The notes below the pieces were generated by a model. It was not told the origin of the DNA and ran no database searches. It saw only the letters and a list, made by a program, of their open reading frames with translations. The translations under genes were made by a program, and so were the position numbers. DNA of 64,000 bases, from positions 1 through 64,000 of IMG/VR virus record IMGVR_UViG_3300021962_000086; one strand, given 5' to 3'. This stretch comes from a virus. Shown piece after piece: positions 1 to 64,000 of this stretch; the first letter of the stretch is position 1; each line of letters begins with the position of its first letter.

Positions 1-221
1 ACAGAAACTCTCAGGTAGACTTACAACATACTCACTGAAAACTGGATCGAACCTTATGGCGGTTTTAATTCTGTGAGATTTTTTTTCCATTCTATGAACC
101 TGTGAGTCAATTTTATATATGGAAAATTTTTTTTATTAGAGTGATATAGCTCTCTCGAATTTGGTTCGTTGTAGGTTAGAAGGACCCATCGAATTTAAAC
201 CACTGTCTTATAAGAATCAGT

Positions 222-241
222 GTGATACTCAGTGATACTCA
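222..241. repeat. Tandem 10-bp repeat
   Basis: Two perfect adjacent copies of GTGATACTCA, followed by the related word ACTCAGAG. It lies in the gene-free left end and shares the CTCAG core with the repeat cluster at 574-603. Confidence 0.8.
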
Positions 242-573
242 GAGCACTGCATGTAGGTCCCCCTCAGTGTTACTCAGAGTGTCACAGAATGACTGTCAGT
301 TCTTTATAGTCTATGGCATGTGATTGGAGTGCCTGTGCTGTCTACCTGCACATTCTACCATGTACTGCCAGACTATGCAATGTGTCTCAGTGGGTCTCAT
401 TGGTCCTGTGTGGGATTTTGTACTTTTGTGGGGGTAATACTTGACAATCTGCGAGTTCCATAGTACACTCGCTAAGTCAACATCCTCTGAGCACCTTTTT
501 GACACATTTATTACTCAATGAACAAAACACGCAACTACATTTTTTTAACTATTTTAAATGTTTCCGCATAACT

Positions 574-603
574 CACTCAGAGGACACTCAGAGACACTCA
601 GAG
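574..603. repeat. Three spaced copies of CACTCAGAG
   Basis: CACTCAGAG occurs at 574-582, 585-593 and 595-603, so the copies are 10-11 bp apart, about one helical turn. The cluster ends just beyond the stop of the 61-aa gene at 609. The spacing would suit a protein-binding array, but nothing else shows a function. Confidence 0.7.
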
Positions 604-608
604 GGGTG

Positions 609-794
609 CTATTTGCTGTCTAGGACATACACTTCGCATTGTTGTTCAGGGTACACCAAGAGGCAACAATAGGTCTCTCCGTTAATACCATCAGACGCAT
701 ACTTCTTGAAACAGATTGTTATGTATGCGTCGCTGATGAAATTAACAAATCCACTCAATCCTTTGTAAGTTACTGACTGTCCTTCAATGAACAT
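609..794 (-). CDS. Small conserved cyanophage protein, unknown function
   Basis: A 61-aa protein that opens with MFIEGQSVTYKGLSGFV. This resembles a small cyanophage family that begins MFIEGQ.VTY, a match made from memory. It looks like a small beta-rich fold with a C-terminal LLVYPE segment. It starts with ATG, has no clear Shine-Dalgarno, and is the last gene of the leftward small-gene run. No function is known. Confidence 0.7.
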   Translation of the reverse strand: MFIEGQSVTYKGLSGFVNFISDAYITICFKKYASDGINGETYCCLLVYPEQQCEVYVLDSK

Positions 795-961
795 GAGTTG
801 ACAAGTTGATAATCAGTGGAGTCTAATAGGTCTGCGATATGTGTAGGCAATTTGCCCTTACTTCCCCAGACATGTCTATACTGAATGATGAGTGCTCTGA
901 GCATACTTAACTGCTGGTGAGTTAGTTGTACTGTTAAGATAGACTCTTGAGATGTCATCAT
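770..961 (-). CDS. Small hypothetical protein
   Basis: A 63-aa ORF starting at one of two tandem ATGs (961 or 958). Its middle is rich in Leu, Gln and His and probably helical, followed by a GSKGKLP turn. It overlaps the next gene start (794) by 25 bases and the 56-aa ORF upstream by 86 bases in another frame, so at least one of these boundaries is uncertain. Function unknown. Confidence 0.45.
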   Translation of the reverse strand: MMTSQESILTVQLTHQQLSMLRALIIQYRHVWGSKGKLPTHIADLLDSTDYQLVNSCSLKDSQ

Positions 962-1046
962 TTTTTGCGTCGTCGATTGTTTTGTAATAATGGAGAATCT
1001 CTTTGTATAGAGAATCAGGATAATAATAAGGCGACTGACTTACCAT
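876..1046 (-). CDS. Small hypothetical protein, 3' end doubtful
   Basis: A 56-aa ORF whose ATG at 1046 sits just before the stop of the 54-aa gene at 1040, an arrangement typical of coupled genes here. The first 35 residues (Tyr-rich, then KTIDDAKNDD) look protein-like. The C-terminal part overlaps the 63-aa ORF in another frame and is low complexity. The true reading may end earlier or be shifted. Function unknown. Confidence 0.35.
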   Translation of the reverse strand: MVSQSPYYYPDSLYKEILHYYKTIDDAKNDDISRVYLNSTTNSPAVKYAQSTHHSV

Positions 1047-1204
1047 GTGGTGAGACATTCAATTTTAGGATATGAGGGGACATTTTCATCGACAGTATAA
1101 TCGTCTTGAAGAATGTTCCCTTTCTTATTATACCACAGATGATCAGGAATGTCATCCATTAGGGCATCAACTTTGTCGAAATAAATCCAATCGATCTTAG
1201 ACAT
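1040..1204 (-). CDS. Small hypothetical protein
   Basis: A 54-aa acidic protein beginning MSKIDWIYFDKVDALMDD and containing the segment DHLWYNKKGNILQDDYTVDE. It starts at ATG 1204, three bases after the stop of the 94-aa gene. Its stop overlaps the start region of the following ORF. The even composition and tight packing support a real gene. Function unknown. Confidence 0.6.
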   Translation of the reverse strand: MSKIDWIYFDKVDALMDDIPDHLWYNKKGNILQDDYTVDENVPSYPKIECLTTW

Positions 1205-1206
1205 GT

Positions 1207-1491
1207 TTAATACTCCTCTGAAGAAATGATTTCCAGGTTGGTGACATCAATGTCCTCTGACATTATATCACAAATACGGGCGATTTCCTTAGATGATGAT
1301 GCATTGAGATTGAACACAAAAACATCATCTTCATGGCGATTGATTATGATATTCACATGTTCTTCATATTTAGAGATGAAGTTAGCAACTGTGTGGGGGT
1401 CATCTTGACTGAATTGAATTGCGATTTGAGAGTTAGCGCCATTGTGAAACTTGATACCCTCAGCGAGTTTTTCAATCGAGAGACGAGACAT
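1207..1491 (-). CDS. Hypothetical protein
   Basis: A 94-aa acidic protein starting MSRLSIEKLAEGIKFHNG. It alternates beta-like (NIIINRHEDDVFVFNL) and helical segments and ends in a run of acidic residues. It is packed between neighbours with gaps of only 2-3 bases, so it is probably co-transcribed with them. No domain was recognised. Confidence 0.7.
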   Translation of the reverse strand: MSRLSIEKLAEGIKFHNGANSQIAIQFSQDDPHTVANFISKYEEHVNIIINRHEDDVFVFNLNASSSKEIARICDIMSEDIDVTNLEIISSEEY

Positions 1492-1494
1492 AAT

Positions 1495-1743
1495 TTAATC
1501 GGAAGAACGACGGGAATTGATGAAATCAGAAATGTGCAGTTCTGCTTCTTTCAGTGTATCATACTTTGCGAGTTCTGAATACTGATCTTCTTCTCCTCTG
1601 ACATGAATTGTATAACGAGGAGATGCATCATTGTCATAACTCACTTTGAACTCAGGAAAACATTCATCGGGCGTTCCATATTCATTCTCAGTATAACATT
1701 CGAGAACAAATGGAGGTTTATCTAATCTGAGAAAGTTTGTCAT
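1495..1743 (-). CDS. Hypothetical protein
   Basis: An 82-aa acidic protein. It has a beta-rich first half and then a helical segment, YDTLKEAELHISDFINSRR, of the kind seen in many small phage proteins. ATG at 1743. It is co-directional with the surrounding block. Function unknown. Confidence 0.7.
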   Translation of the reverse strand: MTNFLRLDKPPFVLECYTENEYGTPDECFPEFKVSYDNDASPRYTIHVRGEEDQYSELAKYDTLKEAELHISDFINSRRSSD

Positions 1744-1777
1744 TGTTGAATGTGAAATGCGATGTAATTATGTAGTT

Positions 1778-2077
1778 TCACTCTGCATTGAGATCAGGAA
1801 TGAAAGTCCATTCATAATGTCCATCCTCAGGATCTTGATCATCTACAATGAACTCAGAATGAATAGCATCAGCATTTCCAATGTTATCATCCTCCACATG
1901 CAAATAGAGTTGATTCAGCAAATGTGCGGACATTTGATCAATGCTCTCTTGACGATCGTTGATATGATCAAAATAACGAATCTCGCCCGTTTGAATATCA
2001 TCGAGGACATTCAGCAATTCTTGACCATTAGATGCGAATTGATCGAGGCACTGAATGAAGAATTGAGTTTGAGTCAT
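1778..2077 (-). CDS. Hypothetical acidic protein
   Basis: A 99-aa, strongly acidic protein starting MTQTQFFIQCLDQFASNGQ. The N-terminal half is predicted helical; the C-terminal half (EFIVDDQDPEDGHYEWTFIP) is extended and acidic. It follows the small membrane-protein gene by two bases. Function unknown. Confidence 0.7.
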   Translation of the reverse strand: MTQTQFFIQCLDQFASNGQELLNVLDDIQTGEIRYFDHINDRQESIDQMSAHLLNQLYLHVEDDNIGNADAIHSEFIVDDQDPEDGHYEWTFIPDLNAE

Positions 2078-2079
2078 GA

Positions 2080-2244
2080 TCAGTTAGCGGTGGATTGAAT
2101 GAGGTTAGCAGTCATGTGAAGTGCTTCACCAGTATTGTAACGAACGCCAGGAAAGACAATAAAACAAACAACGAAGATGATGCCAATGAGTTTCACTTTT
2201 TTAGGATCAGGTTTTTTGAATGTGAGATGCTTACGGCGTGACAT
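2080..2244 (-). CDS. Small single-pass membrane protein
   Basis: A 54-aa protein with a very basic N-terminus (about residues 1-18, rich in Lys and Arg), then one hydrophobic segment at about residues 19-34 (LIGIIFVVCFIVFPGV). The positive-inside rule predicts the N-terminus in the cytoplasm. Start ATG at 2244; stop TGA at 2080-2082 just before the ATG of the 99-aa gene. Possibly acts at the host inner membrane; function unknown. Confidence 0.65.
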   Translation of the reverse strand: MSRRKHLTFKKPDPKKVKLIGIIFVVCFIVFPGVRYNTGEALHMTANLIQSTAN

Positions 2245-2246
2245 AA

Positions 2247-2570
2247 TCAGGCGAAGATGTAACCGTTCTCGAAAGGACGCACCACATTGTTGTCACGAAT
2301 GAACCACTCATGATTCTTCTGAAAGATACCATCTTTGAGTGCATCTGCATGTGCATTGATGATAGCATTGAGGCGAGATTTGGTGGTGACAGACTGCCAA
2401 CCGCCATCAAACACTTCGAGGAAGTTATCACCCACAGTGGCAATATGATTGCCGTGCAGATATACTTTGCTGGTGTCATTCTCTGCGATATACTCTACAC
2501 TAGTGTTCGCAGATTTCCAGGAGATGCACTTCTGGATTGCGGCGTTCATTTGTGCTTCGATCTTGCGCAT
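2247..2570 (-). CDS. Conserved phage hypothetical protein
   Basis: A 107-aa protein starting MRKIEAQMNAAIQ, with LHGNHIATV, DGGWQSVTTKSRLNA and QKNHEWFI segments. I recall close relatives in many T4-like and other marine phages, always without a known function. ATG at 2570. A promoter-like region with a copy of the 27-bp box lies upstream (2571-2697), so this gene probably opens a transcription unit. Confidence 0.75.
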   Translation of the reverse strand: MRKIEAQMNAAIQKCISWKSANTSVEYIAENDTSKVYLHGNHIATVGDNFLEVFDGGWQSVTTKSRLNAIINAHADALKDGIFQKNHEWFIRDNNVVRPFENGYIFA

Positions 2571-2657
2571 GGTTTGAGAGTGTTAGTGAGTGGGGGTCGG
2601 TGTCCCTCCCCCTGATGTACATAGTATGGCACCTCTAGGGGGTCTGTGGGGGGTTTG

Positions 2658-2684
2658 GTGGACAGTTTGTCCTACTGGCACACC
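2658..2684 (-). promoter_or_regulatory. 27-bp repeated box, copy A
   Basis: First of four related boxes (2658, 3650, 4806, 5918). On the plus strand it starts GTGGACAGTTTG and ends CTGGCACACC. About 30-45 bases further toward the gene lies a CATACTAT-like -10 sequence. The box starts 87 bases upstream of the ATG of the 107-aa gene. Confidence 0.7.
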
Positions 2685-2697
2685 CCAGAGCATTTCT

Positions 2698-2904
2698 CTA
2701 CACATTGCCCCCGATAATACCATTCAGCACACTATCATCATAGAGATCTAAGATTTCATCTTTGAGTTCTTCCTCTGTACAATCTTTGTATGCATCCATT
2801 AACAAATCATGGCACATTTGAATGAGATCATTCATGTCCATTTGATCAACAATCATCTCGCAATAGTTAGATTTGAACTGTTGAAGTTGCTCGGGAGTCA
2901 TCAT
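2698..2904 (-). CDS. Conserved cyanophage acidic protein
   Basis: A 68-aa acidic protein starting MMTPEQLQQFKSNYCEMI. I chose ATG 2904 because its ATGA overlaps the stop of the 25-aa membrane peptide, and because the longer reading would begin with TTG inside that peptide. The pattern (a helical start, then EEELKDEILDLYDD) matches a cyanophage family I remember. Function unknown. Confidence 0.7.
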   Translation of the reverse strand: MMTPEQLQQFKSNYCEMIVDQMDMNDLIQMCHDLLMDAYKDCTEEELKDEILDLYDDSVLNGIIGGNV

Positions 2905-2978
2905 GCGTGGTTGACGAAGTTTTTGATGAAGATATACAGAAGGATCACAATACAGATCCAAACAATGAAACTAATCAT
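2901..2978 (-). CDS. 25-aa single-transmembrane microprotein
   Basis: A very short ORF encoding MISFIVWICIVILLYIFIK followed by NFVNHA. It is almost entirely one hydrophobic segment (about residues 2-18) with a short polar tail. It is joined on both sides by ATGA overlaps: the stop of the 106-aa gene overlaps its ATG, and its own stop overlaps the ATG of the 68-aa gene. That double coupling is the main evidence that it is translated. Confidence 0.6.
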   Translation of the reverse strand: MISFIVWICIVILLYIFIKNFVNHA

Positions 2979-3295
2979 GCTAAGATTGCCATTTCCATGT
3001 TGAGATTGTTGACACAAACTACACCACAGTAGTATGCATCCAACCAGTTATCAAAGGTCTCGATAACTTTACTCTCAGAAGAGAGAACATTACCACTCTC
3101 GTGATATTCTGTGATTTGGTATTGGCAGACAACAAATTGATCGACCCATTCGCTATCACTCAGCACAGCAGTGTGGATGATAGAAATATCATCGTTTTCT
3201 TTGAAACGATATACAGAACGAGAGTTCATGTGTGTGGCGCGGAGTTCATCGCCCCAGACAGTTTCTGCTTTCCAACCTTGAGAAAAAAGTGACAT
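2975..3295 (-). CDS. Hypothetical protein
   Basis: A 106-aa protein starting MSLFSQGWKAETVWGDELRA, mixed alpha/beta, with no Cys-pair or catalytic motif that I recognise. ATG at 3295. Its TGA overlaps the ATG of the 25-aa membrane peptide. Function unknown. Confidence 0.7.
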   Translation of the reverse strand: MSLFSQGWKAETVWGDELRATHMNSRSVYRFKENDDISIIHTAVLSDSEWVDQFVVCQYQITEYHESGNVLSSESKVIETFDNWLDAYYCGVVCVNNLNMEMAILA

Positions 3296-3331
3296 TTGTG
3301 TGTTAGTTAAGTGTGTGTGAGTTAGTGTTAA

Positions 3332-3568
3332 TCAGTCGTCCAATCCTTGAGTGGTGTCCCACATATCGTAGAACAAATCCCATGCAGGACCATCAGCAAC
3401 AAAGGAGGAACATTCTGCCTGATCGCATACCCAATCGTATGCCATATCGATGTCTGCGTTGTTAGCGTAGACGAAAGATTGCAGACCTTCGATTGCACTA
3501 ATGAAGGCAGGATCTTGCACCAGGGAGATGTAGACTTTGCCTTCAGGATTTCGGAGAATGGTGTTCAT
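3332..3568 (-). CDS. Hypothetical acidic protein
   Basis: A 78-aa protein starting MNTILRNPEGKVYISLVQDP and rich in Asp and Trp in its second half (YDWVCDQAE, WDLFYDMWD). ATG at 3568. It is the first gene downstream of box copy B and so probably starts a transcription unit. Function unknown. Confidence 0.7.
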   Translation of the reverse strand: MNTILRNPEGKVYISLVQDPAFISAIEGLQSFVYANNADIDMAYDWVCDQAECSSFVADGPAWDLFYDMWDTTQGLDD

Positions 3569-3649
3569 TTGAGAGAGTTAAGGGATTGTGGGGAGCGGTC
3601 CCCCCCGATGCAACTAATATAGGGCATTGGGGGGCGCTGTGCGCGTTTA

Positions 3650-3676
3650 GTGGACAGTTTGACCAACTGGCACACC
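3650..3676 (-). promoter_or_regulatory. 27-bp repeated box, copy B
   Basis: Plus-strand sequence starts GTGGACAGTTTG and ends CTGGCACACC; it differs from copy A at few positions. A TATATT-like -10 sequence lies about 30 bases toward the gene at 3568. The box directly abuts the stop of the 55-aa gene at 3677. Confidence 0.7.
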
Positions 3677-3844
3677 TCAGAAGAGGTGAGTCCATTGTTT
3701 ATGCTTTGCTGCTGTAATCCTTCCCTCTGCTAACATGTTGTCGCACACATTACAGAAAACTTGAAACTTTTCCTCACGGGTAAGTGTATGCGGTTGAGCA
3801 CAAGTTGCGATGACTTTGAGCATTTGTGCCTTGGAAGTAATCAT
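3677..3844 (-). CDS. Small conserved protein, ITxxxxxxWT family
   Basis: A 55-aa protein starting MITSKAQMLKVIATCAQP and ending EGRITAAKHKQWTHLF. The end resembles that of the 61-aa protein at 4540 (EGYITDSQYDRWTNPF), so the two are probably diverged paralogues. ATG 3844 overlaps the next start (ATGA). I remember similar proteins in other cyanophages. Function unknown. Confidence 0.7.
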   Translation of the reverse strand: MITSKAQMLKVIATCAQPHTLTREEKFQVFCNVCDNMLAEGRITAAKHKQWTHLF

Positions 3845-4053
3845 GGAAAAATAGGAGTGAGGATGTGACGATAGTCGATGGATTTGATACAGTAACCTGC
3901 GGCAGATGTGATTTCTTCGACTAGATCATCGCCATCATCTGCCTCCCAGAAAGTTCCAACATAGTCATCACAAAAGTCCTCAGTTTCTTGTTCAGTCATA
4001 GGATACAAATCATCCCCAAAGTCAAACTCAATGTAAGTGATTTGGAATTGCAT
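3841..4053 (-). CDS. Hypothetical acidic protein
   Basis: A 70-aa, very acidic protein (many Asp and Glu, net charge strongly negative) starting MQFQITYIEFDFGDD. ATG at 4053, coupled to the upstream gene by TGATG; a TTG three bases further up is a less likely start. Function unknown. Confidence 0.7.
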   Translation of the reverse strand: MQFQITYIEFDFGDDLYPMTEQETEDFCDDYVGTFWEADDGDDLVEEITSAAGYCIKSIDYRHILTPIFP

Positions 4054-4328
4054 CAAACCATCTCCAATTTAGGGGCGTTGGTAACTTCGAAGTTGTTGAA
4101 GTCTTTCATTCTTACAGACACATTAGGGGGCAACATGCTGAAAGAGTCATACAAAACCCAGTCATCTTCATGCTCTGCAATAACAGCAAAACCGAAGATT
4201 CCTGCGGTTGGCATCATAAACAAACCATGCTTTTCTGCATCTTTGAGTGATGCAAACCCTCTTGCAGTTATAGTCCAGGTGATGCCAGATTGATCACCAC
4301 CAAAGTATGCACAAATGAAATCAGTCAT
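4053..4328 (-). CDS. Hypothetical protein
   Basis: A 91-aa protein starting MTDFICAYFGGDQSGITWTI. I chose ATG 4328 because GGAGGT lies eight bases upstream, inside the end of the previous gene; the longer reading would begin with TTG. The sequence alternates strands and turns and contains no recognised motif. Confidence 0.7.
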   Translation of the reverse strand: MTDFICAYFGGDQSGITWTITARGFASLKDAEKHGLFMMPTAGIFGFAVIAEHEDDWVLYDSFSMLPPNVSVRMKDFNNFEVTNAPKLEMV

Positions 4329-4333
4329 GTTAA

Positions 4334-4501
4334 TCAACCTCCGAACATTTCTTCGAACAGTGGAGTTTCTTGAAACTTTTGCTGATCATACTGATCACGA
4401 ACCATCCAGATCTCTTGCTCAATCCATGCAAGTTCTGCGCGTTTCTTATCAAGTTTGACGCGAAGATCGTAGAGTTTTTGATTGCGTTCAGTGAGTGTCA
4501 T
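4334..4501 (-). CDS. Small coiled-coil protein
   Basis: A 55-aa protein starting MTLTERNQKLYDLRVKLDKK. Almost all of it is charged helix with heptad-like Leu, Ile and Val spacing, so a coiled coil is likely. Its last codons (GGAGGT) supply the ribosome-binding site of the following gene. Function unknown. Confidence 0.65.
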   Translation of the reverse strand: MTLTERNQKLYDLRVKLDKKRAELAWIEQEIWMVRDQYDQQKFQETPLFEEMFGG

Positions 4502-4539
4502 TGCAGGAAAAGCGGAGAGTTTAATGCGGTTTTTGCGGA

Positions 4540-4725
4540 TCAGAAGGGGTTAGTCCAGCGATCGTATTGTGAGTCGGTGATGTAACCTTCTTTGCAAAGT
4601 TGATCGGTGAAGTTATTCCATGCTTCACGCTTAGCGATAGTGTCGCCTTTCCACTGAGGTTTCTGAATTGTGAACACTTTCCAGTTGTAGCGGAATTGTG
4701 TGAGTGCTTGTGCTTTGGTAGTCAT
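4540..4725 (-). CDS. Small conserved protein, ITxxxxxRWTNPF family
   Basis: A 61-aa protein starting MTTKAQALTQFRYNWKVF and ending YITDSQYDRWTNPF. I chose the ATG at 4725; the longer ORF would run into a terminator and promoter region. Related in its last 15 residues to the 55-aa protein at 3677. First gene downstream of box copy C and of the terminator at 4781. Function unknown. Confidence 0.7.
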   Translation of the reverse strand: MTTKAQALTQFRYNWKVFTIQKPQWKGDTIAKREAWNNFTDQLCKEGYITDSQYDRWTNPF

Positions 4726-4780
4726 CAGAGTTAAGAGCGGTGGGGGTGGTTCCCTCCCCCTGATGCCTATAGTATGGCAC

Positions 4781-4802
4781 AAAAAAACGCCCCTGAGGGG
4801 CG
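4781..4802 (-). terminator. Intrinsic terminator
   Basis: On the minus strand, CGCCCC, a three-base loop and GGGGCG form a stem followed by seven T. It ends the transcript of the 96-aa gene (stop at 4827). A -10-like CATACTATAGG starts about ten bases further on, so transcription units are separated here. Confidence 0.8.
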
Positions 4803-4805
4803 CTG

Positions 4806-4832
4806 GTGGACAGTTTGACCAACTGTCTACCC
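4806..4832 (-). promoter_or_regulatory. 27-bp repeated box, copy C
   Basis: In this copy the core is a perfect inverted repeat: GACAGTT, five bases, AACTGTC. It overlaps the last codons of the 96-aa gene and lies immediately before the terminator stem. The symmetry suggests either a dimer-binding operator or an RNA hairpin. Confidence 0.7.
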
Positions 4833-5117
4833 AAATGCTGCCATGAGCGGATTTAGGTTAAGTTTCATGGCAGTGTAGGGGCGAGTATCATTAATGTCCA
4901 CAATCTTTCCTACTTGCGTTGAATTAATTGGGGCGTAATATTGTTGTGTCTTTGGGGCATAAAATCCCCAGATAGTGCTAACCTGATCGCTGTTATAACT
5001 GTACCTCCGATGATGAAGCAACCAAATACTAAGCATGCCCCTTTTGAAAGTTTTGACGGTGTAGGTATATCCTTCTGGGGCATCATGTATAAAAGAGGGA
5101 GGAAGTTCGAGTGTCAT
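4827..5117 (-). CDS. Hypothetical protein
   Basis: A 96-aa, Tyr-rich protein starting MTLELPPSFIHDAPEGYTYT. It looks beta-rich and has a basic patch (HHRRYSYNSD). ATG 5117 overlaps the previous stop (ATGA). Function unknown. Confidence 0.7.
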   Translation of the reverse strand: MTLELPPSFIHDAPEGYTYTVKTFKRGMLSIWLLHHRRYSYNSDQVSTIWGFYAPKTQQYYAPINSTQVGKIVDINDTRPYTAMKLNLNPLMAAFG

Positions 5118-5434
5118 TCGTCAGTGAGATGATCTTGGCATGCTATAGTATTTGGGTCACATTGTACATTCTCAGGTTTAACAAATCCTTGCATCCGACA
5201 ATAAAGATCAGCAGACTTCATCAAACCTTTTTCATAATAATCAACCCATGATTTCAATTCATCAACTACATCATCATAGAACATTTCAGGTGTCAGATTC
5301 TCATCACTAACATATTCTGCAATAATATCACAGAGACGATCTTTCAGATGTTGACGATAATCAGAATGTGTAGATGTAGGCACAGGATCACTCCAAAAGT
5401 CTTCCAAATCCTTGTCAGTTGCAGTAGTAATCAC
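5114..5434 (-). CDS. Hypothetical acidic helical protein
   Basis: A 106-aa acidic protein starting at GTG 5434, coupled as GTGA to the stop of the 50-aa gene. It contains helical segments such as HLKDRLCDIIAEYVSDE and ELKSWVDYYEKGLM. No internal ATG gives a sensible alternative start. Function unknown. Confidence 0.65.
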   Translation of the reverse strand: MITTATDKDLEDFWSDPVPTSTHSDYRQHLKDRLCDIIAEYVSDENLTPEMFYDDVVDELKSWVDYYEKGLMKSADLYCRMQGFVKPENVQCDPNTIACQDHLTDE

Positions 5435-5583
5435 TTACAAATCTCCATGAGTTTATCCATAACAGGGCGAAGATCTTCCTCTTCAGTAGCACTGAGATCG
5501 ATAAACATTTGCTCAATACACCAGAGCATCAAATCTGCTTGAGATTTGGTGACTTCAATAGTATTGAAAGTTGAGGTTGTCAT
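5431..5583 (-). CDS. Small acidic protein
   Basis: A 50-aa protein starting MTTSTFNTIEVTKSQADLML and ending DLRPVMDKLMEICK, probably two helices. ATG at 5583. Its TGA overlaps the GTG start of the next gene. Function unknown. Confidence 0.65.
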   Translation of the reverse strand: MTTSTFNTIEVTKSQADLMLWCIEQMFIDLSATEEEDLRPVMDKLMEICK

Positions 5584-5619
5584 TGATAGTTGAAAAGAAT
5601 GAACTACAGTTGTATTTAA

Positions 5620-5856
5620 TCAGCAACAAGCGGGAGAATAGTTGCTGGGTTCGGTGAGGAAATCAGTCACCTCATAGTTAAGATCAAGACGAGCATTGAC
5701 AGTTTCGATCATCTCTTTTTTGCTCATCAAACGCATGGATTTGGTTTGCTCATCGCCCATGAACTTGAGAGTATAAACAAACTTGTTGGAGAGAATAGCG
5801 TGAGGGCGAAACTCAACAACCATAGCGCGGGATTGACCTTGTGAAGTGAGTTGCAT
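5620..5856 (-). CDS. Conserved cyanophage hypothetical protein
   Basis: A 78-aa protein starting MQLTSQGQSRAMVVEFRPHA and containing LSNKFVYTLKFMGDE, a pattern I remember from other cyanophages. ATG at 5856 with AAAGGA a little upstream. A -10-like TATTAT (5883-5888) precedes it. Function unknown. Confidence 0.7.
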   Translation of the reverse strand: MQLTSQGQSRAMVVEFRPHAILSNKFVYTLKFMGDEQTKSMRLMSKKEMIETVNARLDLNYEVTDFLTEPSNYSPACC

Positions 5857-5880
5857 TTGATCGGTGTTCCTTTGACTCTC

Positions 5881-6420
5881 TTATAATACGGGAGGAGGGG
5901 GGGCAATGGGGTGAATGGTGGACACCTCGGCAACTGGCACAACAGTTTTGAACCGACTTGCATAATTGTATGCATAACGGGTACGATTACCGTGGATTCC
6001 CCACCCTAACCAATACCACGATTTGTCCATATAATACTCGATAGATCTACCAGACTTCTTTAGAATCGGTTCGAGTTGTTTCCACTGAGATTCATTAACC
6101 ATGTACCGAAGTTGTCCATCGAGACTGTTAGGATTGCAGTTGTACTTACGGCAGAATCTACCTAATCCAAAATAGCGATTCTCTGTAGTCCATTGAATCA
6201 AACCAAAACCACCACGCATGCATCGATTGTAGGGAACTCTTGCTCCACCTTCACAGATATTGGTCTTAAATCCACTTTCTGCCTTTATATTGCCCATGAC
6301 AGTTGCGAGAGCATTAACACCTCTAATTCCTCTCTTTTGTAGAAACTTGAGTGTTGCTTTCTCATTGTCGTTGCAATTAACGCATTGGACAATGGGGGCA
6401 GGAGGATGATCGTAAAGCAT
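5881..6420 (-). CDS. Phage tail lysozyme-type cell-wall hydrolase
   Basis: A 179-aa protein of the phage tail lysozyme family (Phage_lysozyme2-like). It probably cleaves peptidoglycan glycan strands, either at entry or at lysis. Residues about 20-165 form the domain: NEKATLKFLQKRGIRG, then NIKAESGF with a candidate catalytic Glu, then GGFGLIQWT and WGIHGNRTRYAYNYA. The C-terminus is Pro-rich (APPPPVL) and overlaps box copy D. No signal peptide is visible, so it needs a holin or virion delivery. Family assignment is from remembered cyanophage relatives. Confidence 0.8.
   Translation of the reverse strand: MLYDHPPAPIVQCVNCNDNEKATLKFLQKRGIRGVNALATVMGNIKAESGFKTNICEGGARVPYNRCMRGGFGLIQWTTENRYFGLGRFCRKYNCNPNSLDGQLRYMVNESQWKQLEPILKKSGRSIEYYMDKSWYWLGWGIHGNRTRYAYNYASRFKTVVPVAEVSTIHPIAPPPPVL
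5918..5943 (-). promoter_or_regulatory. 27-bp repeated box, copy D (degenerate)
   Basis: Plus-strand sequence starts GTGGACACCTC and ends AACTGGCACAAC. It keeps both ends of the other boxes but has a changed middle. It lies inside the 3' end of the lysin gene, upstream of the 78-aa gene at 5856. Confidence 0.5.
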
Positions 6421-6501
6421 TAAATCCGCCGTGTGTTATTCACGGAGTATAGAACATCTCTATATCGACTATAAAAACTGAATTGCTGTCGATTAGAGCA
6501 C

Positions 6502-6537
6502 AAAAGGTAGAACAGCAAAGTTCATTGCCATTCTACC
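6502..6537 (-). terminator. Intrinsic terminator
   Basis: On the minus strand, GGTAGAA and TTCTACC pair across an 18-base loop that can extend the pairing, followed by TTTT. It lies just beyond the stop of the HicA-like gene at 6543 and separates it from the lysin gene. Confidence 0.7.
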
Positions 6538-6542
6538 ATAAT

Positions 6543-6728
6543 TTATTTCATTTGTGCAAGTATGTTTTTCTCTATTTCTTTCAACCAACGCGCTTTACCT
6601 GGCGTTTTAGATGTAACAACGATTGCACCATTAGGACCGTGCCATGTATAATGACTGCCGATCCTATGTAACACAAACTCATACGATTTCATGAGTTTTC
6701 GTAGATCTTTGTCGATTTTGGGGTTCAT
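6543..6728 (-). CDS. HicA-like mRNA interferase-type toxin
   Basis: A 61-aa protein starting MNPKIDKDLRKLMKSYEF. The run FVLHRIGSHYTWHGPNG followed by TSKTPGKARWLKEI fits the small double-stranded-RNA-binding-like HicA fold, with the His of GSH as the likely catalytic residue. I chose ATG 6728 because a terminator hairpin (6777-6801) interrupts the longer ORF. No HicB-like antitoxin is evident next to it; the 67-aa gene upstream is only acidic. It may be an orphan toxin or a repurposed RNA-binding protein. Confidence 0.5.
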   Translation of the reverse strand: MNPKIDKDLRKLMKSYEFVLHRIGSHYTWHGPNGAIVVTSKTPGKARWLKEIEKNILAQMK

Positions 6729-6776
6729 AATGAAGAGAGTGCGGGGGGACTCGATCCCACCTTTCCAATATACAGC

Positions 6777-6801
6777 AAAACAGACCCCAGGGCGAGGTCT
6801 G
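6777..6801 (-). terminator. Intrinsic terminator
   Basis: On the minus strand, CAGACC, a loop and GGTCTG are followed by TTTT. The hairpin lies 26 bases beyond the stop of the 67-aa gene and upstream of the HicA-like gene. Confidence 0.7.
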
Positions 6802-6826
6802 TCAACAAATCGAAACAATAAATTAG

Positions 6827-7030
6827 TCACCCATATGTACGCATGAAATCATCAAGAGTGAAGATGTCATCGGTACAAGTTTCTGCAACTAATTCATCGT
6901 AAGACATATCTTTGAGCATCTCTTGATGCTCTTCTAAAGATAGATCTTCTTCAGGATCAAAGTCATCATGACATAAGAAATCATACTCTGCCTGAAGTGC
7001 ATCAATTAACTCCTGCTTAGTATAATTCAT
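6827..7030 (-). CDS. Highly acidic small protein
   Basis: A 67-aa, strongly acidic helical protein starting MNYTKQELIDALQAEYDFL. The motif DMSYDELVAET and the acidic tail suggest a DNA-mimic or a partner-binding protein, but this is speculation. ATG 7030 overlaps the previous stop (ATGA). Ends at the terminator at 6777-6801. Confidence 0.65.
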   Translation of the reverse strand: MNYTKQELIDALQAEYDFLCHDDFDPEEDLSLEEHQEMLKDMSYDELVAETCTDDIFTLDDFMRTYG

Positions 7031-7275
7031 AGATTGAGTGATCCTTTACTCTTAGACTTTTTACTAGCAGTCTCTAATTTCTTGATATAGTTCATGGCAC
7101 TGTGATAGTCTCTACAGAGTTTATCCTGCTGACCATCAACAATGACCATGAACTTTTTGCTTTGAATGACACGGATAGCAGCAAATCTACCATCCTTGCT
7201 AACATATCCTTCGTAAGGATTGTCAGCGTCTAAAATGCATGAATTGATGCAATAGAAGTCCTGATAATTAGACAT
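7027..7275 (-). CDS. Hypothetical basic-tailed protein
   Basis: An 82-aa protein starting MSNYQDFYCINSCILDADNP, with a Lys/Ser-rich C-terminus (ASKKSKSKGSLNL). Beta-strand-like middle, helix DYHSAMNYIKKLE. ATG 7275 overlaps the end of the upstream 54-aa gene. Function unknown. Confidence 0.65.
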   Translation of the reverse strand: MSNYQDFYCINSCILDADNPYEGYVSKDGRFAAIRVIQSKKFMVIVDGQQDKLCRDYHSAMNYIKKLETASKKSKSKGSLNL

Positions 7276-7432
7276 TCATGTTGATCCGCATCACTTGCAC
7301 ATTTCCATATTGTTCTTTAATAATTTGCTCTGCACCTTGGCGACTTTGAGCGGGAACTCTTACAGTCTGCATACCAGTATTGACAGAGTAAAATGTCACA
7401 TCAGCAGTGCGAGTGTTGTTGAAACCGAACAT
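7268..7432 (-). CDS. Tandem small paralogue 3 of 3
   Basis: A 54-aa protein starting MFGFNNTRTADVTFYSVNTG. Same length and layout as the two genes just upstream: two N-terminal strands, a loop, a helix (QGAEQIIKEQYG), then a final strand (VQVMRINM). Probably derived by tandem duplication. Function unknown. Confidence 0.65.
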   Translation of the reverse strand: MFGFNNTRTADVTFYSVNTGMQTVRVPAQSRQGAEQIIKEQYGNVQVMRINMNV

Positions 7433-7434
7433 GA

Positions 7435-7602
7435 TTAAGATTTAGATGGAACAGTAGTCAGAACTTTTTCAATTTTGCCATTAGGAAAAGCATCTTGAAA
7501 CTTTTCCTTTGCTAGACTTACAGATTCTGCCATGATAACAGTTTCACGGACAGGACCAGAACCGTCAATACGGTAAGTAATAGTGTGCGCGAACTTTGCC
7601 AT
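7435..7602 (-). CDS. Tandem small paralogue 2 of 3
   Basis: A 55-aa protein starting MAKFAHTITYRIDGSGPVRE. It shares TY.(I/V)DG near residue 10 and a central helix (SLAKEKFQDAFPNG) with the next copy. Start ATG 7602, two bases before the stop of the 54-aa copy's neighbour. Function unknown. Confidence 0.65.
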   Translation of the reverse strand: MAKFAHTITYRIDGSGPVRETVIMAESVSLAKEKFQDAFPNGKIEKVLTTVPSKS

Positions 7603-7608
7603 TTTCTA

Positions 7609-7776
7609 TCAACCTTTAGATGTACCGAGAATAGTTTTGATGGATACTACTTCTGCTGTAGGTTCCTCAGAAAGAAGAACACGCTGAGCAGCAGCAGGAG
7701 AGTTTTTCATGATGGTTTTCTCTTTTTGAACACCATCTACAGTGTAAGTTACTACTTGTTGAAAATTGTTTGCCAT
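7609..7776 (-). CDS. Tandem small paralogue 1 of 3
   Basis: A 55-aa protein starting MANNFQQVVTYTVDGVQKEK. I chose ATG 7776, four bases before the stop of the helicase, since the longer ORF runs well into the helicase gene. Shares TYTVDG and the Ala-rich helix with the two following copies. Function unknown. Confidence 0.65.
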   Translation of the reverse strand: MANNFQQVVTYTVDGVQKEKTIMKNSPAAAQRVLLSEEPTAEVVSIKTILGTSKG

Positions 7777-7780
7777 GAGT

Positions 7781-9052
7781 TTATGCGAATGAATGAGCGG
7801 GGAGACCATCAACAAAGATGAGATCAATAACTTTCTGGAGACGATTTCTCGTTGCCAGTGATGCTTTGCCACAAAGAGGAACAGTTACAACACCGTGAGA
7901 TTTACGGTACATTTGATACTGACCAGGGACAAGTTTGCCCTCCGCAATATCTTTTGCATCATCTTTATGTAGGCGAATAACACGCCCAATAGTTTGTGCC
8001 ATCTCAATGATGGGCAGATTACGCAGTAGAATAGTATGCGTCAGACCAGGCACATTGATACCCTCAGAGAGAATAGAATAGTGGAAAACGATGAACTTTT
8101 TGTCATCATCACGACCCCATTCGTTGAGAGTCTCGAAGAACTTCTCACGACCAACTTTCTCACGGTTGACATATGCACCGTGCTTGCTGGTGATGTGAAG
8201 AATGTCGTAACCCATCTCGTTGAGAGTGTCGAGAATGTCTGTACGAGAAAGCATCTGCCACAGCACACGAGTATTAGGTGCAGCAACAAGAACTTTAGCA
8301 GATTGTTCTGCATCAAGATCGTCAATGATGTTGAGCACCATCTCACGATCTACATCAGCAGCGTTATGCTTGTTACGCACAAGTTCAGTCTCATGCACAA
8401 CAAGTTGTGGGGGAATGATGCTACCATTGGCAACAAGTTCGGGAGCAGGAACAGTCTCCAGAGTATCACCGAAGACGAGTTTATTGTTCATGCCATTGGC
8501 ATAAGGATTGCGAGAGAACTTGGGAGTCGCAGTAAAGAAGAAACTGTTATCTGCACTCATGGAAGTAGCAGCAACACCGACAAAGTGTGCTTTCTGAGTT
8601 GCATTGTGTGCCTCATCACAATACATCACATTGACAGCGATACCGCTATCAACAATGCGATGGAGACTGTGATAGGTAGTGAAGATCAGTTGATGCACAT
8701 TAAGATTCTGACAAATCTCATTGTAACGAACAATGTTGTTTGCTTTGGTAGTCTTAACATGCACAGTCTCTCCACTGTGAACATGCATCACAGTAAAGTT
8801 CTCTTTGTAGACATACCTGTCAGTATGATCAAGATACTCCATGAACTCGGAGCAAAGTTGATTGGCAAGAAGAATACGAGGAGCAACAACAACAATAGTT
8901 TGTGCTTGTTCTGCATTATCAAGACGACGCACACAATCTTCCATCATGATGACAGTCTTGCCGCCACCAGTAGGAACATAGACACAACCTTTCTGCGCGT
9001 CCTTGAGTGCATCAAGAGCGCGAGATTGGTGGGGTCGGAGAGTAAAAGGCAT
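7781..9052 (-). CDS. SF2 DEAH helicase, UvsW/ResIII-like
   Basis: A 423-aa ATP-dependent helicase. Motif Q-like LRPHQSRAL is followed by Walker A PTGGGKT (about 27-33), Walker B DEAH (about 147), SAT-like TATP, and the C-terminal motifs SEGINVPGL and QTIGRVIRLH. This is superfamily 2, close to UvsW and type III restriction helicase subunits. T4 UvsW is longer (about 500 aa) and has an extra N-terminal domain that is absent here, so I do not use the symbol uvsW. Likely role: branch migration, recombination-dependent replication or R-loop removal. Confidence 0.85.
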   Translation of the reverse strand: MPFTLRPHQSRALDALKDAQKGCVYVPTGGGKTVIMMEDCVRRLDNAEQAQTIVVVAPRILLANQLCSEFMEYLDHTDRYVYKENFTVMHVHSGETVHVKTTKANNIVRYNEICQNLNVHQLIFTTYHSLHRIVDSGIAVNVMYCDEAHNATQKAHFVGVAATSMSADNSFFFTATPKFSRNPYANGMNNKLVFGDTLETVPAPELVANGSIIPPQLVVHETELVRNKHNAADVDREMVLNIIDDLDAEQSAKVLVAAPNTRVLWQMLSRTDILDTLNEMGYDILHITSKHGAYVNREKVGREKFFETLNEWGRDDDKKFIVFHYSILSEGINVPGLTHTILLRNLPIIEMAQTIGRVIRLHKDDAKDIAEGKLVPGQYQMYRKSHGVVTVPLCGKASLATRNRLQKVIDLIFVDGLPAHSFA

Positions 9053-9073
9053 GTGTTTTTGTCGATGATGTAA

Positions 9074-9322
9074 TCATAGCAGGTCCAGATCCTTCCCAGA
9101 CCGCATGGTGTGCGGTTTGTCTGCTGTCACAGCGTCGAGCAGTGCCCGTTTGTTATAGTATTCAATCTCTCGCATATTATATGCGCGATTTCTATCTTTT
9201 TCTGACATGATCTTGGTCGATTCTTCCCACCAAGGATGCTCATATTCCTTATTCATATTGATCTCTACCCACTCTTTGAGTGCAAAATAGCGATCTTTCC
9301 AGATTTGTGCCTCTTCAGTCAT
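9074..9322 (-). CDS. Hypothetical charged helical protein
   Basis: An 82-aa protein starting MTEEAQIWKDRYFALKEWVE. I chose ATG 9322 because it overlaps the DUF4385 stop (ATGA). Rich in Glu, Lys and Trp and almost fully helical. Function unknown. Confidence 0.65.
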   Translation of the reverse strand: MTEEAQIWKDRYFALKEWVEINMNKEYEHPWWEESTKIMSEKDRNRAYNMREIEYYNKRALLDAVTADKPHTMRSGKDLDLL

Positions 9323-9813
9323 TCTGCGTCTCTCCATTCTTTCCTCATTTTAACATATTCTGGGTCTGTTGCGACAATATCGCGCACAGTCTTAAAAATA
9401 GACGCTGCTTGTGCCTTTTCATTGGTCAAAGCATCTTTTTCTTGCGGAAGAATAGGTGCTCCTCCTCTATCACCAGTGTGATAGTAGGGAGGTTTGGTTG
9501 CATACTTCTGACCAGATTTATGATTAGCATAACGACGAGCGCGTGTGAATCCCATTTCTAGAAACTTACGGCACATATCCATGCCAATAAAGTCTTTGTT
9601 CTCTTTATACATTGAGAACAGACCATAGATTGCGCGGGATGACTTTTCTGCTACTTCAATATTCCTGAATCTCCAATGTTCGCAAATAATGTGAGTGTAA
9701 GGGCGTACCAATAGCACTCCTTGCTCTCCCCTTCCAATACGATAAAGTCCACGAATTTCTGGATCTGTAAAGTCAAGATTCTCATAATCGAGATCATAAT
9801 CAAACTCTTTCAT
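9319..9813 (-). CDS. DUF4385 family protein
   Basis: A 164-aa protein with the typical start FDYDLDYENLDFTDPE, then YRIGRGEQGVLLV, HWRF and MGFTRARRYANHKSGQKY. This pattern is the DUF4385 family, common in T4-like cyanophages and found in bacteria. Function is unknown. Start ATG 9813 overlaps the end of the 59-aa gene in another frame; a longer reading from 9834 is possible but overlaps more. Confidence 0.8.
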   Translation of the reverse strand: MKEFDYDLDYENLDFTDPEIRGLYRIGRGEQGVLLVRPYTHIICEHWRFRNIEVAEKSSRAIYGLFSMYKENKDFIGMDMCRKFLEMGFTRARRYANHKSGQKYATKPPYYHTGDRGGAPILPQEKDALTNEKAQAASIFKTVRDIVATDPEYVKMRKEWRDAE

Positions 9814-9979
9814 CAAATGCCTCAGGATAAGCAATGGGTTGAAGTTTGGTCAGAATGTTACTAAGTTGATAATACTCAGGACTATCAATAGGAGCACCAA
9901 GTAAGGTCTTTTGATACTTCCTACATGCATGAAACATCAGTCTAAGATCATCAGTTGTGAAGTTTTGCAAGTCTAACAT
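9800..9979 (-). CDS. Small hypothetical protein
   Basis: A 59-aa helical protein starting MLDLQNFTTDDLRLMFHACR. ATG 9979 is part of a TAATG junction with the upstream gene. Its last codons overlap the DUF4385 start. Function unknown. Confidence 0.65.
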   Translation of the reverse strand: MLDLQNFTTDDLRLMFHACRKYQKTLLGAPIDSPEYYQLSNILTKLQPIAYPEAFDERV

Positions 9980-10143
9980 TAATCATACTCCTTGTCATTA
10001 AGATAACGAATGACCGCTAATACTCTTTCGTTTGGATATAGATGTCTGATGTATTGTTCTGCATCTTCATAATCAATAGCATCAGTCACATCATGATAAC
10101 GAGTGCAATGGAATTGCTCGTCCCAGGTTTCTACTGAATACAT
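9979..10143 (-). CDS. Small hypothetical protein
   Basis: A 54-aa protein starting MYSVETWDEQFHCTRYHDV, with a helix EDAEQYIRHLYPNE. I chose ATG 10143 because it lies just after the stop of the 74-aa gene (10145). Function unknown. Confidence 0.6.
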   Translation of the reverse strand: MYSVETWDEQFHCTRYHDVTDAIDYEDAEQYIRHLYPNERVLAVIRYLNDKEYD

Positions 10144-10144
10144 T

Positions 10145-10369
10145 TTACTCGAAGATAGGTTTAACTGGAGGATTCCATTCATCTCTCACTGCTTTCATCA
10201 CATGTTTGGGAACACCATAATAACCCATGTGCATCCAAATGCAGTCAATATAGCGCAAATCTTCACGATCCGCGTTAATAGTAAAAGCATCACAATACTG
10301 GACGATATCATAAGGAACTTGGACCTTTTTCCAGGTGATAGGTTCTTCAATAAAGAATGGTACGGTCAT
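10145..10369 (-). CDS. Hypothetical protein
   Basis: A 74-aa protein starting MTVPFFIEEPITWKKVQVPY, rich in aromatic residues, ending WNPPVKPIFE. ATG 10369 lies inside the end of the 55-aa gene (22-base overlap). Function unknown. Confidence 0.6.
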   Translation of the reverse strand: MTVPFFIEEPITWKKVQVPYDIVQYCDAFTINADREDLRYIDCIWMHMGYYGVPKHVMKAVRDEWNPPVKPIFE

Positions 10370-10514
10370 TTCTTATAGTGAATGATGTAATTGTTTTGCT
10401 CTCAATATGGGCAAGACATGATTCTAACACAAACCATTCAGAAGCGTATGAATCAACTCTGTGCTCTGAGATAGAACCATCCACATATTTTACCCTAATG
10501 AGATACTTATTCAT
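10347..10514 (-). CDS. Small hypothetical protein
   Basis: A 55-aa protein starting MNKYLIRVKYVDGSISEHRV. The strand-turn-strand start and a central helix resemble the small genes at 7268-7776 in layout, though similarity is weak. ATGA junction with the 123-aa gene. Function unknown. Confidence 0.6.
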   Translation of the reverse strand: MNKYLIRVKYVDGSISEHRVDSYASEWFVLESCLAHIESKTITSFTIRNDRTILY

Positions 10515-10882
10515 TCAGGATCTGATTTGTTAAATGCCACTGAACTCTCAGGATGACACCATTCATCATGCTGTGCCATTGCTTCTTTGAGTGCTTCTGT
10601 TACATTCTCTTTGAAAGAACGATAAGGAATGAACAACTCATCATCCTCAGTCTTATAGTCCTGGTGTGTTTCTTTGAACTTACGATCTACATCATACAGG
10701 AGATTTGATACGATGTCATTGATGACTTCAATAGACTTTGCGGTAAGTCCGTTCCAGGATGTATTGGGGAACATATCATCCTTGACACGATCTAGCAGTG
10801 CTTTCTTACAATGCCACTGACTATCAAAGATTTGGGTAAATGCTTCCCAGTCATGTTGGGATTTGAAATGTGGGATACTCAT
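10511..10882 (-). CDS. Hypothetical protein
   Basis: A 123-aa acidic helical protein starting MSIPHFKSQHDWEAFTQIFD. It shares the pattern (N/V)DRKFKE with the 78-aa protein just upstream (NWDRKFKEAWNQ versus DVDRKFKETHQD), so the two may be related. Function unknown. Confidence 0.7.
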   Translation of the reverse strand: MSIPHFKSQHDWEAFTQIFDSQWHCKKALLDRVKDDMFPNTSWNGLTAKSIEVINDIVSNLLYDVDRKFKETHQDYKTEDDELFIPYRSFKENVTEALKEAMAQHDEWCHPESSVAFNKSDPE

Positions 10883-11115
10883 TTTTTCTCCTTAACTACT
10901 TGATTCCATGCTTCTTTAAACTTACGATCCCAGTTGTCAGTATAAACGGGGAGGAAAGCATTGAGAGCAAGAGATACATCTACCATTTTATCATAGTTAT
11001 TGCTATCTACTGCTTCTTGTAGTTGTTCCATCATAAAACTGATGGAATTGATGTTGGAAAATGCTTCTTCCAACTTGTTCATCACATCCCAGTGTTCAGA
11101 GATTTGGTTGTTCAT
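10879..11115 (-). CDS. Hypothetical helical protein
   Basis: A 78-aa protein starting MNNQISEHWDVMNKLEEAFS. I chose ATG 11115 because AAGG lies nine bases upstream; the ATG at 11124 would put AAGG directly against the start. Ends with NWDRKFKEAWNQVVKEKK. It overlaps the end of the 126-aa gene. Function unknown. Confidence 0.65.
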   Translation of the reverse strand: MNNQISEHWDVMNKLEEAFSNINSISFMMEQLQEAVDSNNYDKMVDVSLALNAFLPVYTDNWDRKFKEAWNQVVKEKK

Positions 11116-11476
11116 AAGGTACATCCTTCACAGATTGAATAATGCCGTTGTCAAATAGAATTAACTTTCTAGGAAATGGTGCATAGTAAGCATCCCACTT
11201 TGCGGGGTAAATCTCAATGACCTTGAATATACTAATTGCTCTAACTACTCCATGTCGTCCATTGGGAACAGTTTTGAATAGATTCCATGGAGTATTTCTT
11301 TCTTCTTTTGGTACATCAACAAAGTCATGAGTTCCAGAGTAATCAACTTCAAATAATTCACCAGCAGGACTAATCCAATACTCACACATACAACACTCTA
11401 GATCTTTCGTCTGCAAGTCCTTTGAGAATCCAGGACCGAGATCATACGATGATCTAACAGTGTCGTACATGCCCAT
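11096..11476 (-). CDS. Conserved phage hypothetical protein (MGMYDTV start)
   Basis: A 126-aa protein starting MGMYDTVRSSYDLGPGFSKD, then QTKDLECCMCEYWISPAGEL. Proteins starting MGM(Y/F)D with QTKDL are widespread in phages and prophages, with no known function. The two neighbouring Cys (CCMC) could bind metal. ATG 11476 follows the previous gene by one base. Confidence 0.7.
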   Translation of the reverse strand: MGMYDTVRSSYDLGPGFSKDLQTKDLECCMCEYWISPAGELFEVDYSGTHDFVDVPKEERNTPWNLFKTVPNGRHGVVRAISIFKVIEIYPAKWDAYYAPFPRKLILFDNGIIQSVKDVPYEQPNL

Positions 11477-11477
11477 G

Positions 11478-12182
11478 TTACTGATAAATGTGAAACATCA
11501 TTCCATGATAACCAGAATTGTACTTTTTGCCAGATCCTTTCATCTGTAGGTGAAACAATTTGTCACCATCAAAAGTACGAAACTCAAGAGTCGTGTTATT
11601 TAGTTTCCATTCACCAGTTTGAGTCAGTTTGTCAAGATCTGCAATAGAAATGAACTTAACATTGTTAGTCTTTTTGTTACGCCAGATCATCGTAGAGACA
11701 GGATAACCATCATCAAGACCACGACGCACAATGACATCGAATATATCCATCTTATTGGCGTTCATAAACCCCAGGAAGGCGTCTTTAATGTGCTGAGGGA
11801 TATTCTCTGCATAGACGCGATTCTGACGCTTCTCAGCGTCACTCAGGGCAATGTCCTTATACTGAAGGTGAACCAAAGACATACCAAGATTGTTAGGCAT
11901 GCCAAAGAACATCCTAATGAAAGACTCACAATCAGTACCCTGAAGTCCGAAATGCTCAACAAACTTACGGGAAGAGAGTAAGGCAACTTGGGTGTGATTC
12001 TTGCTGACATTCTTGACAGAATAGGCAATACCTGAATCGTTGTCATAAACATCAACCTTAGTCGCAGGACGACCGTCAGTTACATGATCGCCACCGAACA
12101 ATTCATTCAGATAAGCAGGCAAATCGTCCTCATATTTGTGACCCTCTGCCTTTGCTAGTCGTCCCGCTTCGATAGCGTTCAT
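11478..12182 (-). CDS. Putative restriction-endonuclease-like protein
   Basis: A 234-aa protein that I do not recognise with certainty. The N-terminal part has E/D in GHKYEDDLPAYLNELF, then TKVDVYDND and YSVKN, which fits a PD-(D/E)XK-type order (acidic residue, D, then S-x-K). The C-terminal part has LFHLQMKGSGKKY and GYHGMMFHI, a pattern I associate with type II restriction-like enzymes. It could cut host DNA. A GGAGG ribosome-binding site lies seven bases before ATG 12182. Preceded by a TATAAT -10. Confidence 0.4.
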   Translation of the reverse strand: MNAIEAGRLAKAEGHKYEDDLPAYLNELFGGDHVTDGRPATKVDVYDNDSGIAYSVKNVSKNHTQVALLSSRKFVEHFGLQGTDCESFIRMFFGMPNNLGMSLVHLQYKDIALSDAEKRQNRVYAENIPQHIKDAFLGFMNANKMDIFDVIVRRGLDDGYPVSTMIWRNKKTNNVKFISIADLDKLTQTGEWKLNNTTLEFRTFDGDKLFHLQMKGSGKKYNSGYHGMMFHIYQ

Positions 12183-12203
12183 GTGTCCTCCGTTGATGCT
12201 CTT

Positions 12204-12209
12204 ATTATA
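12204..12209 (-). promoter_or_regulatory. TATAAT -10 element
   Basis: Perfect TATAAT on the minus strand, about 22 bases before ATG 12182. The -35 is weak (TGACCA-like), so a host-type early promoter with possible activator help is likely. A GGAGG ribosome-binding site follows. Confidence 0.6.
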
Positions 12210-12229
12210 GCAGCATCAGCAGGGTGTGG

Positions 12230-13630
12230 TCACTTTTTGGTCCGCTTCTTGAACTGTCCACCCATAATTGGATCTAATCTAATCTCTCCATGCTTCTCAG
12301 GAGGATCGATCAATGGAGACATGAGAGGAAACTTATGTGCATAAGGTGCGCCTAATCCATATGCTGCCTGAACAAAACTTTGATATGCTCCTAACATTCT
12401 GTAGGGTTCATCTGAGTCAGGAGACATTCTCTGACGCAGGAAGTATTCATCCTCTGCTTGTCTCCTAAAGTAATCAAGTCTGATATTCTCATGGCGGGGA
12501 ATCTGCGCAAGTTTCTCATACACTTCAGCACGATTGAGAGAGTGCAGTTGATGATTCTCCAGAAGTGCGCATGCACTCAGTCTAGTCTGCTCCCAGAACT
12601 TTGACTTGTATCTAGAACCAAACTGCATGTAAAATGCCATGACAGTGGCAGTATCAACCTGACTATCTTCCCATCTCTCCTCTACCTCAAGTCTGTGGAA
12701 GTTTGATTGCTGTCTATCAGGATCATAGAACAAATACTCTCCAAGAGCATTAGCAATATCAGACTCAGTGTAACTATTGAAACCAGTGAAGTCGTCGTTA
12801 ATACCTAACGCACGACCACATCTTGCGTATTTGTTATTCTTGTGAATGGCATACTCAGATACTTTATGATCCGATTCGTTCTTTCTATAAGAACAATGCT
12901 TCTTAACTTCACAGTGAGCATTAAAGTCTGCTACTGCTTCTTCTTCAGTTGTAATATCACTATCGTAAGAATAGATCCATGTTTGTGCATCTTGTGTGGG
13001 AATACCAGTTAAGTAACCATGCTCACATGCAACATGCACAGTATAATCCCACTCACCAGGCAACTTACGATTAACTGTCAGTTTTGTATCTGTTGGGTTG
13101 AAATATGCATCTTTATATGCTTTCTTATCCCATAGTGCTCCCTTCACACAATCAATAACAAAACTGTATGCTTCACCATCGATGTATGCATTGTCATCAT
13201 CAAAAGTGAGTGACTTAATTCTCTTATCAATCAGTTTTACTTTACGATGCTGATTGGTAACATTCTCCCAGAAGAAGTCAACAAACTTACCTTCATCAAA
13301 GTGCAATCCAATTTCAGTGGGATCAAACATTGTATAGAAGTTCTTGTCTCTACGATTACCGAGACCAACAAACTTCATGCCAAGTTTTTGTACTGCATCA
13401 AATCTTTGATAATAGTCGATTGCACTAATTGTGGTGTTTTGAGCAACAGAAGTAACCCAAATTGGACTCGTTTGGACTCCGAAATTGGGAACTTGATGAG
13501 AGCAATCCCGTATCCATGTAATTTCGTCATCTTGATATACACTATCCTGAAGGTCTCTATGACTGATAAGTTGAACCAGAGTGATCACAGCATCTGCACC
13601 AGCACCAATAATAGCAATTTTTCTACTCAT
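12230..13630 (-). CDS. Flavin-dependent tryptophan-halogenase-like protein
   Basis: A 466-aa FAD-binding protein that looks like flavin-dependent halogenases (PrnA, RebH type). An N-terminal Rossmann motif is at about residues 8-14 (GAGADAV; the canonical third Gly is Ala). Then follow PNFGVQTSP and YYQRFDAVQKLGMKF. The position of the halogenase WxWxIP motif seems to hold TWIYSYDSD, so the motif is altered. A cyanophage enzyme of this family (VirX1 from Syn10) is known to iodinate aromatic substrates; I infer homology from layout and size. Substrate unknown. A late promoter (13659-13666) precedes it. Confidence 0.75.
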   Translation of the reverse strand: MSRKIAIIGAGADAVITLVQLISHRDLQDSVYQDDEITWIRDCSHQVPNFGVQTSPIWVTSVAQNTTISAIDYYQRFDAVQKLGMKFVGLGNRRDKNFYTMFDPTEIGLHFDEGKFVDFFWENVTNQHRKVKLIDKRIKSLTFDDDNAYIDGEAYSFVIDCVKGALWDKKAYKDAYFNPTDTKLTVNRKLPGEWDYTVHVACEHGYLTGIPTQDAQTWIYSYDSDITTEEEAVADFNAHCEVKKHCSYRKNESDHKVSEYAIHKNNKYARCGRALGINDDFTGFNSYTESDIANALGEYLFYDPDRQQSNFHRLEVEERWEDSQVDTATVMAFYMQFGSRYKSKFWEQTRLSACALLENHQLHSLNRAEVYEKLAQIPRHENIRLDYFRRQAEDEYFLRQRMSPDSDEPYRMLGAYQSFVQAAYGLGAPYAHKFPLMSPLIDPPEKHGEIRLDPIMGGQFKKRTKK

Positions 13631-13658
13631 CAGTCTTCAGAAATCTTTCTATTCGTCG

Positions 13659-13666
13659 TTATTTAG
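13659..13666 (-). promoter_or_regulatory. T4-type late promoter
   Basis: Minus-strand CTAAATAA, 28 bases before the halogenase ATG. Its TAA is also the stop codon of the 50-aa gene. Confidence 0.65.
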
Positions 13667-13815
13667 TTCAGAACAGGTAAAATGTCATAACTCTCGATTC
13701 CCTGCTTCTTCAGTTCTTCAATCCACCAAAGAACATCCTCTTGATTGTAAAAGACTGCTTTCTGAAAGGATGAATAACCTTTCTTGGGACGCTTCCACTC
13801 AACTGCAAATTTCAT
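13663..13815 (-). CDS. Small hypothetical protein
   Basis: A 50-aa protein starting MKFAVEWKRPKKGYSSFQ and ending IESYDILPVLN. It contains the helix NQEDVLWWIEELKKQG. The longer reading to 13917 would overlap the DUF6267 gene, so I use ATG 13815. Function unknown. Confidence 0.6.
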   Translation of the reverse strand: MKFAVEWKRPKKGYSSFQKAVFYNQEDVLWWIEELKKQGIESYDILPVLN

Positions 13816-13855
13816 ACTCAAAGCTATACTTGTGGTGATCTTTGACAAAGATAGT

Positions 13856-15091
13856 CTACTTGGAATCCCAGGACTTGTCAACCGTGATGTTAGCAAGACG
13901 AAACTCATCGTCAACAAACTTCATCATGGACTTGTCATTGTGGACGACATAACCTTCAGGAGAAGTAGGATTGCGACCGATGAAGGTTTGGATGTTACCA
14001 ACTTTGTTGAGTTGAGTAATAACCATCTTCTTAGCAGTACGGATAGAGATATATGCAGCAATCAGGAAATAGAGTTCTTTCTGATGATGAGAGATGAACA
14101 TGAGACCATTGACTTTCATGTCATCATACTTATTCTGTGCAGCAAGAGTCTTCTTCTTTGCTTTCTCTGCATCAAGAGTCTGTCTGTAGAATACAGCAAA
14201 CTCAGCAATGATCTTCTTGGTGTCAAGAACACCGCGACCAGAACGAATACGCTGATTGAAGAAACGCTTGAGTAGCAGATTCATCATGAAAGTAGTTTGT
14301 CCCTCAGTTTGAATAAGATCGAGGAACTTAGAGCATTGCTTCAGCGCACCATTTGCTTTGTTGATGTGTGTGTTGAAGAGGAACACATCGCCTGCATCAA
14401 ATAGAGCAGCACCAGTGGCATCAACAAAATTCGCACTGGCAACATAAACATCTTGAGTGCAAAGATACTTAGGTGCTTTCTTCTGCGGTACAACTTGTGC
14501 AGTCTGTAGAGTATCGCCCTTGTAAATCGTATGAAACACGATGCCAACCTTGGCGAGATGCACCGCATTACCTTCTCTGGAATTACGATTAACAGCGTAA
14601 GTGATAGTATTAGGAGTAAAGCAAATAACTCGCTTTCCACCGACAACACCGCTTCTCTTATCTTCTTGAGTGAAGAGTAGGTCACCTTGAACAATACCTG
14701 TGATGTTGAGTTGAGGTAGATACTTGAGGCAATCTTTGAGTTTGCTTGCAAGTTGACCAGTGTAGAAACGATCTACATCGGTGTCATCAAAACAAATCTT
14801 TGGATTGACTTTATTGAACACAGACTTAGTGCCAACAAAGAAACGACCGCTGATGGGTTCCGTGCCACAAACAACGGCAGGAGCACCATCCCACTTTGTA
14901 GTGATACTCAAATCACTATCTTTGCCAGACAACATGTCACTGAACTGACGCAGGAAGTTGATAACATTGAACCCGCCAGCGGTGCCGCTGTTCAGGATCT
15001 CGTCTTCCAGGTGCTCTAGGTGAGTGTTCTTCATGCTCTTATTATAGGTCCTGACAGGGGTTGTGGGGTGCTCAGTGTGCCACTTCTTCAT
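13856..15091 (-). CDS. DUF6267 protein with ligase-type KxDG motif
   Basis: A 411-aa protein. After the start MKNTHLEHLEDEIL it has ITTKWDGAPAVVCG (about residues 64-77), which matches motif I (KxDG) of ATP-dependent nucleotidyltransferases, DNA/RNA ligases and capping enzymes. Then follow FVGTKSVFN, GIVQGDLLF and YAVNRNS. Families of this kind (DUF6267) occur in T4-like cyanophages; activity is unproven. Two starts are possible: ATG 15091, coupled (ATGA) to the oxygenase gene, and ATG 15034, which fits the family start that I remember. A TATAAT lies just upstream of 15034. Confidence 0.65.
   Translation of the reverse strand: MKKWHTEHPTTPVRTYNKSMKNTHLEHLEDEILNSGTAGGFNVINFLRQFSDMLSGKDSDLSITTKWDGAPAVVCGTEPISGRFFVGTKSVFNKVNPKICFDDTDVDRFYTGQLASKLKDCLKYLPQLNITGIVQGDLLFTQEDKRSGVVGGKRVICFTPNTITYAVNRNSREGNAVHLAKVGIVFHTIYKGDTLQTAQVVPQKKAPKYLCTQDVYVASANFVDATGAALFDAGDVFLFNTHINKANGALKQCSKFLDLIQTEGQTTFMMNLLLKRFFNQRIRSGRGVLDTKKIIAEFAVFYRQTLDAEKAKKKTLAAQNKYDDMKVNGLMFISHHQKELYFLIAAYISIRTAKKMVITQLNKVGNIQTFIGRNPTSPEGYVVHNDKSMMKFVDDEFRLANITVDKSWDSK
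15041..15046 (-). promoter_or_regulatory. TATAAT -10 element inside the gene start
   Basis: Minus-strand TATAAT ends six bases before ATG 15034 of the DUF6267 gene. Transcription would begin at or near that ATG, giving a nearly leaderless mRNA. No clear TTGACA is present. Confidence 0.4.
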
Positions 15092-15690
15092 TTGAACCCA
15101 GGACCATTTGCCCAGACCACCAGGGAGCGGCGAGTCCCACCAGTCACAGGGGTGACACGATGTAAGACATAACTCGGAAATACTATTACAGAACCGCGTT
15201 TGTTGTTGCCAATATGTATATCTCCGTCATTGAATTGCAACTCTCCACCTTCATATTCTGATGGATCTGATAGTTGTACTGACATGCTCAACTTCCTCGG
15301 TGGCATGTCAGACATCATCATATTGTCTACATGCCAATTATAGCATGAATTATCGTCATGATATACAGTATATTGCAAATCTTCGTGGAATCCATGAATA
15401 TCATATCTCCAATACATTCCATTCATGCATCTAAGGATTCTTCCTAATTTCTCATAGATCCACTCACTATCTTCCTCCAATGTAATCCATGCATTTTTAG
15501 ACTTTCTGATGCTTTCTACTACCGTCGTATTATCATCATTAGATCCTACTGTAGATGATCTAGGACCCAAAGATTCTCCATACTGGACAATACGATCACA
15601 TTCCTCAGGAGTAAATCCATCCTCCCAAGATTCATAAAGAGTTTCACCCATCCCAAAGTTGGGAGGAGGACATAATTTATAGATTCCCAT
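15088..15690 (-). CDS. 2OG-Fe(II) oxygenase, prolyl-4-hydroxylase-like
   Basis: A 200-aa oxygenase. The iron ligands are visible as His120-x-Asp122 (NWHVDN) and His177 (YVLHRVTP), with a 2-oxoglutarate-binding Arg at about 187-188 (GTRRSLVVW). The middle has EGGELQF, as in PKHD/PiuC-type hydroxylases. Such enzymes hydroxylate proteins, nucleic acids or small molecules using 2-oxoglutarate and O2. They are common in cyanophages, but substrates are unknown. The gene lies just upstream of DUF6267 and just after the fibre genes. One of three such oxygenases in the window. Confidence 0.85.
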   Translation of the reverse strand: MGIYKLCPPPNFGMGETLYESWEDGFTPEECDRIVQYGESLGPRSSTVGSNDDNTTVVESIRKSKNAWITLEEDSEWIYEKLGRILRCMNGMYWRYDIHGFHEDLQYTVYHDDNSCYNWHVDNMMMSDMPPRKLSMSVQLSDPSEYEGGELQFNDGDIHIGNNKRGSVIVFPSYVLHRVTPVTGGTRRSLVVWANGPGFK

Positions 15691-15699
15691 GATAAAAAG

Positions 15700-17400
15700 T
15701 TAGTAAATTACTCTGATGTCTCCAGATCCACCCTCATTGGGTCCGTTAATTACCTCATAATACTGATTAGATGAAGGTCCAGTGCCTTTAACAGCACGAC
15801 CAGCAGCACCACCACCGCCAGGAACTGCCTGCCCAATAAATGAACCACTTCCGCCAGGAAGTCCCCAGTTTCCACCCGATCCTCCAGGTCTTCCAGGTGT
15901 GCCAGGTTGTCCAGGAGTTCCAGCGGTTCCAGGTGTGCCAGGTTGTCCAGGTTGACCGTTACCTCCTCTGCTTCCAGGAGTTCCAGGAGTTCCAGGTTGT
16001 CCAGTTCCTCCAGGTTGACCAGGAGTACCAGCAGAGCAACCAGCAGCACCGCCAGGTTGTCCAGCCCTTCCAGAACCGCCAGGAGTGCCACTGCCGCCAG
16101 GTTGTCCACTTCCACCAGGAGTGCCAGGTTGACCAGACCCACCGCCACCTCCAGGGGTGCCAGGAGTGCCAGGAGTGCCAGGTTGACCCGTTATAACACT
16201 CGTTGGATAGTTCCATCCTCTACCACTTGTAGAGATGCCTAAAACGCCTTTGATACCGCCAGTGCCATTGTATCCGCTGGCGCCGCCAGCGCCACCAGAT
16301 CCGCCGCCACCACCAGATCCACCAGAACCACCAGATCCTCCGCCGCCACCAGAACCACCAGAACCGCCAGAACCACCAGAACACCAAGTTCTTGCCTGTG
16401 CCTGAGATCTTTGCTGTGCTCCGCTTCTTTGTTGGTAACTTTGTCTATTCTGCCAACCTGCCCTTCTTTGTCTGGGCCAACCACCATTCGGGCGTCTATC
16501 GTTTCTTCTATTTCTCTCAGTTCTTCTTTGTTGGAAACCTCTTCTTTGTTGATAAGATGCTCTCTGTTGACCAGGAGAACCAGGAGCACCGTTAGCACCA
16601 GAAGATCCACTAGATCCATTAGATCCACTAGACCCAGGACTACCAGAAGAACCATTAGATCCTCTTACACCAGCAGCAGCACCAGATCCATTAATACCAT
16701 TAACGCCATCAATACCATCAATTCCGCCGCCACCACCAGCATAAATGCGAGCATCTGAACCCTCACATTCTACAAATACTTTACGAATTGCAGGTGCTCC
16801 AGGATTATCGACATCGATAGCATGCCCTCCAGGTTGTCCACCAGTTGCACCACCAGCAGAATAGATTCCGTAACCAGGAGGAGTATTTGCTACAAATACT
16901 TTTAGGTTAGATGTTGCCTGATCGACAATCAAAGATGCTGTGCCAACAGTAGAACTAACGATTCTACCTTTTAATGTAAGATATTTGGTGATATTTTTAT
17001 TTAAATTTCCATTCCAAGATGCATCAACAGATGGAGTGGTAGGACTACTTAAAGTAGCAGCGTTAAAGTTCTCTTCCTGAGTTGCAGATGCCTGCTCAAT
17101 GACATACTCTTTAATAACACCTCTCAAGTCTTGAGGTGAAATAGCACCAGTAGTTCCGACACCTACATTTTCGGTTGCATCCAACACATAAGGAAGGTGC
17201 GCTGAACCAGTAGATGATGGATATTTGCCAGTTGCATAATCATATGGTGCATCAAGATCAGTAACTCGATGCAACTCACGAGCAGAAATTGGTGCTGTTG
17301 TGTCACCAATCGCTGCTCTAATTTCACCATAAGAGATGCGAGTCCCAGGAGTACCTGTTAGGAGTTGTTGAGTTTTTTCGCTCCAATCTCCAAAAGCCAT
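15700..17400 (-). CDS. Collagen-like glycine-rich tail fibre/adhesin protein
   Basis: A 566-aa virion protein. Residues about 1-230 are a globular N-terminal part (typical start MAFGDWSEKTQQLLTGTPGT). Residues about 226-277 are collagen-like and Gly/Ser-rich. Residues about 278-340 are a basic, Gln/Arg-rich insert with almost no Gly repeats. Residues about 341-500 are GGS runs and G-x-P repeats (GQPGTPGTPG). The end (GGSGDIRVIY) resembles the glycine-rich adhesin tail that is common in cyanophage fibres. Probably a receptor-binding or fibre-tip protein. The GC-rich repeats make misassembly possible. Confidence 0.75.
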   Translation of the reverse strand: MAFGDWSEKTQQLLTGTPGTRISYGEIRAAIGDTTAPISARELHRVTDLDAPYDYATGKYPSSTGSAHLPYVLDATENVGVGTTGAISPQDLRGVIKEYVIEQASATQEENFNAATLSSPTTPSVDASWNGNLNKNITKYLTLKGRIVSSTVGTASLIVDQATSNLKVFVANTPPGYGIYSAGGATGGQPGGHAIDVDNPGAPAIRKVFVECEGSDARIYAGGGGGIDGIDGVNGINGSGAAAGVRGSNGSSGSPGSSGSNGSSGSSGANGAPGSPGQQRASYQQRRGFQQRRTERNRRNDRRPNGGWPRQRRAGWQNRQSYQQRSGAQQRSQAQARTWCSGGSGGSGGSGGGGGSGGSGGSGGGGGSGGAGGASGYNGTGGIKGVLGISTSGRGWNYPTSVITGQPGTPGTPGTPGGGGGSGQPGTPGGSGQPGGSGTPGGSGRAGQPGGAAGCSAGTPGQPGGTGQPGTPGTPGSRGGNGQPGQPGTPGTAGTPGQPGTPGRPGGSGGNWGLPGGSGSFIGQAVPGGGGAAGRAVKGTGPSSNQYYEVINGPNEGGSGDIRVIY

Positions 17401-17412
17401 GTATACTTAACC

Positions 17413-20130
17413 TCAGACAAGATTTAGGGTAGCAGAACCAACACCAGCAATCGTGATGAATACTTTGGTTCCAGTGCTATCTAATTCAATATTTAGTGCG
17501 GAAGTAGCGGAGGAAACATAAGATCTGAAAATACTTGCATCTCCCCAATATGTTCCTTGCTGGGTTGCATACTGGTGTTTATTATATGCCTGGTTATAAA
17601 GCATATGTGCTGTACCAAATCCAACAGCACTAGAAATTCCAGGGAATGTAGGTCCAGGTTGAATTTCATTATCTACATTATCACGAATTAGAAAAGATCT
17701 CGCAGAATCACTGCTAACTATACCACCAAGGAATCCAATTTCTTCAATATATTGAATTGGATCATGCATTCTACTGCGAACTGACATAACACCAACAGAC
17801 TGAGAGGTGTTATCAAGATATTCTAACCTGTTTCCACCATCGCCAGAGGCATAATTGAACCAGAGACCACCAGTTTTTGCTCCGTCTGGAGATGTCCCGT
17901 TTGTTCTGGAAAGAATAATACAACCAGGCGCTTCTCCAAGGTCTATTGTAGATCCTGGTTCGGCAGTATTAAATCCAACTCTAACAAGACCGCTACCAGC
18001 AGTAGCATCAGTACCACCGACTCCAGTATGGTTGCCGAAGAATGTTACATCCTTATAAACTTCAACGCGGTTGCTATCTACAAGGTCAACTTTAGTACCA
18101 ATACCAATACCACCTTCAAATATTGTACCGCCACCGATAAACTCTCCACCAGTATCTCTTCTTAGTCCAACATAGAAATCAATATCAGAATCTCTTCCGC
18201 CACTTGTTGTGCCGATACCGATACCAGCAGCACCGAGCATTGCGATCTCAGCATTATCATAGAAAGCGATACCTTCTTGTACGCCAATGCTGGTAGTATT
18301 GAATCCAATCTTATTCAGCAGCAGTGTAGTCGATGTGCCGTCAGTAATACTGAGGTTAGCAACAGTTGTAATACCACCAGAAGAAATCAGATTGATACAC
18401 TCAATAGTTCCACTGGATTGAATATCTCCACAAGAAACAATGCCAGTAACTCCATCGAGTTCGATAGAACCAAATGTAGCGATAGCACCACCAGTATAAC
18501 TGAAATTACCAGTGATAATGATGTCAGAACAGGAAACTGTTCCAGTTGTAATAATTCCACTAAGATTAGCAAACAGAGTACCAGCAGCAGATACTTGAGT
18601 GGTTGCACTTCCAAACTGAAGAGTTGAAGTATTGAGGACACATGTTCCTCCAACAGTTACAGCACCAAAGGATGCAGATTCTGAAACTGTTTGAGTGATG
18701 CTGCCAGTGATAGTTGTATCGTTAAGGATTGCACTAGAACTAGATGTTCCAGACATAATCCCAGTGACAATCAACTCATTGACCGTGGCATCAGTGATAT
18801 CAAGAGAACCACCGAATGTGCCACCAACGGAGAGATTTCCACCAACTACAAGATCACCAGAGAAAGATCCGTCACCGTCAAAGTCACCGTCTCCAATAAC
18901 ACCAAGACCCTTACCAAGTGCAGATGTTGTGTTACCAACACCGATGAAGTTGGTTGCTTTTAGTTCTCCACCAAATGTTGATATACCAGTATTTCTAATA
19001 TAGATTGTGTTAATACCAGGAGATGTAATTTCATCAACGATGATATCAGGAGTGCCAGTTAATCCTTGTGCTAAACCAGCAACACCAGTGATGTCACCAA
19101 TAACATTACCAATAAATCCACCAGAAGCACCAACAGTTCCAGTGAATGTACCAGTTCCTACTACATCAACAGCATAATTTGTTCTTGCTCTAGATGTTCC
19201 TACACCTACATTACCTTCTCTAGTAACAACAACTCTAGGAACATAAGTTGTATTGTTATCACCCCAGATCTCAATCTGTCCACCTTCTGTACCAGCGGTG
19301 CCAGTTACACTACCATTGTAGAGAATGGCAGACTTAACACTGCCAGATGTTTCAATGAATCTGATGCCAGTGCTTCTATCAAGATTGGCAAAGTTCCCAT
19401 TGAAATCAATAAACTTATTAGATCCTCTTAAAGTTAATCCACCAGTGGTGCCAATCATGACGCCAGTGGCAATATTCAGGTTGCCAAAGGATCCAACACC
19501 ACTAAACTCAGCGTTACCACTACCAGTGACAGTTTGAACACCAGTAATAGACCCAACCATGGAAAGATTGCCCTGTTGGGCATTTCCAGTTAGAGTTAAA
19601 TTCTTTGCACTTAGTCCTTCAAATGTACCAACACCACTAATTGCATCGACTTCAATCAGGTCACCTACCGCAAAATCTGCTTGCGGGAAAGTAATAGCAA
19701 CACCTACAGGTCTAAATGCATAGATTGTAGTTCCTGCTCCAGGATTATCATTCTGCCACACCGATGTGGGAAGATTGGTCAGTGCAGCACCATCACCAAC
19801 AAAAGCAACAGCAGTGACTGTACCATCAGCATCGATAGTTACACCCGTTGTGCCTACACCAACTTGGAAGGTTGCCTCTGGAACTGTTGTACCGATACCG
19901 ACCGAATAACCTACAGCAACATTAACATTACCGTAATGAGTTTGATAACCAACTACCTTTACATCTCTAAGTGTCGTCTGATTCTCAATGATAGCATTGC
20001 CACGAACATCTAATTCTTCTCGCGGAATAGTCGTGCCGATTCCGACCAGACCATTCTGCGAGATTAGATCATTTGCATCAACTTGGATACCATCTCTAAA
20101 GTTGATGATTGTCTTATAATTCGTAGGCAT
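17413..20130 (-). CDS. Long tail fibre-like structural protein
   Basis: A 905-aa protein made of many short beta repeats (motifs such as VGIGTT, GVGTTGVTID, AFVGDGAALTNLP). The start MPTNYKTIINFRDGIQVDAND is typical of cyanophage fibre-like proteins. Long Gly/Thr/Val-rich stretches fit a trimeric beta-fibre. It lies directly upstream of the collagen-like gene and is preceded by a late promoter at 20159-20167. No catalytic domain was seen. Confidence 0.75.
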   Translation of the reverse strand: MPTNYKTIINFRDGIQVDANDLISQNGLVGIGTTIPREELDVRGNAIIENQTTLRDVKVVGYQTHYGNVNVAVGYSVGIGTTVPEATFQVGVGTTGVTIDADGTVTAVAFVGDGAALTNLPTSVWQNDNPGAGTTIYAFRPVGVAITFPQADFAVGDLIEVDAISGVGTFEGLSAKNLTLTGNAQQGNLSMVGSITGVQTVTGSGNAEFSGVGSFGNLNIATGVMIGTTGGLTLRGSNKFIDFNGNFANLDRSTGIRFIETSGSVKSAILYNGSVTGTAGTEGGQIEIWGDNNTTYVPRVVVTREGNVGVGTSRARTNYAVDVVGTGTFTGTVGASGGFIGNVIGDITGVAGLAQGLTGTPDIIVDEITSPGINTIYIRNTGISTFGGELKATNFIGVGNTTSALGKGLGVIGDGDFDGDGSFSGDLVVGGNLSVGGTFGGSLDITDATVNELIVTGIMSGTSSSSAILNDTTITGSITQTVSESASFGAVTVGGTCVLNTSTLQFGSATTQVSAAGTLFANLSGIITTGTVSCSDIIITGNFSYTGGAIATFGSIELDGVTGIVSCGDIQSSGTIECINLISSGGITTVANLSITDGTSTTLLLNKIGFNTTSIGVQEGIAFYDNAEIAMLGAAGIGIGTTSGGRDSDIDFYVGLRRDTGGEFIGGGTIFEGGIGIGTKVDLVDSNRVEVYKDVTFFGNHTGVGGTDATAGSGLVRVGFNTAEPGSTIDLGEAPGCIILSRTNGTSPDGAKTGGLWFNYASGDGGNRLEYLDNTSQSVGVMSVRSRMHDPIQYIEEIGFLGGIVSSDSARSFLIRDNVDNEIQPGPTFPGISSAVGFGTAHMLYNQAYNKHQYATQQGTYWGDASIFRSYVSSATSALNIELDSTGTKVFITIAGVGSATLNLV

Positions 20131-20158
20131 TATCTTTTAATGAGGAACACCCTTTTAC

Positions 20159-20167
20159 TTATTTATC
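20159..20167 (-). promoter_or_regulatory. T4-type late promoter
   Basis: Minus-strand GATAAATAA, about 30 bases before the ATG of the 905-aa fibre gene. The final TAA is the stop of the 1744-aa gene. Confidence 0.65.
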
Positions 20168-23100
20168 CTTTAGTTCATCAACCTGTTTCGAAAGGTCCTT
20201 AACTGCCTCAATCAGGAGAGGAATAAGTTTGTTATAGTGAACGCCCTTAGTTCCATCAGGTTTAGTAGAAACAGCCTCAGGAAGTACTTTCTCAACATCT
20301 TGAGCAATGACTCCAATGTCATGACCCCTGTAACTCTTATGACCTTCCTTCCAGTCATACTCTGTACCACGGATTTGCATAACCTTAGCGAGAGGATCTT
20401 CCAGGGTGGAGATATTCTCTTTCAGCAGAGCATCAGAAGGAGAACCATAGAAAGCAACAATATCATCATAAACATGGAGAGGACCACCATTGTATGTGAA
20501 TCCAGCACCACTCATGTAGACATCACCAGAGAATGTGGTGAATCCATTGATGTTAACTTGCTGTTCAAATGTTACCTGAGCACTGTATTTAGTGTCAGTT
20601 GCAATAGCAACAGCGAATCCAGAAGCAGCATTAAGAACAAGGTCGCCTGTTCCAGGTGCAGATCTGATCTCAGTGTTTTGTGTGCCAACACCAGCAAGAA
20701 CATTGTTAAGTTTAGCACCACTCGGGAAAGTACCAGTGATTTCAATAGAACCGCCAAGGTCAACTGTTCCGCTGGTGATTAAATCATCAGTGAAGTTGAC
20801 ATCATTGGAGAATGTAACAGGACCATCAAATTGAGACAGAATGTTTTGCTGAGGACCACCCTCAACAATAATTCTTTGTCTTACGATAACTTCGTCAAAT
20901 ACGACAGAGTTACTAGATGCAGTCTCACCAGTTACAGTGGGAATAGGAATACCGAAGGAAGATTCTTGACCACTGGAAGAAGAAATACGCTTGTTACCAA
21001 TGTAGAAGTCACCTTCGTTATTCAGACCAGTGTAGACAATTACACCAGCAGATCTTTCTTGTGCCTGAGACAGATACTCTTCATCATCAGTCAGAGTTCT
21101 ATTCTGTACTTGGGGGAGACCAGTGGAGTAGTTACCAGGACCATAACCAAGATATTCAAATGTATGACCAGATGCACGGAGAATAGAAGGACGACGCAAT
21201 TCAATGGCAAGAGCATTGACCTTTCTGATTAAAGAACCAGCGGAATGATGAGCAGGGAGAGTTCCCAGCGCACCACGAATTACTGTCAATGTATCACCAC
21301 CACCACCGCTCAGTCCTTGAGAAGAAATTCTCATGATCTCAGCATCAACTTCGATGTAGTCTCCCAGTTTGAATCTTTGATCTGTTCCAATACCAGAGTT
21401 AGGAACTTGCAGTCTGACGGATGTTGTTGTGTTGTTCAAGTCATCCTTAACAGTAGCAATCTCTCCAGCATACAGATTGTTATATCTAGATCCGATTCTT
21501 TCGGAAAGAGCTACAGGTTGATTTTGTCCTTCAAATACACCCTGATACAGTTTATGTCCAGCAGCATAGTTGATATCATTTACTGTGGTCGATGTAAATG
21601 TATTGATACCAGCAATGGTATCAACAATAAAATCACCAATCTTGTTACTGTTAGTATCGACGACTCTAAACTTAGATCCTCTTCTGAGTCCATGTGGACG
21701 CGATGTTGTAATTGTCGTGATACCAGTTGTAATGTCGAAATGAGTAGAAGCGATAGCAACAGAAGGAGAAACTCTAAATGCATACTGACCACCAACAATT
21801 AAAGGATCGCCAGATGTTACTGCAATAGCAACGCTTGTCTTAGTTGGTACGGATGCAATTCTATACAGACCATCTGTAGTTGTGCCAATACCAGTAACGG
21901 CAAGAACATCACCAACTGCGGAAGAAATACCAGCAGTGGGAACACCAATACTAGAACCACTAAATCCATCAATAGTGAGAGATTCGCCACCGACAAATCC
22001 AGAACCAGGAGCGGCAATTTCAAGTCCTGTGATTGTAGTAGATCCAACACCAACAGTTACAGTAGCAGTAGCACCGTTCCAGTTTCCACCATTAAGCAGT
22101 TTTACATTATACTTAGTGGTCTCAGCATAACCAACACCAGAAACGAGATTCTCGTAAGTAACAAGACCATTCAGATTGTGCTGGTTTGTGAATGTTACAG
22201 TTACGATACCAGCAGAGAAAGCAGTTACACTAGAGACGGCAAGTCCAACATTAAATGTCTTCAAGAACTTGTCAGATGCCTCTCTTGTAATAGATCTCTT
22301 GAGATCATCAATTTCAACTTTTCCAAGAGGAGCACGCTTAGCAAAAGATCTAGATGCAGAAGGATTAACTACGATATTATCTCTGTCCTGCTGAGGATAA
22401 TAGTAAGTAACATTCTGCTCATACTTCTTAGGAGTAAACTCCTGAGGTGGAGCATAATCAGCAGCAAGAAGTTCGATCAGATAAACACCATCGTTCTGAT
22501 CTCTAACATAAGGTTCTACAACTGTAGTACGATATACAGAGAGATTCTTTTGGTTATTGTTAATAGAGAATCTGGGGAGGAAAAGATTTCTAGTGTTTGT
22601 GGTATCTACATAAGTACCAGTGTTTCTCTCTACACCATCATTGTCAGTATTGGGATAAGTAAACTGATATCCATCAATAATTCCAGAGACAGTAAAGTAT
22701 CCGTTGTATCCTCTATTAGGGAGTCCATCAGTATTGTTAGAATCTTGGATATTCTCAACATAAATGATATCACCAACCTCTACCATGTGCGGCAGTTCGG
22801 TTCTAACAGTAACAACAGATGATGTCTCACTAACTTCAGCAATGAACTGATTATTTCTTCTGAAGTTATTGTCGTCGAGTGTGATAGATGTTGCAGTAGG
22901 ATCAGCAGTTTTTGCAAATCCAGTCAAACCAGAGTTTTGAATAATGAATCCTGGTGCAGGATCTCTAGAGTTTCCTGCTTCCTTAGGAATAACATATCTG
23001 AACTTATACAGTTTATCTTCAACACTTCTATTATCTTCGAATCTCTCAATGTAAGAGATGTTTGTGCCTGCACCATCGGTCAGGTTGATGTTGCTCTGAA

Positions 23101-25393
23101 TCTGAGGGAAGATATTGTTAGAAGTATTAACATGCAAGAACCACTGATTTTGATTCAAGTCCCACTGAATTGGGTGACCAATTTCTCCAGCACTCTTATC
23201 AGATACTCTACTCTCTAATCTAAGATTACTTCCACCATACAGTTCAATAGGAACATTGTTGATAGCATTAGAGAATGTCGTTGCTACTTTAATCTGAGTG
23301 GGAGATACGACGATAGCATAGTATACTCTATCAAATTCGAGATTTTCGGGAAGATCTCCATCATCACTGAAAATTCTAATCTTCTCGCCAGTTACCAGTC
23401 CAATGGAACTGACTGTCATTGCGAAGTTTACATTAGGAACACTTAACTTACTAGATTTAGTTCCTGTTCTAGATCCAATAGATGCAGTTGCAACACCAGC
23501 AATAATATTTTCTGTCATACTGACAGGAGCATCATAAACAGTATTGCCGATGGAAACATAAAGTTTCTCATCGAGTCTGGCACCAACTCTGAAACCCTGA
23601 GACAAACTCAACGGCGGATCATCTTCTCTATCAAATCCGAAGATGTAAAGGTGACTGGAAAGTCCAACATTCTTAGTCTTACTTACATCCAACTGGTAGA
23701 AACTTACAGTATCAACTACACTTCTAGATGTGTTGACATGCTGAGGAGATGCAATGTGTGTTACATATCCTTGGTCATCTCTTGGGAATGCTTCATTTCT
23801 AAATCCATCAGCAACCAGAGAGAATTGACCGAAGTTGGAGTTAGAGTTGGTGATAGATGCGTCAGCACCACTCTCACCTACAAAGTGACCATTGAAACCA
23901 ATGGCAAACACGGAAACAACCTGAATAACAGCGTTGTTTGACATCTTAATGTGGGACTGTTCCCAACCTTGACGGTAAATAGCACCAGAATCAAGGTGAT
24001 AAACAGTTGCAGCATCTGTAGAAGATGACTGAGATGCTAACTCAGCACCAGAAACGGTAGGATAGGTAATACCTTCATACAATCTGGAAACTGGATTATA
24101 CTTGACAAATGCTCTATCGTCTTTTTGGAGAGAGATGCCCGTGAACTGGGCAACAACCATTGAACGGAAACCTTGAGACTTGCTGCCATCGGCATGCATG
24201 CCGTTCATACCATAAACGGAACGCAGAGAGATGTTAAAGATATACGGAGATGCACCAGTTACAGTATCAGATTCGATGGTAACTACAGCACTCGTGATGT
24301 TAGACGGAGTTGCAGGTAAGTTATTCGGGAATGTAGGCAGAGAATATGTAAATGTTGTTGCATCTACAATAGATTGAACAACGGTAGAAATATTATACTG
24401 AGATACATTGACTCCACTAATCTTGATCGGAGTACCAGCACTTAATCCATGCTCTTGTTCAGTGACGACGGTAACTTGAGATGTGGGGCTAAGACCATCA
24501 CCAGAGACAATGCTAGCAATCTCCAGGGGATCAGTACCAAGAGCACCAACAATCTCAAATTCAGGACGAACTTTCTCAAAGTCACCCTGATTCTCGGGCC
24601 ATTCGTATGTAATAGCACGACCAGATGCCTCTTGGAAGGCATATGTCAGCTTGTAATAATACATGCTGAGGTCTGTGTGGTCGTAACCCTTAACCTCATT
24701 AACACCATCAGCATACTCAAAGCATGTCAGTTTGTGGTGAGAGAATGAAGGTAAAGATCTGTTATCATCATTAAATTGCTGGTGGTCGGTATATACTAAA
24801 CGGTCACCTTTACCATCAAACAGAGAGAACTGCCAGAGATAGCAGTTACCAGTGATTCTGAAGATTGCAGAATCAGGTACATCATCATCTGTAGGGTTCG
24901 GTACATACAGAGGACGGATCTTAGTCTTTCTGAGGTCAAGACCAACAATAGATGTACCACGAGGCACAACACATCCACCGTTGACGGAGTTAAATCTATA
25001 AAGAATATTATTTTCTACAGTAAGGTCGAATTCGCTAGTTAGAGATAGAGCAAATTCTGAAGTCGCTAATGTTTCAGCACCAATGGGAGATACGCCAACT
25101 GCTCTACTAGGATCAGAAGGATCTTTTTTAATTGCAAATCCAGGTCTGTTGTCAATGAAGTGATCCCCAGGGAACAGGAGAATCGTTGTTTTATCGGTAA
25201 TATCGTTATCGAATCCAGTCTGATATGAGAATCTTGCCGACTCTAATAATGCCCGCTGAATAGTTTTGAAGGGTTTCGTCAGCGAGTTACCCTGGTTCGT
25301 GATACTGTCTGTAGCATCAAGATCATTAGGGTTAACATAAAGAATTTTACCCTCAGTATTCTTGATGAAATTCTCTAACTTATTAAGTGGCAT
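20159..25393 (-). CDS. Giant tail fibre/spike with S74 autoprocessing domain
   Basis: A 1744-aa virion protein. The N-terminus has LYVNPNDLD and KPFKTIQRALLESARFSY, a pattern common at the start of right-handed beta-helix spikes. The middle consists of repeated beta-rich blocks. The last 100 or so residues form a peptidase S74 intramolecular chaperone: GSPSDALLKENISTL, RGTEYDWKEGHKS, GVIAQDVEKVLPEAV. Cleavage between Ser and Asp of PSD would release the chaperone after trimerisation. Preceded by a late promoter. Likely a long fibre or spike that binds the host surface. Confidence 0.85.
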   Translation of the reverse strand: MPLNKLENFIKNTEGKILYVNPNDLDATDSITNQGNSLTKPFKTIQRALLESARFSYQTGFDNDITDKTTILLFPGDHFIDNRPGFAIKKDPSDPSRAVGVSPIGAETLATSEFALSLTSEFDLTVENNILYRFNSVNGGCVVPRGTSIVGLDLRKTKIRPLYVPNPTDDDVPDSAIFRITGNCYLWQFSLFDGKGDRLVYTDHQQFNDDNRSLPSFSHHKLTCFEYADGVNEVKGYDHTDLSMYYYKLTYAFQEASGRAITYEWPENQGDFEKVRPEFEIVGALGTDPLEIASIVSGDGLSPTSQVTVVTEQEHGLSAGTPIKISGVNVSQYNISTVVQSIVDATTFTYSLPTFPNNLPATPSNITSAVVTIESDTVTGASPYIFNISLRSVYGMNGMHADGSKSQGFRSMVVAQFTGISLQKDDRAFVKYNPVSRLYEGITYPTVSGAELASQSSSTDAATVYHLDSGAIYRQGWEQSHIKMSNNAVIQVVSVFAIGFNGHFVGESGADASITNSNSNFGQFSLVADGFRNEAFPRDDQGYVTHIASPQHVNTSRSVVDTVSFYQLDVSKTKNVGLSSHLYIFGFDREDDPPLSLSQGFRVGARLDEKLYVSIGNTVYDAPVSMTENIIAGVATASIGSRTGTKSSKLSVPNVNFAMTVSSIGLVTGEKIRIFSDDGDLPENLEFDRVYYAIVVSPTQIKVATTFSNAINNVPIELYGGSNLRLESRVSDKSAGEIGHPIQWDLNQNQWFLHVNTSNNIFPQIQSNINLTDGAGTNISYIERFEDNRSVEDKLYKFRYVIPKEAGNSRDPAPGFIIQNSGLTGFAKTADPTATSITLDDNNFRRNNQFIAEVSETSSVVTVRTELPHMVEVGDIIYVENIQDSNNTDGLPNRGYNGYFTVSGIIDGYQFTYPNTDNDGVERNTGTYVDTTNTRNLFLPRFSINNNQKNLSVYRTTVVEPYVRDQNDGVYLIELLAADYAPPQEFTPKKYEQNVTYYYPQQDRDNIVVNPSASRSFAKRAPLGKVEIDDLKRSITREASDKFLKTFNVGLAVSSVTAFSAGIVTVTFTNQHNLNGLVTYENLVSGVGYAETTKYNVKLLNGGNWNGATATVTVGVGSTTITGLEIAAPGSGFVGGESLTIDGFSGSSIGVPTAGISSAVGDVLAVTGIGTTTDGLYRIASVPTKTSVAIAVTSGDPLIVGGQYAFRVSPSVAIASTHFDITTGITTITTSRPHGLRRGSKFRVVDTNSNKIGDFIVDTIAGINTFTSTTVNDINYAAGHKLYQGVFEGQNQPVALSERIGSRYNNLYAGEIATVKDDLNNTTTSVRLQVPNSGIGTDQRFKLGDYIEVDAEIMRISSQGLSGGGGDTLTVIRGALGTLPAHHSAGSLIRKVNALAIELRRPSILRASGHTFEYLGYGPGNYSTGLPQVQNRTLTDDEEYLSQAQERSAGVIVYTGLNNEGDFYIGNKRISSSSGQESSFGIPIPTVTGETASSNSVVFDEVIVRQRIIVEGGPQQNILSQFDGPVTFSNDVNFTDDLITSGTVDLGGSIEITGTFPSGAKLNNVLAGVGTQNTEIRSAPGTGDLVLNAASGFAVAIATDTKYSAQVTFEQQVNINGFTTFSGDVYMSGAGFTYNGGPLHVYDDIVAFYGSPSDALLKENISTLEDPLAKVMQIRGTEYDWKEGHKSYRGHDIGVIAQDVEKVLPEAVSTKPDGTKGVHYNKLIPLLIEAVKDLSKQVDELKDK

Positions 25394-25424
25394 CTCTCTT
25401 CAGACTGAGATAGTTGTGCTCCTC

Positions 25425-25432
25425 TTATTTAG
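25425..25432 (-). promoter_or_regulatory. T4-type late promoter (leftward)
   Basis: Minus-strand CTAAATAA about 32 bases before the ATG of the 1744-aa gene. It lies back to back with the rightward promoter at 439-445, so both directions are served from about 20 bp. Confidence 0.65.
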
Positions 25433-25438
25433 ACATCA

Positions 25439-25445
25439 ATAAATA
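25439..25445 (+). promoter_or_regulatory. T4-type late promoter (rightward)
   Basis: ATAAATA on the plus strand, 21 bases before the ATG at 25467. It would drive the small rightward operon 25467-26656. Confidence 0.6.
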
Positions 25446-25466
25446 GCTCGACTATTATTTTTTAGC

Positions 25467-25580
25467 ATGGCACAATCTGTTCGAAGGAGAAAAAGAGACG
25501 ACTCTAACGATAAATTCTTTCTCTATGTTGCTTTTCATTCCGTATTGACTGCTATTGTCAACTTATTCAGAGATGACGAT
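25467..25580 (+). CDS. Small basic/hydrophobic protein
   Basis: A 37-aa protein starting MAQSVRRRKRDDSNDKFF. It has a strongly basic start (RRRKR) and a hydrophobic C-terminal half (FLYVAFHSVLTAIVNLF), so it could be a small membrane protein. First ORF after the rightward late promoter; its end overlaps the next ATG (25573) in another frame. Function unknown. Confidence 0.5.
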
Positions 25581-25884
25581 TGAACACAAGTTCGAACATC
25601 AATGGGGTGGCGAAGACACTTGGTACACCAAAGGCAAGAGATGGGCAAACAAACAAAAGTTCCCAATCAATCATCTTGCCTTAGGTTTTATTGAGTGGTT
25701 GTGGCAACATTGGGTTGATGGTAGAGTTGAGATGGAAATGCAGTCTGTTGATAAACAGGCAGAAGAAATTAAAAAACAATGGGAAGAAGAACCACAAACT
25801 ATTGTTAAATCAACACCATCAGAAGTTGATGGACTTGACATTATAGAAATAAAAAGTCCATGGAGTGATAATGGAAATACCTAA
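25573..25884 (+). CDS. Hypothetical protein
   Basis: A 103-aa protein starting MTIEHKFEHQWGGEDTWYTK. I chose ATG 25573; a reading 18 bases longer starts inside the preceding gene. Trp-rich middle (GFIEWLWQHWVDGRVEMEM), then a charged helical tail. Located in a late, structural neighbourhood, so it may be a minor virion protein. The next gene's start overlaps its end. Confidence 0.6.
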   Translation: MTIEHKFEHQWGGEDTWYTKGKRWANKQKFPINHLALGFIEWLWQHWVDGRVEMEMQSVDKQAEEIKKQWEEEPQTIVKSTPSEVDGLDIIEIKSPWSDNGNT

Positions 25885-26656
25885 CATCGGAATCAGAAAA
25901 AATCAGATCAGAGAACTTAACATTCCGCCAGTTCCTGATTACTTAATGACTCCATCATATTCACTTCCAGTTGCTCCATCAGTAACTTTAGAAATTGGTA
26001 CTCCGATTGTTAATGTTCCTGGTTGTGTAGAGACACATGAAGCGAATAATGGATCAAAAACGCTTCAAAGCGATGATCCTAACGGAACATTAACATTTTG
26101 TGATGGAAATGTACCATCATTCAATCCGATTGAGTATTCTCCTAATCAGATGCTGCCTACTCAGCGTCCTAAGGTAGATACAAGGCAACCTAAAGCTCCC
26201 GAAGCACCTGATCTACCGATACCTAAAACTCCTCCTGCTACTGCTAAGGTGGACTGTCCTACAGCAGCACAGGCAGCAAAAGAACCTGTAGGAACATATC
26301 TTGAAGGGTTCAGAAAGAAAGTTACTGACTATCAGTTGATTGGTAACCAGTGTATTCAGATCACAGAAAAAGTTTCCATCCCAGAGCAGGTAATTGCTGG
26401 TCTTCCTAGTGCTGGATCTGTTGTAACAACTGGTGGTATTGCCGTGGTTGCTACAGCATCAGCACTTATGGCAAAACCGCTGGCAGATGTCCTACTAAAG
26501 GTCATCAAACCAACGGTCAAGAAAGTTATGAAAAAGATTGCTACTATCAGGGGGAAAACGGTTCCACTTTTAAGCGTAGCGGAGCGCCGAGATCTTCAGC
26601 GCGAACGGACGGAGGCGATTCGGGCACTGAAGAAGGTGCTGAAACCGAAGGGATAG
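25865..26656 (+). CDS. Putative structural protein, Pro-rich with hydrophobic segment
   Basis: A 263-aa protein. The first half is Pro-rich and extended (KAPEAPDLPIPKTPP), the centre includes a hydrophobic Ala/Val segment at about residues 190-215 (TTGGIAVVATASALMAKPLADVLL), and the C-terminus is very basic (KKVMKKIATIRGK, RERTEAIRALKKVLKPKG). ATG 25865 or 25871. Its 3' end overlaps the opposing 295-aa gene by 110 bases. Function unknown; the late promoter context suggests a virion component. Confidence 0.6.
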   Translation: MIMEIPNIGIRKNQIRELNIPPVPDYLMTPSYSLPVAPSVTLEIGTPIVNVPGCVETHEANNGSKTLQSDDPNGTLTFCDGNVPSFNPIEYSPNQMLPTQRPKVDTRQPKAPEAPDLPIPKTPPATAKVDCPTAAQAAKEPVGTYLEGFRKKVTDYQLIGNQCIQITEKVSIPEQVIAGLPSAGSVVTTGGIAVVATASALMAKPLADVLLKVIKPTVKKVMKKIATIRGKTVPLLSVAERRDLQRERTEAIRALKKVLKPKG

Positions 26657-27434
26657 AATGTGCATGTGGTTTGATATAATTTACATTATGAACCACAACA
26701 TCCGCACATACCTTATAATAAGGACTCTTTGGATGGAATTGAATTCCTGCCTTCATCAACTCTCCACAGTTTTTGAGTCTGGCAATTTCAAAGTCGAGTC
26801 TCTTATTGGCAATCATTTGCTGCTGTAACTCTATTTGAGTTGCTGCTGCTTCTTTACATTGATCCTGTAATTTCTTGTCTTGTGGGATGCTCCAGGTAGC
26901 ACTTACACCTACAGAAAGATTATAGTTATCCTTCTGTCCAGTTCTGGTAGGTACAGTGTAAAGAACATTACCAGGGTTGTCTAGAGACCCATCATCATTA
27001 AGGTCACGCATGTCATATACAGGATCGTTATAGTATGGTTCATAAGGTTTCTGCATTGAACCAGAACCAGTAACGAATGGAGTGATATTCAGCGTTGGTC
27101 CTTGACATTGAATTCCACCACCGTAGGTGTTGGTAATGTATGGACCTTGGAGGACTTGGATGGCTTGATTAGTGACTGAGCCAGAAGAATTAGCAACAGG
27201 GGCAGCAGTGGCGCTAACGCCACCAACAGTCTCTGCAATACTTTGGGTCGGGAATAATCCACTCAGAATTATTGCGTAAAGATAGAAGTTGTGTCTGTGA
27301 CGCTTTTTATTTCTGTGGTTCTTTGAATTATTGTTTGATTGCTTAAACCAGGACCTTGATAAGTTTCTGTGAACTGAAATGCCGCCCCTGGTGTTGTTTG
27401 TGTGAATGTTGGTTTGCTGGTTACGCCAGTCCAT
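26547..27434 (-). CDS. Exported hypothetical protein, start uncertain
   Basis: Up to 295 aa. A hydrophobic segment followed by PTQSIAETV looks like a signal peptide (cleavage after SIA). The mature part has a Gly/Ser-rich start, NITPFVTGSGSM, DMRDLNDDGSLDNPG and a helical Gln-rich region. From ATG 27434 the signal peptide would have a 50-residue basic front that overlaps the upstream gene by 166 bases; otherwise a rare start (ATA, ATT or CTG at 27272-27264) at the upstream gene's stop is needed. Last of three exported-protein genes. The 3' end overlaps the rightward gene. Function unknown. Confidence 0.55.
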   Translation of the reverse strand: MDWRNQQTNIHTNNTRGGISVHRNLSRSWFKQSNNNSKNHRNKKRHRHNFYLYAIILSGLFPTQSIAETVGGVSATAAPVANSSGSVTNQAIQVLQGPYITNTYGGGIQCQGPTLNITPFVTGSGSMQKPYEPYYNDPVYDMRDLNDDGSLDNPGNVLYTVPTRTGQKDNYNLSVGVSATWSIPQDKKLQDQCKEAAATQIELQQQMIANKRLDFEIARLKNCGELMKAGIQFHPKSPYYKVCADVVVHNVNYIKPHAHSIPSVSAPSSVPESPPSVRAEDLGAPLRLKVEPFSP

Positions 27435-27703
27435 GATGATGTCACCCCATCTATAGTTACATTAGTTGCACCTGTTCCTGGCGAAAGGTTGCCGTTGACG
27501 GTAATTCCACTCCCAGTTGCAGAGTATTGATACCCTGTGTTATAGTCTATTGAATTGATAGTCTCTGTTACGGTACTAGTCGTTTCGGTGTGACTAGTCA
27601 TTGATCCTTGAGTAAAGTTAGGAACAACAGGGACTGCCTGAGCAGCCCCATGTAGTGCTCCTAAGATTAATCCAAGACCAATCGCTTCTGATAATCTAGA
27701 CAT
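27269..27703 (-). CDS. Exported Thr/Ser-rich hypothetical protein
   Basis: A 144-aa protein with a probable signal peptide (MSRLSEAIGLGLILGALHGAAQA, cleavage after AQA). The mature part is Thr- and Ser-rich (TETTSTVTETINSI) and beta-like, and contains TPGAAFQFTETYQGPG, similar to a segment in the 162-aa neighbour (TAGSAFSFSETFNGGD). The two are therefore probably paralogues. They would act in the host periplasm or outer membrane, or reach the cell surface. Function unknown. Confidence 0.65.
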   Translation of the reverse strand: MSRLSEAIGLGLILGALHGAAQAVPVVPNFTQGSMTSHTETTSTVTETINSIDYNTGYQYSATGSGITVNGNLSPGTGATNVTIDGVTSSWTGVTSKPTFTQTTPGAAFQFTETYQGPGLSNQTIIQRTTEIKSVTDTTSIFTQ

Positions 27704-27718
27704 TACTATCTATCCAAC

Positions 27719-28207
27719 TTATCTGATAGTGATTTCAGACACGAATTGTCCAGTTGCACTTGTACCAGCACCACCAGCAGTTAGCGACATAACCCCAGCA
27801 GAATCGATAGTACCAGCGAGAGAACCAGCCACGCCACCAGCAGTGGTTGTGACACTTCCAAATGCGGGTAAGGTTCCAACCACACCGCTACTAACGGTCG
27901 TTCCTGTTGGGATTGCGTCTCCGCCGTTGAATGTCTCGCTAAACGAAAATGCACTACCTGCTGTTGTCTGAGTGTATGTGCCAGCATTCATGGTCGCCGC
28001 ATCAGTTGCCGAAGCAGGAGCAGTAAGACCGCCAAGAGTAGCAGATACATTAGAACCACTCACAGAATAGGATGAACCAAGACGAGTTGCCTGAGAGGCA
28101 GCAGCATCAACAGTCAGTTGAACACTAGTTGAATGTTTAGTAATAAGATCGGCATGTGCAGGTGCCGCCATCAGTAACATACCAAAAAGCAATACTGCTT
28201 TTTTCAT
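27719..28207 (-). CDS. Exported Ala/Thr-rich hypothetical protein
   Basis: A 162-aa protein with a textbook signal peptide (MKKAVLLFGMLLMAAPAHA, cleavage after AHA). The mature part is low in charge and rich in Ala, Thr, Ser and Gly (SVQLTVDAAASQATRLGSSY). I remember similar exported proteins in other cyanophages, of unknown role. First gene of the three-gene exported cluster; a late promoter lies at 28233-28240. Confidence 0.7.
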   Translation of the reverse strand: MKKAVLLFGMLLMAAPAHADLITKHSTSVQLTVDAAASQATRLGSSYSVSGSNVSATLGGLTAPASATDAATMNAGTYTQTTAGSAFSFSETFNGGDAIPTGTTVSSGVVGTLPAFGSVTTTAGGVAGSLAGTIDSAGVMSLTAGGAGTSATGQFVSEITIR

Positions 28208-28232
28208 CTATCACCAAAATGTCGGGATATAG

Positions 28233-28240
28233 CTATTTAG
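28233..28240 (-). promoter_or_regulatory. T4-type late promoter
   Basis: Minus-strand CTAAATAG 26 bases before the ATG of the 162-aa exported protein. TAG is the stop codon of the nitrilase gene. Confidence 0.65.
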
Positions 28241-29069
28241 ATTCTTCAACATCTTCCAATTTTTCTACTTTTCTAGTTGGTAAAGTATAATCATAATAAA
28301 AATATTGTCTTCCATGTCTAGGAACACTCGTCTTCCAACCATCAATATGAACAAAACCACTCTCACTAGATGTTGGAAATTCTTCAATTACAGAATCATC
28401 TTCACCATCCCATTCCCATGGAGTGCAAGAATCTACAGTCAAAATAGGAATATTAGAACTCCATGCAGACATTCTTAAGAATGCATCATGCCACCTATCG
28501 AAAATTTCAAATGCGATAGGATCCTGATCTTTTCTACCATTTGTTGCATGAAATAGTAAATCTATGTATCCGATGTTTTGATATTGAGTTGTAATTGGAG
28601 CGTACTTTGATTCTTGCCATCCCCACAGATCATTGCAAATTAAACCTCCAGCAAATCCTTCATCACCAAAATCGAACATACTTAAAGTTTGCCATTCATG
28701 TCTACCTAAAGCAGACTCTCCACTCACAACCATAGTTTTTTTGGTTGCTGCACGAAACCAACCTTCATCATCGTAATGCCTGATTTGATTTCTAAAAACA
28801 TCACCATAAACTTCTTCCTCTTGAAACATTGTCCCAAGATGCAACCAAATTTTTGCGTCTTTTTGATGCGATTCAACCTCTTTTAACGCTTCTTTAACCT
28901 CATCAATTTTAGTTTCCCATCCCAACCATCCAGATAATGAACCTTCTGGAGTTAATAGATGTTGAACTTCATTTTCCTTCGCCCAATCAATTGCTTTTAA
29001 AATTTCCTGTTTATTTTTTTGAATATTTGTGCTTACAGGAATTTGGGCACCAGCAACTCTGATAGACAT
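28233..29069 (-). CDS. Nitrilase-superfamily carbon-nitrogen hydrolase
   Basis: A 278-aa enzyme of the nitrilase/amidase superfamily, which hydrolyses non-peptide C-N bonds. The catalytic triad can be read as Glu42 (LTPEGSLSGW), Lys110 or 111 (AATKKTMV) and Cys145 (GLICNDLWG). Length is normal for the family. Substrate cannot be told from the sequence. A host-derived metabolic gene is likely: it may help release nitrogen from amides, or process a product of the neighbouring accessory genes. Followed by the exported-protein genes and preceded by tRNA-Leu. Confidence 0.85.
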   Translation of the reverse strand: MSIRVAGAQIPVSTNIQKNKQEILKAIDWAKENEVQHLLTPEGSLSGWLGWETKIDEVKEALKEVESHQKDAKIWLHLGTMFQEEEVYGDVFRNQIRHYDDEGWFRAATKKTMVVSGESALGRHEWQTLSMFDFGDEGFAGGLICNDLWGWQESKYAPITTQYQNIGYIDLLFHATNGRKDQDPIAFEIFDRWHDAFLRMSAWSSNIPILTVDSCTPWEWDGEDDSVIEEFPTSSESGFVHIDGWKTSVPRHGRQYFYYDYTLPTRKVEKLEDVEESK

Positions 29070-29092
29070 AAAATTAAACTTGATAATTAAAA

Positions 29093-29176
29093 TAGGAACG
29101 GGGGGACTTGAACCCCCACGACTATATAGTCAGCAGATTTTAAGTCTGATGTGTCTACCAATTCCACCACGCTCCC
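29093..29176 (-). tRNA. tRNA-Leu (anticodon UAA)
   Basis: An 84-base class II tRNA on the minus strand. The acceptor stem GGGAGCG pairs with CGTTCCT (one G-T pair at each of two positions). The anticodon loop is CTTAAAA, giving UAA. The T-arm is GGGGGTTCAAGTCCCCC. There is a long variable arm. CCA is not encoded. It reads UUA codons, which fits an AT-rich phage in a more GC-rich host. Confidence 0.9.
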
Positions 29177-29186
29177 ATAAAAAGTC

Positions 29187-29750
29187 TTAAATTGAATTAA
29201 GACTCATATTAAATGCCAATGTTTTTCTAATTGTTTTTGACTTATGCATTCCAACTCCATGAAAGAGATGTGAAGGAAAAATAATTAAGTCTCCGCTACT
29301 AATGTTTGGAAAAAAAGTATCAGACATTTCATTAAGGAATATATCTCTTACCCAAATATCAGAAAAATCATTACTATGTCTATCTAAGAAATAAAATTTG
29401 GCAAAATCTATTCCAGAGTTCATAAAAAACACACACGATAAATCACTATCTCCGTGTTGATGGACTTCTTGGAATGACCCATAAGTGTATGAAGATATCC
29501 AAGGTCTACCCTGAAACTGAAAACATAACTTACGGTTTATGTCGTCACCAAACTGTTTTAGGCAAGGTTCAATAAATGGAATAATAAAATTATAATCGTC
29601 GATATACTTAACATCAACATTACAATTAGTATTCCAACCACAATCACTGTCAAAATTATCCAAATTAGCATCAATAGTTGATACTAATTTCTCATAGTCT
29701 TTGACTTTGTATTGACCGTAAAATGGGTTAAAGAATAAACTGTTAATCAC
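29187..29750 (-). CDS. 2OG-Fe(II) oxygenase
   Basis: A 187-aa oxygenase. Iron ligands His99-x-Asp101 (VHQHGDSD) and a distal His at about 164 (PSHLFHGV), plus Arg at about 172 (TIRKTLAF) for 2-oxoglutarate. The start is GTG 29750, directly after the TGA of the antitoxin-like gene, with no good ATG nearby. Substrate unknown. Different from the oxygenases at 15088 and 46043. Confidence 0.75.
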   Translation of the reverse strand: MINSLFFNPFYGQYKVKDYEKLVSTIDANLDNFDSDCGWNTNCNVDVKYIDDYNFIIPFIEPCLKQFGDDINRKLCFQFQGRPWISSYTYGSFQEVHQHGDSDLSCVFFMNSGIDFAKFYFLDRHSNDFSDIWVRDIFLNEMSDTFFPNISSGDLIIFPSHLFHGVGMHKSKTIRKTLAFNMSLNSI

Positions 29751-29930
29751 TCAGGGTCCTTCATTATGTTCGGTATACAATCTTACTAGTTCTTCATCAT
29801 ACGGCATCATAACTGCCGTATTTTCTCCATTGGTGATTGCAATGTGCTCACCATTTTCGACTCTGGACATCAAATTGTCAAAGTCATCCTGAAACTCTTT
29901 AACTGTGTAAAGTGCGTTAGGCGTTTCCAT
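29751..29930 (-). CDS. Phd/YefM-like antitoxin
   Basis: A 59-aa protein starting METPNALYTVKEFQDDFDNL, then MSRVENGEHIAITNGENTAVM. This is the Phd/YefM pattern: an N-terminal DNA-binding half and the (E)NGE...ITN..G..(V/A)M core. No toxin of the Doc, YoeB or PIN type is evident next to it: the gene after it is an oxygenase and the gene before it a 66-aa unknown. It may be an orphan antitoxin that neutralises a host toxin, or a small repressor. Confidence 0.7.
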   Translation of the reverse strand: METPNALYTVKEFQDDFDNLMSRVENGEHIAITNGENTAVMMPYDEELVRLYTEHNEGP

Positions 29931-30117
29931 ATTCAGTCAATGCTAGATCAGCATAAATGATTTCTTTTTCGTTGAGAGTTGCCTTGACAAATTCTAGCAT
30001 GCCAAGGAACTCCTTATATGTATCACACTCAGCAACCTTTTCATTACCTAAATTGGATACGCAAAGAATTGTCCGTGTACAGACATCAACAACGACGCCT
30101 TCAATGTACTCATCCAT
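29917..30117 (-). CDS. Hypothetical protein
   Basis: A 66-aa protein starting MDEYIEGVVVDVCTRTILCV; strands followed by a helix (YKEFLGMLEFVKATL). It overlaps the antitoxin-like start by 14 bases. Too short and unmatched for a toxin assignment. Function unknown. Confidence 0.6.
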   Translation of the reverse strand: MDEYIEGVVVDVCTRTILCVSNLGNEKVAECDTYKEFLGMLEFVKATLNEKEIIYADLALTEYGNA

Positions 30118-30152
30118 GTGAGAAGTTTTGATTACCCCAGTATTCTAGCAGG

Positions 30153-30905
30153 TCAGGGCTGGAATGTAAAGTTGGTGGGGTCACCTGGGTAATCGTCCAG
30201 TGTCTCACCCTCGTATTCTACCACCATTTCACCCGAACGAGCAACAGTGACAGTATAAAATGTTTTAATTTCTCCATCAGAGGCAACAATGATTTCATCC
30301 TCACTGATACTCTCAACATACAGTGTAGGATCAGGTTTACCGAATGGAGTTAGATCAACAGTAATAGAATCATAATCAACCAATCCTTTCCAATAATCAG
30401 GTAACTTAATAGTATTATCTGTCTCTAATTTTCCTCTGATGTAAATTGCTGCCTCAGGACCCTCAACACAAACATGTCTGAGTCTCCATCCTTCTTTGTT
30501 CGGATGTTTGATATCAAAACTCTTCCATGCTTGAGTGTTGATCGTTCCTTGAAAGTTTCCATAGAAAGTACCAGATGAAGTCACATCACTGAAGAATGTG
30601 GCATCAAATCCATCTAAACTACCAGTAACCTTTACATCAGTATAAAAAGTTCCTTTCTTTAAAACATGAAGTTCATCATCTGTTCTGATCTCACCTTCTG
30701 CTTTTACTTTACCACCAAGTTGAGTTAGTCTATTTCTTTTAATCTCAACATCACCAGTAATCTCAGTATTACCTTCCTGCTCTACCTTACCAATAATGGT
30801 AGCACCATCTTGAAAATCAGTGCTCTCACTAAAAGAACATGGCAGTCCAAATCCATTTCCACTTCTACCATCTCTAAGTTTAATTGTTGTTGCGTTTAAA
30901 GTCAT
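30153..30905 (-). CDS. Baseplate-associated or fibre-like structural protein
   Basis: A 250-aa virion-type protein. A beta-repeat half (EITGDVEIKRNRL, GTFYTDVKVTGSLDG) is followed by FDIKHPNKEGWRLRHVC and EGPEAAIYIRGK, a signature that I remember from many cyanophage fibre and spike proteins. Last gene of the late tail operon, ATGA-coupled to the 212-aa gene. Probably a short fibre or a tip decoration. Confidence 0.65.
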   Translation of the reverse strand: MTLNATTIKLRDGRSGNGFGLPCSFSESTDFQDGATIIGKVEQEGNTEITGDVEIKRNRLTQLGGKVKAEGEIRTDDELHVLKKGTFYTDVKVTGSLDGFDATFFSDVTSSGTFYGNFQGTINTQAWKSFDIKHPNKEGWRLRHVCVEGPEAAIYIRGKLETDNTIKLPDYWKGLVDYDSITVDLTPFGKPDPTLYVESISEDEIIVASDGEIKTFYTVTVARSGEMVVEYEGETLDDYPGDPTNFTFQP

Positions 30906-31540
30906 TTTGTCCCTCCAAGACCAGTAGCAGAAATAACACTGTTTGCAACATTACCAGCGGCATCGCCAGCAACAGCACCGACAACACCTGCTGCAAGACC
31001 AAGAATAGACGGAGAACTAAATGGACCTAACGCTGCTTCAACTAAGTCACCAGGAACATAAGAACCTGCAAACATTTTCATACCAAAAGTGTTAGGAACA
31101 CCGTTTCCTCTCTTACCCTCAATACCTACAGTATTTGCTTTGAGTTGAATTCTAGCACCACCAGTAATATTAACATTGCGTCCAGCACTTATGTCAATAT
31201 CTTGCTCTGCATTGAGCATGATGTTCTTAGCTTGGACTCTGACTCTACCACGATCAGCATTGATAACAATGTCACCATTAGCAACACTAATTCTAATGTC
31301 AGCAACATTAGGTTGGTTCTTATCACCAGCACGAACTTCTAGTGTCTTATCTGCTGCAATCCTTGATAGTCCACCTTGAGTGTGTGCAATGATAAAACAG
31401 TCACCGTCATCACTTTCGGCAAAGACCTTATAAACTTCGGCACCAGCAAGACCCTCCGCTGGGTTGCCACTATCAATTCTGAAGTGAGCACCTCTAGAGT
31501 CAATGACTCTTCTTTTATAATTTTTTGGTTTACTTGCCAT
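30902..31540 (-). CDS. Baseplate spike-like beta-helix protein
   Basis: A 212-aa protein. The middle has short repeats with alternating hydrophobic residues (NGDIVINADRGRVRVQAKNIMLNAEQDIDISAGRNV), the pattern of a triple-stranded beta-helix as in the gp5 C-terminus or VgrG spikes. The gene follows the gp5-like gene with a TAATG junction, so the needle domain may be a separate polypeptide here. The Gly/Ala-rich C-terminus is unusual. Confidence 0.6.
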   Translation of the reverse strand: MASKPKNYKRRVIDSRGAHFRIDSGNPAEGLAGAEVYKVFAESDDGDCFIIAHTQGGLSRIAADKTLEVRAGDKNQPNVADIRISVANGDIVINADRGRVRVQAKNIMLNAEQDIDISAGRNVNITGGARIQLKANTVGIEGKRGNGVPNTFGMKMFAGSYVPGDLVEAALGPFSSPSILGLAAGVVGAVAGDAAGNVANSVISATGLGGTK

Positions 31541-33633
31541 TATACGCAGTCGATAGAAGAGACAATTCCAACTTGACGATCTGTAGGTAGGATGCCAAAG
31601 ACAGGTTTGAGAATGGCACCAAATCCAGTATCACTTTCGACTCTGAGATCTGGTAAAGTCTCGTCGAATCTCAAGATATTTAGAACCTTAACCTCAGTGA
31701 TTCCTCCATTGTCATCAACTCTGATGTCAAAGATCGGACTTGTTCCGATACCAGCACCAACGAGAGTAACTCCTTCTGGAGCAGGAGTGAATACATTTCC
31801 AGAGGGAGAAACTCCAGGAATCACAACTCTGTCAGTCTGTTGATATCCAGATCCAGGATTTACTACAACAACCTGAGTCAGTCCACTATTCGCTGCGTTT
31901 TCATTTTCAATAGCAGGATAATTTTCACCAGTTGTTGTCATCACGATTGCAACTACTTGATCACCATTTTCTCCACCGAGAATTGCTTTAGCATTAGCAC
32001 CGTATCCAAGACCACACTTATCTCGGAAATTGACCATGGGAGGATATCTATATCCAGATCCAAAGTTTGTCATTTCAACACCGATGATGCTACCAGTCCT
32101 CTCTACACCGCCGACGATATCTCCAAGAGTAGTTCCACTACCAGAGTCAGCAGCGTCGAGGAAGTACCCCATGATTACTTTAGCAGCAGCACCTGCTCCT
32201 CCACCACCAAAGATCTCAACATAAGGTCCAGTGCAATTCTCAGGGGGACCAGCATAACAACCGCCAGGAATGACCGAGGAAGACCCGCTAAGGAGACTTC
32301 CATCACCAAAGATGTCCCAGCTACCATATTCTTTTTCAAAGTCATTGGCGAGGTTTGCAGCACCCCTAGAGAAGTTCATGGCATTCATGACATACTCAAA
32401 GGGATCTTCACCTTTCTCTTTGCTATTTCCGCCTACAGTATACTCTTTGTCTTGAGGACACTTGCCATCGTTAGACTGATTGCAATCAAGGAAAGAAGCA
32501 ATGCTATTGATATTATCAGCAGCACTCAACAGGAAGTCAGTGATATTGAGTACAGGGTCAAGAATTTTAGAGATTCCTTGCAGAGGTCCACTTATTGCAT
32601 CGACTAATTGGTCGATGATCTTATTCATGAATGCGCCAACAAACTGAGCACCTAAGCAACCAGCAAAGTTCTTTCCCGTATCAACCAAATCTCTCAGGAG
32701 TCCTTCGATGATTCCAAACAGACCCTCAACTACAGCATTAGCGATACAACCGATTGCTTCTTGTACTGTATAAGTAGGTGCCAGCATTGATGCTTGAACT
32801 GCCACTCCTGCTTTATGTGCAGCAACTGAAGATCCCGTCGATGCAAATACTGCGGCATATGCTGCCTTATATAACTTATCTAAACCTTTCTGTCCTTCCT
32901 TTTCAATCTTATCAAATAACTTCTCAATCAGAGTTCCTACAAACTGATTCGCAGAAGTTTTGAGGATATCTGCCGTTGCTCTGATTTCATTTTCTAAGTT
33001 TTGTCCAGCGAGAGCAAACTTTTGAACTCTATTGAGAAACTTCTCAATCTCAGTCGTCATCCTGCTGATAGGATTTTTCTTACATGTATCAGCAGTTTGT
33101 ACACTTTCACCACACCCTGCTGTATCGCATGTTTTGCCTGTTGTGCCTGCAGTAGGTTGACAAGTTTTGTTCTGCTCACAACTCTCGCTTACAAATCCAT
33201 TAATCGGTTTAGGAGTTACATCAGAATAAGAAGTACCAGGATTAAATGCTGCAGGTTCTCCTTTTCTATTAACTAACTGAGTTCTGGGAAATACTCCAGT
33301 GATTAAAGGAACTTGTTGGGCATCACCATCAAGAAAGAAACCGAATACAATATCACCCTGCTGAATAACAGAAGATGTAGCATATTGTGCTCCTCCAGAT
33401 CCAGCAGTTACTGGTAACAATAAATTTGCCCACGGCAATTCTTCATCGGGAAGATCCCCGACATTGAAAGGATGGTGTCCAGCGATTCTTACCTTACATC
33501 TATTCCCAACACCTTTTCCTTCTGATACTTGTTCAGCTTGGGATGCGTTGCTGGGCACTTGTGCGCAGAACCACTGGAATCCATCTTTTCCAGCAAAATG
33601 ACTGTTACCGATTAAAGATTCGATTCCTGCCAT
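31540..33633 (-). CDS. 5: gp5-like baseplate hub subunit without lysozyme domain
   Basis: A 697-aa hub protein. Residues about 1-125 form the gp5 OB-fold part: FAGKDGFQWFCAQVP, NRCKVRIAGHHPFN, LPDEELPWANLLLPVT. The lysozyme domain of T4 gp5 is missing. The middle is an unrelated helical region with Cys-rich parts. The C-terminus has repeated FGSGYRYPP and NPGSGYQQ motifs. The hub sits at the tail tip. Lytic functions are probably carried by the M23 protein upstream. Confidence 0.8.
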   Translation of the reverse strand: MAGIESLIGNSHFAGKDGFQWFCAQVPSNASQAEQVSEGKGVGNRCKVRIAGHHPFNVGDLPDEELPWANLLLPVTAGSGGAQYATSSVIQQGDIVFGFFLDGDAQQVPLITGVFPRTQLVNRKGEPAAFNPGTSYSDVTPKPINGFVSESCEQNKTCQPTAGTTGKTCDTAGCGESVQTADTCKKNPISRMTTEIEKFLNRVQKFALAGQNLENEIRATADILKTSANQFVGTLIEKLFDKIEKEGQKGLDKLYKAAYAAVFASTGSSVAAHKAGVAVQASMLAPTYTVQEAIGCIANAVVEGLFGIIEGLLRDLVDTGKNFAGCLGAQFVGAFMNKIIDQLVDAISGPLQGISKILDPVLNITDFLLSAADNINSIASFLDCNQSNDGKCPQDKEYTVGGNSKEKGEDPFEYVMNAMNFSRGAANLANDFEKEYGSWDIFGDGSLLSGSSSVIPGGCYAGPPENCTGPYVEIFGGGGAGAAAKVIMGYFLDAADSGSGTTLGDIVGGVERTGSIIGVEMTNFGSGYRYPPMVNFRDKCGLGYGANAKAILGGENGDQVVAIVMTTTGENYPAIENENAANSGLTQVVVVNPGSGYQQTDRVVIPGVSPSGNVFTPAPEGVTLVGAGIGTSPIFDIRVDDNGGITEVKVLNILRFDETLPDLRVESDTGFGAILKPVFGILPTDRQVGIVSSIDCV

Positions 33634-33845
33634 CAGTCGTCGTAAACTCTACACTCAAGAGCATTAGGGTTAGCATCACAATAAAGTTCTAGAGGAGTGG
33701 GATCGTGACTTTCGCCAGGATGATTTTCCTTATATGCCTCTAAATCATGCAATTCTCCTTCTACATGTCTCCTTTGTTGAGGAGATGTTGTGGGATCTTC
33801 GAGGATCTTTTTGTCTTGCTCAATGTGAGCGTCGATGTTTTCCAT
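33633..33845 (-). CDS. Small hub-cluster protein
   Basis: A 70-aa protein starting MENIDAHIEQDKKILEDPTT. The first half is a charged coiled-coil-like helix; the end has two Cys (YCDANPNALEC). It lies between the hub genes and probably has a structural or assembly role. Function unknown. Confidence 0.65.
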   Translation of the reverse strand: MENIDAHIEQDKKILEDPTTSPQQRRHVEGELHDLEAYKENHPGESHDPTPLELYCDANPNALECRVYDD

Positions 33846-35150
33846 TTACTTCTGTCCTGTAGTTCCAAGAGAATCTCTCACCACTCTCAATCCCGTGTAT
33901 GATGTAGTAGGTCCAAAAATGTGAGTGATTTCCTTTATAATATATAGACCACTCTGCTCAGTGTCAATATCAGGTTCTTCGGAAGTATTATCTGGAATTT
34001 CAATATAAATGGGTTCTCCAGCAAGTAAACCAGTATTGCATGGAATAAGGAGAGTATAATCCTGAGAGAAGAACCTACTATAGTCCGATAATGCCTGTGC
34101 CTCACTATTCAAAGGATCCCAGTTAAGAGCAGTTGAGACTCCAGCAAAGGCAGTTCCTGCATCTAGAATACCAAAGGTAATCCTAGAAGCAAACATTGTG
34201 TTGGGAATATTATATGGATCAGCAACCAATGGTGCTTTTTCTGCCTTTCCAAGTCTAATTTCTTTTGGATTTTTAAAAACAGATATATTTGGTTGAGTAA
34301 ACTCAAAAGTAAATGGATTGAAATAGATTCTGTAGATAGAATCCTCACCCTTACCTAGAGAATCAGACAAGTCTCCAGTTGAATTTGCTTTGATATCTAA
34401 AATCTTGTACGCATTAATCAATGGATCTTCAATAGAAGAATCCATGAGTTGACTATAGACATATTTTTTCTTCTGTATTGTCTTTTTGTTATCTACAGCA
34501 CTCTTGATTAATCCATGCATAGATCTAAAGTTAAATCCCTCTCTTGTCTGCCAAAAGAAGAATCCAGCAGACTTACTCTTTGCACCTACGGGAACACCTT
34601 TTTTGCAAAGTTGAGTAATAATCCTGAAAGGTTTCCGCATGTTACCATAAACAGTACACGGAGATTCACACTCTTCAATCTCATTAATTGCAAGAGGATC
34701 TAAAATCCTGATCATTTGATCGACAACCTTATTGATTGTCATTCCAGTGTATTTTCTAGCGACTCTGACTTGATCGTTTGTGAGTTGTTCTCTAGATACC
34801 AATGAAAGTCTAAAGGACTCAAATTGTTTATCCATAACGATGTCCTTTACATCATTCACATATAGAACATATTCAAGAGTTGCTTCCTTATCAAGAGCAT
34901 CATCTAACGGAGTTTTAATCTTAAAGTGAACTCTCTCACCCTTTCTAATCGGGAGTCCATTATAAAATCCTTTTCCATCTTTGATATTACCCGTATTCGC
35001 AATATCCAGAACTGCACTTACACACGGAGAATGGAGATCTTCAAAATATTGAAAATTGATAATATAACCCAGCAAGGAAAGTTTGGTGCTTCCATCCTTG
35101 GAGTAGATATCAAAAAGTTCGTATTTTGAAGCGCCTGTTACTTCTGCCAT
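33846..35150 (-). CDS. Baseplate hub protein, gp27-like (inferred)
   Basis: A 434-aa virion protein beginning MAEVTGASKYELFDIYSKDG. It has late-control/hub-like features: a beta-rich N-terminus (LLGYIINFQYFEDLHSP), a central helical part and a C-terminus with ETHIFGP-type segments (YIIKEITHIFGPTTSYTG). In T4 the hub is gp27 with gp5; position next to gp5 and size support a gp27-like role. No direct sequence proof. Confidence 0.55.
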   Translation of the reverse strand: MAEVTGASKYELFDIYSKDGSTKLSLLGYIINFQYFEDLHSPCVSAVLDIANTGNIKDGKGFYNGLPIRKGERVHFKIKTPLDDALDKEATLEYVLYVNDVKDIVMDKQFESFRLSLVSREQLTNDQVRVARKYTGMTINKVVDQMIRILDPLAINEIEECESPCTVYGNMRKPFRIITQLCKKGVPVGAKSKSAGFFFWQTREGFNFRSMHGLIKSAVDNKKTIQKKKYVYSQLMDSSIEDPLINAYKILDIKANSTGDLSDSLGKGEDSIYRIYFNPFTFEFTQPNISVFKNPKEIRLGKAEKAPLVADPYNIPNTMFASRITFGILDAGTAFAGVSTALNWDPLNSEAQALSDYSRFFSQDYTLLIPCNTGLLAGEPIYIEIPDNTSEEPDIDTEQSGLYIIKEITHIFGPTTSYTGLRVVRDSLGTTGQK

Positions 35151-36703
35151 TATTGCCTGTTAATTGCTTTTAGATTCAAAAGAGCTATTTTGACCGCTTC
35201 AAGTTCAGAAGCAGGTAATTCTGGTACTGCATTAGCAACAGTAACAGCCATTGTTTGCTCTCCATATGTAAGCGCATCTTTGGTATTTAGATCCAACATA
35301 GCAACATCAAACGGAATGACTTTTGGCATTTTCGCAATCTCAAGTGATGGCATATTCTTTGGATCGCCAAGAATAGATGGACCCAGATAATTAGCAGAAA
35401 TTTTGGGATCAACTACAACTCTCTTAACGGGACCAACGACTTTTCCACTGAAAGGAGCTGTGGGAGCAAATCCAAAATCAAGAGGATCAATTACATTAGA
35501 TCTTGGAGTTCCAGTTATACCTTCTACTTTTCCAAGTTCCCAGTGAAGGTGAGGTCCAGTAGATCTCTCACCTGTCGAACCAACTCTACCAATAACTGTA
35601 CCCGTAGATACCTTATCACCTTTTTTATATGGACTTGCTTCATTCATATGCCCATAGAAATGTTCAAGTCCATTAGCATCTGTAAATGCGATCCAATTTC
35701 CATAATTTTTTTCCCAACCGCTATCTTGAATAACAGAATCAGAAGGAACTACAAGTGCTGTGTTATATGCTGCTGGAATATCTCTTCCAGCATGTATCCT
35801 CCCTCTAGAGGTACTATATCCTGCTTTTTCTCCAATTGCAAATCCAGGCGGTTTTGCTCCTGTTTGCGAAATCAAAGGAGCTTTTGGATCATATTTTTTA
35901 GGAGGTTGACGCCATGGTCCCGAAGGAGTAACGATTACTGGTTTGGGGGGAGTTGCAGGTATCTGAGGTTTAGGTTTTTGTTCTGCTGGACGCTCTATCG
36001 GTGGCGGCGTAACAGGTGGCGGAGTTACTGGAATCATAGGAGTCGTTGGCTTCGTGTCTAGACCTAGTTGCTCTCGCGCCTGACGATATTCATCTTGACT
36101 CATATTGCCAAGATTTGTCAGTTCTTTACTAATGTCGTCGAAACTATTCCCTAGATCCGTTTTAAGTTTAGTCGCAGATCCAGTGAACTCATCAAACTCT
36201 TTTCTGAGTTTTCCTTCACTATCTAGGAAATCCCAACTTTTAATGTTCTCAGCAAACTGCCTGAATACATCACTAATCTCTTTGAATACTGACTGAATAT
36301 TGCTCCAAGTTTGCTGTACAGCGTCCCATAATTTCTGAACAATTCTTGTTACTTTATTGACAATAATAATAACTTCTGGAAGTTTTTGAACCAGATAATC
36401 AAGAAGAATCCATCCAGCAGCACTCAAAAGTCCCTGAAAGATGCTCTTCGCACCCCTCATAATATTATTAACTCCACCCTTAATAAAATTATTAGACTGC
36501 TTTGCTTCGACTATCTTTTCAGCATCTTTTTTCTGTACAGCATCAAATTGCTGAACATTCAATCTATTTTTTTCTGCTTCTCTAACCTTATCCTTTCGGA
36601 TATCTTGACCTAAAGATTTGCGGATACCTTGGGTCGTCTGCCTCAAAGAAAGCAGTCCATATTCAACAATATTAAGTGCTTCATTTGATGGTATTAGTTT
36701 CAT
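35150..36703 (-). CDS. Tail protein with M23 peptidase domain
   Basis: A 517-aa virion protein. Residues about 65-115 contain a hydrophobic helix (GLLSAAGWILLDYLVQKLP). The region 115-210 is helical. A Pro-rich linker spans about 218-265 (TPPPVTPPPIERP). Residues about 285-400 form a zinc peptidase M23 (LytM) domain with His304xxxAsp308 and His385-x-His387 (GPHLHWE). Such enzymes cut peptidoglycan cross-links during DNA entry. It could be a tail-lysin in place of the missing gp5 lysozyme. Confidence 0.85.
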   Translation of the reverse strand: MKLIPSNEALNIVEYGLLSLRQTTQGIRKSLGQDIRKDKVREAEKNRLNVQQFDAVQKKDAEKIVEAKQSNNFIKGGVNNIMRGAKSIFQGLLSAAGWILLDYLVQKLPEVIIIVNKVTRIVQKLWDAVQQTWSNIQSVFKEISDVFRQFAENIKSWDFLDSEGKLRKEFDEFTGSATKLKTDLGNSFDDISKELTNLGNMSQDEYRQAREQLGLDTKPTTPMIPVTPPPVTPPPIERPAEQKPKPQIPATPPKPVIVTPSGPWRQPPKKYDPKAPLISQTGAKPPGFAIGEKAGYSTSRGRIHAGRDIPAAYNTALVVPSDSVIQDSGWEKNYGNWIAFTDANGLEHFYGHMNEASPYKKGDKVSTGTVIGRVGSTGERSTGPHLHWELGKVEGITGTPRSNVIDPLDFGFAPTAPFSGKVVGPVKRVVVDPKISANYLGPSILGDPKNMPSLEIAKMPKVIPFDVAMLDLNTKDALTYGEQTMAVTVANAVPELPASELEAVKIALLNLKAINRQ

Positions 36704-38370
36704 GCCGTCTCAAAAGTAGAAATAGAGAAGGTAAGATTTGTAATATTATATGGATTTTGTGTCATGAAATTAGTGGGATATCCAGTACCCACCGCAGCAG
36801 TTGCTACAGGTGGAAGTGCTTCTCTTCCCTTAGAAGAATATGGAACAAAAGCAAAAGAAAAATCAGGTTCTGTTGGTTGGGCAACAGATGATGCTATTTG
36901 GGTATTTACTTTCGTGTTTATTCCCTTTGTTTCTTCCATTGCTTGCGCAACCGTTTCTGATGCAGCTACAGGGGAAGCAGAGGATACTTCCTGAGGTTTA
37001 GGTTTGCCAATGGATGTATCTAATTCTTCCTTAAGTTTACCTAAATCTTTACCTTTCAGTCTGCCTGGGCTTGGATCCCCAACTCGCACTTCAAAGGGAG
37101 CCAATCCAGGTATCCTGAATGGTTGATCAATTAGACTATTAAACATATCTTTATCGCCAAATTTGCCAAGCAGTGCTTCAACAAAATCTCTTCCTTCAGA
37201 ACTCATTTTAAGTGTTAAGGATTTAACAAACTTCATTGAGTTTATCATTTTGTTATATAAAGAATCACTCTGGGATTTAAGTTCATCATACCGTGCTTTT
37301 TCTTGCGGATTCAACTTAGCGTACTCTCTGGTGCCAATGATTTTTGACATCTCTTCTTCTATAGCTTTAAGTTGAGTCTGATATGAAGACAAGACACCAA
37401 CAGCCGCACTTATGTCGTTAATAATTGGTTTATCAGATTGCTTAAGTTTACCAGGATCGTATCTATCAAATATTCCATCATCAATCTGCTTGATGTTCTG
37501 TTCAATTTCAAGAAGAAGTGATCCTTGAGGGGTGAATTCTTTTGCTCCAGGAACCCATTTCAACCACGGATGTTCTTTGAGTAATTTTTCTTTTCTTCTT
37601 TGCAGTTCTTCTTTAGTTGCTTTCTTTCCTCTTTCAGCGATCATGTCAATGACCATTTGAGTATATGACTCGTAACCACCGCGACCCATTCCACTCAATC
37701 CCATACCCTTGATAATCTCAAGGAGTTTAATTCCTCCATAAACAGCAGCAGCACCTAACCAAACCCATGGATTTGCCATTAAACCGATCAATGCTGGAAG
37801 TTTGAATAATAAACTAGTTACAAGACCGCTAATAGCACCAGTAACTAAACCAATTCCACCATTTAACGCAAGACCAACACCTGCTGCGACTGCTAATCCT
37901 TTAATTAGATCATTCTTGATTTTCTCTAATTCTTCAGTATCTCCTTTCTGCCATGCTTCTAACGCATCTATTCCCTTCAGTCCTAACCATCCCATGAACA
38001 AAGATTCGAGAGCTTTCATGAACCCATCAAAAGGTCCACGAATCTTTTTACCTAATGCTTGAACAGGTTTAATCAGTGCCTGCTTAATTGAACTTTCAAC
38101 GAAGTTTTCCTCTGCGCCCTTCGCAGTTCTATCAATCTCTTTTCTTTTCTTATCAATCTCTTGATTATCTTCTACAGCATCTTGCTGACCCCTCTTTACC
38201 AAAAGGTCAGCAATGGCACTCAGATTTCTTCTAATGGCAAGAATATTTTTATTAAGAGAATTATACTGCTTCTCAGTAACATATCCAGCAGAAGTTCCCT
38301 CCCGATCAACATTACCTTCGGGAGTATCTGGTCTACCAGGAGGAAGTAACTTTTGTGGATCAATAGCCAT
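36700..38370 (-). CDS. Tape-measure candidate
   Basis: A 556-aa protein directly downstream of the chaperone pair, where the tape measure gene usually lies. It has a helical N-terminus, hydrophobic segments at about residues 155-218 (GLAVAAGVGLALNGG, SGLVTSLLFKLPALIGLM) and a long helical region with charged repeats. T4 gp29 has about 590 aa, so the size fits. The start overlaps the previous stop as TGATG. Assignment rests on position and layout, not on a direct sequence match. Confidence 0.5.
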   Translation of the reverse strand: MAIDPQKLLPPGRPDTPEGNVDREGTSAGYVTEKQYNSLNKNILAIRRNLSAIADLLVKRGQQDAVEDNQEIDKKRKEIDRTAKGAEENFVESSIKQALIKPVQALGKKIRGPFDGFMKALESLFMGWLGLKGIDALEAWQKGDTEELEKIKNDLIKGLAVAAGVGLALNGGIGLVTGAISGLVTSLLFKLPALIGLMANPWVWLGAAAVYGGIKLLEIIKGMGLSGMGRGGYESYTQMVIDMIAERGKKATKEELQRRKEKLLKEHPWLKWVPGAKEFTPQGSLLLEIEQNIKQIDDGIFDRYDPGKLKQSDKPIINDISAAVGVLSSYQTQLKAIEEEMSKIIGTREYAKLNPQEKARYDELKSQSDSLYNKMINSMKFVKSLTLKMSSEGRDFVEALLGKFGDKDMFNSLIDQPFRIPGLAPFEVRVGDPSPGRLKGKDLGKLKEELDTSIGKPKPQEVSSASPVAASETVAQAMEETKGINTKVNTQIASSVAQPTEPDFSFAFVPYSSKGREALPPVATAAVGTGYPTNFMTQNPYNITNLTFSISTFETA

Positions 38371-38549
38371 CAGATACCGTTAGCTTGCTGTGCCTTTAGA
38401 TTCTGCTCTTCAATATAGGATTCTAACAAAGCAAGGTAAATATCCCGTTCAAAGGGATACATGTTCTCAATGTCACTCAAGGAGTATTTATGATGCTGCA
38501 TCAAGGCAAAGTTAATCTTATAATAAGATACAATGTCTGAATGCAACAT
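38370..38549 (-). CDS. Tail assembly chaperone, second part (-1 frame)
   Basis: A 59-aa ORF from ATG 38549, in the -1 frame relative to the upstream gp26 gene. It contains HHKYSLSDIENMYPFERDIYLA, which resembles the second part of tail-assembly chaperones. No Shine-Dalgarno precedes its ATG, so it may be made only as an extension of gp26 by ribosomal frameshifting. The frame is open from the slippery site (38558-38564) to the stop at 38370. Confidence 0.65.
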   Translation of the reverse strand: MLHSDIVSYYKINFALMQHHKYSLSDIENMYPFERDIYLALLESYIEEQNLKAQQANGI

Positions 38550-38551
38550 CG

Positions 38552-39265
38552 CTAGCTGAAAAAACTTGCCAGTCCCTCCAAGACGATTTCGTTCTCAACA
38601 CCAGTATTGGGATTCTCAAACTTAGCAGTATAAGAAAGTCTGGGCATTGTAGAGAAGAATCTCTCAATTTGTTTAAACTGAGAAGAATTTAGCTGTTCAA
38701 TAAATTGAATCCATTCTTTTTTAGTGTGATCCTTCGCGTTCCAAGTTTCTTCCTCAGAATAGATCATTTCAACGCAATTAGCGATAACATCAAAAGAAGT
38801 ATCAATGCTAGTTGCTTCGCCAAAGTTTTCTGAGATGAATTGTGTTAGAGACGGGTATGCCATTCTCAAAGTCAAAGTTTCATCGACCTTGATATCACGA
38901 GTATGGTTAGGATCATCAACAACCTTAATCTCATCAATATAGATAGTCAAGGGAACTTTAGTCTCACCGTCATCCTGACAAGTTACGATGACATCAATAG
39001 ATTCTCCAACTGACTTACCACGGACATTGAGGAACAGATACTCAATATCAAAGGTAGAGAGTTTATCGATATTTACTCCACGAGTCAAAATACAAGCAGA
39101 AAGAACTTCTTTAATTGCACTGGCAATCTGATCAAGTTCATCACTCTCCATTGCCATTACAAGAACTTTCTCTTCCTTGACAAGGAATGGGCGGTACTTA
39201 ATTTTTTTTCCAGTAGACGGAATAACCAACTCAAATGTCGGAGTCGCAATCTTAGGTAAAGGCAT
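38552..39265 (-). CDS. 26: gp26-like baseplate hub/tail assembly chaperone
   Basis: A 237-aa protein of the T4 gp26 type: MPLPKIATPTFELVIPSTGK, KYRPFLVKEEKVLVMAMES, then EEETWNAKDHTKKEW and MPRLSYTAKF. The gene ends SFFS then TAG. The codons AGT TTT TTC AGC TAG contain a slippery heptamer just before the stop. Position upstream of the tape-measure candidate fits a chaperone. Late promoter at 39292-39299. Confidence 0.75.
   Translation of the reverse strand: MPLPKIATPTFELVIPSTGKKIKYRPFLVKEEKVLVMAMESDELDQIASAIKEVLSACILTRGVNIDKLSTFDIEYLFLNVRGKSVGESIDVIVTCQDDGETKVPLTIYIDEIKVVDDPNHTRDIKVDETLTLRMAYPSLTQFISENFGEATSIDTSFDVIANCVEMIYSEEETWNAKDHTKKEWIQFIEQLNSSQFKQIERFFSTMPRLSYTAKFENPNTGVENEIVLEGLASFFS
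38558..38564 (-). other. Candidate -1 ribosomal frameshift site
   Basis: Minus-strand heptamer T TTT TTC, read in the gp26 frame as (AG)T TTT TTC. It fits X XXY YYZ exactly. It lies four bases before the gp26 stop codon. A -1 shift would join gp26 residues to the 59-aa ORF and avoid the TAG. Confidence 0.7.
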
Positions 39266-39291
39266 GATATCCTATAGGATTTTCAGTATGA

Positions 39292-39299
39292 TTATTTAG
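39292..39299 (-). promoter_or_regulatory. T4-type late promoter
   Basis: Minus-strand CTAAATAA, 26 bases before the gp26 ATG. Its TAA is the stop of the 264-aa gene. It would drive the late tail operon. Confidence 0.65.
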
Positions 39300-40090
39300 G
39301 GGGTTCTAAAAACTGTTCCTCTTGTTTCAGATGGAGGACCTGACGCTCTTATATCGAATCCTCTTCTGATGTAAGTCTCATTAGTCTTTTGAGGTGGTGG
39401 TGCAGCTGCTTCTGGTTTAGCAGGTGCAGCAGAATACTCACCATCTCCAGACTGTTGCTCTTTAGATTTATCAGTTCCTTTAAGACTCTTCACTTCACCA
39501 AGAATATATCTATCATAGTTAAATGCTACATTGATTTCAAGAACTCTATTACTATCGTAGGAAATAGCAGTCGGTATAATATTAATAGGGAACGCATTGA
39601 TGAAACTATAAGTTACCGATTGATAGTGATCTCTATCAAATTTGGTAAGTCTCATAACAGGCATTTTATAGTTGTCTGGATACTGCATTCTTGTGTAGTA
39701 TGCTCTTTTATCCAAACTAACTTCACCAGCACTGGCAATGTACTGTTGCCAGAGTTCAAAGAATTTAATAACCTTATATCCATTATCTACAATGAAGTTG
39801 AAAGAACTTTCTGTGTAAATTCTTGTATGAGCATACTTTTGCTGAATTCCCATGTAGTTACCACTGACTTGAGCAGTAGCAAAAGTTGCACCAGGAATAT
39901 CAGCACCCTTACAAAGCAATCCCAACTCTCTCTGGATGAAGTAACTCGATACTCTCGAATCCTCTTTTTGGATGTACTTTCTGAGGGGATCTGGAATGGC
40001 AGAAATTTCCAACTCGAAATGATTGGTTGTTGCTACCTTAGTAAACAACCCCAAAATATCGTTAGTTGATTTTCTTCTAGGGTAACTCAC
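39296..40090 (-). CDS. Baseplate tail tube initiator-like protein (gp54/gp48 family, inferred)
   Basis: A 264-aa protein starting at GTG 40090. It has a core of the tail-tube type: TNHFELEISAIPDPL, DIPGATFATAQVSGNYMG, TESSFNFIVDNGYKV, then TKFDRDHYQSVTYSFINAFPI and INVAFNYDRY. This resembles tail tube and tube-initiator proteins, and the gp48-like gene lies just across the divergent junction. The C-terminus is Pro/Ala-rich and disordered. gp54 is the most likely role. Confidence 0.55.
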   Translation of the reverse strand: MSYPRRKSTNDILGLFTKVATTNHFELEISAIPDPLRKYIQKEDSRVSSYFIQRELGLLCKGADIPGATFATAQVSGNYMGIQQKYAHTRIYTESSFNFIVDNGYKVIKFFELWQQYIASAGEVSLDKRAYYTRMQYPDNYKMPVMRLTKFDRDHYQSVTYSFINAFPINIIPTAISYDSNRVLEINVAFNYDRYILGEVKSLKGTDKSKEQQSGDGEYSAAPAKPEAAAPPPQKTNETYIRRGFDIRASGPPSETRGTVFRTP

Positions 40091-40091
40091 A

Positions 40092-40098
40092 CTAAATA
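40092..40098 (+). promoter_or_regulatory. T4-type late promoter
   Basis: CTAAATA on the plus strand, 18-21 bases before the gp4 start codons. It opens the rightward late genes. Confidence 0.6.
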
Positions 40099-40115
40099 CC
40101 TTAGGTTGACTTATT

Positions 40116-40553
40116 ATGATGGCGTATTCTGGTAAATTTCGCCCAAGTAATATTCAAAAATATCGAGGAGACCATCTCAACATTATTTATCGTAGTTTGT
40201 GGGAACGAAAGTTCATGGTCTACTGCGATAAGAATGAGAATATTCTTGAATGGGGAAGTGAAGAAATTGCCATACCATATCGTTCTCCTTTAGATGGGAG
40301 AATACACAGATATTTTCCAGATTTCTATATTAAGGTACGCGAAAACACTGGAAAAATCCAGAAGTATATTATAGAAATCAAACCCAAAAAACAGTGTATT
40401 GAACCACAGAAGCAGAAGAAGCATACTAAAACTTATATTAGAGAAGTGACTGAGTATGCTAAAAATCAAGCAAAGTGGAAAGCTGCATCAGAATACTGTA
40501 AAGATCGTTTACTACAATTCAAGGTCTTAACGGAAGATCATCTAGGTGTATGA
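40116..40553 (+). CDS. 4: gp4-like head completion nuclease
   Basis: A 145-aa protein similar to T4 head completion protein gp4 (also listed as gp50/gp65). It has GKFRPSNIQKYRGDH, SLWERKFMVYCDKN, WGSEEIAIPYRSP, FPDFY and IIEIKPKKQ. PD at FPDFY and E-x-K at EIKPKK fit a PD-(D/E)XK nuclease site. The protein finishes heads after packaging. ATG at 40116 or 40119. The stop overlaps the next start. Confidence 0.8.
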   Translation: MMAYSGKFRPSNIQKYRGDHLNIIYRSLWERKFMVYCDKNENILEWGSEEIAIPYRSPLDGRIHRYFPDFYIKVRENTGKIQKYIIEIKPKKQCIEPQKQKKHTKTYIREVTEYAKNQAKWKAASEYCKDRLLQFKVLTEDHLGV

Positions 40554-40897
40554 GTAGATTACAACCTGTCGTGGACGGATTCACTGGACTTGAAAGTTCA
40601 GATGACATCATGATCCAAGTTCTAGAGGTATTGACTAAAGAAGTCTTACTTCCAGAACCAGGGAATTTCTACACATTTGTTTATAGAGCAAAAACACCTA
40701 ATATTGAATACGATGAGTTTCCCTTGATTGCATGTATCGATGTACAAAAATGGGGGTTTGTTGGATTTAGTTTCCACTGGGGAAAACAAAGAAACTATAG
40801 CTGGGAAGAAGTTGTTGGCAAACTACATGTAGTTGAAGCTAATGAACTTGAAGATGCTAGATCATTAGGTTATGCCAAATTTAGAATATCCACATAA
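40550..40897 (+). CDS. Conserved cyanophage hypothetical protein
   Basis: A 115-aa protein starting MSRLQPVVDGFTGLESSDDI, with a Tyr/Trp-rich beta-like second half (KWGFVGFSFHWGKQRNYSW). ATGA-coupled to gp4. Conserved in this position in related phages as far as I remember. Function unknown; late expression suggests a structural or assembly role. Confidence 0.65.
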   Translation: MSRLQPVVDGFTGLESSDDIMIQVLEVLTKEVLLPEPGNFYTFVYRAKTPNIEYDEFPLIACIDVQKWGFVGFSFHWGKQRNYSWEEVVGKLHVVEANELEDARSLGYAKFRIST

Positions 40898-40900
40898 ATA
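40894..40900 (+). promoter_or_regulatory. T4-type late promoter
   Basis: ATAAATA, 15 bases before the gp48 ATG. TAA at 40895-40897 is the stop of the 115-aa gene. Confidence 0.65.
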
Positions 40901-40914
40901 GGAAATAAAAAGGA

Positions 40915-41787
40915 ATGGCAGCCCAATCCAACATAATCTTAAGGTATCCATTAGATATTATCGATGTGACGACTGATTATATGTCCATCGAAGTAATGGA
41001 GTACAAACCAGGAGGAATTCCTTCCTTTAAAGGTAAAGTATCTGATTACGGAGCAAATACCAAAACAAAATCTGGTAAAGCAACATGCACTATTTTCTTG
41101 CCAATGCCAGACAGTATTGCTTCTGTTAATAGAACTGGATGGGGAGAAAGTAGAATAAGTGCTCTTGCAGGTGCAGGACTTAAACTTGCTGGAGGTGCTT
41201 TAGATGCCGTATCTGGAAAGAAAACTGATCTTATAGGTAGCGTAGTAGATGAAGTTCAAGGTTTAGCAGGGTCTGGATCGGGATATGATTTACTTAGGAA
41301 TTATATCAGGGCAAGATCTCAGATTGGAATCATTAACGGTTTAGCGGGATCAAATATCAGCTTAAACGATGTTCTTGGAAGACAGTCTGGACAAATCGTT
41401 AACCAGAATGTTGAACTGCTTTTCAATGGTGTATCTCTGAGACCCTTCGGATTTAACTGGGACTTAGTTCCTAGGAGCAAAGAGGAAGCAGATAAAGTAA
41501 GAGAAATAATTCAAATTTTGAAGAAAAGTATGTCTGCAAACAGAGAGAATACTTCTTTCCTTAAAACTCCATATGTATTCAGGTTGAGATATAGAAAAGG
41601 TAGTGGTAACAATGAATTTTTAAACGCATTTAAAATTTGCGCTATGACTGACATTGGAGTCGATTACACTGGTTCTGGAGCATACTCAACTTATGAAAAT
41701 GGAAGTCCAGTTCACTATCGGTTGAACTTATCCTTCACCGAACTCGAACCTATCTATCAAGACGACTTCGATAAGGAGGGATACTAA
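40915..41787 (+). CDS. 48: gp48-like baseplate tail tube cap
   Basis: A 290-aa protein with features of the T4 gp48 tube cap: NIILRYPLDIIDVTTDYMSI, ATCTIFLPMPDSI, NVELLFNGVSLRPFGFNWDLVPRSKEEAD and RLNLSFTELEPI. The middle is Gly/Ala-rich and less conserved. ATAAAAAGGA upstream serves as ribosome-binding site. The stop overlaps the gp53 ATG (TAATG). Confidence 0.8.
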   Translation: MAAQSNIILRYPLDIIDVTTDYMSIEVMEYKPGGIPSFKGKVSDYGANTKTKSGKATCTIFLPMPDSIASVNRTGWGESRISALAGAGLKLAGGALDAVSGKKTDLIGSVVDEVQGLAGSGSGYDLLRNYIRARSQIGIINGLAGSNISLNDVLGRQSGQIVNQNVELLFNGVSLRPFGFNWDLVPRSKEEADKVREIIQILKKSMSANRENTSFLKTPYVFRLRYRKGSGNNEFLNAFKICAMTDIGVDYTGSGAYSTYENGSPVHYRLNLSFTELEPIYQDDFDKEGY

Positions 41788-42434
41788 TGGCTAGCAACTC
41801 TTACTTCAGACTATTACCAGACTTTCAATACCTCAACCCAACACAAACGGGTGGGGCTAGAAAGCAGTATGTAGATGTCAAGAATCTCTTCCTTAGGATG
41901 AAGGTTAAAGATTCTGCACTGTTGTATGCTACCAATTTTATCAAGTATCAGGTTTATGAAGGAGATAGACCTGACAATGTAGCAGAGGATTTATATGGTA
42001 GTCCTTACTATGATTGGGTAGTTCTTCTAACTGCCAACATCATTAATGTCAGGGACGAATGGCCTATTAGTTCCAGACTTCTTTATGATTATGCAGCGGA
42101 TAAGTATGGAGAAAATCTAAACGCAACTAGACACTACGAGACAAGAGAAGTCAAAGATAGCAACGGTAGACTTATCCTTCCTGCTGGGCAAATCGTAGAT
42201 CCAGGATTCACAATCCCTGATCCAGATAACATCGGACAAACACTGAATCCTGTCGTAAGTGTGTCTAACTGGTTAGTTGAGACTAGAAAAAACAATGAAA
42301 AAAGGTCCATTAAGGTACTCAAAAAAGAGTTCTTAGGACCTTTCTTAGAAGAAGTTAGAAGTTTCTTGCAATATCAGGAGTCTTCCCAGTACAATTCCAG
42401 CACTGGAAAAGTTGCTTCTGATGATTTAATTTAA
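41787..42434 (+). CDS. 53: gp53-like baseplate wedge
   Basis: A 215-aa protein starting MASNSYFRLLPDFQYLNP, with LLYATNFIKYQVYEGDRPDNVAEDLYGSPYYDWVVLL, the gp53 wedge signature. An insert at about 125-155 (SNGRLILPAGQIVDP) and a C-terminal LKKEFLGPFLEEV follow. TAATG coupled to gp48. Ends four bases into the opposing 134-aa gene. Confidence 0.85.
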   Translation: MASNSYFRLLPDFQYLNPTQTGGARKQYVDVKNLFLRMKVKDSALLYATNFIKYQVYEGDRPDNVAEDLYGSPYYDWVVLLTANIINVRDEWPISSRLLYDYAADKYGENLNATRHYETREVKDSNGRLILPAGQIVDPGFTIPDPDNIGQTLNPVVSVSNWLVETRKNNEKRSIKVLKKEFLGPFLEEVRSFLQYQESSQYNSSTGKVASDDLI

Positions 42435-42835
42435 AGAAGACTGAGTAAACCATTGACGCTTTTCTTAGCGTTAATGGTAGAGTATGGAACTGCGGGATTA
42501 TCAAGAAGAACTGGATCCTGTCCCCTCATTCTGGCGACTCTGGTGATCTCCTCGTTCTCCTTCTCCGTTGCCAGATAACGATCCTCCAGAAGTTTGGTCG
42601 TTATTTCTTTGGCACTTGCAAGATCCACATCCACAGCTGAAGTTGAGTGGTTGTATTTCCATGCGTTTCTAAATGTTCTAGTGGGCAATTCAGTGTGATC
42701 GATTACAGCATACTCTGCTACGGGGACATCCTTTGCGATGATATCCTCGTCAGAGAGCATACACTGTTCCGAAGGGATAAGCAGGTTGCAATAACCGTCA
42801 TCCCCGTTAAAAACGATTACTTTATTGCGAGACAT
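42431..42835 (-). CDS. Conserved phage hypothetical protein
   Basis: A 134-aa protein starting MSRNKVIVFNGDDGYCNLLI, then PVAEYAVIDHTELPTRTFRNAW and a long helix. Similar proteins with VxxFNGDDGYC and TFRNAW occur in many tailed phages near tail genes; function unknown. TGATG coupling with the 53-aa gene. It converges on gp53 and overlaps it by four bases. Confidence 0.65.
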   Translation of the reverse strand: MSRNKVIVFNGDDGYCNLLIPSEQCMLSDEDIIAKDVPVAEYAVIDHTELPTRTFRNAWKYNHSTSAVDVDLASAKEITTKLLEDRYLATEKENEEITRVARMRGQDPVLLDNPAVPYSTINAKKSVNGLLSLL

Positions 42836-42996
42836 CAGAGAGCAGAAGAAACTACGATGTTTTTTGCGGAGGGAAACATGATCAGGACTTTGTTCCTTGC
42901 ATCAGTATCATCTTTAGCAAATACATCCAATTTAGTAGTATTTGTATTGTTGCCATCATCATAAGTGACGACATAATGATTACCTTGAAAAGCCAT
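42835..42996 (-). CDS. Small hypothetical protein
   Basis: A 53-aa protein starting MAFQGNHYVVTYDDGNNTNT, then KLDVFAKDDTDARNKVLIMF. It resembles in layout the 54-55-aa genes at 7268-7776 (strands, helix, strand). ATG 42996, preceded by a late promoter at 43023-43030. Function unknown. Confidence 0.65.
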   Translation of the reverse strand: MAFQGNHYVVTYDDGNNTNTTKLDVFAKDDTDARNKVLIMFPSAKNIVVSSAL

Positions 42997-43022
42997 TGAT
43001 TTAATGAACAATTTCTACTAAC

Positions 43023-43030
43023 TTATTTAT
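43023..43030 (-). promoter_or_regulatory. T4-type late promoter
   Basis: Minus-strand ATAAATAA, 27 bases before the ATG at 42996. It contains the TAA stop codon of the 554-aa carbamoyltransferase. Confidence 0.65.
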
Positions 43031-44687
43031 TAACAATAAAATCACCAATAACCAAAACATCGATGTTCATTTTTAGAAAAGATGAAATTGCATGATATGG
43101 AGTTTCTACGATTGGTTCTCCATTGTCGTTAAAAGATGTATTAAGAATCACTGGAGTTTCTAACCTACCCAACAAGTCATAAACTTTTGGATTTTGATCA
43201 GAGTTAACAGTTTGAATTCTGCAACTCTTATCCATATGAGTAATTGCGGGAATTTTGTCAGTCTTAGAAGTTTGGATATAGAGCATGTATGGAGTTATAA
43301 ATCCTTCCTCAAAATATTCAGAAACATCTTGCTCTCTAATAATTCCAGCAAAAGGTCTCCAAGACTCTCTATGTTTAACCCTCTCATTCAAAATATCTTT
43401 ATTTTCCGCAACAGCAGGACTCATGAATATTGATCTAGAACCTAATGCTCTGGGACCATGCTCAGATCTTCCCTGAAACCATCCAACAATTTTTTGATTT
43501 GATAGCATCACAGCAACTTCATTTGCATCATATGGCACATATGATAATCCAAATGCATCGAGATACTCTTTTATTTGATCATTAGAATAATCTCTTCCTA
43601 ACAAAGATATATTTTCTGGAAGATCTATGGTTTCATTCTCCTCAAAACATCCCCATGCTGCTGCACCAAAGTGAAGTCCAGCATCATCAGTAAATGGGGG
43701 AATGTGAATATTTTTAAATAATCCACTTTCTTTGATGAGGGTATTGGCAACAATATTGAGGAATGTGCCTCCAGCGAAACAAGTAGTTTCGTCTAAGTGA
43801 TATTTTCTCAATCCTTTCAAAAGACTTAGCATTCCATCTTCAAAACTCTTTTGAAGCCACCGTGCTCCTTCTTCTGGAGTGTCTGGTGGATTAAACCACC
43901 CACCTTGAGGAAATGTAATGTATGGGATGCTGTGATCAATTACTGAAAATCCAGATTCAAATCCACCCTTATATTTGTCTAGGGATCCATATGCAGACAA
44001 TCCCATAATTTTTCCAACAGACGAAATAAAGTCAGTCCGAGATTCTGTTTTTTTCTGCATCTTCCATGCATATAATCCAGAAGCAACATGTGAGTAATAA
44101 TTTCCAAAATTATTCAATTGTTGATCTGGCATATTATAGAATCTAAAAATCTTCTTTTCTTTATTAAAATATCCGATTGAATTATTTTCAACATAGGGAA
44201 TCTCACTCCTATATGGATCATAAAGTCCAGATCCACCACCATCAAATGTAAGAAATGTTCCCTCATTATATGGTGAGGTGAAAACAGTAGAAGATGCGTG
44301 AGCTAAATGGTGACCACAGAAACGAATCTTAGCGTTTGGAAAATGTGGTTTGATATTTTTAAAAGTTAGATTCTCATCATAATGAAATGGTACTGCAGTA
44401 TTATAAACGGTAACATAGTAAACTATATCAACATCCTTACCAGTTATCCCAGCATATTCTAAACAATGGTTAATAGATTTGTGAGGAAATTCTCCATCAT
44501 ACTTTATTCTACTAAGTCTTTCTTCATTAACACTACATATATGCTTTCCATGAATAAAGATTGTGCATCCAGAATCATGGATATCAGCTTCCGTCAACTT
44601 ACCAGTTTCGGAATTAGTTAAGTTTGCTGCGATAGGATGATTTATATCACCATTAAAATCAGCACCGTAAATACCAACAATAATCAT
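43023..44687 (-). CDS. NodU/CmcH-family O-carbamoyltransferase (divergent copy)
   Basis: A 554-aa enzyme that transfers a carbamoyl group from carbamoyl phosphate to a sugar hydroxyl. Family motifs: HHLAHA, TFDGGGSG, CFAGGTFLN, WFQGRSEHGPRALGSRSI, SWRPFAG, CRIQTV and LNTSFNDNGEPIVETP. It is well diverged from the two copies at 58635 and 61612, including a longer N-terminal part and a shorter core. The acceptor is unknown. Preceded by the gp32 terminator; it may have its own promoter. Confidence 0.85.
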   Translation of the reverse strand: MIIVGIYGADFNGDINHPIAANLTNSETGKLTEADIHDSGCTIFIHGKHICSVNEERLSRIKYDGEFPHKSINHCLEYAGITGKDVDIVYYVTVYNTAVPFHYDENLTFKNIKPHFPNAKIRFCGHHLAHASSTVFTSPYNEGTFLTFDGGGSGLYDPYRSEIPYVENNSIGYFNKEKKIFRFYNMPDQQLNNFGNYYSHVASGLYAWKMQKKTESRTDFISSVGKIMGLSAYGSLDKYKGGFESGFSVIDHSIPYITFPQGGWFNPPDTPEEGARWLQKSFEDGMLSLLKGLRKYHLDETTCFAGGTFLNIVANTLIKESGLFKNIHIPPFTDDAGLHFGAAAWGCFEENETIDLPENISLLGRDYSNDQIKEYLDAFGLSYVPYDANEVAVMLSNQKIVGWFQGRSEHGPRALGSRSIFMSPAVAENKDILNERVKHRESWRPFAGIIREQDVSEYFEEGFITPYMLYIQTSKTDKIPAITHMDKSCRIQTVNSDQNPKVYDLLGRLETPVILNTSFNDNGEPIVETPYHAISSFLKMNIDVLVIGDFIVNK

Positions 44688-44711
44688 ATCACTTTTATTA
44701 GTATCTATATT

Positions 44712-44735
44712 AAAAGGGGGAACTTAAGTTCCCCC
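44712..44735 (-). terminator. Intrinsic terminator of gp32
   Basis: A perfect 20-bp palindrome (GGGGGAACTT/AAGTTCCCCC, 44716-44735) is followed on the minus strand by TTTT. It lies 14 bases beyond the gp32 stop and separates gp32 from the carbamoyltransferase gene. Confidence 0.85.
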
Positions 44736-44748
44736 CAAAATTTATAAA

Positions 44749-45627
44749 TTACTCTTCAGCAAGACGCTGGAAGTAACTCAGAGCATCATCTTCGTCTTCA
44801 GATGCCGAAGAAGTTGCCTTAGGAACGGAAGCGAAATCATAATCATCTTCCTCATCGACAACCTCAGGATCGGGTGCCTTAGGAGCAGCAGAGATCCCGA
44901 GAACATAATCGAGACGCTTCTTCAGTTCGTCATAGGACTTGAACTGAGTGGGATCAACAATCTCTGCAAGAGAGTATTGCTTCTTCCAGATTGCTTCCAT
45001 AGCATCGTCGTCATCCAGGAGAGCACCAGGACGAGCAAACTCAGAGGAGTCGTAGTTCCAGTATCCAGCAACCTTCTTGATCTTGATCTTGAAGTCTGCA
45101 CCTGCCCAGAAATCGAACGGGTTGATAGGATCTTCGTCTTCAAACTCAGGTTGCATGGCAGACATGATCTTGTCAAAGATCTTCTTACCAAACTTATAGA
45201 GGAAAACTTTGCCTTCGTTGTCGGGATTTGCGGGATCCTTCACAACATAGATGTTGGCATAGTACGACAGTTTACGCTTTTGCTTACGAGCGGTTTCTTT
45301 GTCGTAGTCAGTGCCACTGTTCCAGAGACTCGTGTTGAGTTCGGAGACAGGATCTTTCTGACCAAGAGTAGTCAGAGAATTCTCGATGTACCAACCACCA
45401 GTGCCTTGGAAGGCATGGGAGTACATTTTTGCCCACGGAAGGTCTTCACCTTCAGGAGCAGGAAGGAAACGGATCACTGCATAACCGTTACCTGCTTTAT
45501 CGACTTCGGGTTTCCAAAGACGATCGTCAGACGCGCCACCTCCCTTGTTGGTTTTTTCTACTTCCTTGACCAGTTTGGCAGTCAGGGAACCGAGGGAGGA
45601 CTGTTTCTTAAGGGATGCAAAAGACAT
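44749..45627 (-). CDS. 32: gp32-like ssDNA-binding protein
   Basis: A 292-aa single-stranded DNA-binding protein with the T4 gp32 order: basic N-terminus (MSFASLKKQSSLGSL), a core with DRLWKPEVDKAGNGYAVIRFLP, LPWAKMYSHAF and KKIFDKIMSAMQPEFEDE, and an acidic C-terminal tail (EEDDYDF, SEDEDDALSY) that recruits partners. The protein has no Cys, so the zinc site of T4 gp32 is lost, a feature known from cyanophages. Driven by a perfect sigma-70 promoter at 45669-45698. Followed by a strong terminator. Confidence 0.9.
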   Translation of the reverse strand: MSFASLKKQSSLGSLTAKLVKEVEKTNKGGGASDDRLWKPEVDKAGNGYAVIRFLPAPEGEDLPWAKMYSHAFQGTGGWYIENSLTTLGQKDPVSELNTSLWNSGTDYDKETARKQKRKLSYYANIYVVKDPANPDNEGKVFLYKFGKKIFDKIMSAMQPEFEDEDPINPFDFWAGADFKIKIKKVAGYWNYDSSEFARPGALLDDDDAMEAIWKKQYSLAEIVDPTQFKSYDELKKRLDYVLGISAAPKAPDPEVVDEEDDYDFASVPKATSSASEDEDDALSYFQRLAEE

Positions 45628-45668
45628 TTGGATTTGGCTTGTGAAATGGATTTGGTTTGTACGGGTCT

Positions 45669-45698
45669 ATTATAGGGCGGACCCAACGCCCATGTCAA
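45669..45698 (-). promoter_or_regulatory. Consensus sigma-70 promoter of gp32
   Basis: Minus-strand TTGACA (45693-45698), an 18-base spacer and TATAAT (45669-45674). The -10 lies about 42 bases before the gp32 ATG. It is the best host-type promoter in the window and overlaps the end of the DUF1825 gene (stop at 45695). Confidence 0.85.
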
Positions 45699-46024
45699 GA
45701 AATCTGTTTCCTGACATTTTCGAGGGTTTTCTGCATGTTGGCAAAAAGAACCCCACAGTCCACATCAGATGGGAACCCCATCATTATAGCAGACTTACGG
45801 ACATTATCGCGCATTTCTTTTGCGCGAGGATCATCGGAGAGAGTCATCCGTGTGTACAGATTCCTCTGCTTCTCCAGCAGAGTGTCGAGTTTGTCAAGAT
45901 GCTTGACCTTATCTTCACGATCCAACTTGTCGAACGCAAACACTTCAGTATAGATTTCTTCCTGAAGTTCATTAATATCTTGGATTGCCTCTTGGACAAA
46001 TTCCGATTCAAAGAAGTCAGACAT
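45695..46024 (-). CDS. DUF1825 family protein
   Basis: A 109-aa helical protein: MSDFFESEFVQEAIQDINELQ, then KLDREDKVKHLDKLDTLLEKQ and LYTRMTLSDDPRAKEM. This is the DUF1825 family, widespread in cyanobacteria and their phages, with no known function. Gene order (gp32 after it, gp33 before it) is T4-like. A late promoter motif at 46043-46050 precedes it. Confidence 0.75.
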   Translation of the reverse strand: MSDFFESEFVQEAIQDINELQEEIYTEVFAFDKLDREDKVKHLDKLDTLLEKQRNLYTRMTLSDDPRAKEMRDNVRKSAIMMGFPSDVDCGVLFANMQKTLENVRKQIS

Positions 46025-46042
46025 TTTTCTCCTCTGCCTGGG

Positions 46043-46050
46043 TTATTTAG
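46043..46050 (-). promoter_or_regulatory. T4-type late promoter
   Basis: Minus-strand CTAAATAA, 19 bases before the DUF1825 ATG. TAA is the stop of the oxygenase gene at 46043. Confidence 0.6.
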
Positions 46051-46612
46051 ATAAAATTGGAAGAATTGTAGCAACTAAAATGACTCTTCTTTCTTTAGCA
46101 GGACTTTGCATAAAATGCTTTCCACTAAAGAGTATAGCATCATCTTCCTTTGGATTATGACTCTCGTATTCAGATCTTTCTAAATTTTCGCAAAATGTTT
46201 TACCACCAGAATCAGTCAAATATAAGATAACATTACCATGAGGATACTGATGATCTATATGAGGTAAAGTATTGTATATTTTATCTTGTGGATGGACGCA
46301 GTTCAGAGAAATTCTTAGGTATGATGCAAACTCTATACCATTGAAGTCTAAAATTTCATTCAACACACCAATAACTGCATGTAATTCGTTAGCATCTGAA
46401 TGACAAGATTTTGGGTATCTAAATTCGTTTTCTGGTCTTTGTAATATCGTTCTGGTATAAAAGGGGAGGTTTTTTTGTTCTCCATCCACATTAACAGGAT
46501 CACTATAATTAGGTGTCGCTGATGGTATGTACGACCACATAATGTCTGTACCAAGAACCCATTGCTTGAACCTTCTATAATTTTCGGAGCAAGGATTCTC
46601 TAGGACTTTCAT
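46043..46612 (-). CDS. 2OG-Fe(II) oxygenase
   Basis: A 189-aa oxygenase. Ligands His118-x-Asp120 (PHIDHQYPHG), a distal His at about 166 (SGKHFMQS) and Arg at about 174-175 (KERRVILVA). NVILYLTD and GGKTFCE follow the P4H-like fold. It lies between gp33 and DUF1825 and is ATGA-coupled to gp33. Substrate unknown. The third oxygenase of the window. Confidence 0.8.
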   Translation of the reverse strand: MKVLENPCSENYRRFKQWVLGTDIMWSYIPSATPNYSDPVNVDGEQKNLPFYTRTILQRPENEFRYPKSCHSDANELHAVIGVLNEILDFNGIEFASYLRISLNCVHPQDKIYNTLPHIDHQYPHGNVILYLTDSGGKTFCENLERSEYESHNPKEDDAILFSGKHFMQSPAKERRVILVATILPILSK

Positions 46613-46863
46613 AATGGCAACCGTGCTCTCGTGGTCTTTTTCATGAAGTTGAGATCGATAGCATCACGCTTCAATTTCTCCTTCAAAGGTTTTGAAATAA
46701 GTTTGGTAATTGAGTCTACTTCAATACTATTCTCTTCACAGAAAAGAACAATTGCCTCAATATAGTTGATCTTTTCACGCAAGACCAGATTCTCAATTTC
46801 TAAAGAGAACTTTGTGGCATTCATAAATTTCTTGCCCAAAGCTTTGGTTAGTTCATTTTCCAT
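46609..46863 (-). CDS. 33: gp33-like late transcription coactivator
   Basis: An 84-aa protein: KKFMNATKFSLEIENLV, NYIEAIVLFCEENSIEVDSI, LISKPLKEKLKRDAIDLNF. This matches the cyanophage gp33 family, which links the sliding clamp and RNA polymerase at late promoters. Such a protein fits with the many CTAAATA late promoters in this window. Gene order near gp32 agrees with T4. Overlaps the nuclease gene by 11 bases. Confidence 0.75.
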   Translation of the reverse strand: MENELTKALGKKFMNATKFSLEIENLVLREKINYIEAIVLFCEENSIEVDSITKLISKPLKEKLKRDAIDLNFMKKTTRARLPL

Positions 46864-47512
46864 TTAGTTTAAATTCTACGAAATTTCTGATGTACTTTGT
46901 GAGTAATTTCATGTACTTAAGTTTATCATACTCTTCGTATACTTCACAACTCCCGTCCTCACATGCCATGATGATCACGAACTTTTTAACAGGAACACCT
47001 GTCAGTTCATAGTACATGCAAGCATAAGCGGCACATTGGACGAAATAACCATCAATCCAATCTCTTGGTTTTGGTTTCTTACTGGTTTTAAAGTCGATGA
47101 TCGCCAATTCGCCTTCATATTCAGCGATACAGTCAACAGTGCCAGCAACACCGAGTTCTCTACTATACAAAGAACCTTCCAAAGTATGAATATTGTCAAT
47201 CTTATTCAAAGTAGGCTTAGCAATCTTGAATAAGAAGTCTGGAAGAGGTTGAACCTCTGGAAGATCCTGATTCTTAAGATAATTTTCAGTCAAAGTGTGC
47301 ATGTCGGTTCCACGACGGGTTGCCTTCCGAGTGATCTCGTTGGCAACCTCATCACCGACCCGTTTACGCCATTTAGCAAACTTTTCCCGTTCATAAAAAC
47401 TGATGATAGAGGTAATGGATACCATCTTTGCATCAGGTGTATCATAGTATCGAACACCATCAATGGTGTCTCTCTCTAAACGAGGGAGTTCAATTTCAAG
47501 ATGATTAAACAT
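46853..47512 (-). CDS. PD-(D/E)XK exonuclease
   Basis: A 219-aa nuclease with RGTDMHTLTENYL, GVAGTVDCIAEYEGELAIIDFKTSKKPKP and QCAAYACMY. D in GTVDC and D-x-K in IDFKTS are the metal-binding catalytic residues, followed by the Gln motif, as in RecB-like/Cas4-like exonucleases. Common in cyanophages in this position. Likely role in recombination or in host DNA degradation. TAATG-type junction with PhoH. Confidence 0.85.
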   Translation of the reverse strand: MFNHLEIELPRLERDTIDGVRYYDTPDAKMVSITSIISFYEREKFAKWRKRVGDEVANEITRKATRRGTDMHTLTENYLKNQDLPEVQPLPDFLFKIAKPTLNKIDNIHTLEGSLYSRELGVAGTVDCIAEYEGELAIIDFKTSKKPKPRDWIDGYFVQCAAYACMYYELTGVPVKKFVIIMACEDGSCEVYEEYDKLKYMKLLTKYIRNFVEFKLNGK

Positions 47513-48264
47513 TACATACCAAGAGCCAGTTTTGTAGTTAGATATTCCTTACAGAGACCAGAACGAACGATATCGTTGACATCAAATTCAATAGACGAGA
47601 ATGATGGCATTTGTTCCAAGATCTTCATAAAGTCCAGGATGCCGTTACGCTCATATGTTTTTGTAAGGTCAGTTTGAGTAGCATCACCACAGAAGTGAAT
47701 CTTGGTGTTCTCACCGACACGAGTAATGATACTATCAAGTTCGTGGAAGTTCAGGTTCTGACACTCATCAACGATGATGATAGCATCATCAAGAGTGGTT
47801 CCACGAATAAAAGATGTAGACCAGAAAGAAATGGTCTCCTGCTGCTTAAGGTTACCATACAGCATCTCAAAATCAGAGTCTGTAGGTAATTCAAACATAT
47901 ACTTTACCATATTCTTATAAGGAATTTGGTAAAGAGCAGATTTGTCCTCATGATCTCCAGGAAGGAAACCAATCTCTCTAGTCGAGACCAGAGAACGAAC
48001 AATATAGATTTTCTGATAAGGAGAATGTTCGTCTAAAACATCCCTGAGAGCATTATACAGCACAATAAAGGTTTTACCAGTACCTGCTGCACCATAAGCA
48101 AAGATGTTTTTCCCAAGATGATAATCTTTGAACAGCGTTTCTTGATTATCTGTAAGGGGAGTAATATCAACAAGGAGATCCGTATTAATCGGTTTCTTCC
48201 TTCTCATCTGTTTAGCAGTCATACCAACACCAATAGGTTCAGACGATTTTCTCTTTCTGGGCAT
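47512..48264 (-). CDS. phoH: PhoH-like ATPase
   Basis: A 250-aa P-loop ATPase. Walker A GAAGTGKT at residues 58-65, VRSLVSTREIGFLPGD, Walker B IIIVDECQN, sensor GDATQTD. PhoH is almost universal in marine phages. Its role is uncertain; it has been linked to phosphate stress and RNA metabolism. The start carries a basic tract (PRKRK). Confidence 0.9.
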   Translation of the reverse strand: MPRKRKSSEPIGVGMTAKQMRRKKPINTDLLVDITPLTDNQETLFKDYHLGKNIFAYGAAGTGKTFIVLYNALRDVLDEHSPYQKIYIVRSLVSTREIGFLPGDHEDKSALYQIPYKNMVKYMFELPTDSDFEMLYGNLKQQETISFWSTSFIRGTTLDDAIIIVDECQNLNFHELDSIITRVGENTKIHFCGDATQTDLTKTYERNGILDFMKILEQMPSFSSIEFDVNDIVRSGLCKEYLTTKLALGM

Positions 48265-48269
48265 AAATT

Positions 48270-48524
48270 TTAGTCTAAGGTGAGTTTTTGACGATTGTTA
48301 CCAGTTTTTTGTGCTTTACGGAGCACATCATTCCATCCAGGTTTGGACTTAAGAAGTTTGTCCTTCCATTCACCAACTTCTCCTACTCCAGGACAGGTGC
48401 TAGGGTCAGAAAAATCTCTAATCCACTCAGGATTATCGACTTTCCACTGATCCCAGTCATGAATACTCATGACTACCTCTTTAGTTTCACCAGTTACGGT
48501 ATTCTTTACAGGATAAGTTGCCAT
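48270..48524 (-). CDS. Conserved cyanophage protein upstream of phoH
   Basis: An 84-aa protein: MATYPVKNTVTGETKEVVMS, SIHDWDQWKVDNPEW and KSKPGWNDVLRKAQK. I remember it as a conserved neighbour of phoH in T4-like cyanophages. Function unknown. Preceded by a late promoter motif that overlaps the thyX stop. Confidence 0.7.
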   Translation of the reverse strand: MATYPVKNTVTGETKEVVMSIHDWDQWKVDNPEWIRDFSDPSTCPGVGEVGEWKDKLLKSKPGWNDVLRKAQKTGNNRQKLTLD

Positions 48525-48545
48525 TTCAAAACATAGTGTATGTAA

Positions 48546-48553
48546 TATTTATC
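48546..48553 (-). promoter_or_regulatory. T4-type late promoter
   Basis: Minus-strand GATAAATA, 22 bases before the ATG at 48524, overlapping the thyX stop TGA (48552-48554). Confidence 0.6.
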
Positions 48554-49190
48554 AGCACCATTCAAGTGCCTTACCTACGGTAGGAAATTGTTCGCAGAAG
48601 ATTTCCTTACATGCATTGGCAATTTCCATATGTTCCTTCTGGGTGCCATTTGCACTTCTAAGCGTGATGTAATGCACCCAGGAACGGCAGGAACCCGTCA
48701 TATAGATCCTCGTGGGGGTTGCTAAGGGAAGCACCATTCTAGCGCACTCCTTGGCGACTCCACAGTCCAACAGGTGCTGATACAAACTCATGCCTTGCTT
48801 GAAATAAGTATCAATCTGCCTGGTAGACAGTTCTACAAACTCAGGATCCAGGTCGTCAATAGAATTTTGACGATTCTTGGTGTCTTGACGACGAAGTTCT
48901 GGGACTGGGATCGCCTCTGAGAGTAGGGAAGAATCAGCATACCGTTGGGAAAACTCTTGATATGTAAAAGAACGGTGACGCAGTATTTGAGCTGCGATAG
49001 CACGAGTTGTCTCAATCTCAACCGTCATAAACGCTTGTTCAAAGACACTCCAATGACCGTGTTTGATGCAATACTTCAAGAGTCCTTCAAAACTCGGGTT
49101 ATCCTGATTGGCAGGATTACTTACCCTGGCGATATACGCCATGGTTTCTTCAGGATTCGGTGTTGCTTGAATCAGTTTTACGCTCTGCAT
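48552..49190 (-). CDS. thyX: FAD-dependent thymidylate synthase ThyX
   Basis: A 212-aa enzyme that makes dTMP from dUMP using methylene-tetrahydrofolate, NADPH and FAD. The signature RHRSFTYQEFSQRY lies at residues 71-84 (RHRxxSxxExSxRY type; the Ser is Thr). TRIYMTGSCRSWVHYITLR near the C-terminus contributes substrate binding. Typical of marine cyanophages, where it supports phage DNA synthesis. Confidence 0.95.
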   Translation of the reverse strand: MQSVKLIQATPNPEETMAYIARVSNPANQDNPSFEGLLKYCIKHGHWSVFEQAFMTVEIETTRAIAAQILRHRSFTYQEFSQRYADSSLLSEAIPVPELRRQDTKNRQNSIDDLDPEFVELSTRQIDTYFKQGMSLYQHLLDCGVAKECARMVLPLATPTRIYMTGSCRSWVHYITLRSANGTQKEHMEIANACKEIFCEQFPTVGKALEWC

Positions 49191-49332
49191 TAAGTTTCCT
49201 CATTTCGTTTATTTTAACACCACGCTTTGCTTTTTTTCTAGCTTGGCGCATATATTGTAATTCTTCCTCAGTATACAACCAAGGTTGCTTAAGTGCCTCC
49301 TTGGCTAGACGCATCACTTCTTTATTATTCAT
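49150..49332 (-). CDS. Small basic protein
   Basis: A 60-aa, basic helical protein starting MNNKEVMRLAKEALKQPWLY. Its last 13 codons overlap the thyX start in another frame. Rich in Lys, Arg and Glu; could bind nucleic acid. Function unknown. Confidence 0.55.
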   Translation of the reverse strand: MNNKEVMRLAKEALKQPWLYTEEELQYMRQARKKAKRGVKINEMRKLNAERKTDSSNTES

Positions 49333-49510
49333 TGGGAACTTCAGCCTTGGTTTGTTTACGAACCTTTTTCAATGCTTTCAGTTCTTGTTTGATAAGTTGA
49401 TATGCGGTTTCACTATCAATCTTGTGTCCCATTTCCATGGCACAAACAACATCGACACGGGTGCCAAAATGCATCAATGCCCGTTCGAAACTATCTAAAT
49501 CTTCGTACAT
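49325..49510 (-). CDS. Small hypothetical protein
   Basis: A 61-aa protein starting MYEDLDSFERALMHFGTRVD, with a Lys-rich helical C-terminus. ATG 49510. Helical throughout. I have a weak memory of relatives in other cyanophages. Function unknown. Confidence 0.6.
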   Translation of the reverse strand: MYEDLDSFERALMHFGTRVDVVCAMEMGHKIDSETAYQLIKQELKALKKVRKQTKAEVPNE

Positions 49511-49511
49511 G

Positions 49512-49730
49512 TCATTTACCCGAGTAGTAAACTTCGTAATATTTTAGCAGACCAGCAGTAATCATATTTCCTTGTGAGACCCAATCATGGGCACACTCAT
49601 AAATGCTCTGGTTGCTGTATTTGGGGGATCCGTCACTATTTAACTGAGATCCAAATTTATTCAGCAAGATACTTAGACACTCTTGTCTGAGTTTCATTTT
49701 TTGGTCGCTATAGCGCCAATCAGTCTGCAT
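49512..49730 (-). CDS. Conserved cyanophage hypothetical protein
   Basis: A 72-aa protein starting MQTDWRYSDQKMKLRQECLS, with LNSDGSPKYSNQSIYECAHDWV. I chose ATG 49730 because relatives that I remember start with (M)TDWRYS. It overlaps the 54-aa gene by 11 bases. Function unknown. Confidence 0.7.
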   Translation of the reverse strand: MQTDWRYSDQKMKLRQECLSILLNKFGSQLNSDGSPKYSNQSIYECAHDWVSQGNMITAGLLKYYEVYYSGK

Positions 49731-49884
49731 AACCATCGTCGTCGTCATCGCTACTATAGTATTCTGGCAAATCATCATACCTATTTTCGGTATATGCCCC
49801 AGTATCAGAAAAGACTTCAGACTCCAACTCTTGAACTAGTGCTTTAAGAGTAAGGACTAATCCTTTTAAAACTTGTCTGTCCAT
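49720..49884 (-). CDS. Small acidic protein
   Basis: A 54-aa protein starting MDRQVLKGLVLTLKALVQEL and ending in an Asp-rich tail (SSDDDDDGYAD). I chose ATG 49884 because the longer reading would pass through the terminator at 49913-49940. Function unknown. Confidence 0.6.
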   Translation of the reverse strand: MDRQVLKGLVLTLKALVQELESEVFSDTGAYTENRYDDLPEYYSSDDDDDGYAD

Positions 49885-49912
49885 GGAAAAATAAGTTTTC
49901 TCAATTCTACAC

Positions 49913-49940
49913 AAAAAAAGAAGGGGTGTCAACCCCTTCT
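49913..49940 (-). terminator. Intrinsic terminator
   Basis: On the minus strand, AGAAGGGGT and ACCCCTTCT form a nine-base-pair stem with a four-base loop, followed by seven T. It overlaps the stop codon of the DUF4278-like gene. Confidence 0.85.
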
Positions 49941-50099
49941 ATTGAAAATTGGTTGAAAAGTCATTAACTGTTCAAACCAATCACGCAAGTGTATACGATA
50001 GCAAGACCAATACTTACACCCTCTATATGTTAGTTGGTAGCAAGCAGGTGGTCTGCTATCTTTATCCATATCATCATAATGATATGTGTAATCTTCCAT
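49929..50099 (-). CDS. DUF4278-like small protein
   Basis: A 56-aa protein starting MEDYTYHYDDMDKDSRPP. The segment CYQLTYRGCKYW matches the DUF4278 core (LTYRG..Y), a small cyanobacterial domain. I chose ATG 50099 because it forms a TAATG junction with the 37-aa gene. Its stop is inside the terminator hairpin. Function unknown. Confidence 0.65.
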   Translation of the reverse strand: MEDYTYHYDDMDKDSRPPACYQLTYRGCKYWSCYRIHLRDWFEQLMTFQPIFNRRG

Positions 50100-50212
50100 T
50101 ACTTCACCTTTACTTGGCAATTTCCTGCCATGCAAAGTACAGCTTGATGACGACGATCTTCTTTTTGCTTCTTCTCTTTAATGAGTTGAAGAAAATTGAG
50201 TTTCTGCGTCAT
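50099..50212 (-). CDS. Small basic protein
   Basis: A 37-aa basic protein (MTQKLNFLQLIKEKKQKEDR..., ending CQVKVK). An AAGGAGG ribosome-binding site lies upstream inside the preceding gene, and both junctions are coupled (ATGA and TAATG). Function unknown. Confidence 0.65.
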   Translation of the reverse strand: MTQKLNFLQLIKEKKQKEDRRHQAVLCMAGNCQVKVK

Positions 50213-50340
50213 TTTGCCTCCTTAACAAACTTGATGCCACGATAGGCTTCGTTGTATGCTTGAGGTTGCTGCTGTTGTTGCTGTTGCTCACGACGCTCTA
50301 CAGTGTCGTAAGATTGTCCACGATAAACGACTTTAGACAT
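50209..50340 (-). CDS. DUF4278-like protein with poly-Gln tract
   Basis: A 43-aa protein: MSKVVYRGQSYDTVERRE, a run of seven Gln, then AYNEAYRGIKFVKEAK. VVYRGQSY and AYRGIKF are both DUF4278-like, so the protein may hold two half motifs. The Gln run is a CAA/CAG tract. It also supplies the ribosome-binding site of the next gene. Function unknown. Confidence 0.65.
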   Translation of the reverse strand: MSKVVYRGQSYDTVERREQQQQQQQPQAYNEAYRGIKFVKEAK

Positions 50341-50383
50341 TGGATTACTCCTGAAATACTAAGGTTAGTTAAAACCCGTTCCT

Positions 50384-50578
50384 TCAGTCGTTTGCGTCCT
50401 TGTTATCGAAACATGCTGGGTCTGTATGATTCATCCAGTGAAGGATGAGGTGAGACTTTTCAGTAGGAGTGAAAAGAGTTGACTCTTCCAATCCCTGCTT
50501 TAACCACTTGTAGTCATCACATCTAAGGAAATCCTCAGGAGGAACATGACTAAAAAAGATCAAAGCGAGTGATAACAT
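50384..50578 (-). CDS. Conserved cyanophage hypothetical protein
   Basis: A 64-aa protein: MLSLALIFFSHVPPEDFLRC, then YKWLKQGLEESTLFTPTEKSHLI and HTDPACF. A hydrophobic start may be a membrane anchor. I recall near relatives in cyanophages. First gene after the promoter at 50658-50687, with a structured leader of about 70 bases. Function unknown. Confidence 0.7.
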   Translation of the reverse strand: MLSLALIFFSHVPPEDFLRCDDYKWLKQGLEESTLFTPTEKSHLILHWMNHTDPACFDNKDAND

Positions 50579-50580
50579 AG

Positions 50581-50649
50581 GATGAACGCTCCGTTCCGCG
50601 ACTTACTTGCGTCTCATTCGCTATTCGCAAACAGCGAATGGGATGAACG
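50581..50649 (-). promoter_or_regulatory. Structured 5' leader with two hairpins
   Basis: Between the promoter and ATG 50578 lie two hairpins. 50615-50640: CATTCGCT and AGCGAATG arms with a ten-base loop. 50584-50596: GAACG, loop and CGTTC, with GGAG across the loop, so the ribosome-binding site could be hidden. The word GATGAACG occurs at both ends (50581-50588, 50642-50649). Confidence 0.55.
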
Positions 50650-50657
50650 ACAGGTCC

Positions 50658-50687
50658 ATTATAGACCATCTACATGTATATAGTCAA
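50658..50687 (-). promoter_or_regulatory. Sigma-70-type promoter
   Basis: Minus-strand TTGACT (50682-50687), an 18-base spacer and TATAAT (50658-50663). It drives leftward the cluster 50578-49929 and perhaps further. Confidence 0.8.
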
Positions 50688-50715
50688 GTTCTTTTGTAAA
50701 ATATGATACAATTTT

Positions 50716-50778
50716 AAAAAACCTTTAGGATCAAAAAATACCTGGGATTTTTTTTCCCGATATTTTGAACCTAAAGGT
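50716..50778 (-). terminator. Long nested inverted repeat, probable terminator
   Basis: Arms ACCTTTAGG (50721-50729) and CCTAAAGGT (50770-50778) with further pairing (TCAAAA/TTTTGA) and an inner GGGA/TCCC hairpin. On the minus strand a run of six T overlaps the end of the stem. It ends the operon that stops at 50797 and insulates it from the promoter at 50658. Confidence 0.75.
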
Positions 50779-50796
50779 CGATTTTGGTTTGGAGTG

Positions 50797-51045
50797 TTAC
50801 TTTTTCTTTGGTGGGTTCCAAAGTTTTGGATTACTTCTACCTTCTGTTTGTGTAAAAGTGATTAGACCTTCCCTGTACTTGTCCCAGTAATGATCAAACA
50901 GTTCCACTTTTTTATTGCATATTGCAATGTCAAATTTTCTATGCCCTTCCTCATCATAGTATTCAACAAGATAAGCGGTGCATGGAAGAGATCTGTCTTC
51001 AGCAAGACTTGGATCACAATCTTTGTGGATTATCTTAATCTTCAA
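50797..51045 (-). CDS. Hypothetical protein
   Basis: An 82-aa protein starting at TTG 51045, overlapping the previous stop (TTGA). No internal ATG offers another start. MKIKIIHKDCDPSLAEDRSL and AYLVEYYDEEGHRKFDIAI suggest a small beta-rich fold; the end is basic and Pro-rich (NPPKKK). Function unknown. Confidence 0.6.
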   Translation of the reverse strand: MKIKIIHKDCDPSLAEDRSLPCTAYLVEYYDEEGHRKFDIAICNKKVELFDHYWDKYREGLITFTQTEGRSNPKLWNPPKKK

Positions 51046-51491
51046 TTACGACCACCCCACTGAACATCGGGGTATGCCTCTTTTACAACATTATGGGTGA
51101 TACGATACTTCTTACCCAGATTTTTGTCTTTCACCAGACAAATAATTTCTGCTTCATCGGGATGAAGAGACTCAAGAAGTTCGATAAACAGTGCCTCTCT
51201 ACGAGTCTGTTTCAGAGTGTCATTGCCACCCCTCACATAGTTGTACAGGGTGCGATACTGACTTGCCAGTTTGCTTTGTGCCTCTGGAGTAGGTGCATCG
51301 TTTGGTCTGAAAGGAACCTCCCCTTCAGGAAGAGCACTCTTGATGCTCTCATCAAAGTTCCAAACAAAAAGGGCAACCAAAGCAGGTGACCTGTGCTCTT
51401 GGAGCAGTTTGATCTTTTCTGGTTTAGTCTTGGCGCTAGATACCGCTTGAAGGATTTCGGATTGAAGCGGATGGGGTGGCAATTTGCTCAT
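51042..51491 (-). CDS. Conserved T4-like cyanophage protein (DUF6433-like)
   Basis: A 149-aa helical protein: MSKLPPHPLQSEILQAVSSA, KIKLLQEHRSPALVALFVWNFDES and KYRITHNVVKEAYPDVQWG. I recall this family in cyanophages and label it DUF6433-like with moderate confidence. I chose ATG 51491 over a TTG three codons upstream. Function unknown. Confidence 0.65.
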   Translation of the reverse strand: MSKLPPHPLQSEILQAVSSAKTKPEKIKLLQEHRSPALVALFVWNFDESIKSALPEGEVPFRPNDAPTPEAQSKLASQYRTLYNYVRGGNDTLKQTRREALFIELLESLHPDEAEIICLVKDKNLGKKYRITHNVVKEAYPDVQWGGRN

Positions 51492-51507
51492 GATTTTCAA
51501 TTAGTAA

Positions 51508-51735
51508 TTACTCGTCTTCGTAGTCGTCGTCAGTGTTTTCAAAACGGAAGGCAATTAAAGAGTCGGGGAGAATGTTTCCATTTTCATCATACATCTCTGG
51601 ATGTAGATCTTGGGTGGGTCCATGTCTATCGTGATGATACATCATGTACTCTCTGAGTACCCATCCTAGCATACAACCAACAATTAGGGCACCCATCACA
51701 AGGAATGACCCTACAACTAAACTGACAGCCAGCAT
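51508..51735 (-). CDS. Small single-pass membrane protein
   Basis: A 75-aa protein with one hydrophobic segment at about residues 3-26 (AVSLVVGSFLVMGALIVGCM), then a His-rich loop (MMYHHDRHGP) and an acidic tail (ENTDDDYEDE). Probably an inner-membrane protein with the tail in the cytoplasm. Function unknown. Confidence 0.65.
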   Translation of the reverse strand: MLAVSLVVGSFLVMGALIVGCMLGWVLREYMMYHHDRHGPTQDLHPEMYDENGNILPDSLIAFRFENTDDDYEDE

Positions 51736-51746
51736 TTTTATTCTCC

Positions 51747-51938
51747 TTAAGGGTTGTCGTCTTTTCTTACATCCAGAGAAAATTCTAGATAAAGATGGAC
51801 TTCCCTCCTGAGGAAGCGAACCATCTTTCCGAAAATTAACTGGAAAGTTTTTGGTTTGTCCTTCCTCTTACCTCCATTAAGAATAAATTCAACACCACGA
51901 TTTGTGTGGATATCATTATTTAGTGATTCATCAGACAA
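51747..51938 (-). CDS. Hypothetical protein
   Basis: A 63-aa protein, start TTG 51938 overlapping the glutaredoxin stop region. It contains NRGVEFILNGGKRKDKPKTF and MVRFLRREVHLYLEF. A CTAAATAA-like sequence lies inside it (51916-51923). Function unknown; start is uncertain. Confidence 0.55.
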   Translation of the reverse strand: MSDESLNNDIHTNRGVEFILNGGKRKDKPKTFQLIFGKMVRFLRREVHLYLEFSLDVRKDDNP

Positions 51939-52161
51939 GATTCTGCTCTCTAAAATATGCTACTGTTTCGGCAGCACCACCGATGTGTTTTTCATTGTGA
52001 ACCACTTGAGGGAAGTACTTCGTGTTGAATTCTGCAGTGAATTCATCGATAGTAAAGTCCTCATTGAGAGTGTAGATCACATGCTCCTGGTTAGTAATTT
52101 CCATGAGCTCTTTCACCTTTCTGCAATACCCGCATCCAGGCATCGAGTATATTGTAAACAT
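51931..52161 (-). CDS. grx: Glutaredoxin
   Basis: A 76-aa thiol-disulfide oxidoreductase. Redox centre Cys10-Gly-Tyr-Cys13 (MPGCGYCRKVKEL), then FPQVVHNEKHIGG, the cis-Pro and glutathione-binding part. Typical of T4-like phages, where it serves ribonucleotide reductase. CGYC instead of CPYC is a known variant. Confidence 0.85.
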   Translation of the reverse strand: MFTIYSMPGCGYCRKVKELMEITNQEHVIYTLNEDFTIDEFTAEFNTKYFPQVVHNEKHIGGAAETVAYFREQNLV

Positions 52162-52181
52162 AATTGGTTAAACTGTCAAGT

Positions 52182-55100
52182 TCAAATATATGTAGGTTCT
52201 CCGTCCTGACCACCGTAGGTAACGATGCTGAGTTCTCCAAGATCTTCGAGGGCGGGGATACTATTATACACCCTCATGGTGAATCCGTTAACAGTTCTGT
52301 CACTGATTCTTAACTCAACGATACCGCCTGGGAATGCATTGATGCCACTTCCGATACCGATGACTGCATAGTCTGTATCATTCATAGGATCAGCAAAGTT
52401 CACGGTGTAAATTCCAGTCGAAGTTTGAACAAGAGAACTGATGTTGTGGGAACGATCACCAGGAGTGTAGTCGTTGTTACCAACACCCAGATTGCTGTTC
52501 ATGTACCAGGAGGTAGCACGACCTTCAAACATTTGAGTATAGGTGCAAGTCTTAAGACCAGACAGGTTCTTGAACTCACCGACTCTATTTACCTTGTGGA
52601 AATCATGGTTAAAGACCTGAACCGAGTTACCCATGTAACCCATTGTGGTTCCGATACCAGCACCATAGTACAGAAGTTGAGGAGTATTCTCAGTGACGGT
52701 GATTTCAGTATAACTTCCAGTCTCAGTTACATTGTCACTAAACTGGTTGGGAGATGTTGTACCAAAACCAACGCCGAGACCATCAGGGGAATAGTAGAAT
52801 CTGATCGGGAAGTTTGCTTGCTGCGCAGCATTCTCAAAACGATATACTTGACCGACTTCAAACCTCAAGTAAGGTGCTTCATAACCTTGGATGTTGATGG
52901 TGGAATCAGATCCAACACCAATGTAACGATGTCTAGAAGACTTTGTACCGAAAGTAACAGGCAGAGGCAGGTACGGAAGTCTAGACTCTGTGTAGAGGTT
53001 CTTAGCGGTGTCTGCTGCACCCGTCAGTGCGGAGAAACTAGAAACAGAAGCAAAGTTAGCATTCAATGCTTGAGTTGCAACGCCAGCGAACGATGCAAAG
53101 GTAGCAAGTCCAGCAACAACTGCCTCAGAAGCAATGCCAGCAAGAGTAGCACGAGGAACTTCATCGACTGCAATGGTAACGATACCTGCAGAAACGGAAG
53201 AAACTGTAAGAGGACTGGTAAAGTTAATTGTACCAGCAGTACCAACTAAAGATCCATCTTCATTTACAATTACGCCAGATCCAGCAGCAACAATGTTGGT
53301 TAACTGAGATCCATCTCCAATGAATCTAGGAGCGGTTACATCATTGTAAACTGTAATAGTTGCATTTGTAGAAATTCCAAGTGCCAATGAAGCCTGAGTT
53401 GCAGAATTTGCAAGCAAAGCATTAGTGGCAGATTGAGCATTTGTTGCAAGACCAGCAACAGTAGCGTAATCGGAATAAGTTGCTCTCTCGGGGATAAAGG
53501 ATGGATCAAGATTGAGAGCGGTAGTAGCAAGACTTACCGAATCTGGACCAGTAATTGTGACAATACCAGCAGAGATTGGAGAAACTGTTAACTGACTTCC
53601 AAAATCAATTGTAGAAGCAGCACCAATAACAGAACCACTATCAAGAACCTCAACACCAGCACCGATAGCAGTGACTCCAGTCAGACCAGAACCATCACCG
53701 AAGAATTGTGCTGCAGTAATAATACCAGCTGTATTGACGCTAGCGACTGTGCCAACTCCACTAGGACCATCGTCAGCAGGTTTAGAGTATGCAACGAAAG
53801 AAACATTGGGTCTAGATGCTCTAATAAAGAGAGTCTGTCCAGTAGAAATACCAATGTTATCTACTTTAAAATCTTGAAGTGGTTGCAGACGAACACCGAA
53901 GACAATAAAGTCGGACGGTTTTACACTAGTGATGTCTCCAGATGCGATACCAACAGAAACAGCAGTCGGAGTATCGCCCCTGTTCGTGGCATGAACTGTT
54001 GCTAAACTGTTCTCAGTGGCATCAAGAATGGTCAATTCTCTATTGACATTGTTCGGGGGATCGTAACTAGAAGTCAAAGACTTGCTACGACCATGAACGA
54101 GAGCAGAATCTGCGGAAGTATTTCTAAAGAACTTAGTTGTATATGCAGAGAAGTTAATGCCAGGATCAAAAGAGTTGACGAAGATCTTATCGCCAGGTTT
54201 CATTGCAATGTTTTCAAGATGAGTTGCCTGACCAGGAACAATCTCAATACCATAAGCAATGTAATCGCTGTCTAAGAATCCAAAAGAACTAGAGAGTCCA
54301 ACAGAATAGTTCGACTTAAGATTTGTTTTATTAGAAACAGTAACGGTAACCTCTACGAGTTCTGGTGCTTCAAAGAGAAGCACGGGAGTTACAACTCCAC
54401 CTTGAAGACTCGTGACAAGATTTCTAGTTCTACCGAAAACATTATTATCAAATTGTAAAGTAGAAACTGTACGAGTAGGAGACCAATCAGAGGTACTTTC
54501 TACTAAAGAAGATCCATCGGCGTTACTTACATGTCTTACTCTGATGTAATAAGTTACTCCATAAAGAAGTGTTGCCTGTACTGTCTGTGTTTCAGCAGTA
54601 CTGTTTTCTCCAACGGAGGACCAAACAGTGCTAGAGAAAGCAGGATCTTCAGATACTTCAAACTCGATTGCTTTAAGTGTACCCGATGCAGAAACTCCAT
54701 TAAGAGGAGAATACGCACTAGATCTGAGGACAACGCCAGTAACATTATCAAGAACTATTCCTTCTATTGGATTTAAAACTGTTGGTTGTATCGCACCAAA
54801 TGCAGGGATATTAGTTCTAAACGAAGAAATACCAGAGAACTCAGATGTGTACGAAGTAAATGATGCGCCGTCAGCGTTAGAAATATGCTGAACCCTTACA
54901 TAATAAGTTTGAGCGGAAGAAAGATCTACCTCTTGTACGATTTGAGTGTTATTGGTAGGAGTATCATAAACAATATTGTTAAAGGAAGAATCTGTAGAAA
55001 CTTGGAATCTTACCTTCTTCAAGGTTCCAGATTCATATGCACCACCGACAGGAGTATATGCACTGGAAGTAAGAGCGATACCAGCCCTGAATACACCATC

Positions 55101-57131
55101 GCTAGCAACACCAACAATGCTAGGAGTGCTAATGCCGCCAGCAGTTGTTCCAATCGCTGCAGTTGGATTTAGATATGCTTGATTAGTAGGAGCATTGCCA
55201 AGGTTATATACCTGCGTGTGGAACAGGTAATTTGTCTCTGGGTACTGAGCATAAGGATATTGATCCCAAAGAGTTGCAGATGCATTTCTACTTCCACCAT
55301 CTCCAGTGACTGTACTCAACCAGTTCTTAACATCCCTAGAAGTAGCACTGGGGAATCTTTGCAGATAACATGCGAGTAAACCTGCAACTACAGGAGAAGC
55401 GGCGGATGTTCCGTTGAAGTATGCATCGTAATGGTTGTAACCATACTCAGCAAAAGAATTGTATCTATAGTAATCTTGGTATCCAGAGGTAGGAGATCCT
55501 GCTGCAAGCATGTCATCGGCAGGAGCCCACACATCGATGCCAGGACCGTAGTTGGAGTAAGATGCCTTTCTTTCTTTCGGTCCACTATTATACTGAACAT
55601 AATCATCAAGAGCACCAACAGTAATAACAGGATAGAACTCATCGTATCCAGTAATAACTGGAACAAGTGGATCACTATCATCAATAATTGGAGTAGCAGT
55701 GTATCCGACACCCATCGGATTCATCCACTCCTTGCTTCCCATCGGGCACATATATTGCCCATAGTTGGTAAACTCAGGGCGAGTATCTCTGACAAAGTAC
55801 CATCTATCGTCGCAAGCATCAAGTCTAGAAGGATCATCAGTACCAACACCAATTCTCTGGTCATTGTTACCAGCAGCACAAACATGGATGACTCCTTCAT
55901 CCATCATTTCTTTTCCTGCTGCATCAATTGCTGCACTTCTAGCAGAAGATGTCCAAGAACGATATGCTCCGCTAACTTGGTTGTTGAAACCATAGACTAC
56001 AGTTCTAGCATCAATAGGATTGGTGGGATAACCGTAGTTAAAGTAGAGATAGTTTTGTGTTCCTCTCCACCTAGTATAGTGACTATTATATGCTCTAGCA
56101 GCAGCTTGATAACCCCAACTACTATTAACGATCGTTGGTTTCTTTACTCCAAGAGTAGGATCTACTGGTTTATGTCTGTGGAATAATTTAACCAGATCAT
56201 AAGCTTCTTCTTGACCAAGACCAACATTACCAGATACTGTAGGTACGGACCAAATGAGTGACTTAAATGCTAAACCAAATGCCTTACCTGCAGCAACAGA
56301 GGCAGCAGCAGTACCATGACCACTAGTTAAGTTTACATAAGAACTTCTGCCCATACCTGCTCTATCAGCAGTGTAAGAACCATTATTGATATTAACTGTA
56401 CCGATGCTTGCAAACTGGGAGGATCTTTGTGAAGAAAATTCCCACCACTCAATCGCCTTATCGGTGGCAATACCAGTGACTCCATCCCATCTAGTGTAGG
56501 TATAGTTATTGGTTACGGTAAACCAAGTAGGGTCGATGAGCAGAGGACCATCAAGAACAATGTCTCTTACTCTGCTTGTTCCATCATCATTTCTAAACTC
56601 TGGGTGTGCCGCGAAAACACCAGAGTCCATGACAACAATGTCAACATTGCTGCCATCGTAGACATACTCATAGGCAACTCCATCAGGACTGATCTGTTGA
56701 GGAGCGATGTACCCATAAATGTTATTGGGATGAGCATCTCCATAAGTGGAGAATCCAGTTCTATATACACCCCAGTTTGTTCTATTAACTTCCCCAATGG
56801 TGCTACCAATACTGGTAATATATCGATATGTCTTTACTTTATCTCCACCAAATCTATCCTGAACAGTGGCATGAACAGGTTCAGGATACAACTCGGGGTT
56901 ATCCCTATGAGACAACTCAATCCATGCAATATCAGGATGATTGGCAAGTGTATCTGCTTCCTCTTCCGTTAACTCGTAAGTAGAACGAGTTGGACTATGA
57001 TCTTTTGAGTTAGTGCAGCAGACATGACGATCAGGTACACATTCCTCACATGAAGAGAAGGTGAGGAGATTATGAATTCTATGCCATGCTTCAGGGCTGG
57101 TTGCACTAATGGTATATCTCTTGAGAGTCAT
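52182..57131 (-). CDS. Giant virion protein with subtilisin-like S8 protease domain
   Basis: A 1649-aa protein. The N-terminal about 80 residues resemble a propeptide and carry two Cys pairs (SCEEC, CC). Residues about 160-610 are an S8 subtilisin domain: Asp169 (VVMDSGV), His272 (SGHGTAAASVAAG), Asn422 (CAAGNND) and Ser576 (NGTSAASPVVAG), a full catalytic set. Two fibronectin-like repeats follow (about 650-930), then fibre-like repeats (FFGDGSGLTGV, FIGDGSQLTNI) as in phage tail fibres. It is probably a tail fibre or spike that cuts host surface protein or itself. Late promoter at 57161-57168. Confidence 0.85.
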   Translation of the reverse strand: MTLKRYTISATSPEAWHRIHNLLTFSSCEECVPDRHVCCTNSKDHSPTRSTYELTEEEADTLANHPDIAWIELSHRDNPELYPEPVHATVQDRFGGDKVKTYRYITSIGSTIGEVNRTNWGVYRTGFSTYGDAHPNNIYGYIAPQQISPDGVAYEYVYDGSNVDIVVMDSGVFAAHPEFRNDDGTSRVRDIVLDGPLLIDPTWFTVTNNYTYTRWDGVTGIATDKAIEWWEFSSQRSSQFASIGTVNINNGSYTADRAGMGRSSYVNLTSGHGTAAASVAAGKAFGLAFKSLIWSVPTVSGNVGLGQEEAYDLVKLFHRHKPVDPTLGVKKPTIVNSSWGYQAAARAYNSHYTRWRGTQNYLYFNYGYPTNPIDARTVVYGFNNQVSGAYRSWTSSARSAAIDAAGKEMMDEGVIHVCAAGNNDQRIGVGTDDPSRLDACDDRWYFVRDTRPEFTNYGQYMCPMGSKEWMNPMGVGYTATPIIDDSDPLVPVITGYDEFYPVITVGALDDYVQYNSGPKERKASYSNYGPGIDVWAPADDMLAAGSPTSGYQDYYRYNSFAEYGYNHYDAYFNGTSAASPVVAGLLACYLQRFPSATSRDVKNWLSTVTGDGGSRNASATLWDQYPYAQYPETNYLFHTQVYNLGNAPTNQAYLNPTAAIGTTAGGISTPSIVGVASDGVFRAGIALTSSAYTPVGGAYESGTLKKVRFQVSTDSSFNNIVYDTPTNNTQIVQEVDLSSAQTYYVRVQHISNADGASFTSYTSEFSGISSFRTNIPAFGAIQPTVLNPIEGIVLDNVTGVVLRSSAYSPLNGVSASGTLKAIEFEVSEDPAFSSTVWSSVGENSTAETQTVQATLLYGVTYYIRVRHVSNADGSSLVESTSDWSPTRTVSTLQFDNNVFGRTRNLVTSLQGGVVTPVLLFEAPELVEVTVTVSNKTNLKSNYSVGLSSSFGFLDSDYIAYGIEIVPGQATHLENIAMKPGDKIFVNSFDPGINFSAYTTKFFRNTSADSALVHGRSKSLTSSYDPPNNVNRELTILDATENSLATVHATNRGDTPTAVSVGIASGDITSVKPSDFIVFGVRLQPLQDFKVDNIGISTGQTLFIRASRPNVSFVAYSKPADDGPSGVGTVASVNTAGIITAAQFFGDGSGLTGVTAIGAGVEVLDSGSVIGAASTIDFGSQLTVSPISAGIVTITGPDSVSLATTALNLDPSFIPERATYSDYATVAGLATNAQSATNALLANSATQASLALGISTNATITVYNDVTAPRFIGDGSQLTNIVAAGSGVIVNEDGSLVGTAGTINFTSPLTVSSVSAGIVTIAVDEVPRATLAGIASEAVVAGLATFASFAGVATQALNANFASVSSFSALTGAADTAKNLYTESRLPYLPLPVTFGTKSSRHRYIGVGSDSTINIQGYEAPYLRFEVGQVYRFENAAQQANFPIRFYYSPDGLGVGFGTTSPNQFSDNVTETGSYTEITVTENTPQLLYYGAGIGTTMGYMGNSVQVFNHDFHKVNRVGEFKNLSGLKTCTYTQMFEGRATSWYMNSNLGVGNNDYTPGDRSHNISSLVQTSTGIYTVNFADPMNDTDYAVIGIGSGINAFPGGIVELRISDRTVNGFTMRVYNSIPALEDLGELSIVTYGGQDGEPTYI

Positions 57132-57160
57132 GTCTGCGACACTATAAGGGCACCTTTTTT

Positions 57161-57168
57161 ATATTTAG
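57161..57168 (-). promoter_or_regulatory. T4-type late promoter
   Basis: Minus-strand CTAAATAT, 29 bases before the subtilisin-like gene. Unlike most others in the window, it has no upstream stop codon to overlap. Confidence 0.6.
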
Positions 57169-57202
57169 GTATGGTAGAATATATAGTAAAAAGAGTCTTG
57201 CT

Positions 57203-57994
57203 ATGAACATCGTCACTGGTGCCAACGGTTTTATTGGCAAACACTTTGTCAAATCTATGGACAATGTGTTGGAAATTGATCTCGATAATTGCGAAGAATT
57301 TCTAGAGCGTTTCACCCGTTGGGAAGATGTGGATATGATTATCCATATGGGAGCATTGTCATCCACAACGGAGAAGAATGTTGGAATGATCTACAAATAT
57401 AATATTGATTATAGCATTAGACTTTTTGAGAAAGCAATCAAGCATGGCATCCCTGTGAAGTATGCCTCGTCTGCTTCAGTGTATGGTAACCAAGATGGTG
57501 TTATCAATCCTCTTAATTATTATGCCCTGTCTAAGATTACTGTGGACTATTGGGTGAAAGAAAACATGGACCGTTTCTCTCATGTGCAGGGGTTCAGATT
57601 CTTTAATGTGTATGGCAGCGGAGAGACCCACAAGGGCGATCAGGCAAGTCTTGTAAGCAAGTTTAACTGGCAGTCCCAAACAGGTAGGATCCACCCCTTT
57701 GCAGACTCTTCTAAGGTGTGGAGAGACTATGTATGGGTGGGAGATATTGTTAATGTTGTTCTGTCTAACAATGCGGGCAGCGGTATCTTTGATCTTGGTA
57801 CTGGCGAACCCATCACCATCCAAATGGTTGCGGATTTGATTGCACAAAAAACAAAGGCTGTAGTGGAAGAAGTTCCCTTTCCACCCAACCTTATCGGCAA
57901 GTATCAGTTTTACACCAAGGCAGACATGTCCTGGTTAGATTATAAGTTTAAGACAGTAGAAGAATATGTCAATCGCCAGCGTGAATTCGAATAG
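57203..57994 (+). CDS. hldD: ADP-L-glycero-D-manno-heptose 6-epimerase-like (HldD)
   Basis: A 263-aa short-chain epimerase. Rossmann motif TGANGFIG (residues 5-12), Tyr107xxxLys111 (YYALSK), and HldD-specific segments: FRFFNVYGSGETHKGDQASLV, RDYVWVGDIVNVV, GIFDLGTGEPITIQMVADL and IGKYQFYTKADMSWL. HldD turns ADP-D-glycero-beta-D-manno-heptose into the L-glycero form. Bacterial HldD has about 310 aa. It is on the opposite strand from the kinase and transferase genes and converges on the cupin gene with a 26-base overlap. Confidence 0.85.
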   Translation: MNIVTGANGFIGKHFVKSMDNVLEIDLDNCEEFLERFTRWEDVDMIIHMGALSSTTEKNVGMIYKYNIDYSIRLFEKAIKHGIPVKYASSASVYGNQDGVINPLNYYALSKITVDYWVKENMDRFSHVQGFRFFNVYGSGETHKGDQASLVSKFNWQSQTGRIHPFADSSKVWRDYVWVGDIVNVVLSNNAGSGIFDLGTGEPITIQMVADLIAQKTKAVVEEVPFPPNLIGKYQFYTKADMSWLDYKFKTVEEYVNRQREFE

Positions 57995-58328
57995 AATCTG
58001 AGTCAAAGTGTTGCGTTGAGAACTCAAACAATTCGGAGTCTTCCAACGCAACCATCTGATGTCTGAGACCTACAGGAATATGAAACTTATCTCCTGGTTC
58101 TAGAACCAGAGTCTCAGCATCTTCAAGACCGTCCACCTCTCCATAGAACAATAAGATGAGACCACTTTGTAAGTAAAAGGTCTCATCTTTTATATTATGA
58201 TAGTGCCAAGAACATCTCTTTCCTTTCTCAAAGAAGAGAAGTTTGCCACAGTACTGTTCATTATTTACAATCCACTTCTCGTATCCCCAACCTTTGGGAA
58301 CCTCTTTAATAGTCTGAGAAGAATTCAT
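57969..58328 (-). CDS. Cupin protein, sugar-phosphate isomerase-like
   Basis: A 119-aa single cupin: WSWHYHNIKDETFYLQSGLI-type segment (CSWHYHNIKDETF), then LEPGDKFHIPVGLRHQM. The three metal ligands can be read as His-x-His and a later His, with Glu. Resembles WbuC or the cupin part of mannose-6-phosphate isomerases. Start ATG 58328 is chosen for the GGGAG nine bases upstream. Last gene of the leftward island. Role in sugar synthesis is inferred from its position. Confidence 0.65.
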   Translation of the reverse strand: MNSSQTIKEVPKGWGYEKWIVNNEQYCGKLLFFEKGKRCSWHYHNIKDETFYLQSGLILLFYGEVDGLEDAETLVLEPGDKFHIPVGLRHQMVALEDSELFEFSTQHFDSDSIRIHAGD

Positions 58329-58638
58329 TTGCATTGACTCCCTTATCATCTATGTAGTAATCACCCGATGGTTTTCCTAGGTGAAGTTCATGAAACTTAC
58401 AACCCCATTCTTTAAGTTGATTGTATGTAAAGTCATAGAAATTATTATGAGAAAGCATGCGAGAGTTTTTAAACCTTCCCATACCTCTTGCTGTAAGATA
58501 GGTAATGTAATGCCCCTCATCATATAGTTGATTAATTCTATCAATTCTTTCTTGGATGGGGGCAGCACCAGTATACCTAGTTTCGTCAGTAGATCCAGGA
58601 GTACAGATAGTACCATCTATGTCAATAGTATATCTCAT
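58306..58638 (-). CDS. Short HAD-type phosphatase
   Basis: A 110-aa HAD protein: motif I DIDGTIC (Asp5 or Asp7 nucleophile), THR-like ARG in LTARGMGR, and the last motif DYYIDDKGVNA. It is small and lacks a cap domain, similar to polynucleotide or sugar-phosphate phosphatases. In the heptose pathway a bisphosphate phosphatase (GmhB) is needed; this gene could fill that role, but GmhB is usually about 190 aa. ATGA-coupled to the carbamoyltransferase. Confidence 0.65.
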   Translation of the reverse strand: MRYTIDIDGTICTPGSTDETRYTGAAPIQERIDRINQLYDEGHYITYLTARGMGRFKNSRMLSHNNFYDFTYNQLKEWGCKFHELHLGKPSGDYYIDDKGVNANEFFSDY

Positions 58639-60470
58639 TCGGAATCATCCACTAAACTATAGTTAATCTTCCCTCTTTTACCAGCGTTTGAATTTTCTGA
58701 GATGTACAGCATCTTTTTTTGGTTGGGGAAGTAAGTGTATTCTAATTCCGATCTTTGCAAAGTTTCAATCACATCATCAACTGTTTCACAAATAGTATCT
58801 CCACCTAGATTAAATGAAGTATTAAGTAGCATTGGAATACCAGTTCTCTTGTAAAACTCTTCGATCAAATCATAGTAATTTTTATTCTGTTCTCTAGATA
58901 CTGTTTGAATTCTACAAGTTTTATCGACATGCAAAACTCCAGGAATTTTATCCCAAACTTTCTCATGAGCATTGACGGCAAACATCATGAATGGACTTTC
59001 ATCAAGACCACGCATATCAAACCAGTCATGAACATGATCTAATAGTACGGATGCTGCAAAGGGTCTCCATAACTCACGACCTTTCTTTTTGTTCATTATA
59101 AGTTGTGCATTTGGATTCCTAGGATCAAATAACAATGATCTATTACCAAGAGCACGAGGTCCCTGTTCGGATCTCCCCTGAAAGATTCCTACTGGATTAC
59201 CATTCTCAATAACATCAACTACTTCAGAAAGAGTTGTGTCATACGCGCTTTCTGGAATATCATGTTGTCTTTCAATTCCAAGATACAAAGATTTCAAAGG
59301 ATAAATTTCCTTTGATTGTGTATGCTGTCTCCATTCAAGCATTGCTTGACCAGCAGATAAACCAGCATCATAACAAATTGGTTCCACAAACAACTTACCA
59401 CCTTCAGGCAAATACTTTAGATACTCATAGTTAGCAACACAATTTAGAGCACACCCACCAGTCAGAACAATGTTCTTACATCCAGTAAGTTCCACTGCCT
59501 TTTTAATGAGATCAATCATATAAGACTCAAAGTCTTTTTGCATCCTGTAAGCAAGATCACAATTAACAGAAAATTTAATTCTAGGATCCTCAACTTGATC
59601 TGGAGCAGTAAGTGCTGGACCTGATCTAACTATATCATTTTCATCTCTACTACATCTCTTCACACCATCATTGTATAGTTTATATAAATCTATTTTTCCT
59701 TCAGGGTAAATGTATTCATAGTAATCGATCAGTACTCCATTAGAAACTCTAACAAATAATTCTTCATTAACTTCTCCGTTAATTACAAATGGTTTTATGT
59801 TTGGATTATCCTTTCCATATGGAGCGAGTCCCATTGTCTTTCCAGACGCAGTATAATTAAATCCAATGTATTCACTAGCAGCAGCATAAGCCATACCAAT
59901 TCCAGTGGTAGGATTTTCTACTTGCTCTTCGGTTTCAATAAAAACTGGCGCATATCTTTGATGTAGCAATTCAAAGTTGCATGGATAGGATGCTTTATAA
60001 ATGCTTTCTACCTCATGACCACCACCAATAATTGCTCCAGCACCATCCACAACTACAACTGCCGCTTCTTCAAATCCAGAGTTATAGAATCCAATAGATG
60101 CGTGAGAAAGATGGTGTTGGTTTTGAAATGATTTGCATTTATACTTATTTTTTCTCATAACTTTTGATGCTACAAGAAGACAGATATCGATGGAATCATC
60201 GACCATCTTCTTCTCCATTGGTATCTCAATGGTAGTATAAGCAATCAAAGAGTCTTTAGAAATAAATGCGTTGCCATATAAAAGCGACAACAAAGGATAT
60301 GAATCATGCTTTCTATGGCTAAGTCTTTCTTCCTCAATCATCCATTTGACTTTACCGTCTACAAGATAGCAAACAGATGCATCGTGAGCAATATTCATAG
60401 AAAAAATACTATTCACATTTTCTGGCAAAATTTTTACAGCAGACTGATTTTGTAAGGAGATTTCTTTCAT
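58635..60470 (-). CDS. NodU/CmcH-family O-carbamoyltransferase
   Basis: A 611-aa enzyme. Motifs: MNIAHDASVCYLVDGKV, HHLSHASIGFYNSG, VVVVDGAGA, ASGKTMGLAPYG, LTGGCALNCVANY, FQGRSEQGPRALGNRSLLF, LWRPFAAS, CRIQTV and LNTSFNLGGDTICET. Clearly paralogous to the 607-aa enzyme at 61612, with the same C-terminal WFDMRGLDESPF pattern. It needs carbamoyl phosphate and probably modifies a sugar hydroxyl. ATGA-type junctions on both sides. Confidence 0.9.
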   Translation of the reverse strand: MKEISLQNQSAVKILPENVNSIFSMNIAHDASVCYLVDGKVKWMIEEERLSHRKHDSYPLLSLLYGNAFISKDSLIAYTTIEIPMEKKMVDDSIDICLLVASKVMRKNKYKCKSFQNQHHLSHASIGFYNSGFEEAAVVVVDGAGAIIGGGHEVESIYKASYPCNFELLHQRYAPVFIETEEQVENPTTGIGMAYAAASEYIGFNYTASGKTMGLAPYGKDNPNIKPFVINGEVNEELFVRVSNGVLIDYYEYIYPEGKIDLYKLYNDGVKRCSRDENDIVRSGPALTAPDQVEDPRIKFSVNCDLAYRMQKDFESYMIDLIKKAVELTGCKNIVLTGGCALNCVANYEYLKYLPEGGKLFVEPICYDAGLSAGQAMLEWRQHTQSKEIYPLKSLYLGIERQHDIPESAYDTTLSEVVDVIENGNPVGIFQGRSEQGPRALGNRSLLFDPRNPNAQLIMNKKKGRELWRPFAASVLLDHVHDWFDMRGLDESPFMMFAVNAHEKVWDKIPGVLHVDKTCRIQTVSREQNKNYYDLIEEFYKRTGIPMLLNTSFNLGGDTICETVDDVIETLQRSELEYTYFPNQKKMLYISENSNAGKRGKINYSLVDDSE

Positions 60471-61261
60471 GAGTTCAAAATAGAATCAACATCTTCCATG
60501 GTCATAGTGTATGTACCAGGATTTTGAACGGCAATTGCAGCTGCTCTATTTGCAAAAGCAATTGCTTCTTCCATGACTGGAAGTTGAATGTGATAAAACA
60601 CAAGGGCAGCGAGAAAGGTATCACCTGCGCCAGACACATCGAACACACGCTCAATTTCTTTTACAGGATATTGAGTCTTGTTCCAGATGCATCCATTAGC
60701 ACCCATGGTTACAATTAAGTTAGTAGCTTTGGGGATAGTATTAGGATCTAATGCTTCAAATTCTTTTTGATTAATCTTGTAGATGACATTATCATATTCA
60801 GACAGGAGTCTGGTTGCTTTCGTATCTACAAATACTTTGATCTTAGGATTTCTACTGGCGACATATGAAATAACTTCAGAAACATTAAGAAACCCTTTGT
60901 TATAATCGGAGATTACAATGGCATCATAGATCTCATGCATCAATGCCATCTGAAGTTGTGCCTGATGGATTGGTTTTATATCAGGTTCTTCATCTACACG
61001 AACGATCTGCTGATTAGTACGCTCATCAATGTATCTTGTCTTAGTAATCTTCTCTTTATTAGTTACGAAGTTTACATTAATACCAAGAGACTTTAAATTT
61101 TCACAGACATTGCCTGCCATACCAGGAGCAGATTGCTTCTGACGATGCTTAAGAACAGGTACGGGTGCCTCTGGACTCAAGCGATTGCATGATCCATAAA
61201 TCCATTCATCGGTACAACTATCCCCGATCAATAATACATTGTATTGTCTTGCTAGTCGCAT
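60467..61261 (-). CDS. HldE kinase domain (heptose-7-phosphate kinase-like)
   Basis: A 264-aa PfkB/ribokinase-family kinase. GDSCTDEWIYGSCNRLSPEAPVPV and GMAGNVCENLKSLG match the N-terminal domain of HldE (RfaE), which phosphorylates D-glycero-D-manno-heptose 7-phosphate. Catalytic Asp214 in DVSGAGDTF. It is a separate gene here and lies after the nucleotidyltransferase; in most bacteria the two are fused in the order kinase-transferase. ATGA coupling with the carbamoyltransferase after it. Confidence 0.85.
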   Translation of the reverse strand: MRLARQYNVLLIGDSCTDEWIYGSCNRLSPEAPVPVLKHRQKQSAPGMAGNVCENLKSLGINVNFVTNKEKITKTRYIDERTNQQIVRVDEEPDIKPIHQAQLQMALMHEIYDAIVISDYNKGFLNVSEVISYVASRNPKIKVFVDTKATRLLSEYDNVIYKINQKEFEALDPNTIPKATNLIVTMGANGCIWNKTQYPVKEIERVFDVSGAGDTFLAALVFYHIQLPVMEEAIAFANRAAAIAVQNPGTYTMTMEDVDSILNS

Positions 61262-61619
61262 AGTCTTCTAATCTATCAAAGAATTTTAATTCTGCTGAGT
61301 GCATCGACCCAATGACTGTCTTTCCTTTCCAGTCAGATCCTACTACCATTATATCAGGTTGTATGGTTTTAACCAAGTCTTCTAATTCTTGATCGCTGGA
61401 AAAAGAAAGTACTTTGTCTACAGTTTTGAGAGACTGTAACATTATGATTCTATCTATGCATGAATTAATAGGTCTTGTCGGACCTTTCATCTCCTTCACC
61501 CTACTATCGGTATCGATAGCAACGATAACCTCATCGCCAAGAGACCTTGCATAAGAAAGAAGTGCAAGGTGCCCACGATGAAGGATATCAAATGTACCGT
61601 TGACAAATACTCTAGTCAT
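61218..61619 (-). CDS. HldE nucleotidyltransferase domain (heptose-1-phosphate adenylyltransferase-like)
   Basis: A 133-aa cytidylyltransferase-fold enzyme. VNGTFDILHRGH contains HxGH (residues 14-17, HRGH), followed by KGPTRPIN and GSDWKGKTVIGS. It matches the C-terminal HldE (RfaE) domain that makes ADP-heptose from heptose 1-phosphate. Overlaps the kinase gene by 44 bases in another frame and follows the 607-aa carbamoyltransferase by eight bases of overlap. Confidence 0.85.
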   Translation of the reverse strand: MTRVFVNGTFDILHRGHLALLSYARSLGDEVIVAIDTDSRVKEMKGPTRPINSCIDRIIMLQSLKTVDKVLSFSSDQELEDLVKTIQPDIMVVGSDWKGKTVIGSMHSAELKFFDRLEDYATSKTIQCIIDRG

Positions 61620-63435
61620 TCTTAACAGTAATCAGTTTACCATACTCAGGAAGATACAAATACTCGATACCAGAGTTAGCAAGAGTACGCACAGCGTCGT
61701 CAAGGGTCTCAACCAAAGGTTCACCACCAAGATTGAAACTGGTGTTAAACAGAATCGGACAACCTGTAGCATCATAGAATGCTTTGATGAGTCTGTAGTA
61801 GTTTTCATTCTGCTTTTCGGTAACAGTTTGGATTCTACATGTGCCATCAACATGAATGATAGAGGGAATCTTTTCTTCGATTCCAGGTTGACAATTCACA
61901 GCGTACATCATGTGAGGAGTCTCTTCCATTCCACGAAGATCAAACCACTCATGAACATGCTCTTGAAGCATTGATCCAGCAAACGGACGGAAGAATTCAC
62001 GACGCTTAATTTTATTTACATGATCCTTACCATCAGGATCACGGGGATCATAGAGAATAGAACGGTTACCAAGAGCACGAGGACCAGATTCAGATCTACC
62101 TTGGAATAAAGCAACAATATTTTTGTCAGTAATCAAACCAACAATATCTTCGTCCTTTGCTTCGGTAACTTCTCCACCATACTTGTCAGCGGTATCAATG
62201 ATACTATTAATATCATATGTATATTTTGGACCAAGGTATAGACTTTCTGCGTATGGTTTAATATTTGTGTCTCCAGTTGTAAAGTGATGCCAGAATAAAG
62301 CAGCACCGATAGCAGTTCCAGCATCATTACTTACTGGTTCAACATAAAGACTGATACCTTCGTCTTTTAATTCATCGAGATAATAATAATTAGCAACGCA
62401 ATTTAGACCATACCCCCCAGACAAAGCAACATTTTTAATTTGGGTAAGGTTAACCGCAAACCGAATTAAATCAAGAACCTGTTTTTGAGTTTCTTTTTGA
62501 ACTTTATATGAAAGATCTTTACGATTCTGAAGTCTTACCAAATCTTTACGATCAATGTCTATTGGAGTCGCCAACTCTTTATTAAGTTGATCACAAACGA
62601 GTGCTCCATTAGGATATGTTGGAGTAATAAACTCTTGATTTACTTGTTTATAGTGAGGAAGAAACTCATTAGACTTACCAAAAATGTCTGGGAGATTCTC
62701 ATTTTCTTTTCCATAAGGGAAAAGTCCCATAGTTTTACCTGCTTCAATGGAATCAAATCCATTGTACCGCGTAACTGCCTCATAAGATTTTACAATTCCA
62801 GCAGAAGAGTCCGCAATCAGAATACAACTTGATTCATCAGAAGTATCAAACTGTTTATTATCAAATGCAGTTTCAACGAGGAGTGGTCTAAGACCATTTC
62901 CACCTAAGTGCCTATACTTTGATTCTATTTTTGCAGGATATGAGCAATTAAAAACAGTTTCTGTTTCCCAAAGTGTCATTGGGCGACCGTCAACAGAATG
63001 ACTATAAAAAGTTCCTGCACCATCAACGACTACAGAAACCGCTTTATCAAAACCAGAACGATAGAATGCACACGCAGCGTGAAGCTTGTGATGAATATTT
63101 CCAAGATCAATTACTTGGGGGTGAGTTTGAGTTTCTGGATTATAATTTACATCACTACGAATCAAACCCAACTTTCTAGCTAGTGAAGTATATGCATCTT
63201 CACCACAGTAATCTAACTTGGCAGCACTCTCTGCCAGTAGTTGAGTATGGGCAACCACTAAGTAGTCCAATTTATCAGTATATTCTTTTATTTTAAGAAT
63301 GGATAAAAGAGGTGCTCCATCGTATTTCATACGAGAAAATCTTTCTTCCTCGATAGCAAATACTACTTCCCCATTTTTTAACAAGCAGACACCTGCATTA
63401 TGTCCGCGAGTAATACCAGCAATCCATTGAGTCAT
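61612..63435 (-). CDS. NodU/CmcH-family O-carbamoyltransferase
   Basis: A 607-aa enzyme. Motifs: GITRGHNAGVCLLKNGEV, HHKLHAACAFYRSG, VVVDGAGTF, LSGGYGLNCVANYYY, FQGRSESGPRALGNRSIL, FFRPFAGS, CRIQTV and FNTSFNLGGEPLVET. Paralogue of the 611-aa enzyme. It belongs to the glycan island and is ATGA-coupled to the GT9-like gene upstream. Acceptor unknown. Confidence 0.9.
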   Translation of the reverse strand: MTQWIAGITRGHNAGVCLLKNGEVVFAIEEERFSRMKYDGAPLLSILKIKEYTDKLDYLVVAHTQLLAESAAKLDYCGEDAYTSLARKLGLIRSDVNYNPETQTHPQVIDLGNIHHKLHAACAFYRSGFDKAVSVVVDGAGTFYSHSVDGRPMTLWETETVFNCSYPAKIESKYRHLGGNGLRPLLVETAFDNKQFDTSDESSCILIADSSAGIVKSYEAVTRYNGFDSIEAGKTMGLFPYGKENENLPDIFGKSNEFLPHYKQVNQEFITPTYPNGALVCDQLNKELATPIDIDRKDLVRLQNRKDLSYKVQKETQKQVLDLIRFAVNLTQIKNVALSGGYGLNCVANYYYLDELKDEGISLYVEPVSNDAGTAIGAALFWHHFTTGDTNIKPYAESLYLGPKYTYDINSIIDTADKYGGEVTEAKDEDIVGLITDKNIVALFQGRSESGPRALGNRSILYDPRDPDGKDHVNKIKRREFFRPFAGSMLQEHVHEWFDLRGMEETPHMMYAVNCQPGIEEKIPSIIHVDGTCRIQTVTEKQNENYYRLIKAFYDATGCPILFNTSFNLGGEPLVETLDDAVRTLANSGIEYLYLPEYGKLITVKND

Positions 63436-64000
63436 TTTCCAAATCCTTTAGGTTCACAACAAGTTTTAGTATTTTTTTCTTGGTTAATATTTTCGTTGGA
63501 ATATTTTTTTGGTTTTCCAAGACGCTTTCTACACGAAGCAATTACTTTTTTGATATCTTCTTCTGTCATCTCCATGCATTCATCGTTCATCATATCTTGA
63601 TAGTCTTCCATTGTCAACCTAATGGGAGAAAAAATTCTTTTCTCTGCACCAAGATCAATAATATCAAACATTGGATCGTTTGGATATGAAATATTTTCAG
63701 GATAAGTGGATCCAATTACAGCAGTGACTGTAGTACCAACTGATTTGGCAATGTGTTGACCAACGGAATCACAACCTAAGAAATGATCTGCTTGTTCAAT
63801 AATGCCTGCCCAAACACGGATGTCAGCTTGAGGCCAAGCACATGGAATCTTGCTAGTATCGACATCAACTGGAAACTGAAACTCACTCATTATGACAACA
63901 CCATAATCTTCTCTAAGATTATTAATAATATCTACAATATAACTTAGATGAAAACTTCTAGAAGAAGGATCAATAATATATTCACCTTCAACTTGAACTC
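63432..64000 (-). CDS. GT9/heptosyltransferase-like protein (partial)
   Basis: Partial: the frame stays open to the right edge of the window without a stop. The visible C-terminal part has VVIMSEFQFPVD, DIRVWAGIIEQADHFLGCDSVGQHIAKSVGTTVTAVIGST and PENISYP. This fits the C-terminal nucleotide-sugar-binding half of family 9 glycosyltransferases (heptosyltransferases). The C-terminus is Lys-rich with two Cys. The start codon lies outside the window; ATG 63890 is internal. It probably uses a nucleotide-activated sugar such as ADP-heptose. Confidence 0.65.
   Translation of the reverse strand, partial: VQVEGEYIIDPSSRSFHLSYIVDIINNLREDYGVVIMSEFQFPVDVDTSKIPCAWPQADIRVWAGIIEQADHFLGCDSVGQHIAKSVGTTVTAVIGSTYPENISYPNDPMFDIIDLGAEKRIFSPIRLTMEDYQDMMNDECMEMTEEDIKKVIASCRKRLGKPKKYSNENINQEKNTKTCCEPKGFGK

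Follow-up and report, generated by a model that had tools for sequence, protein, structure and literature searches.

The window, a stretch of 64,000 nucleotides of viral DNA, carries between positions 57,203 and 64,000 a conserved gene cassette consisting of HldD, a split HldE, a HAD phosphatase, a cupin, two NodU/CmcH carbamoyltransferases and a glycosyltransferase (GT). On balance, the cassette as a whole is probably best explained as a glycosylation module of T4-like cyanophages that is expressed late and linked to tail fibres. It appears to make ADP-heptose, and the enzyme of the first step is apparently new. More tentative is the fuller proposal that the cupin displaced GmhA, giving a self-sufficient ADP-/GDP-heptose pathway, and that carbamoylated heptose is placed on the phage's own tail fibres or adhesins, which together would make a virion O-heptosylation system.

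The enzyme families, residues, synteny, co-occurrence and promoter motif are observed, and the enzyme activities, the role of the cupin and the acceptor are inferred as follows. The cupin would act as the isomerase in place of GmhA, followed by the HldE-type kinase, the HAD protein as 7-phosphatase in place of GmhB, the HldE-type nucleotidyltransferase and HldD. The GT9-family transferase would then consume ADP-heptose, and the NodU/CmcH enzymes would attach O-carbamoyl groups, a role ascribed to WapO for the core heptose of Pseudomonas. The most likely acceptor would be a tail fibre of the phage itself or its Gly-rich adhesin.

Gene organization and conservation

All the genes named in an earlier sequence-only reading were found where it had placed them (Table 1). 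Seven minus-strand genes with overlaps of 4–44 bp form one operon, and the HldD gene is convergent to it on the plus strand. The GT9-like reading frame is cut by the window edge and is whole in the 68,614-bp record (339 aa, L002:8433–9452). To the right of the cassette lie genes for a tail-assembly chaperone, a Gly/Cys-rich adhesin-like protein and tail fibres; a search of this extended region for GmhA and further glycosyltransferases, which the reading had recommended, found neither.

Table 1. Genes of the cassette and the evidence for their assignment (window coordinates).
Feature	Length	Coordinates	Strand	Basis
HldD-type ADP-glyceromanno-heptose 6-epimerase	263 aa	57203..57994	+	TIGR02197 E 1.8e-54
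Cupin	126 aa	57969..58349	-	profile and predicted fold
Small HAD phosphatase	110 aa	58306..58638	-	TIGR01689 2e-7
NodU/CmcH carbamoyltransferase 1	611 aa	58635..60470	-	PF16861 3.8e-55, PF02543 1e-22
HldE-type D-glycero-D-manno-heptose 7-phosphate kinase	264 aa	60467..61261	-	TIGR02198 1.5e-46
HldE-type heptose 1-phosphate nucleotidyltransferase	133 aa	61218..61619	-	TIGR02199 6.8e-33
NodU/CmcH carbamoyltransferase 2	607 aa	61612..63435	-	PF16861 1.3e-60
GT9-like heptosyltransferase	339 aa	63432..64000, on to record position 64451	-	GT9 fold

The comparison with other cyanophages that the reading had called for located the same cassette in P-SSM2, S-SSM7, S-CAM1, S-CAM3, Sf-FS3 and others, and the gene order is kept in dozens of contigs. 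The cassette itself is already known: several of its members were described as co-occurring 'LPS' genes and possible 'stuffer DNA' (Sullivan 2010, PMC3037559). New here are the GmhA-free cassettes with a cupin, the tail-fibre linkage, the dN/dS evidence and a distant cassette type with fused HldE, HldD, cupin and a textbook GmhB. The last is represented by L082, a compact HldE-HldD-cupin-GmhB operon, and the similar L056; in both, the kinase and nucleotidyltransferase are fused in the HldE order and GmhB replaces the small HAD. By their sequences, the cassette proteins are divergent, shortened family members, and none of their HMM scores reaches the NCBIfam equivalog cut-offs.

Enzymes of the predicted heptose pathway

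The epimerase shares 38% identity (BLASTP) with E. coli HldD, which is also its best PDB match (1eq2, 3e-40). Residues S116, Y140, K144, H177 and K178 (E. coli HldD numbering) are all kept, and the second base, K178, corresponds to K144 of the phage protein and is invariant in 13 phage homologues. Because its TIGR02197 score of 185 bits is under the equivalog cut-off of 274.6, the protein is to be filed as HldD-like. HldE is the best family for both the kinase and the nucleotidyltransferase; the kinase matches TIGR02198 at 1.5e-46 versus 1e-12 for the best non-HldE family and has a GAGD catalytic motif that is invariant in 17 phage homologues, and the nucleotidyltransferase carries the HxGH motif. 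The PDB match of the kinase is a D-beta-D-heptose 7-phosphate kinase (4e84).

The small HAD protein, with PDB matches to 9iqw (1e-15) and 1xpj (4e-11), may be a GmhB-type 7-phosphatase. Its family is widespread in other phages, including cupin-free ones, which counts against the overall explanation. The database label 'phosphoheptose isomerase' for this gene was rejected because the protein matches capsule-type HAD phosphatases; both this label and 'cysteine dioxygenase' for the cupin look wrong.

The best PDB match of the cupin profile is D-lyxose isomerase 2y0o (8e-5), and the best fold matches of its AF2 model are D-lyxose isomerases 7nzp, 7nzo and 2y0o (about 2e-8 to 4e-8, 25–26% identity). 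The protein has the features of that enzyme type, namely the cupin fold, a metal site of three His and one Glu, and the K-x-E lysine; H49, H51, K54, E56 and H97 are invariant and correspond to H75, H77, K86, E88 and H143 of TsLI. The cupin occurs in 35 of 50,697 phage records, exactly the 31 cyanophage-type HldE-kinase records and four cyanophage-type HddA records. GmhA, sought as the SIS fold (TIGR00441/PF13580), was found in 13 phage records, none of which overlaps the 35; four of the five faecal HddA records have GmhA, without the cupin. No GmhA or SIS_2 was detected in the window's own record, and no GmhA in the five complete cyanophage genomes named above, at 80 cupin loci or in 25 viral records of up to 193 kb. 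In phage Bellamy, the cupin lies between HddA and an HddC-like gene; therefore, it tracks a step that the ADP and GDP routes share. We propose, on these sequence comparisons, that the cupin replaces GmhA as the sedoheptulose-7-P isomerase. The heptose pathway of the sequence-only reading stands as regards its ADP-heptose genes. What that reading did not anticipate is that GmhA is missing from all the related phages examined, with the cupin apparently in its place. Bacterial cupin homologues are uninformative here. They are rare, turning up in 4 of 398 Pseudomonadota genomes; in one of these the contig is phage-type and carries the whole cassette, and no heptose genes were found near the others.

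Two other readings of these enzymes were considered. The kinase, nucleotidyltransferase and HldD could serve another sugar or alditol phosphate, as their scores under the equivalog cut-offs and a further match of the nucleotidyltransferase to glycerol-3-P cytidylyltransferase might suggest; however, the HldE and HldD models outscore all other families by many orders of magnitude, the distant cassettes pair a fused HldE with GmhB, and the second base Lys of HldD is retained, making this reading unlikely. Alternatively, the host could supply D-glycero-D-manno-heptose-7-P, and the cupin could perform another step, such as a later epimerization. Cupins are functionally plastic, with many activities within the fold, the lyxose isomerase match is remote (8e-5, 25%), and in five viral contigs, four of them fragments of 7–15 kb and the fifth, L146, from a 56-kb record, the cupin is present but the record has no heptose kinase. 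Against host supply, the cupin is common to ADP- and GDP-heptose cassettes and never found in GmhA records, its lyxose isomerase residues are invariant, and the GmhA search of a control cyanobacterium, S. elongatus, gave no match. We regard host supply as possible but somewhat doubtful. Should the cupin be the missing isomerase, it would be an enzyme unrelated to GmhA that starts nucleotide-heptose synthesis, two misleading database labels would be corrected, and phage surface chemistry would be tied to the sedoheptulose-7-P pool of the photosynthetic host.

Transferases and the probable acceptor

The AF2 model of the GT9-like protein has a pLDDT of 85 and a GT-B fold, for which the 30 best PDB matches all belong to GT9 (3tov, 5e-10; TibC 4rap/4rb4, 1e-9; WaaF 1psw, 1e-8; WaaC, 1e-7). 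Only the fold comparison was productive, since a GT9 profile hmmsearch of PDB sequences gave nothing useful. The PF01075 score of 14.1 bits is below the gathering cut-off of 22, and with an E limit of 1, 23 of 32 family members match PF01075, the best at 0.0017. Donor-site residues D228 and H233 align with D261 and H266 of WaaC; by eye, in a region outside the hhalign alignment, Gly-Arg of a GAGR motif takes the place of the first-loop Asp of WaaC (D13), of which the protein seems to have no counterpart. Among 84,980 bacterial and archaeal genomes, the family was found at only nine loci, all in marine MAGs, that of L067 being clearly a phage cassette. BAHT protein heptosyltransferases such as TibC require a four-cysteine iron-finger motif (PMC4358343), and membership of this group was rejected as no invariant Cys quartet is present in 32 homologues.

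Both carbamoyltransferases have N- and C-terminal domains (PF02543 and PF16861) over the cut-off. Carbamoyltransferase 2 (PDB matches 7xb6, 1e-52, and TobZ, 1e-45) is the core partner of GT9, a carbamoyltransferase lying directly downstream of GT9 in all 44 loci, while carbamoyltransferase 1 is optional and missing from several relatives, including L008.

The GT adjoins tail-fibre genes in 47 of 49 loci, although this linkage is partly inherited synteny rather than a set of independent events. A late motif, NNTAAATA, close to the published late promoter NATAAATA, is located at -48 to -20 upstream of GT9 (17/44), the adhesin (18/31) and the chaperone (16/26), compared with 1 of 127 internal cassette genes. 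In the window itself, no NATAAATA late promoters stand ahead of the island's genes; the motif there is CTAAATA, whose bare count is not above chance, and it is the placement before the first genes that is informative in relatives.

The sequence-only reading had allowed for either virion decoration or a change of the host surface, for example for superinfection exclusion. Virion decoration is favoured because of the tail-fibre neighbours and the common late-promoter motif, and superinfection exclusion is less favoured because early timing would be expected for it. Modification of host LPS or the outer surface by ADP-heptose and the GT9/carbamoyltransferase pair, blocking superinfection or avoiding adsorption to debris, retains a minor share of the probability: the GT fold is of the WaaC/WaaF/TibC type, the WapO precedent concerns LPS core, the change would be visible on marine Synechococcus hosts without LPS heptose, and S-SM2, S-T4 and Bellamy have their sugar-nucleotide genes in polysaccharide-type clusters. 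That other cyanophages have such clusters without the cassette's GT counts against the virion reading. Against the host-surface reading, the neighbouring genes here encode tail fibre, adhesin and chaperone, the promoter motif is a late one whereas superinfection exclusion usually needs early expression, and no flippase, polymerase or lipid-linked GT is present among the genes to the right. The old puzzle of marine cyanophage 'LPS genes' in spite of heptose-free host LPS is now directly testable.

Other phages are known to carry carbamoylated or glycosylated DNA. Transfer of the sugar or carbamoyl group to DNA bases is nevertheless unsupported and very improbable here: the GT matches GT9 and not DNA glucosyltransferase, a thymidylate synthase-family gene is present with no hydroxymethylase among the genes examined, and a review found no evidence of modified nucleotides or DNA glycosylation in cyanomyoviruses (PMC2984593). 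The suggestion of Sullivan 2010 that such genes are non-functional filler for headful packaging can be dismissed almost entirely. Between the window and its relative L008, dN/dS is 0.06–0.10 for HldD, cupin, HAD, kinase, nucleotidyltransferase and GT9, rising to 0.21 in the carbamoyltransferase linked to GT9; these values, which indicate purifying selection, argue against it, as do the intact catalytic residues and the conserved order. For carbamoyltransferase 1, which lacks an ortholog in L008, the values were 0.14 versus L009 and 0.16 versus L013, with dS saturated in both.

Comparison with known systems

The cassette shares an HldE-type kinase and nucleotidyltransferase and a fully catalytic HldD set with the GmhA/HldE/GmhB/HldD route; in contrast, it has a cupin instead of GmhA, in most phages a small HAD instead of GmhB, and a split HldE. 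The GDP-D-glycero-D-manno-heptose pathway (HddA, HddC; Bellamy) has the cupin and HAD family in common with it, but uses a GHMP-type kinase and a guanylyltransferase where the cassette has HldE. The cupin resembles the D-lyxose/D-mannose isomerases TsLI and YdaE in fold, metal ligands and K-x-E motif, but is shorter, and no action on heptose phosphates is known for those isomerases. The GT9-like protein shares its predicted fold and donor-site Asp/His with TibC (a protein O-heptosyltransferase), WaaC and WaaF, and differs as a marine-phage family with no iron-finger cysteines and apparently no first-loop Asp. WapO (PA5005), a putative carbamoyltransferase whose acceptor is Pseudomonas core heptose (PMC8005017), is likened to the phage NodU/CmcH enzymes by its description. 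The closest counterparts are the cyanophage 'LPS gene' clusters (T4-GC 303–308; P-SSM2, S-SSM7, S-CAM1, S-CAM3, Sf-FS3), which contain the same genes in near-identical order adjoining tail-fibre genes and were earlier described without a mechanism; S-CAM1, S-CAM3 and P-SSM2 have a single carbamoyltransferase at the cassette, compared with two in the window.

Layout of the putative heptose island

The window belongs to a viral record of 68,614 bp and is assigned to a cyanomyovirus because its baseplate hub protein is nearest to those of T4-like Synechococcus phages. The island comprises eight genes: the HldD-like epimerase on the plus strand and, on the minus strand, the GT9-like transferase, carbamoyltransferase 2, nucleotidyltransferase, kinase, carbamoyltransferase 1, HAD phosphatase and cupin, in that order, with overlaps of 4–44 bp between successive genes. 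The GT9-like gene runs past the window and is complete there (339 residues). This gene set was confirmed as described in the sequence-only reading, which had proposed a glycan island combining ADP-heptose synthesis, a GT9-like transferase and carbamoyltransferases, and its family assignments are correct. On its right, the island is followed by genes for a tail assembly chaperone (PF16778), an adhesin-like protein rich in Gly and Cys (PF21722) and a tail fibre. Its left-hand neighbour encodes a protein of 1649 residues that combines a subtilisin domain with tail-fibre segments and has similar counterparts in P-SSM2 (PSSM2_297) and IMG/VR relatives.

Phage HldD shares 38% identity with E. coli HldD (BLASTP) and contains all of the residues S116, Y140, K144 and K178 of that enzyme. 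The two HldE domains are by far the best family matches of the kinase and nucleotidyltransferase, and in two distant relatives (L056 and L082) these are fused in HldE order and encoded together with HldD and an unmistakable GmhB. The island genes evolve under purifying selection.

Features in the window and in related loci (L-numbers)
Feature	Location	Strand	Remarks
Subtilisin/tail-fibre-like protein	52182-57131	-	PF00082 at N-terminus, 4.8e-24
Third NodU/CmcH carbamoyltransferase	43023-44687	-	Apart from island; adjoins single-strand DNA-binding protein gene
Carbon-nitrogen hydrolase	28233-29069	-	PF00795, 1.5e-6; among virion genes
HAD phosphatase	58306-58638	-	phrog_1238
Cupin	57969-58349	-	phrog_7851
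DUF6445/2OG-Fe(II) oxygenase genes	L004:5519-6217, L004:6987-7601, L056:12749-13366, L056:14587-15198		
Cupins outside heptose clusters	L120:7674-8045, L144:5277-5633, L146:7986-8342		

The cupin as a candidate isomerase

The first enzyme of the pathway, GmhA, converts sedoheptulose-7-phosphate to D-glycero-D-manno-heptose-7-phosphate. The sequence-only reading had proposed seeking GmhA beyond the window and comparing the operon with other cyanophages; the cassette does recur in other cyanophages, and GmhA was found in none of the cassette phages searched, five complete genomes included. The constant additional member of the cassette is the cupin. It is present in 35 of 50,697 phage records, a set that coincides exactly with two cyanophage-type groups: the 31 records encoding an HldE-type kinase (35 matches, from which one Salmonella chromosome, one faecal record and two uncultured records of 735 kb were removed) and the four encoding HddA. 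Near-duplicates are frequent among the 35, which by name represent about 11 isolate lineages and six single-cell viruses. GmhA occurs in 13 phage records, none of them among these 35; of the five HddA records from faecal phages, four have it. Since the cupin accompanies either the HldE-type kinase or HddA, and in phage Bellamy, whose cupin is 71% identical, lies between HddA and an HddC-like gene, it tracks a step common to the ADP and GDP routes.

Heptose kinase or nucleotidyltransferase genes lie within 6 kb of the cupin in 68 of 80 IMG/VR loci, which are the best 80 of more than 570, nearest to the window's cupin, with distant cupins under-sampled. The other 12 include four at contig edges, each with HldD adjoining the cupin, three with the kinase farther off in the same record, and five unexplained. 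Cupins outside heptose clusters have nuclease-like genes, GroEL or a NeuB-type cluster as neighbours, as read by eye.

D-lyxose-type cupin isomerases convert ketoses to manno-configured aldoses (D-fructose to D-mannose, D-xylulose to D-lyxose), a conversion that matches that of GmhA in its stereochemistry. The best PDB sequence matches of the cupin profile include isomerases of D-lyxose, L-ribose and D-mannose, the nearest folds to its predicted structure are D-lyxose isomerases, and the phage cupins resemble the Thermofilum isomerase in its metal ligands and K-x-E lysine, all invariant among them. From family and context, we infer that the cupin replaces GmhA. The gene labelled 'phosphoheptose isomerase' in RefSeq entries of cassette phages is the HAD gene; this PHROG/RefSeq label, and 'cysteine dioxygenase' for the cupin, appear to be wrong. 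Relatives of phrog_1238 are spread over hundreds of further phages, including many E. coli and Acinetobacter phages.

The GT9-like transferase and its acceptor

The GT9-like protein had no match among PDB sequences by sequence search. The top 30 fold matches of its AlphaFold model (pLDDT 85) are all GT9 structures, including Veillonella GT9, TibC, WaaF and WaaC, and the donor-site Asp and His are retained. The gene is also found on marine MAG contigs (L066-L074; L070 and L072 from a Neomarinimicrobiota MAG), which are probably misbinned phage; L067 carries the whole cassette.

In 47 of the 49 loci with sufficient flanking sequence, a tail-fibre-type gene is located within 8 kb upstream of the transferase; the gene immediately downstream encodes a carbamoyltransferase in 44 of 44 loci. 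A motif resembling the published cyanomyovirus late motif, NATAAATA (PMC2984593), is positioned at -48 to -20 before GT9 (17/44), adhesin (18/31) and chaperone (16/26) genes, and before 1 of 127 internal cassette genes. Motif positions and tail-fibre context point to co-expression of the cassette with virion parts.

Known GT9 enzymes act on LPS (WaaC/F) or protein (TibC) (PMC4358343), and the NodU-type WapO is held to carbamoylate Pseudomonas core heptose (PMC8005017); thus, both acceptors have chemical precedents, and what favours the virion is genomic context. Because S-SM2, S-T4 and Bellamy keep sugar-nucleotide genes inside polysaccharide-type clusters, different phages may put heptose to different uses. 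In many relatives the cassette also contains genes for DUF6445 proteins and 2OG-Fe(II) oxygenases, frequently placed between the tail chaperone and GT9 genes, and hydroxylation could possibly precede glycosylation in these relatives; the search of the island in the window found no such gene.

Relation to described cassettes

Annotated copies of the cassette are present in P-SSM2, S-SSM7, S-CAM1, S-CAM3 and Sf-FS3. Sullivan 2010 (PMC3037559) reported the co-occurrence of T4-GC 304, 305, 307, 308 and three others, termed LPS genes, leaving undecided whether they are stuffer DNA, and a 2020 announcement named heptose-related LPS synthesis genes for another cyanophage (PMC7378029). No proposal of a cupin isomerase or of virion heptose was found in the open-licence literature. 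The cassette is therefore already known as a gene set; new are the case for displacement of GmhA by the cupin, the distant variants that carry GmhB, the assignment of the transferase to the GT9 fold and the evidence of late co-expression with tail-fibre genes.
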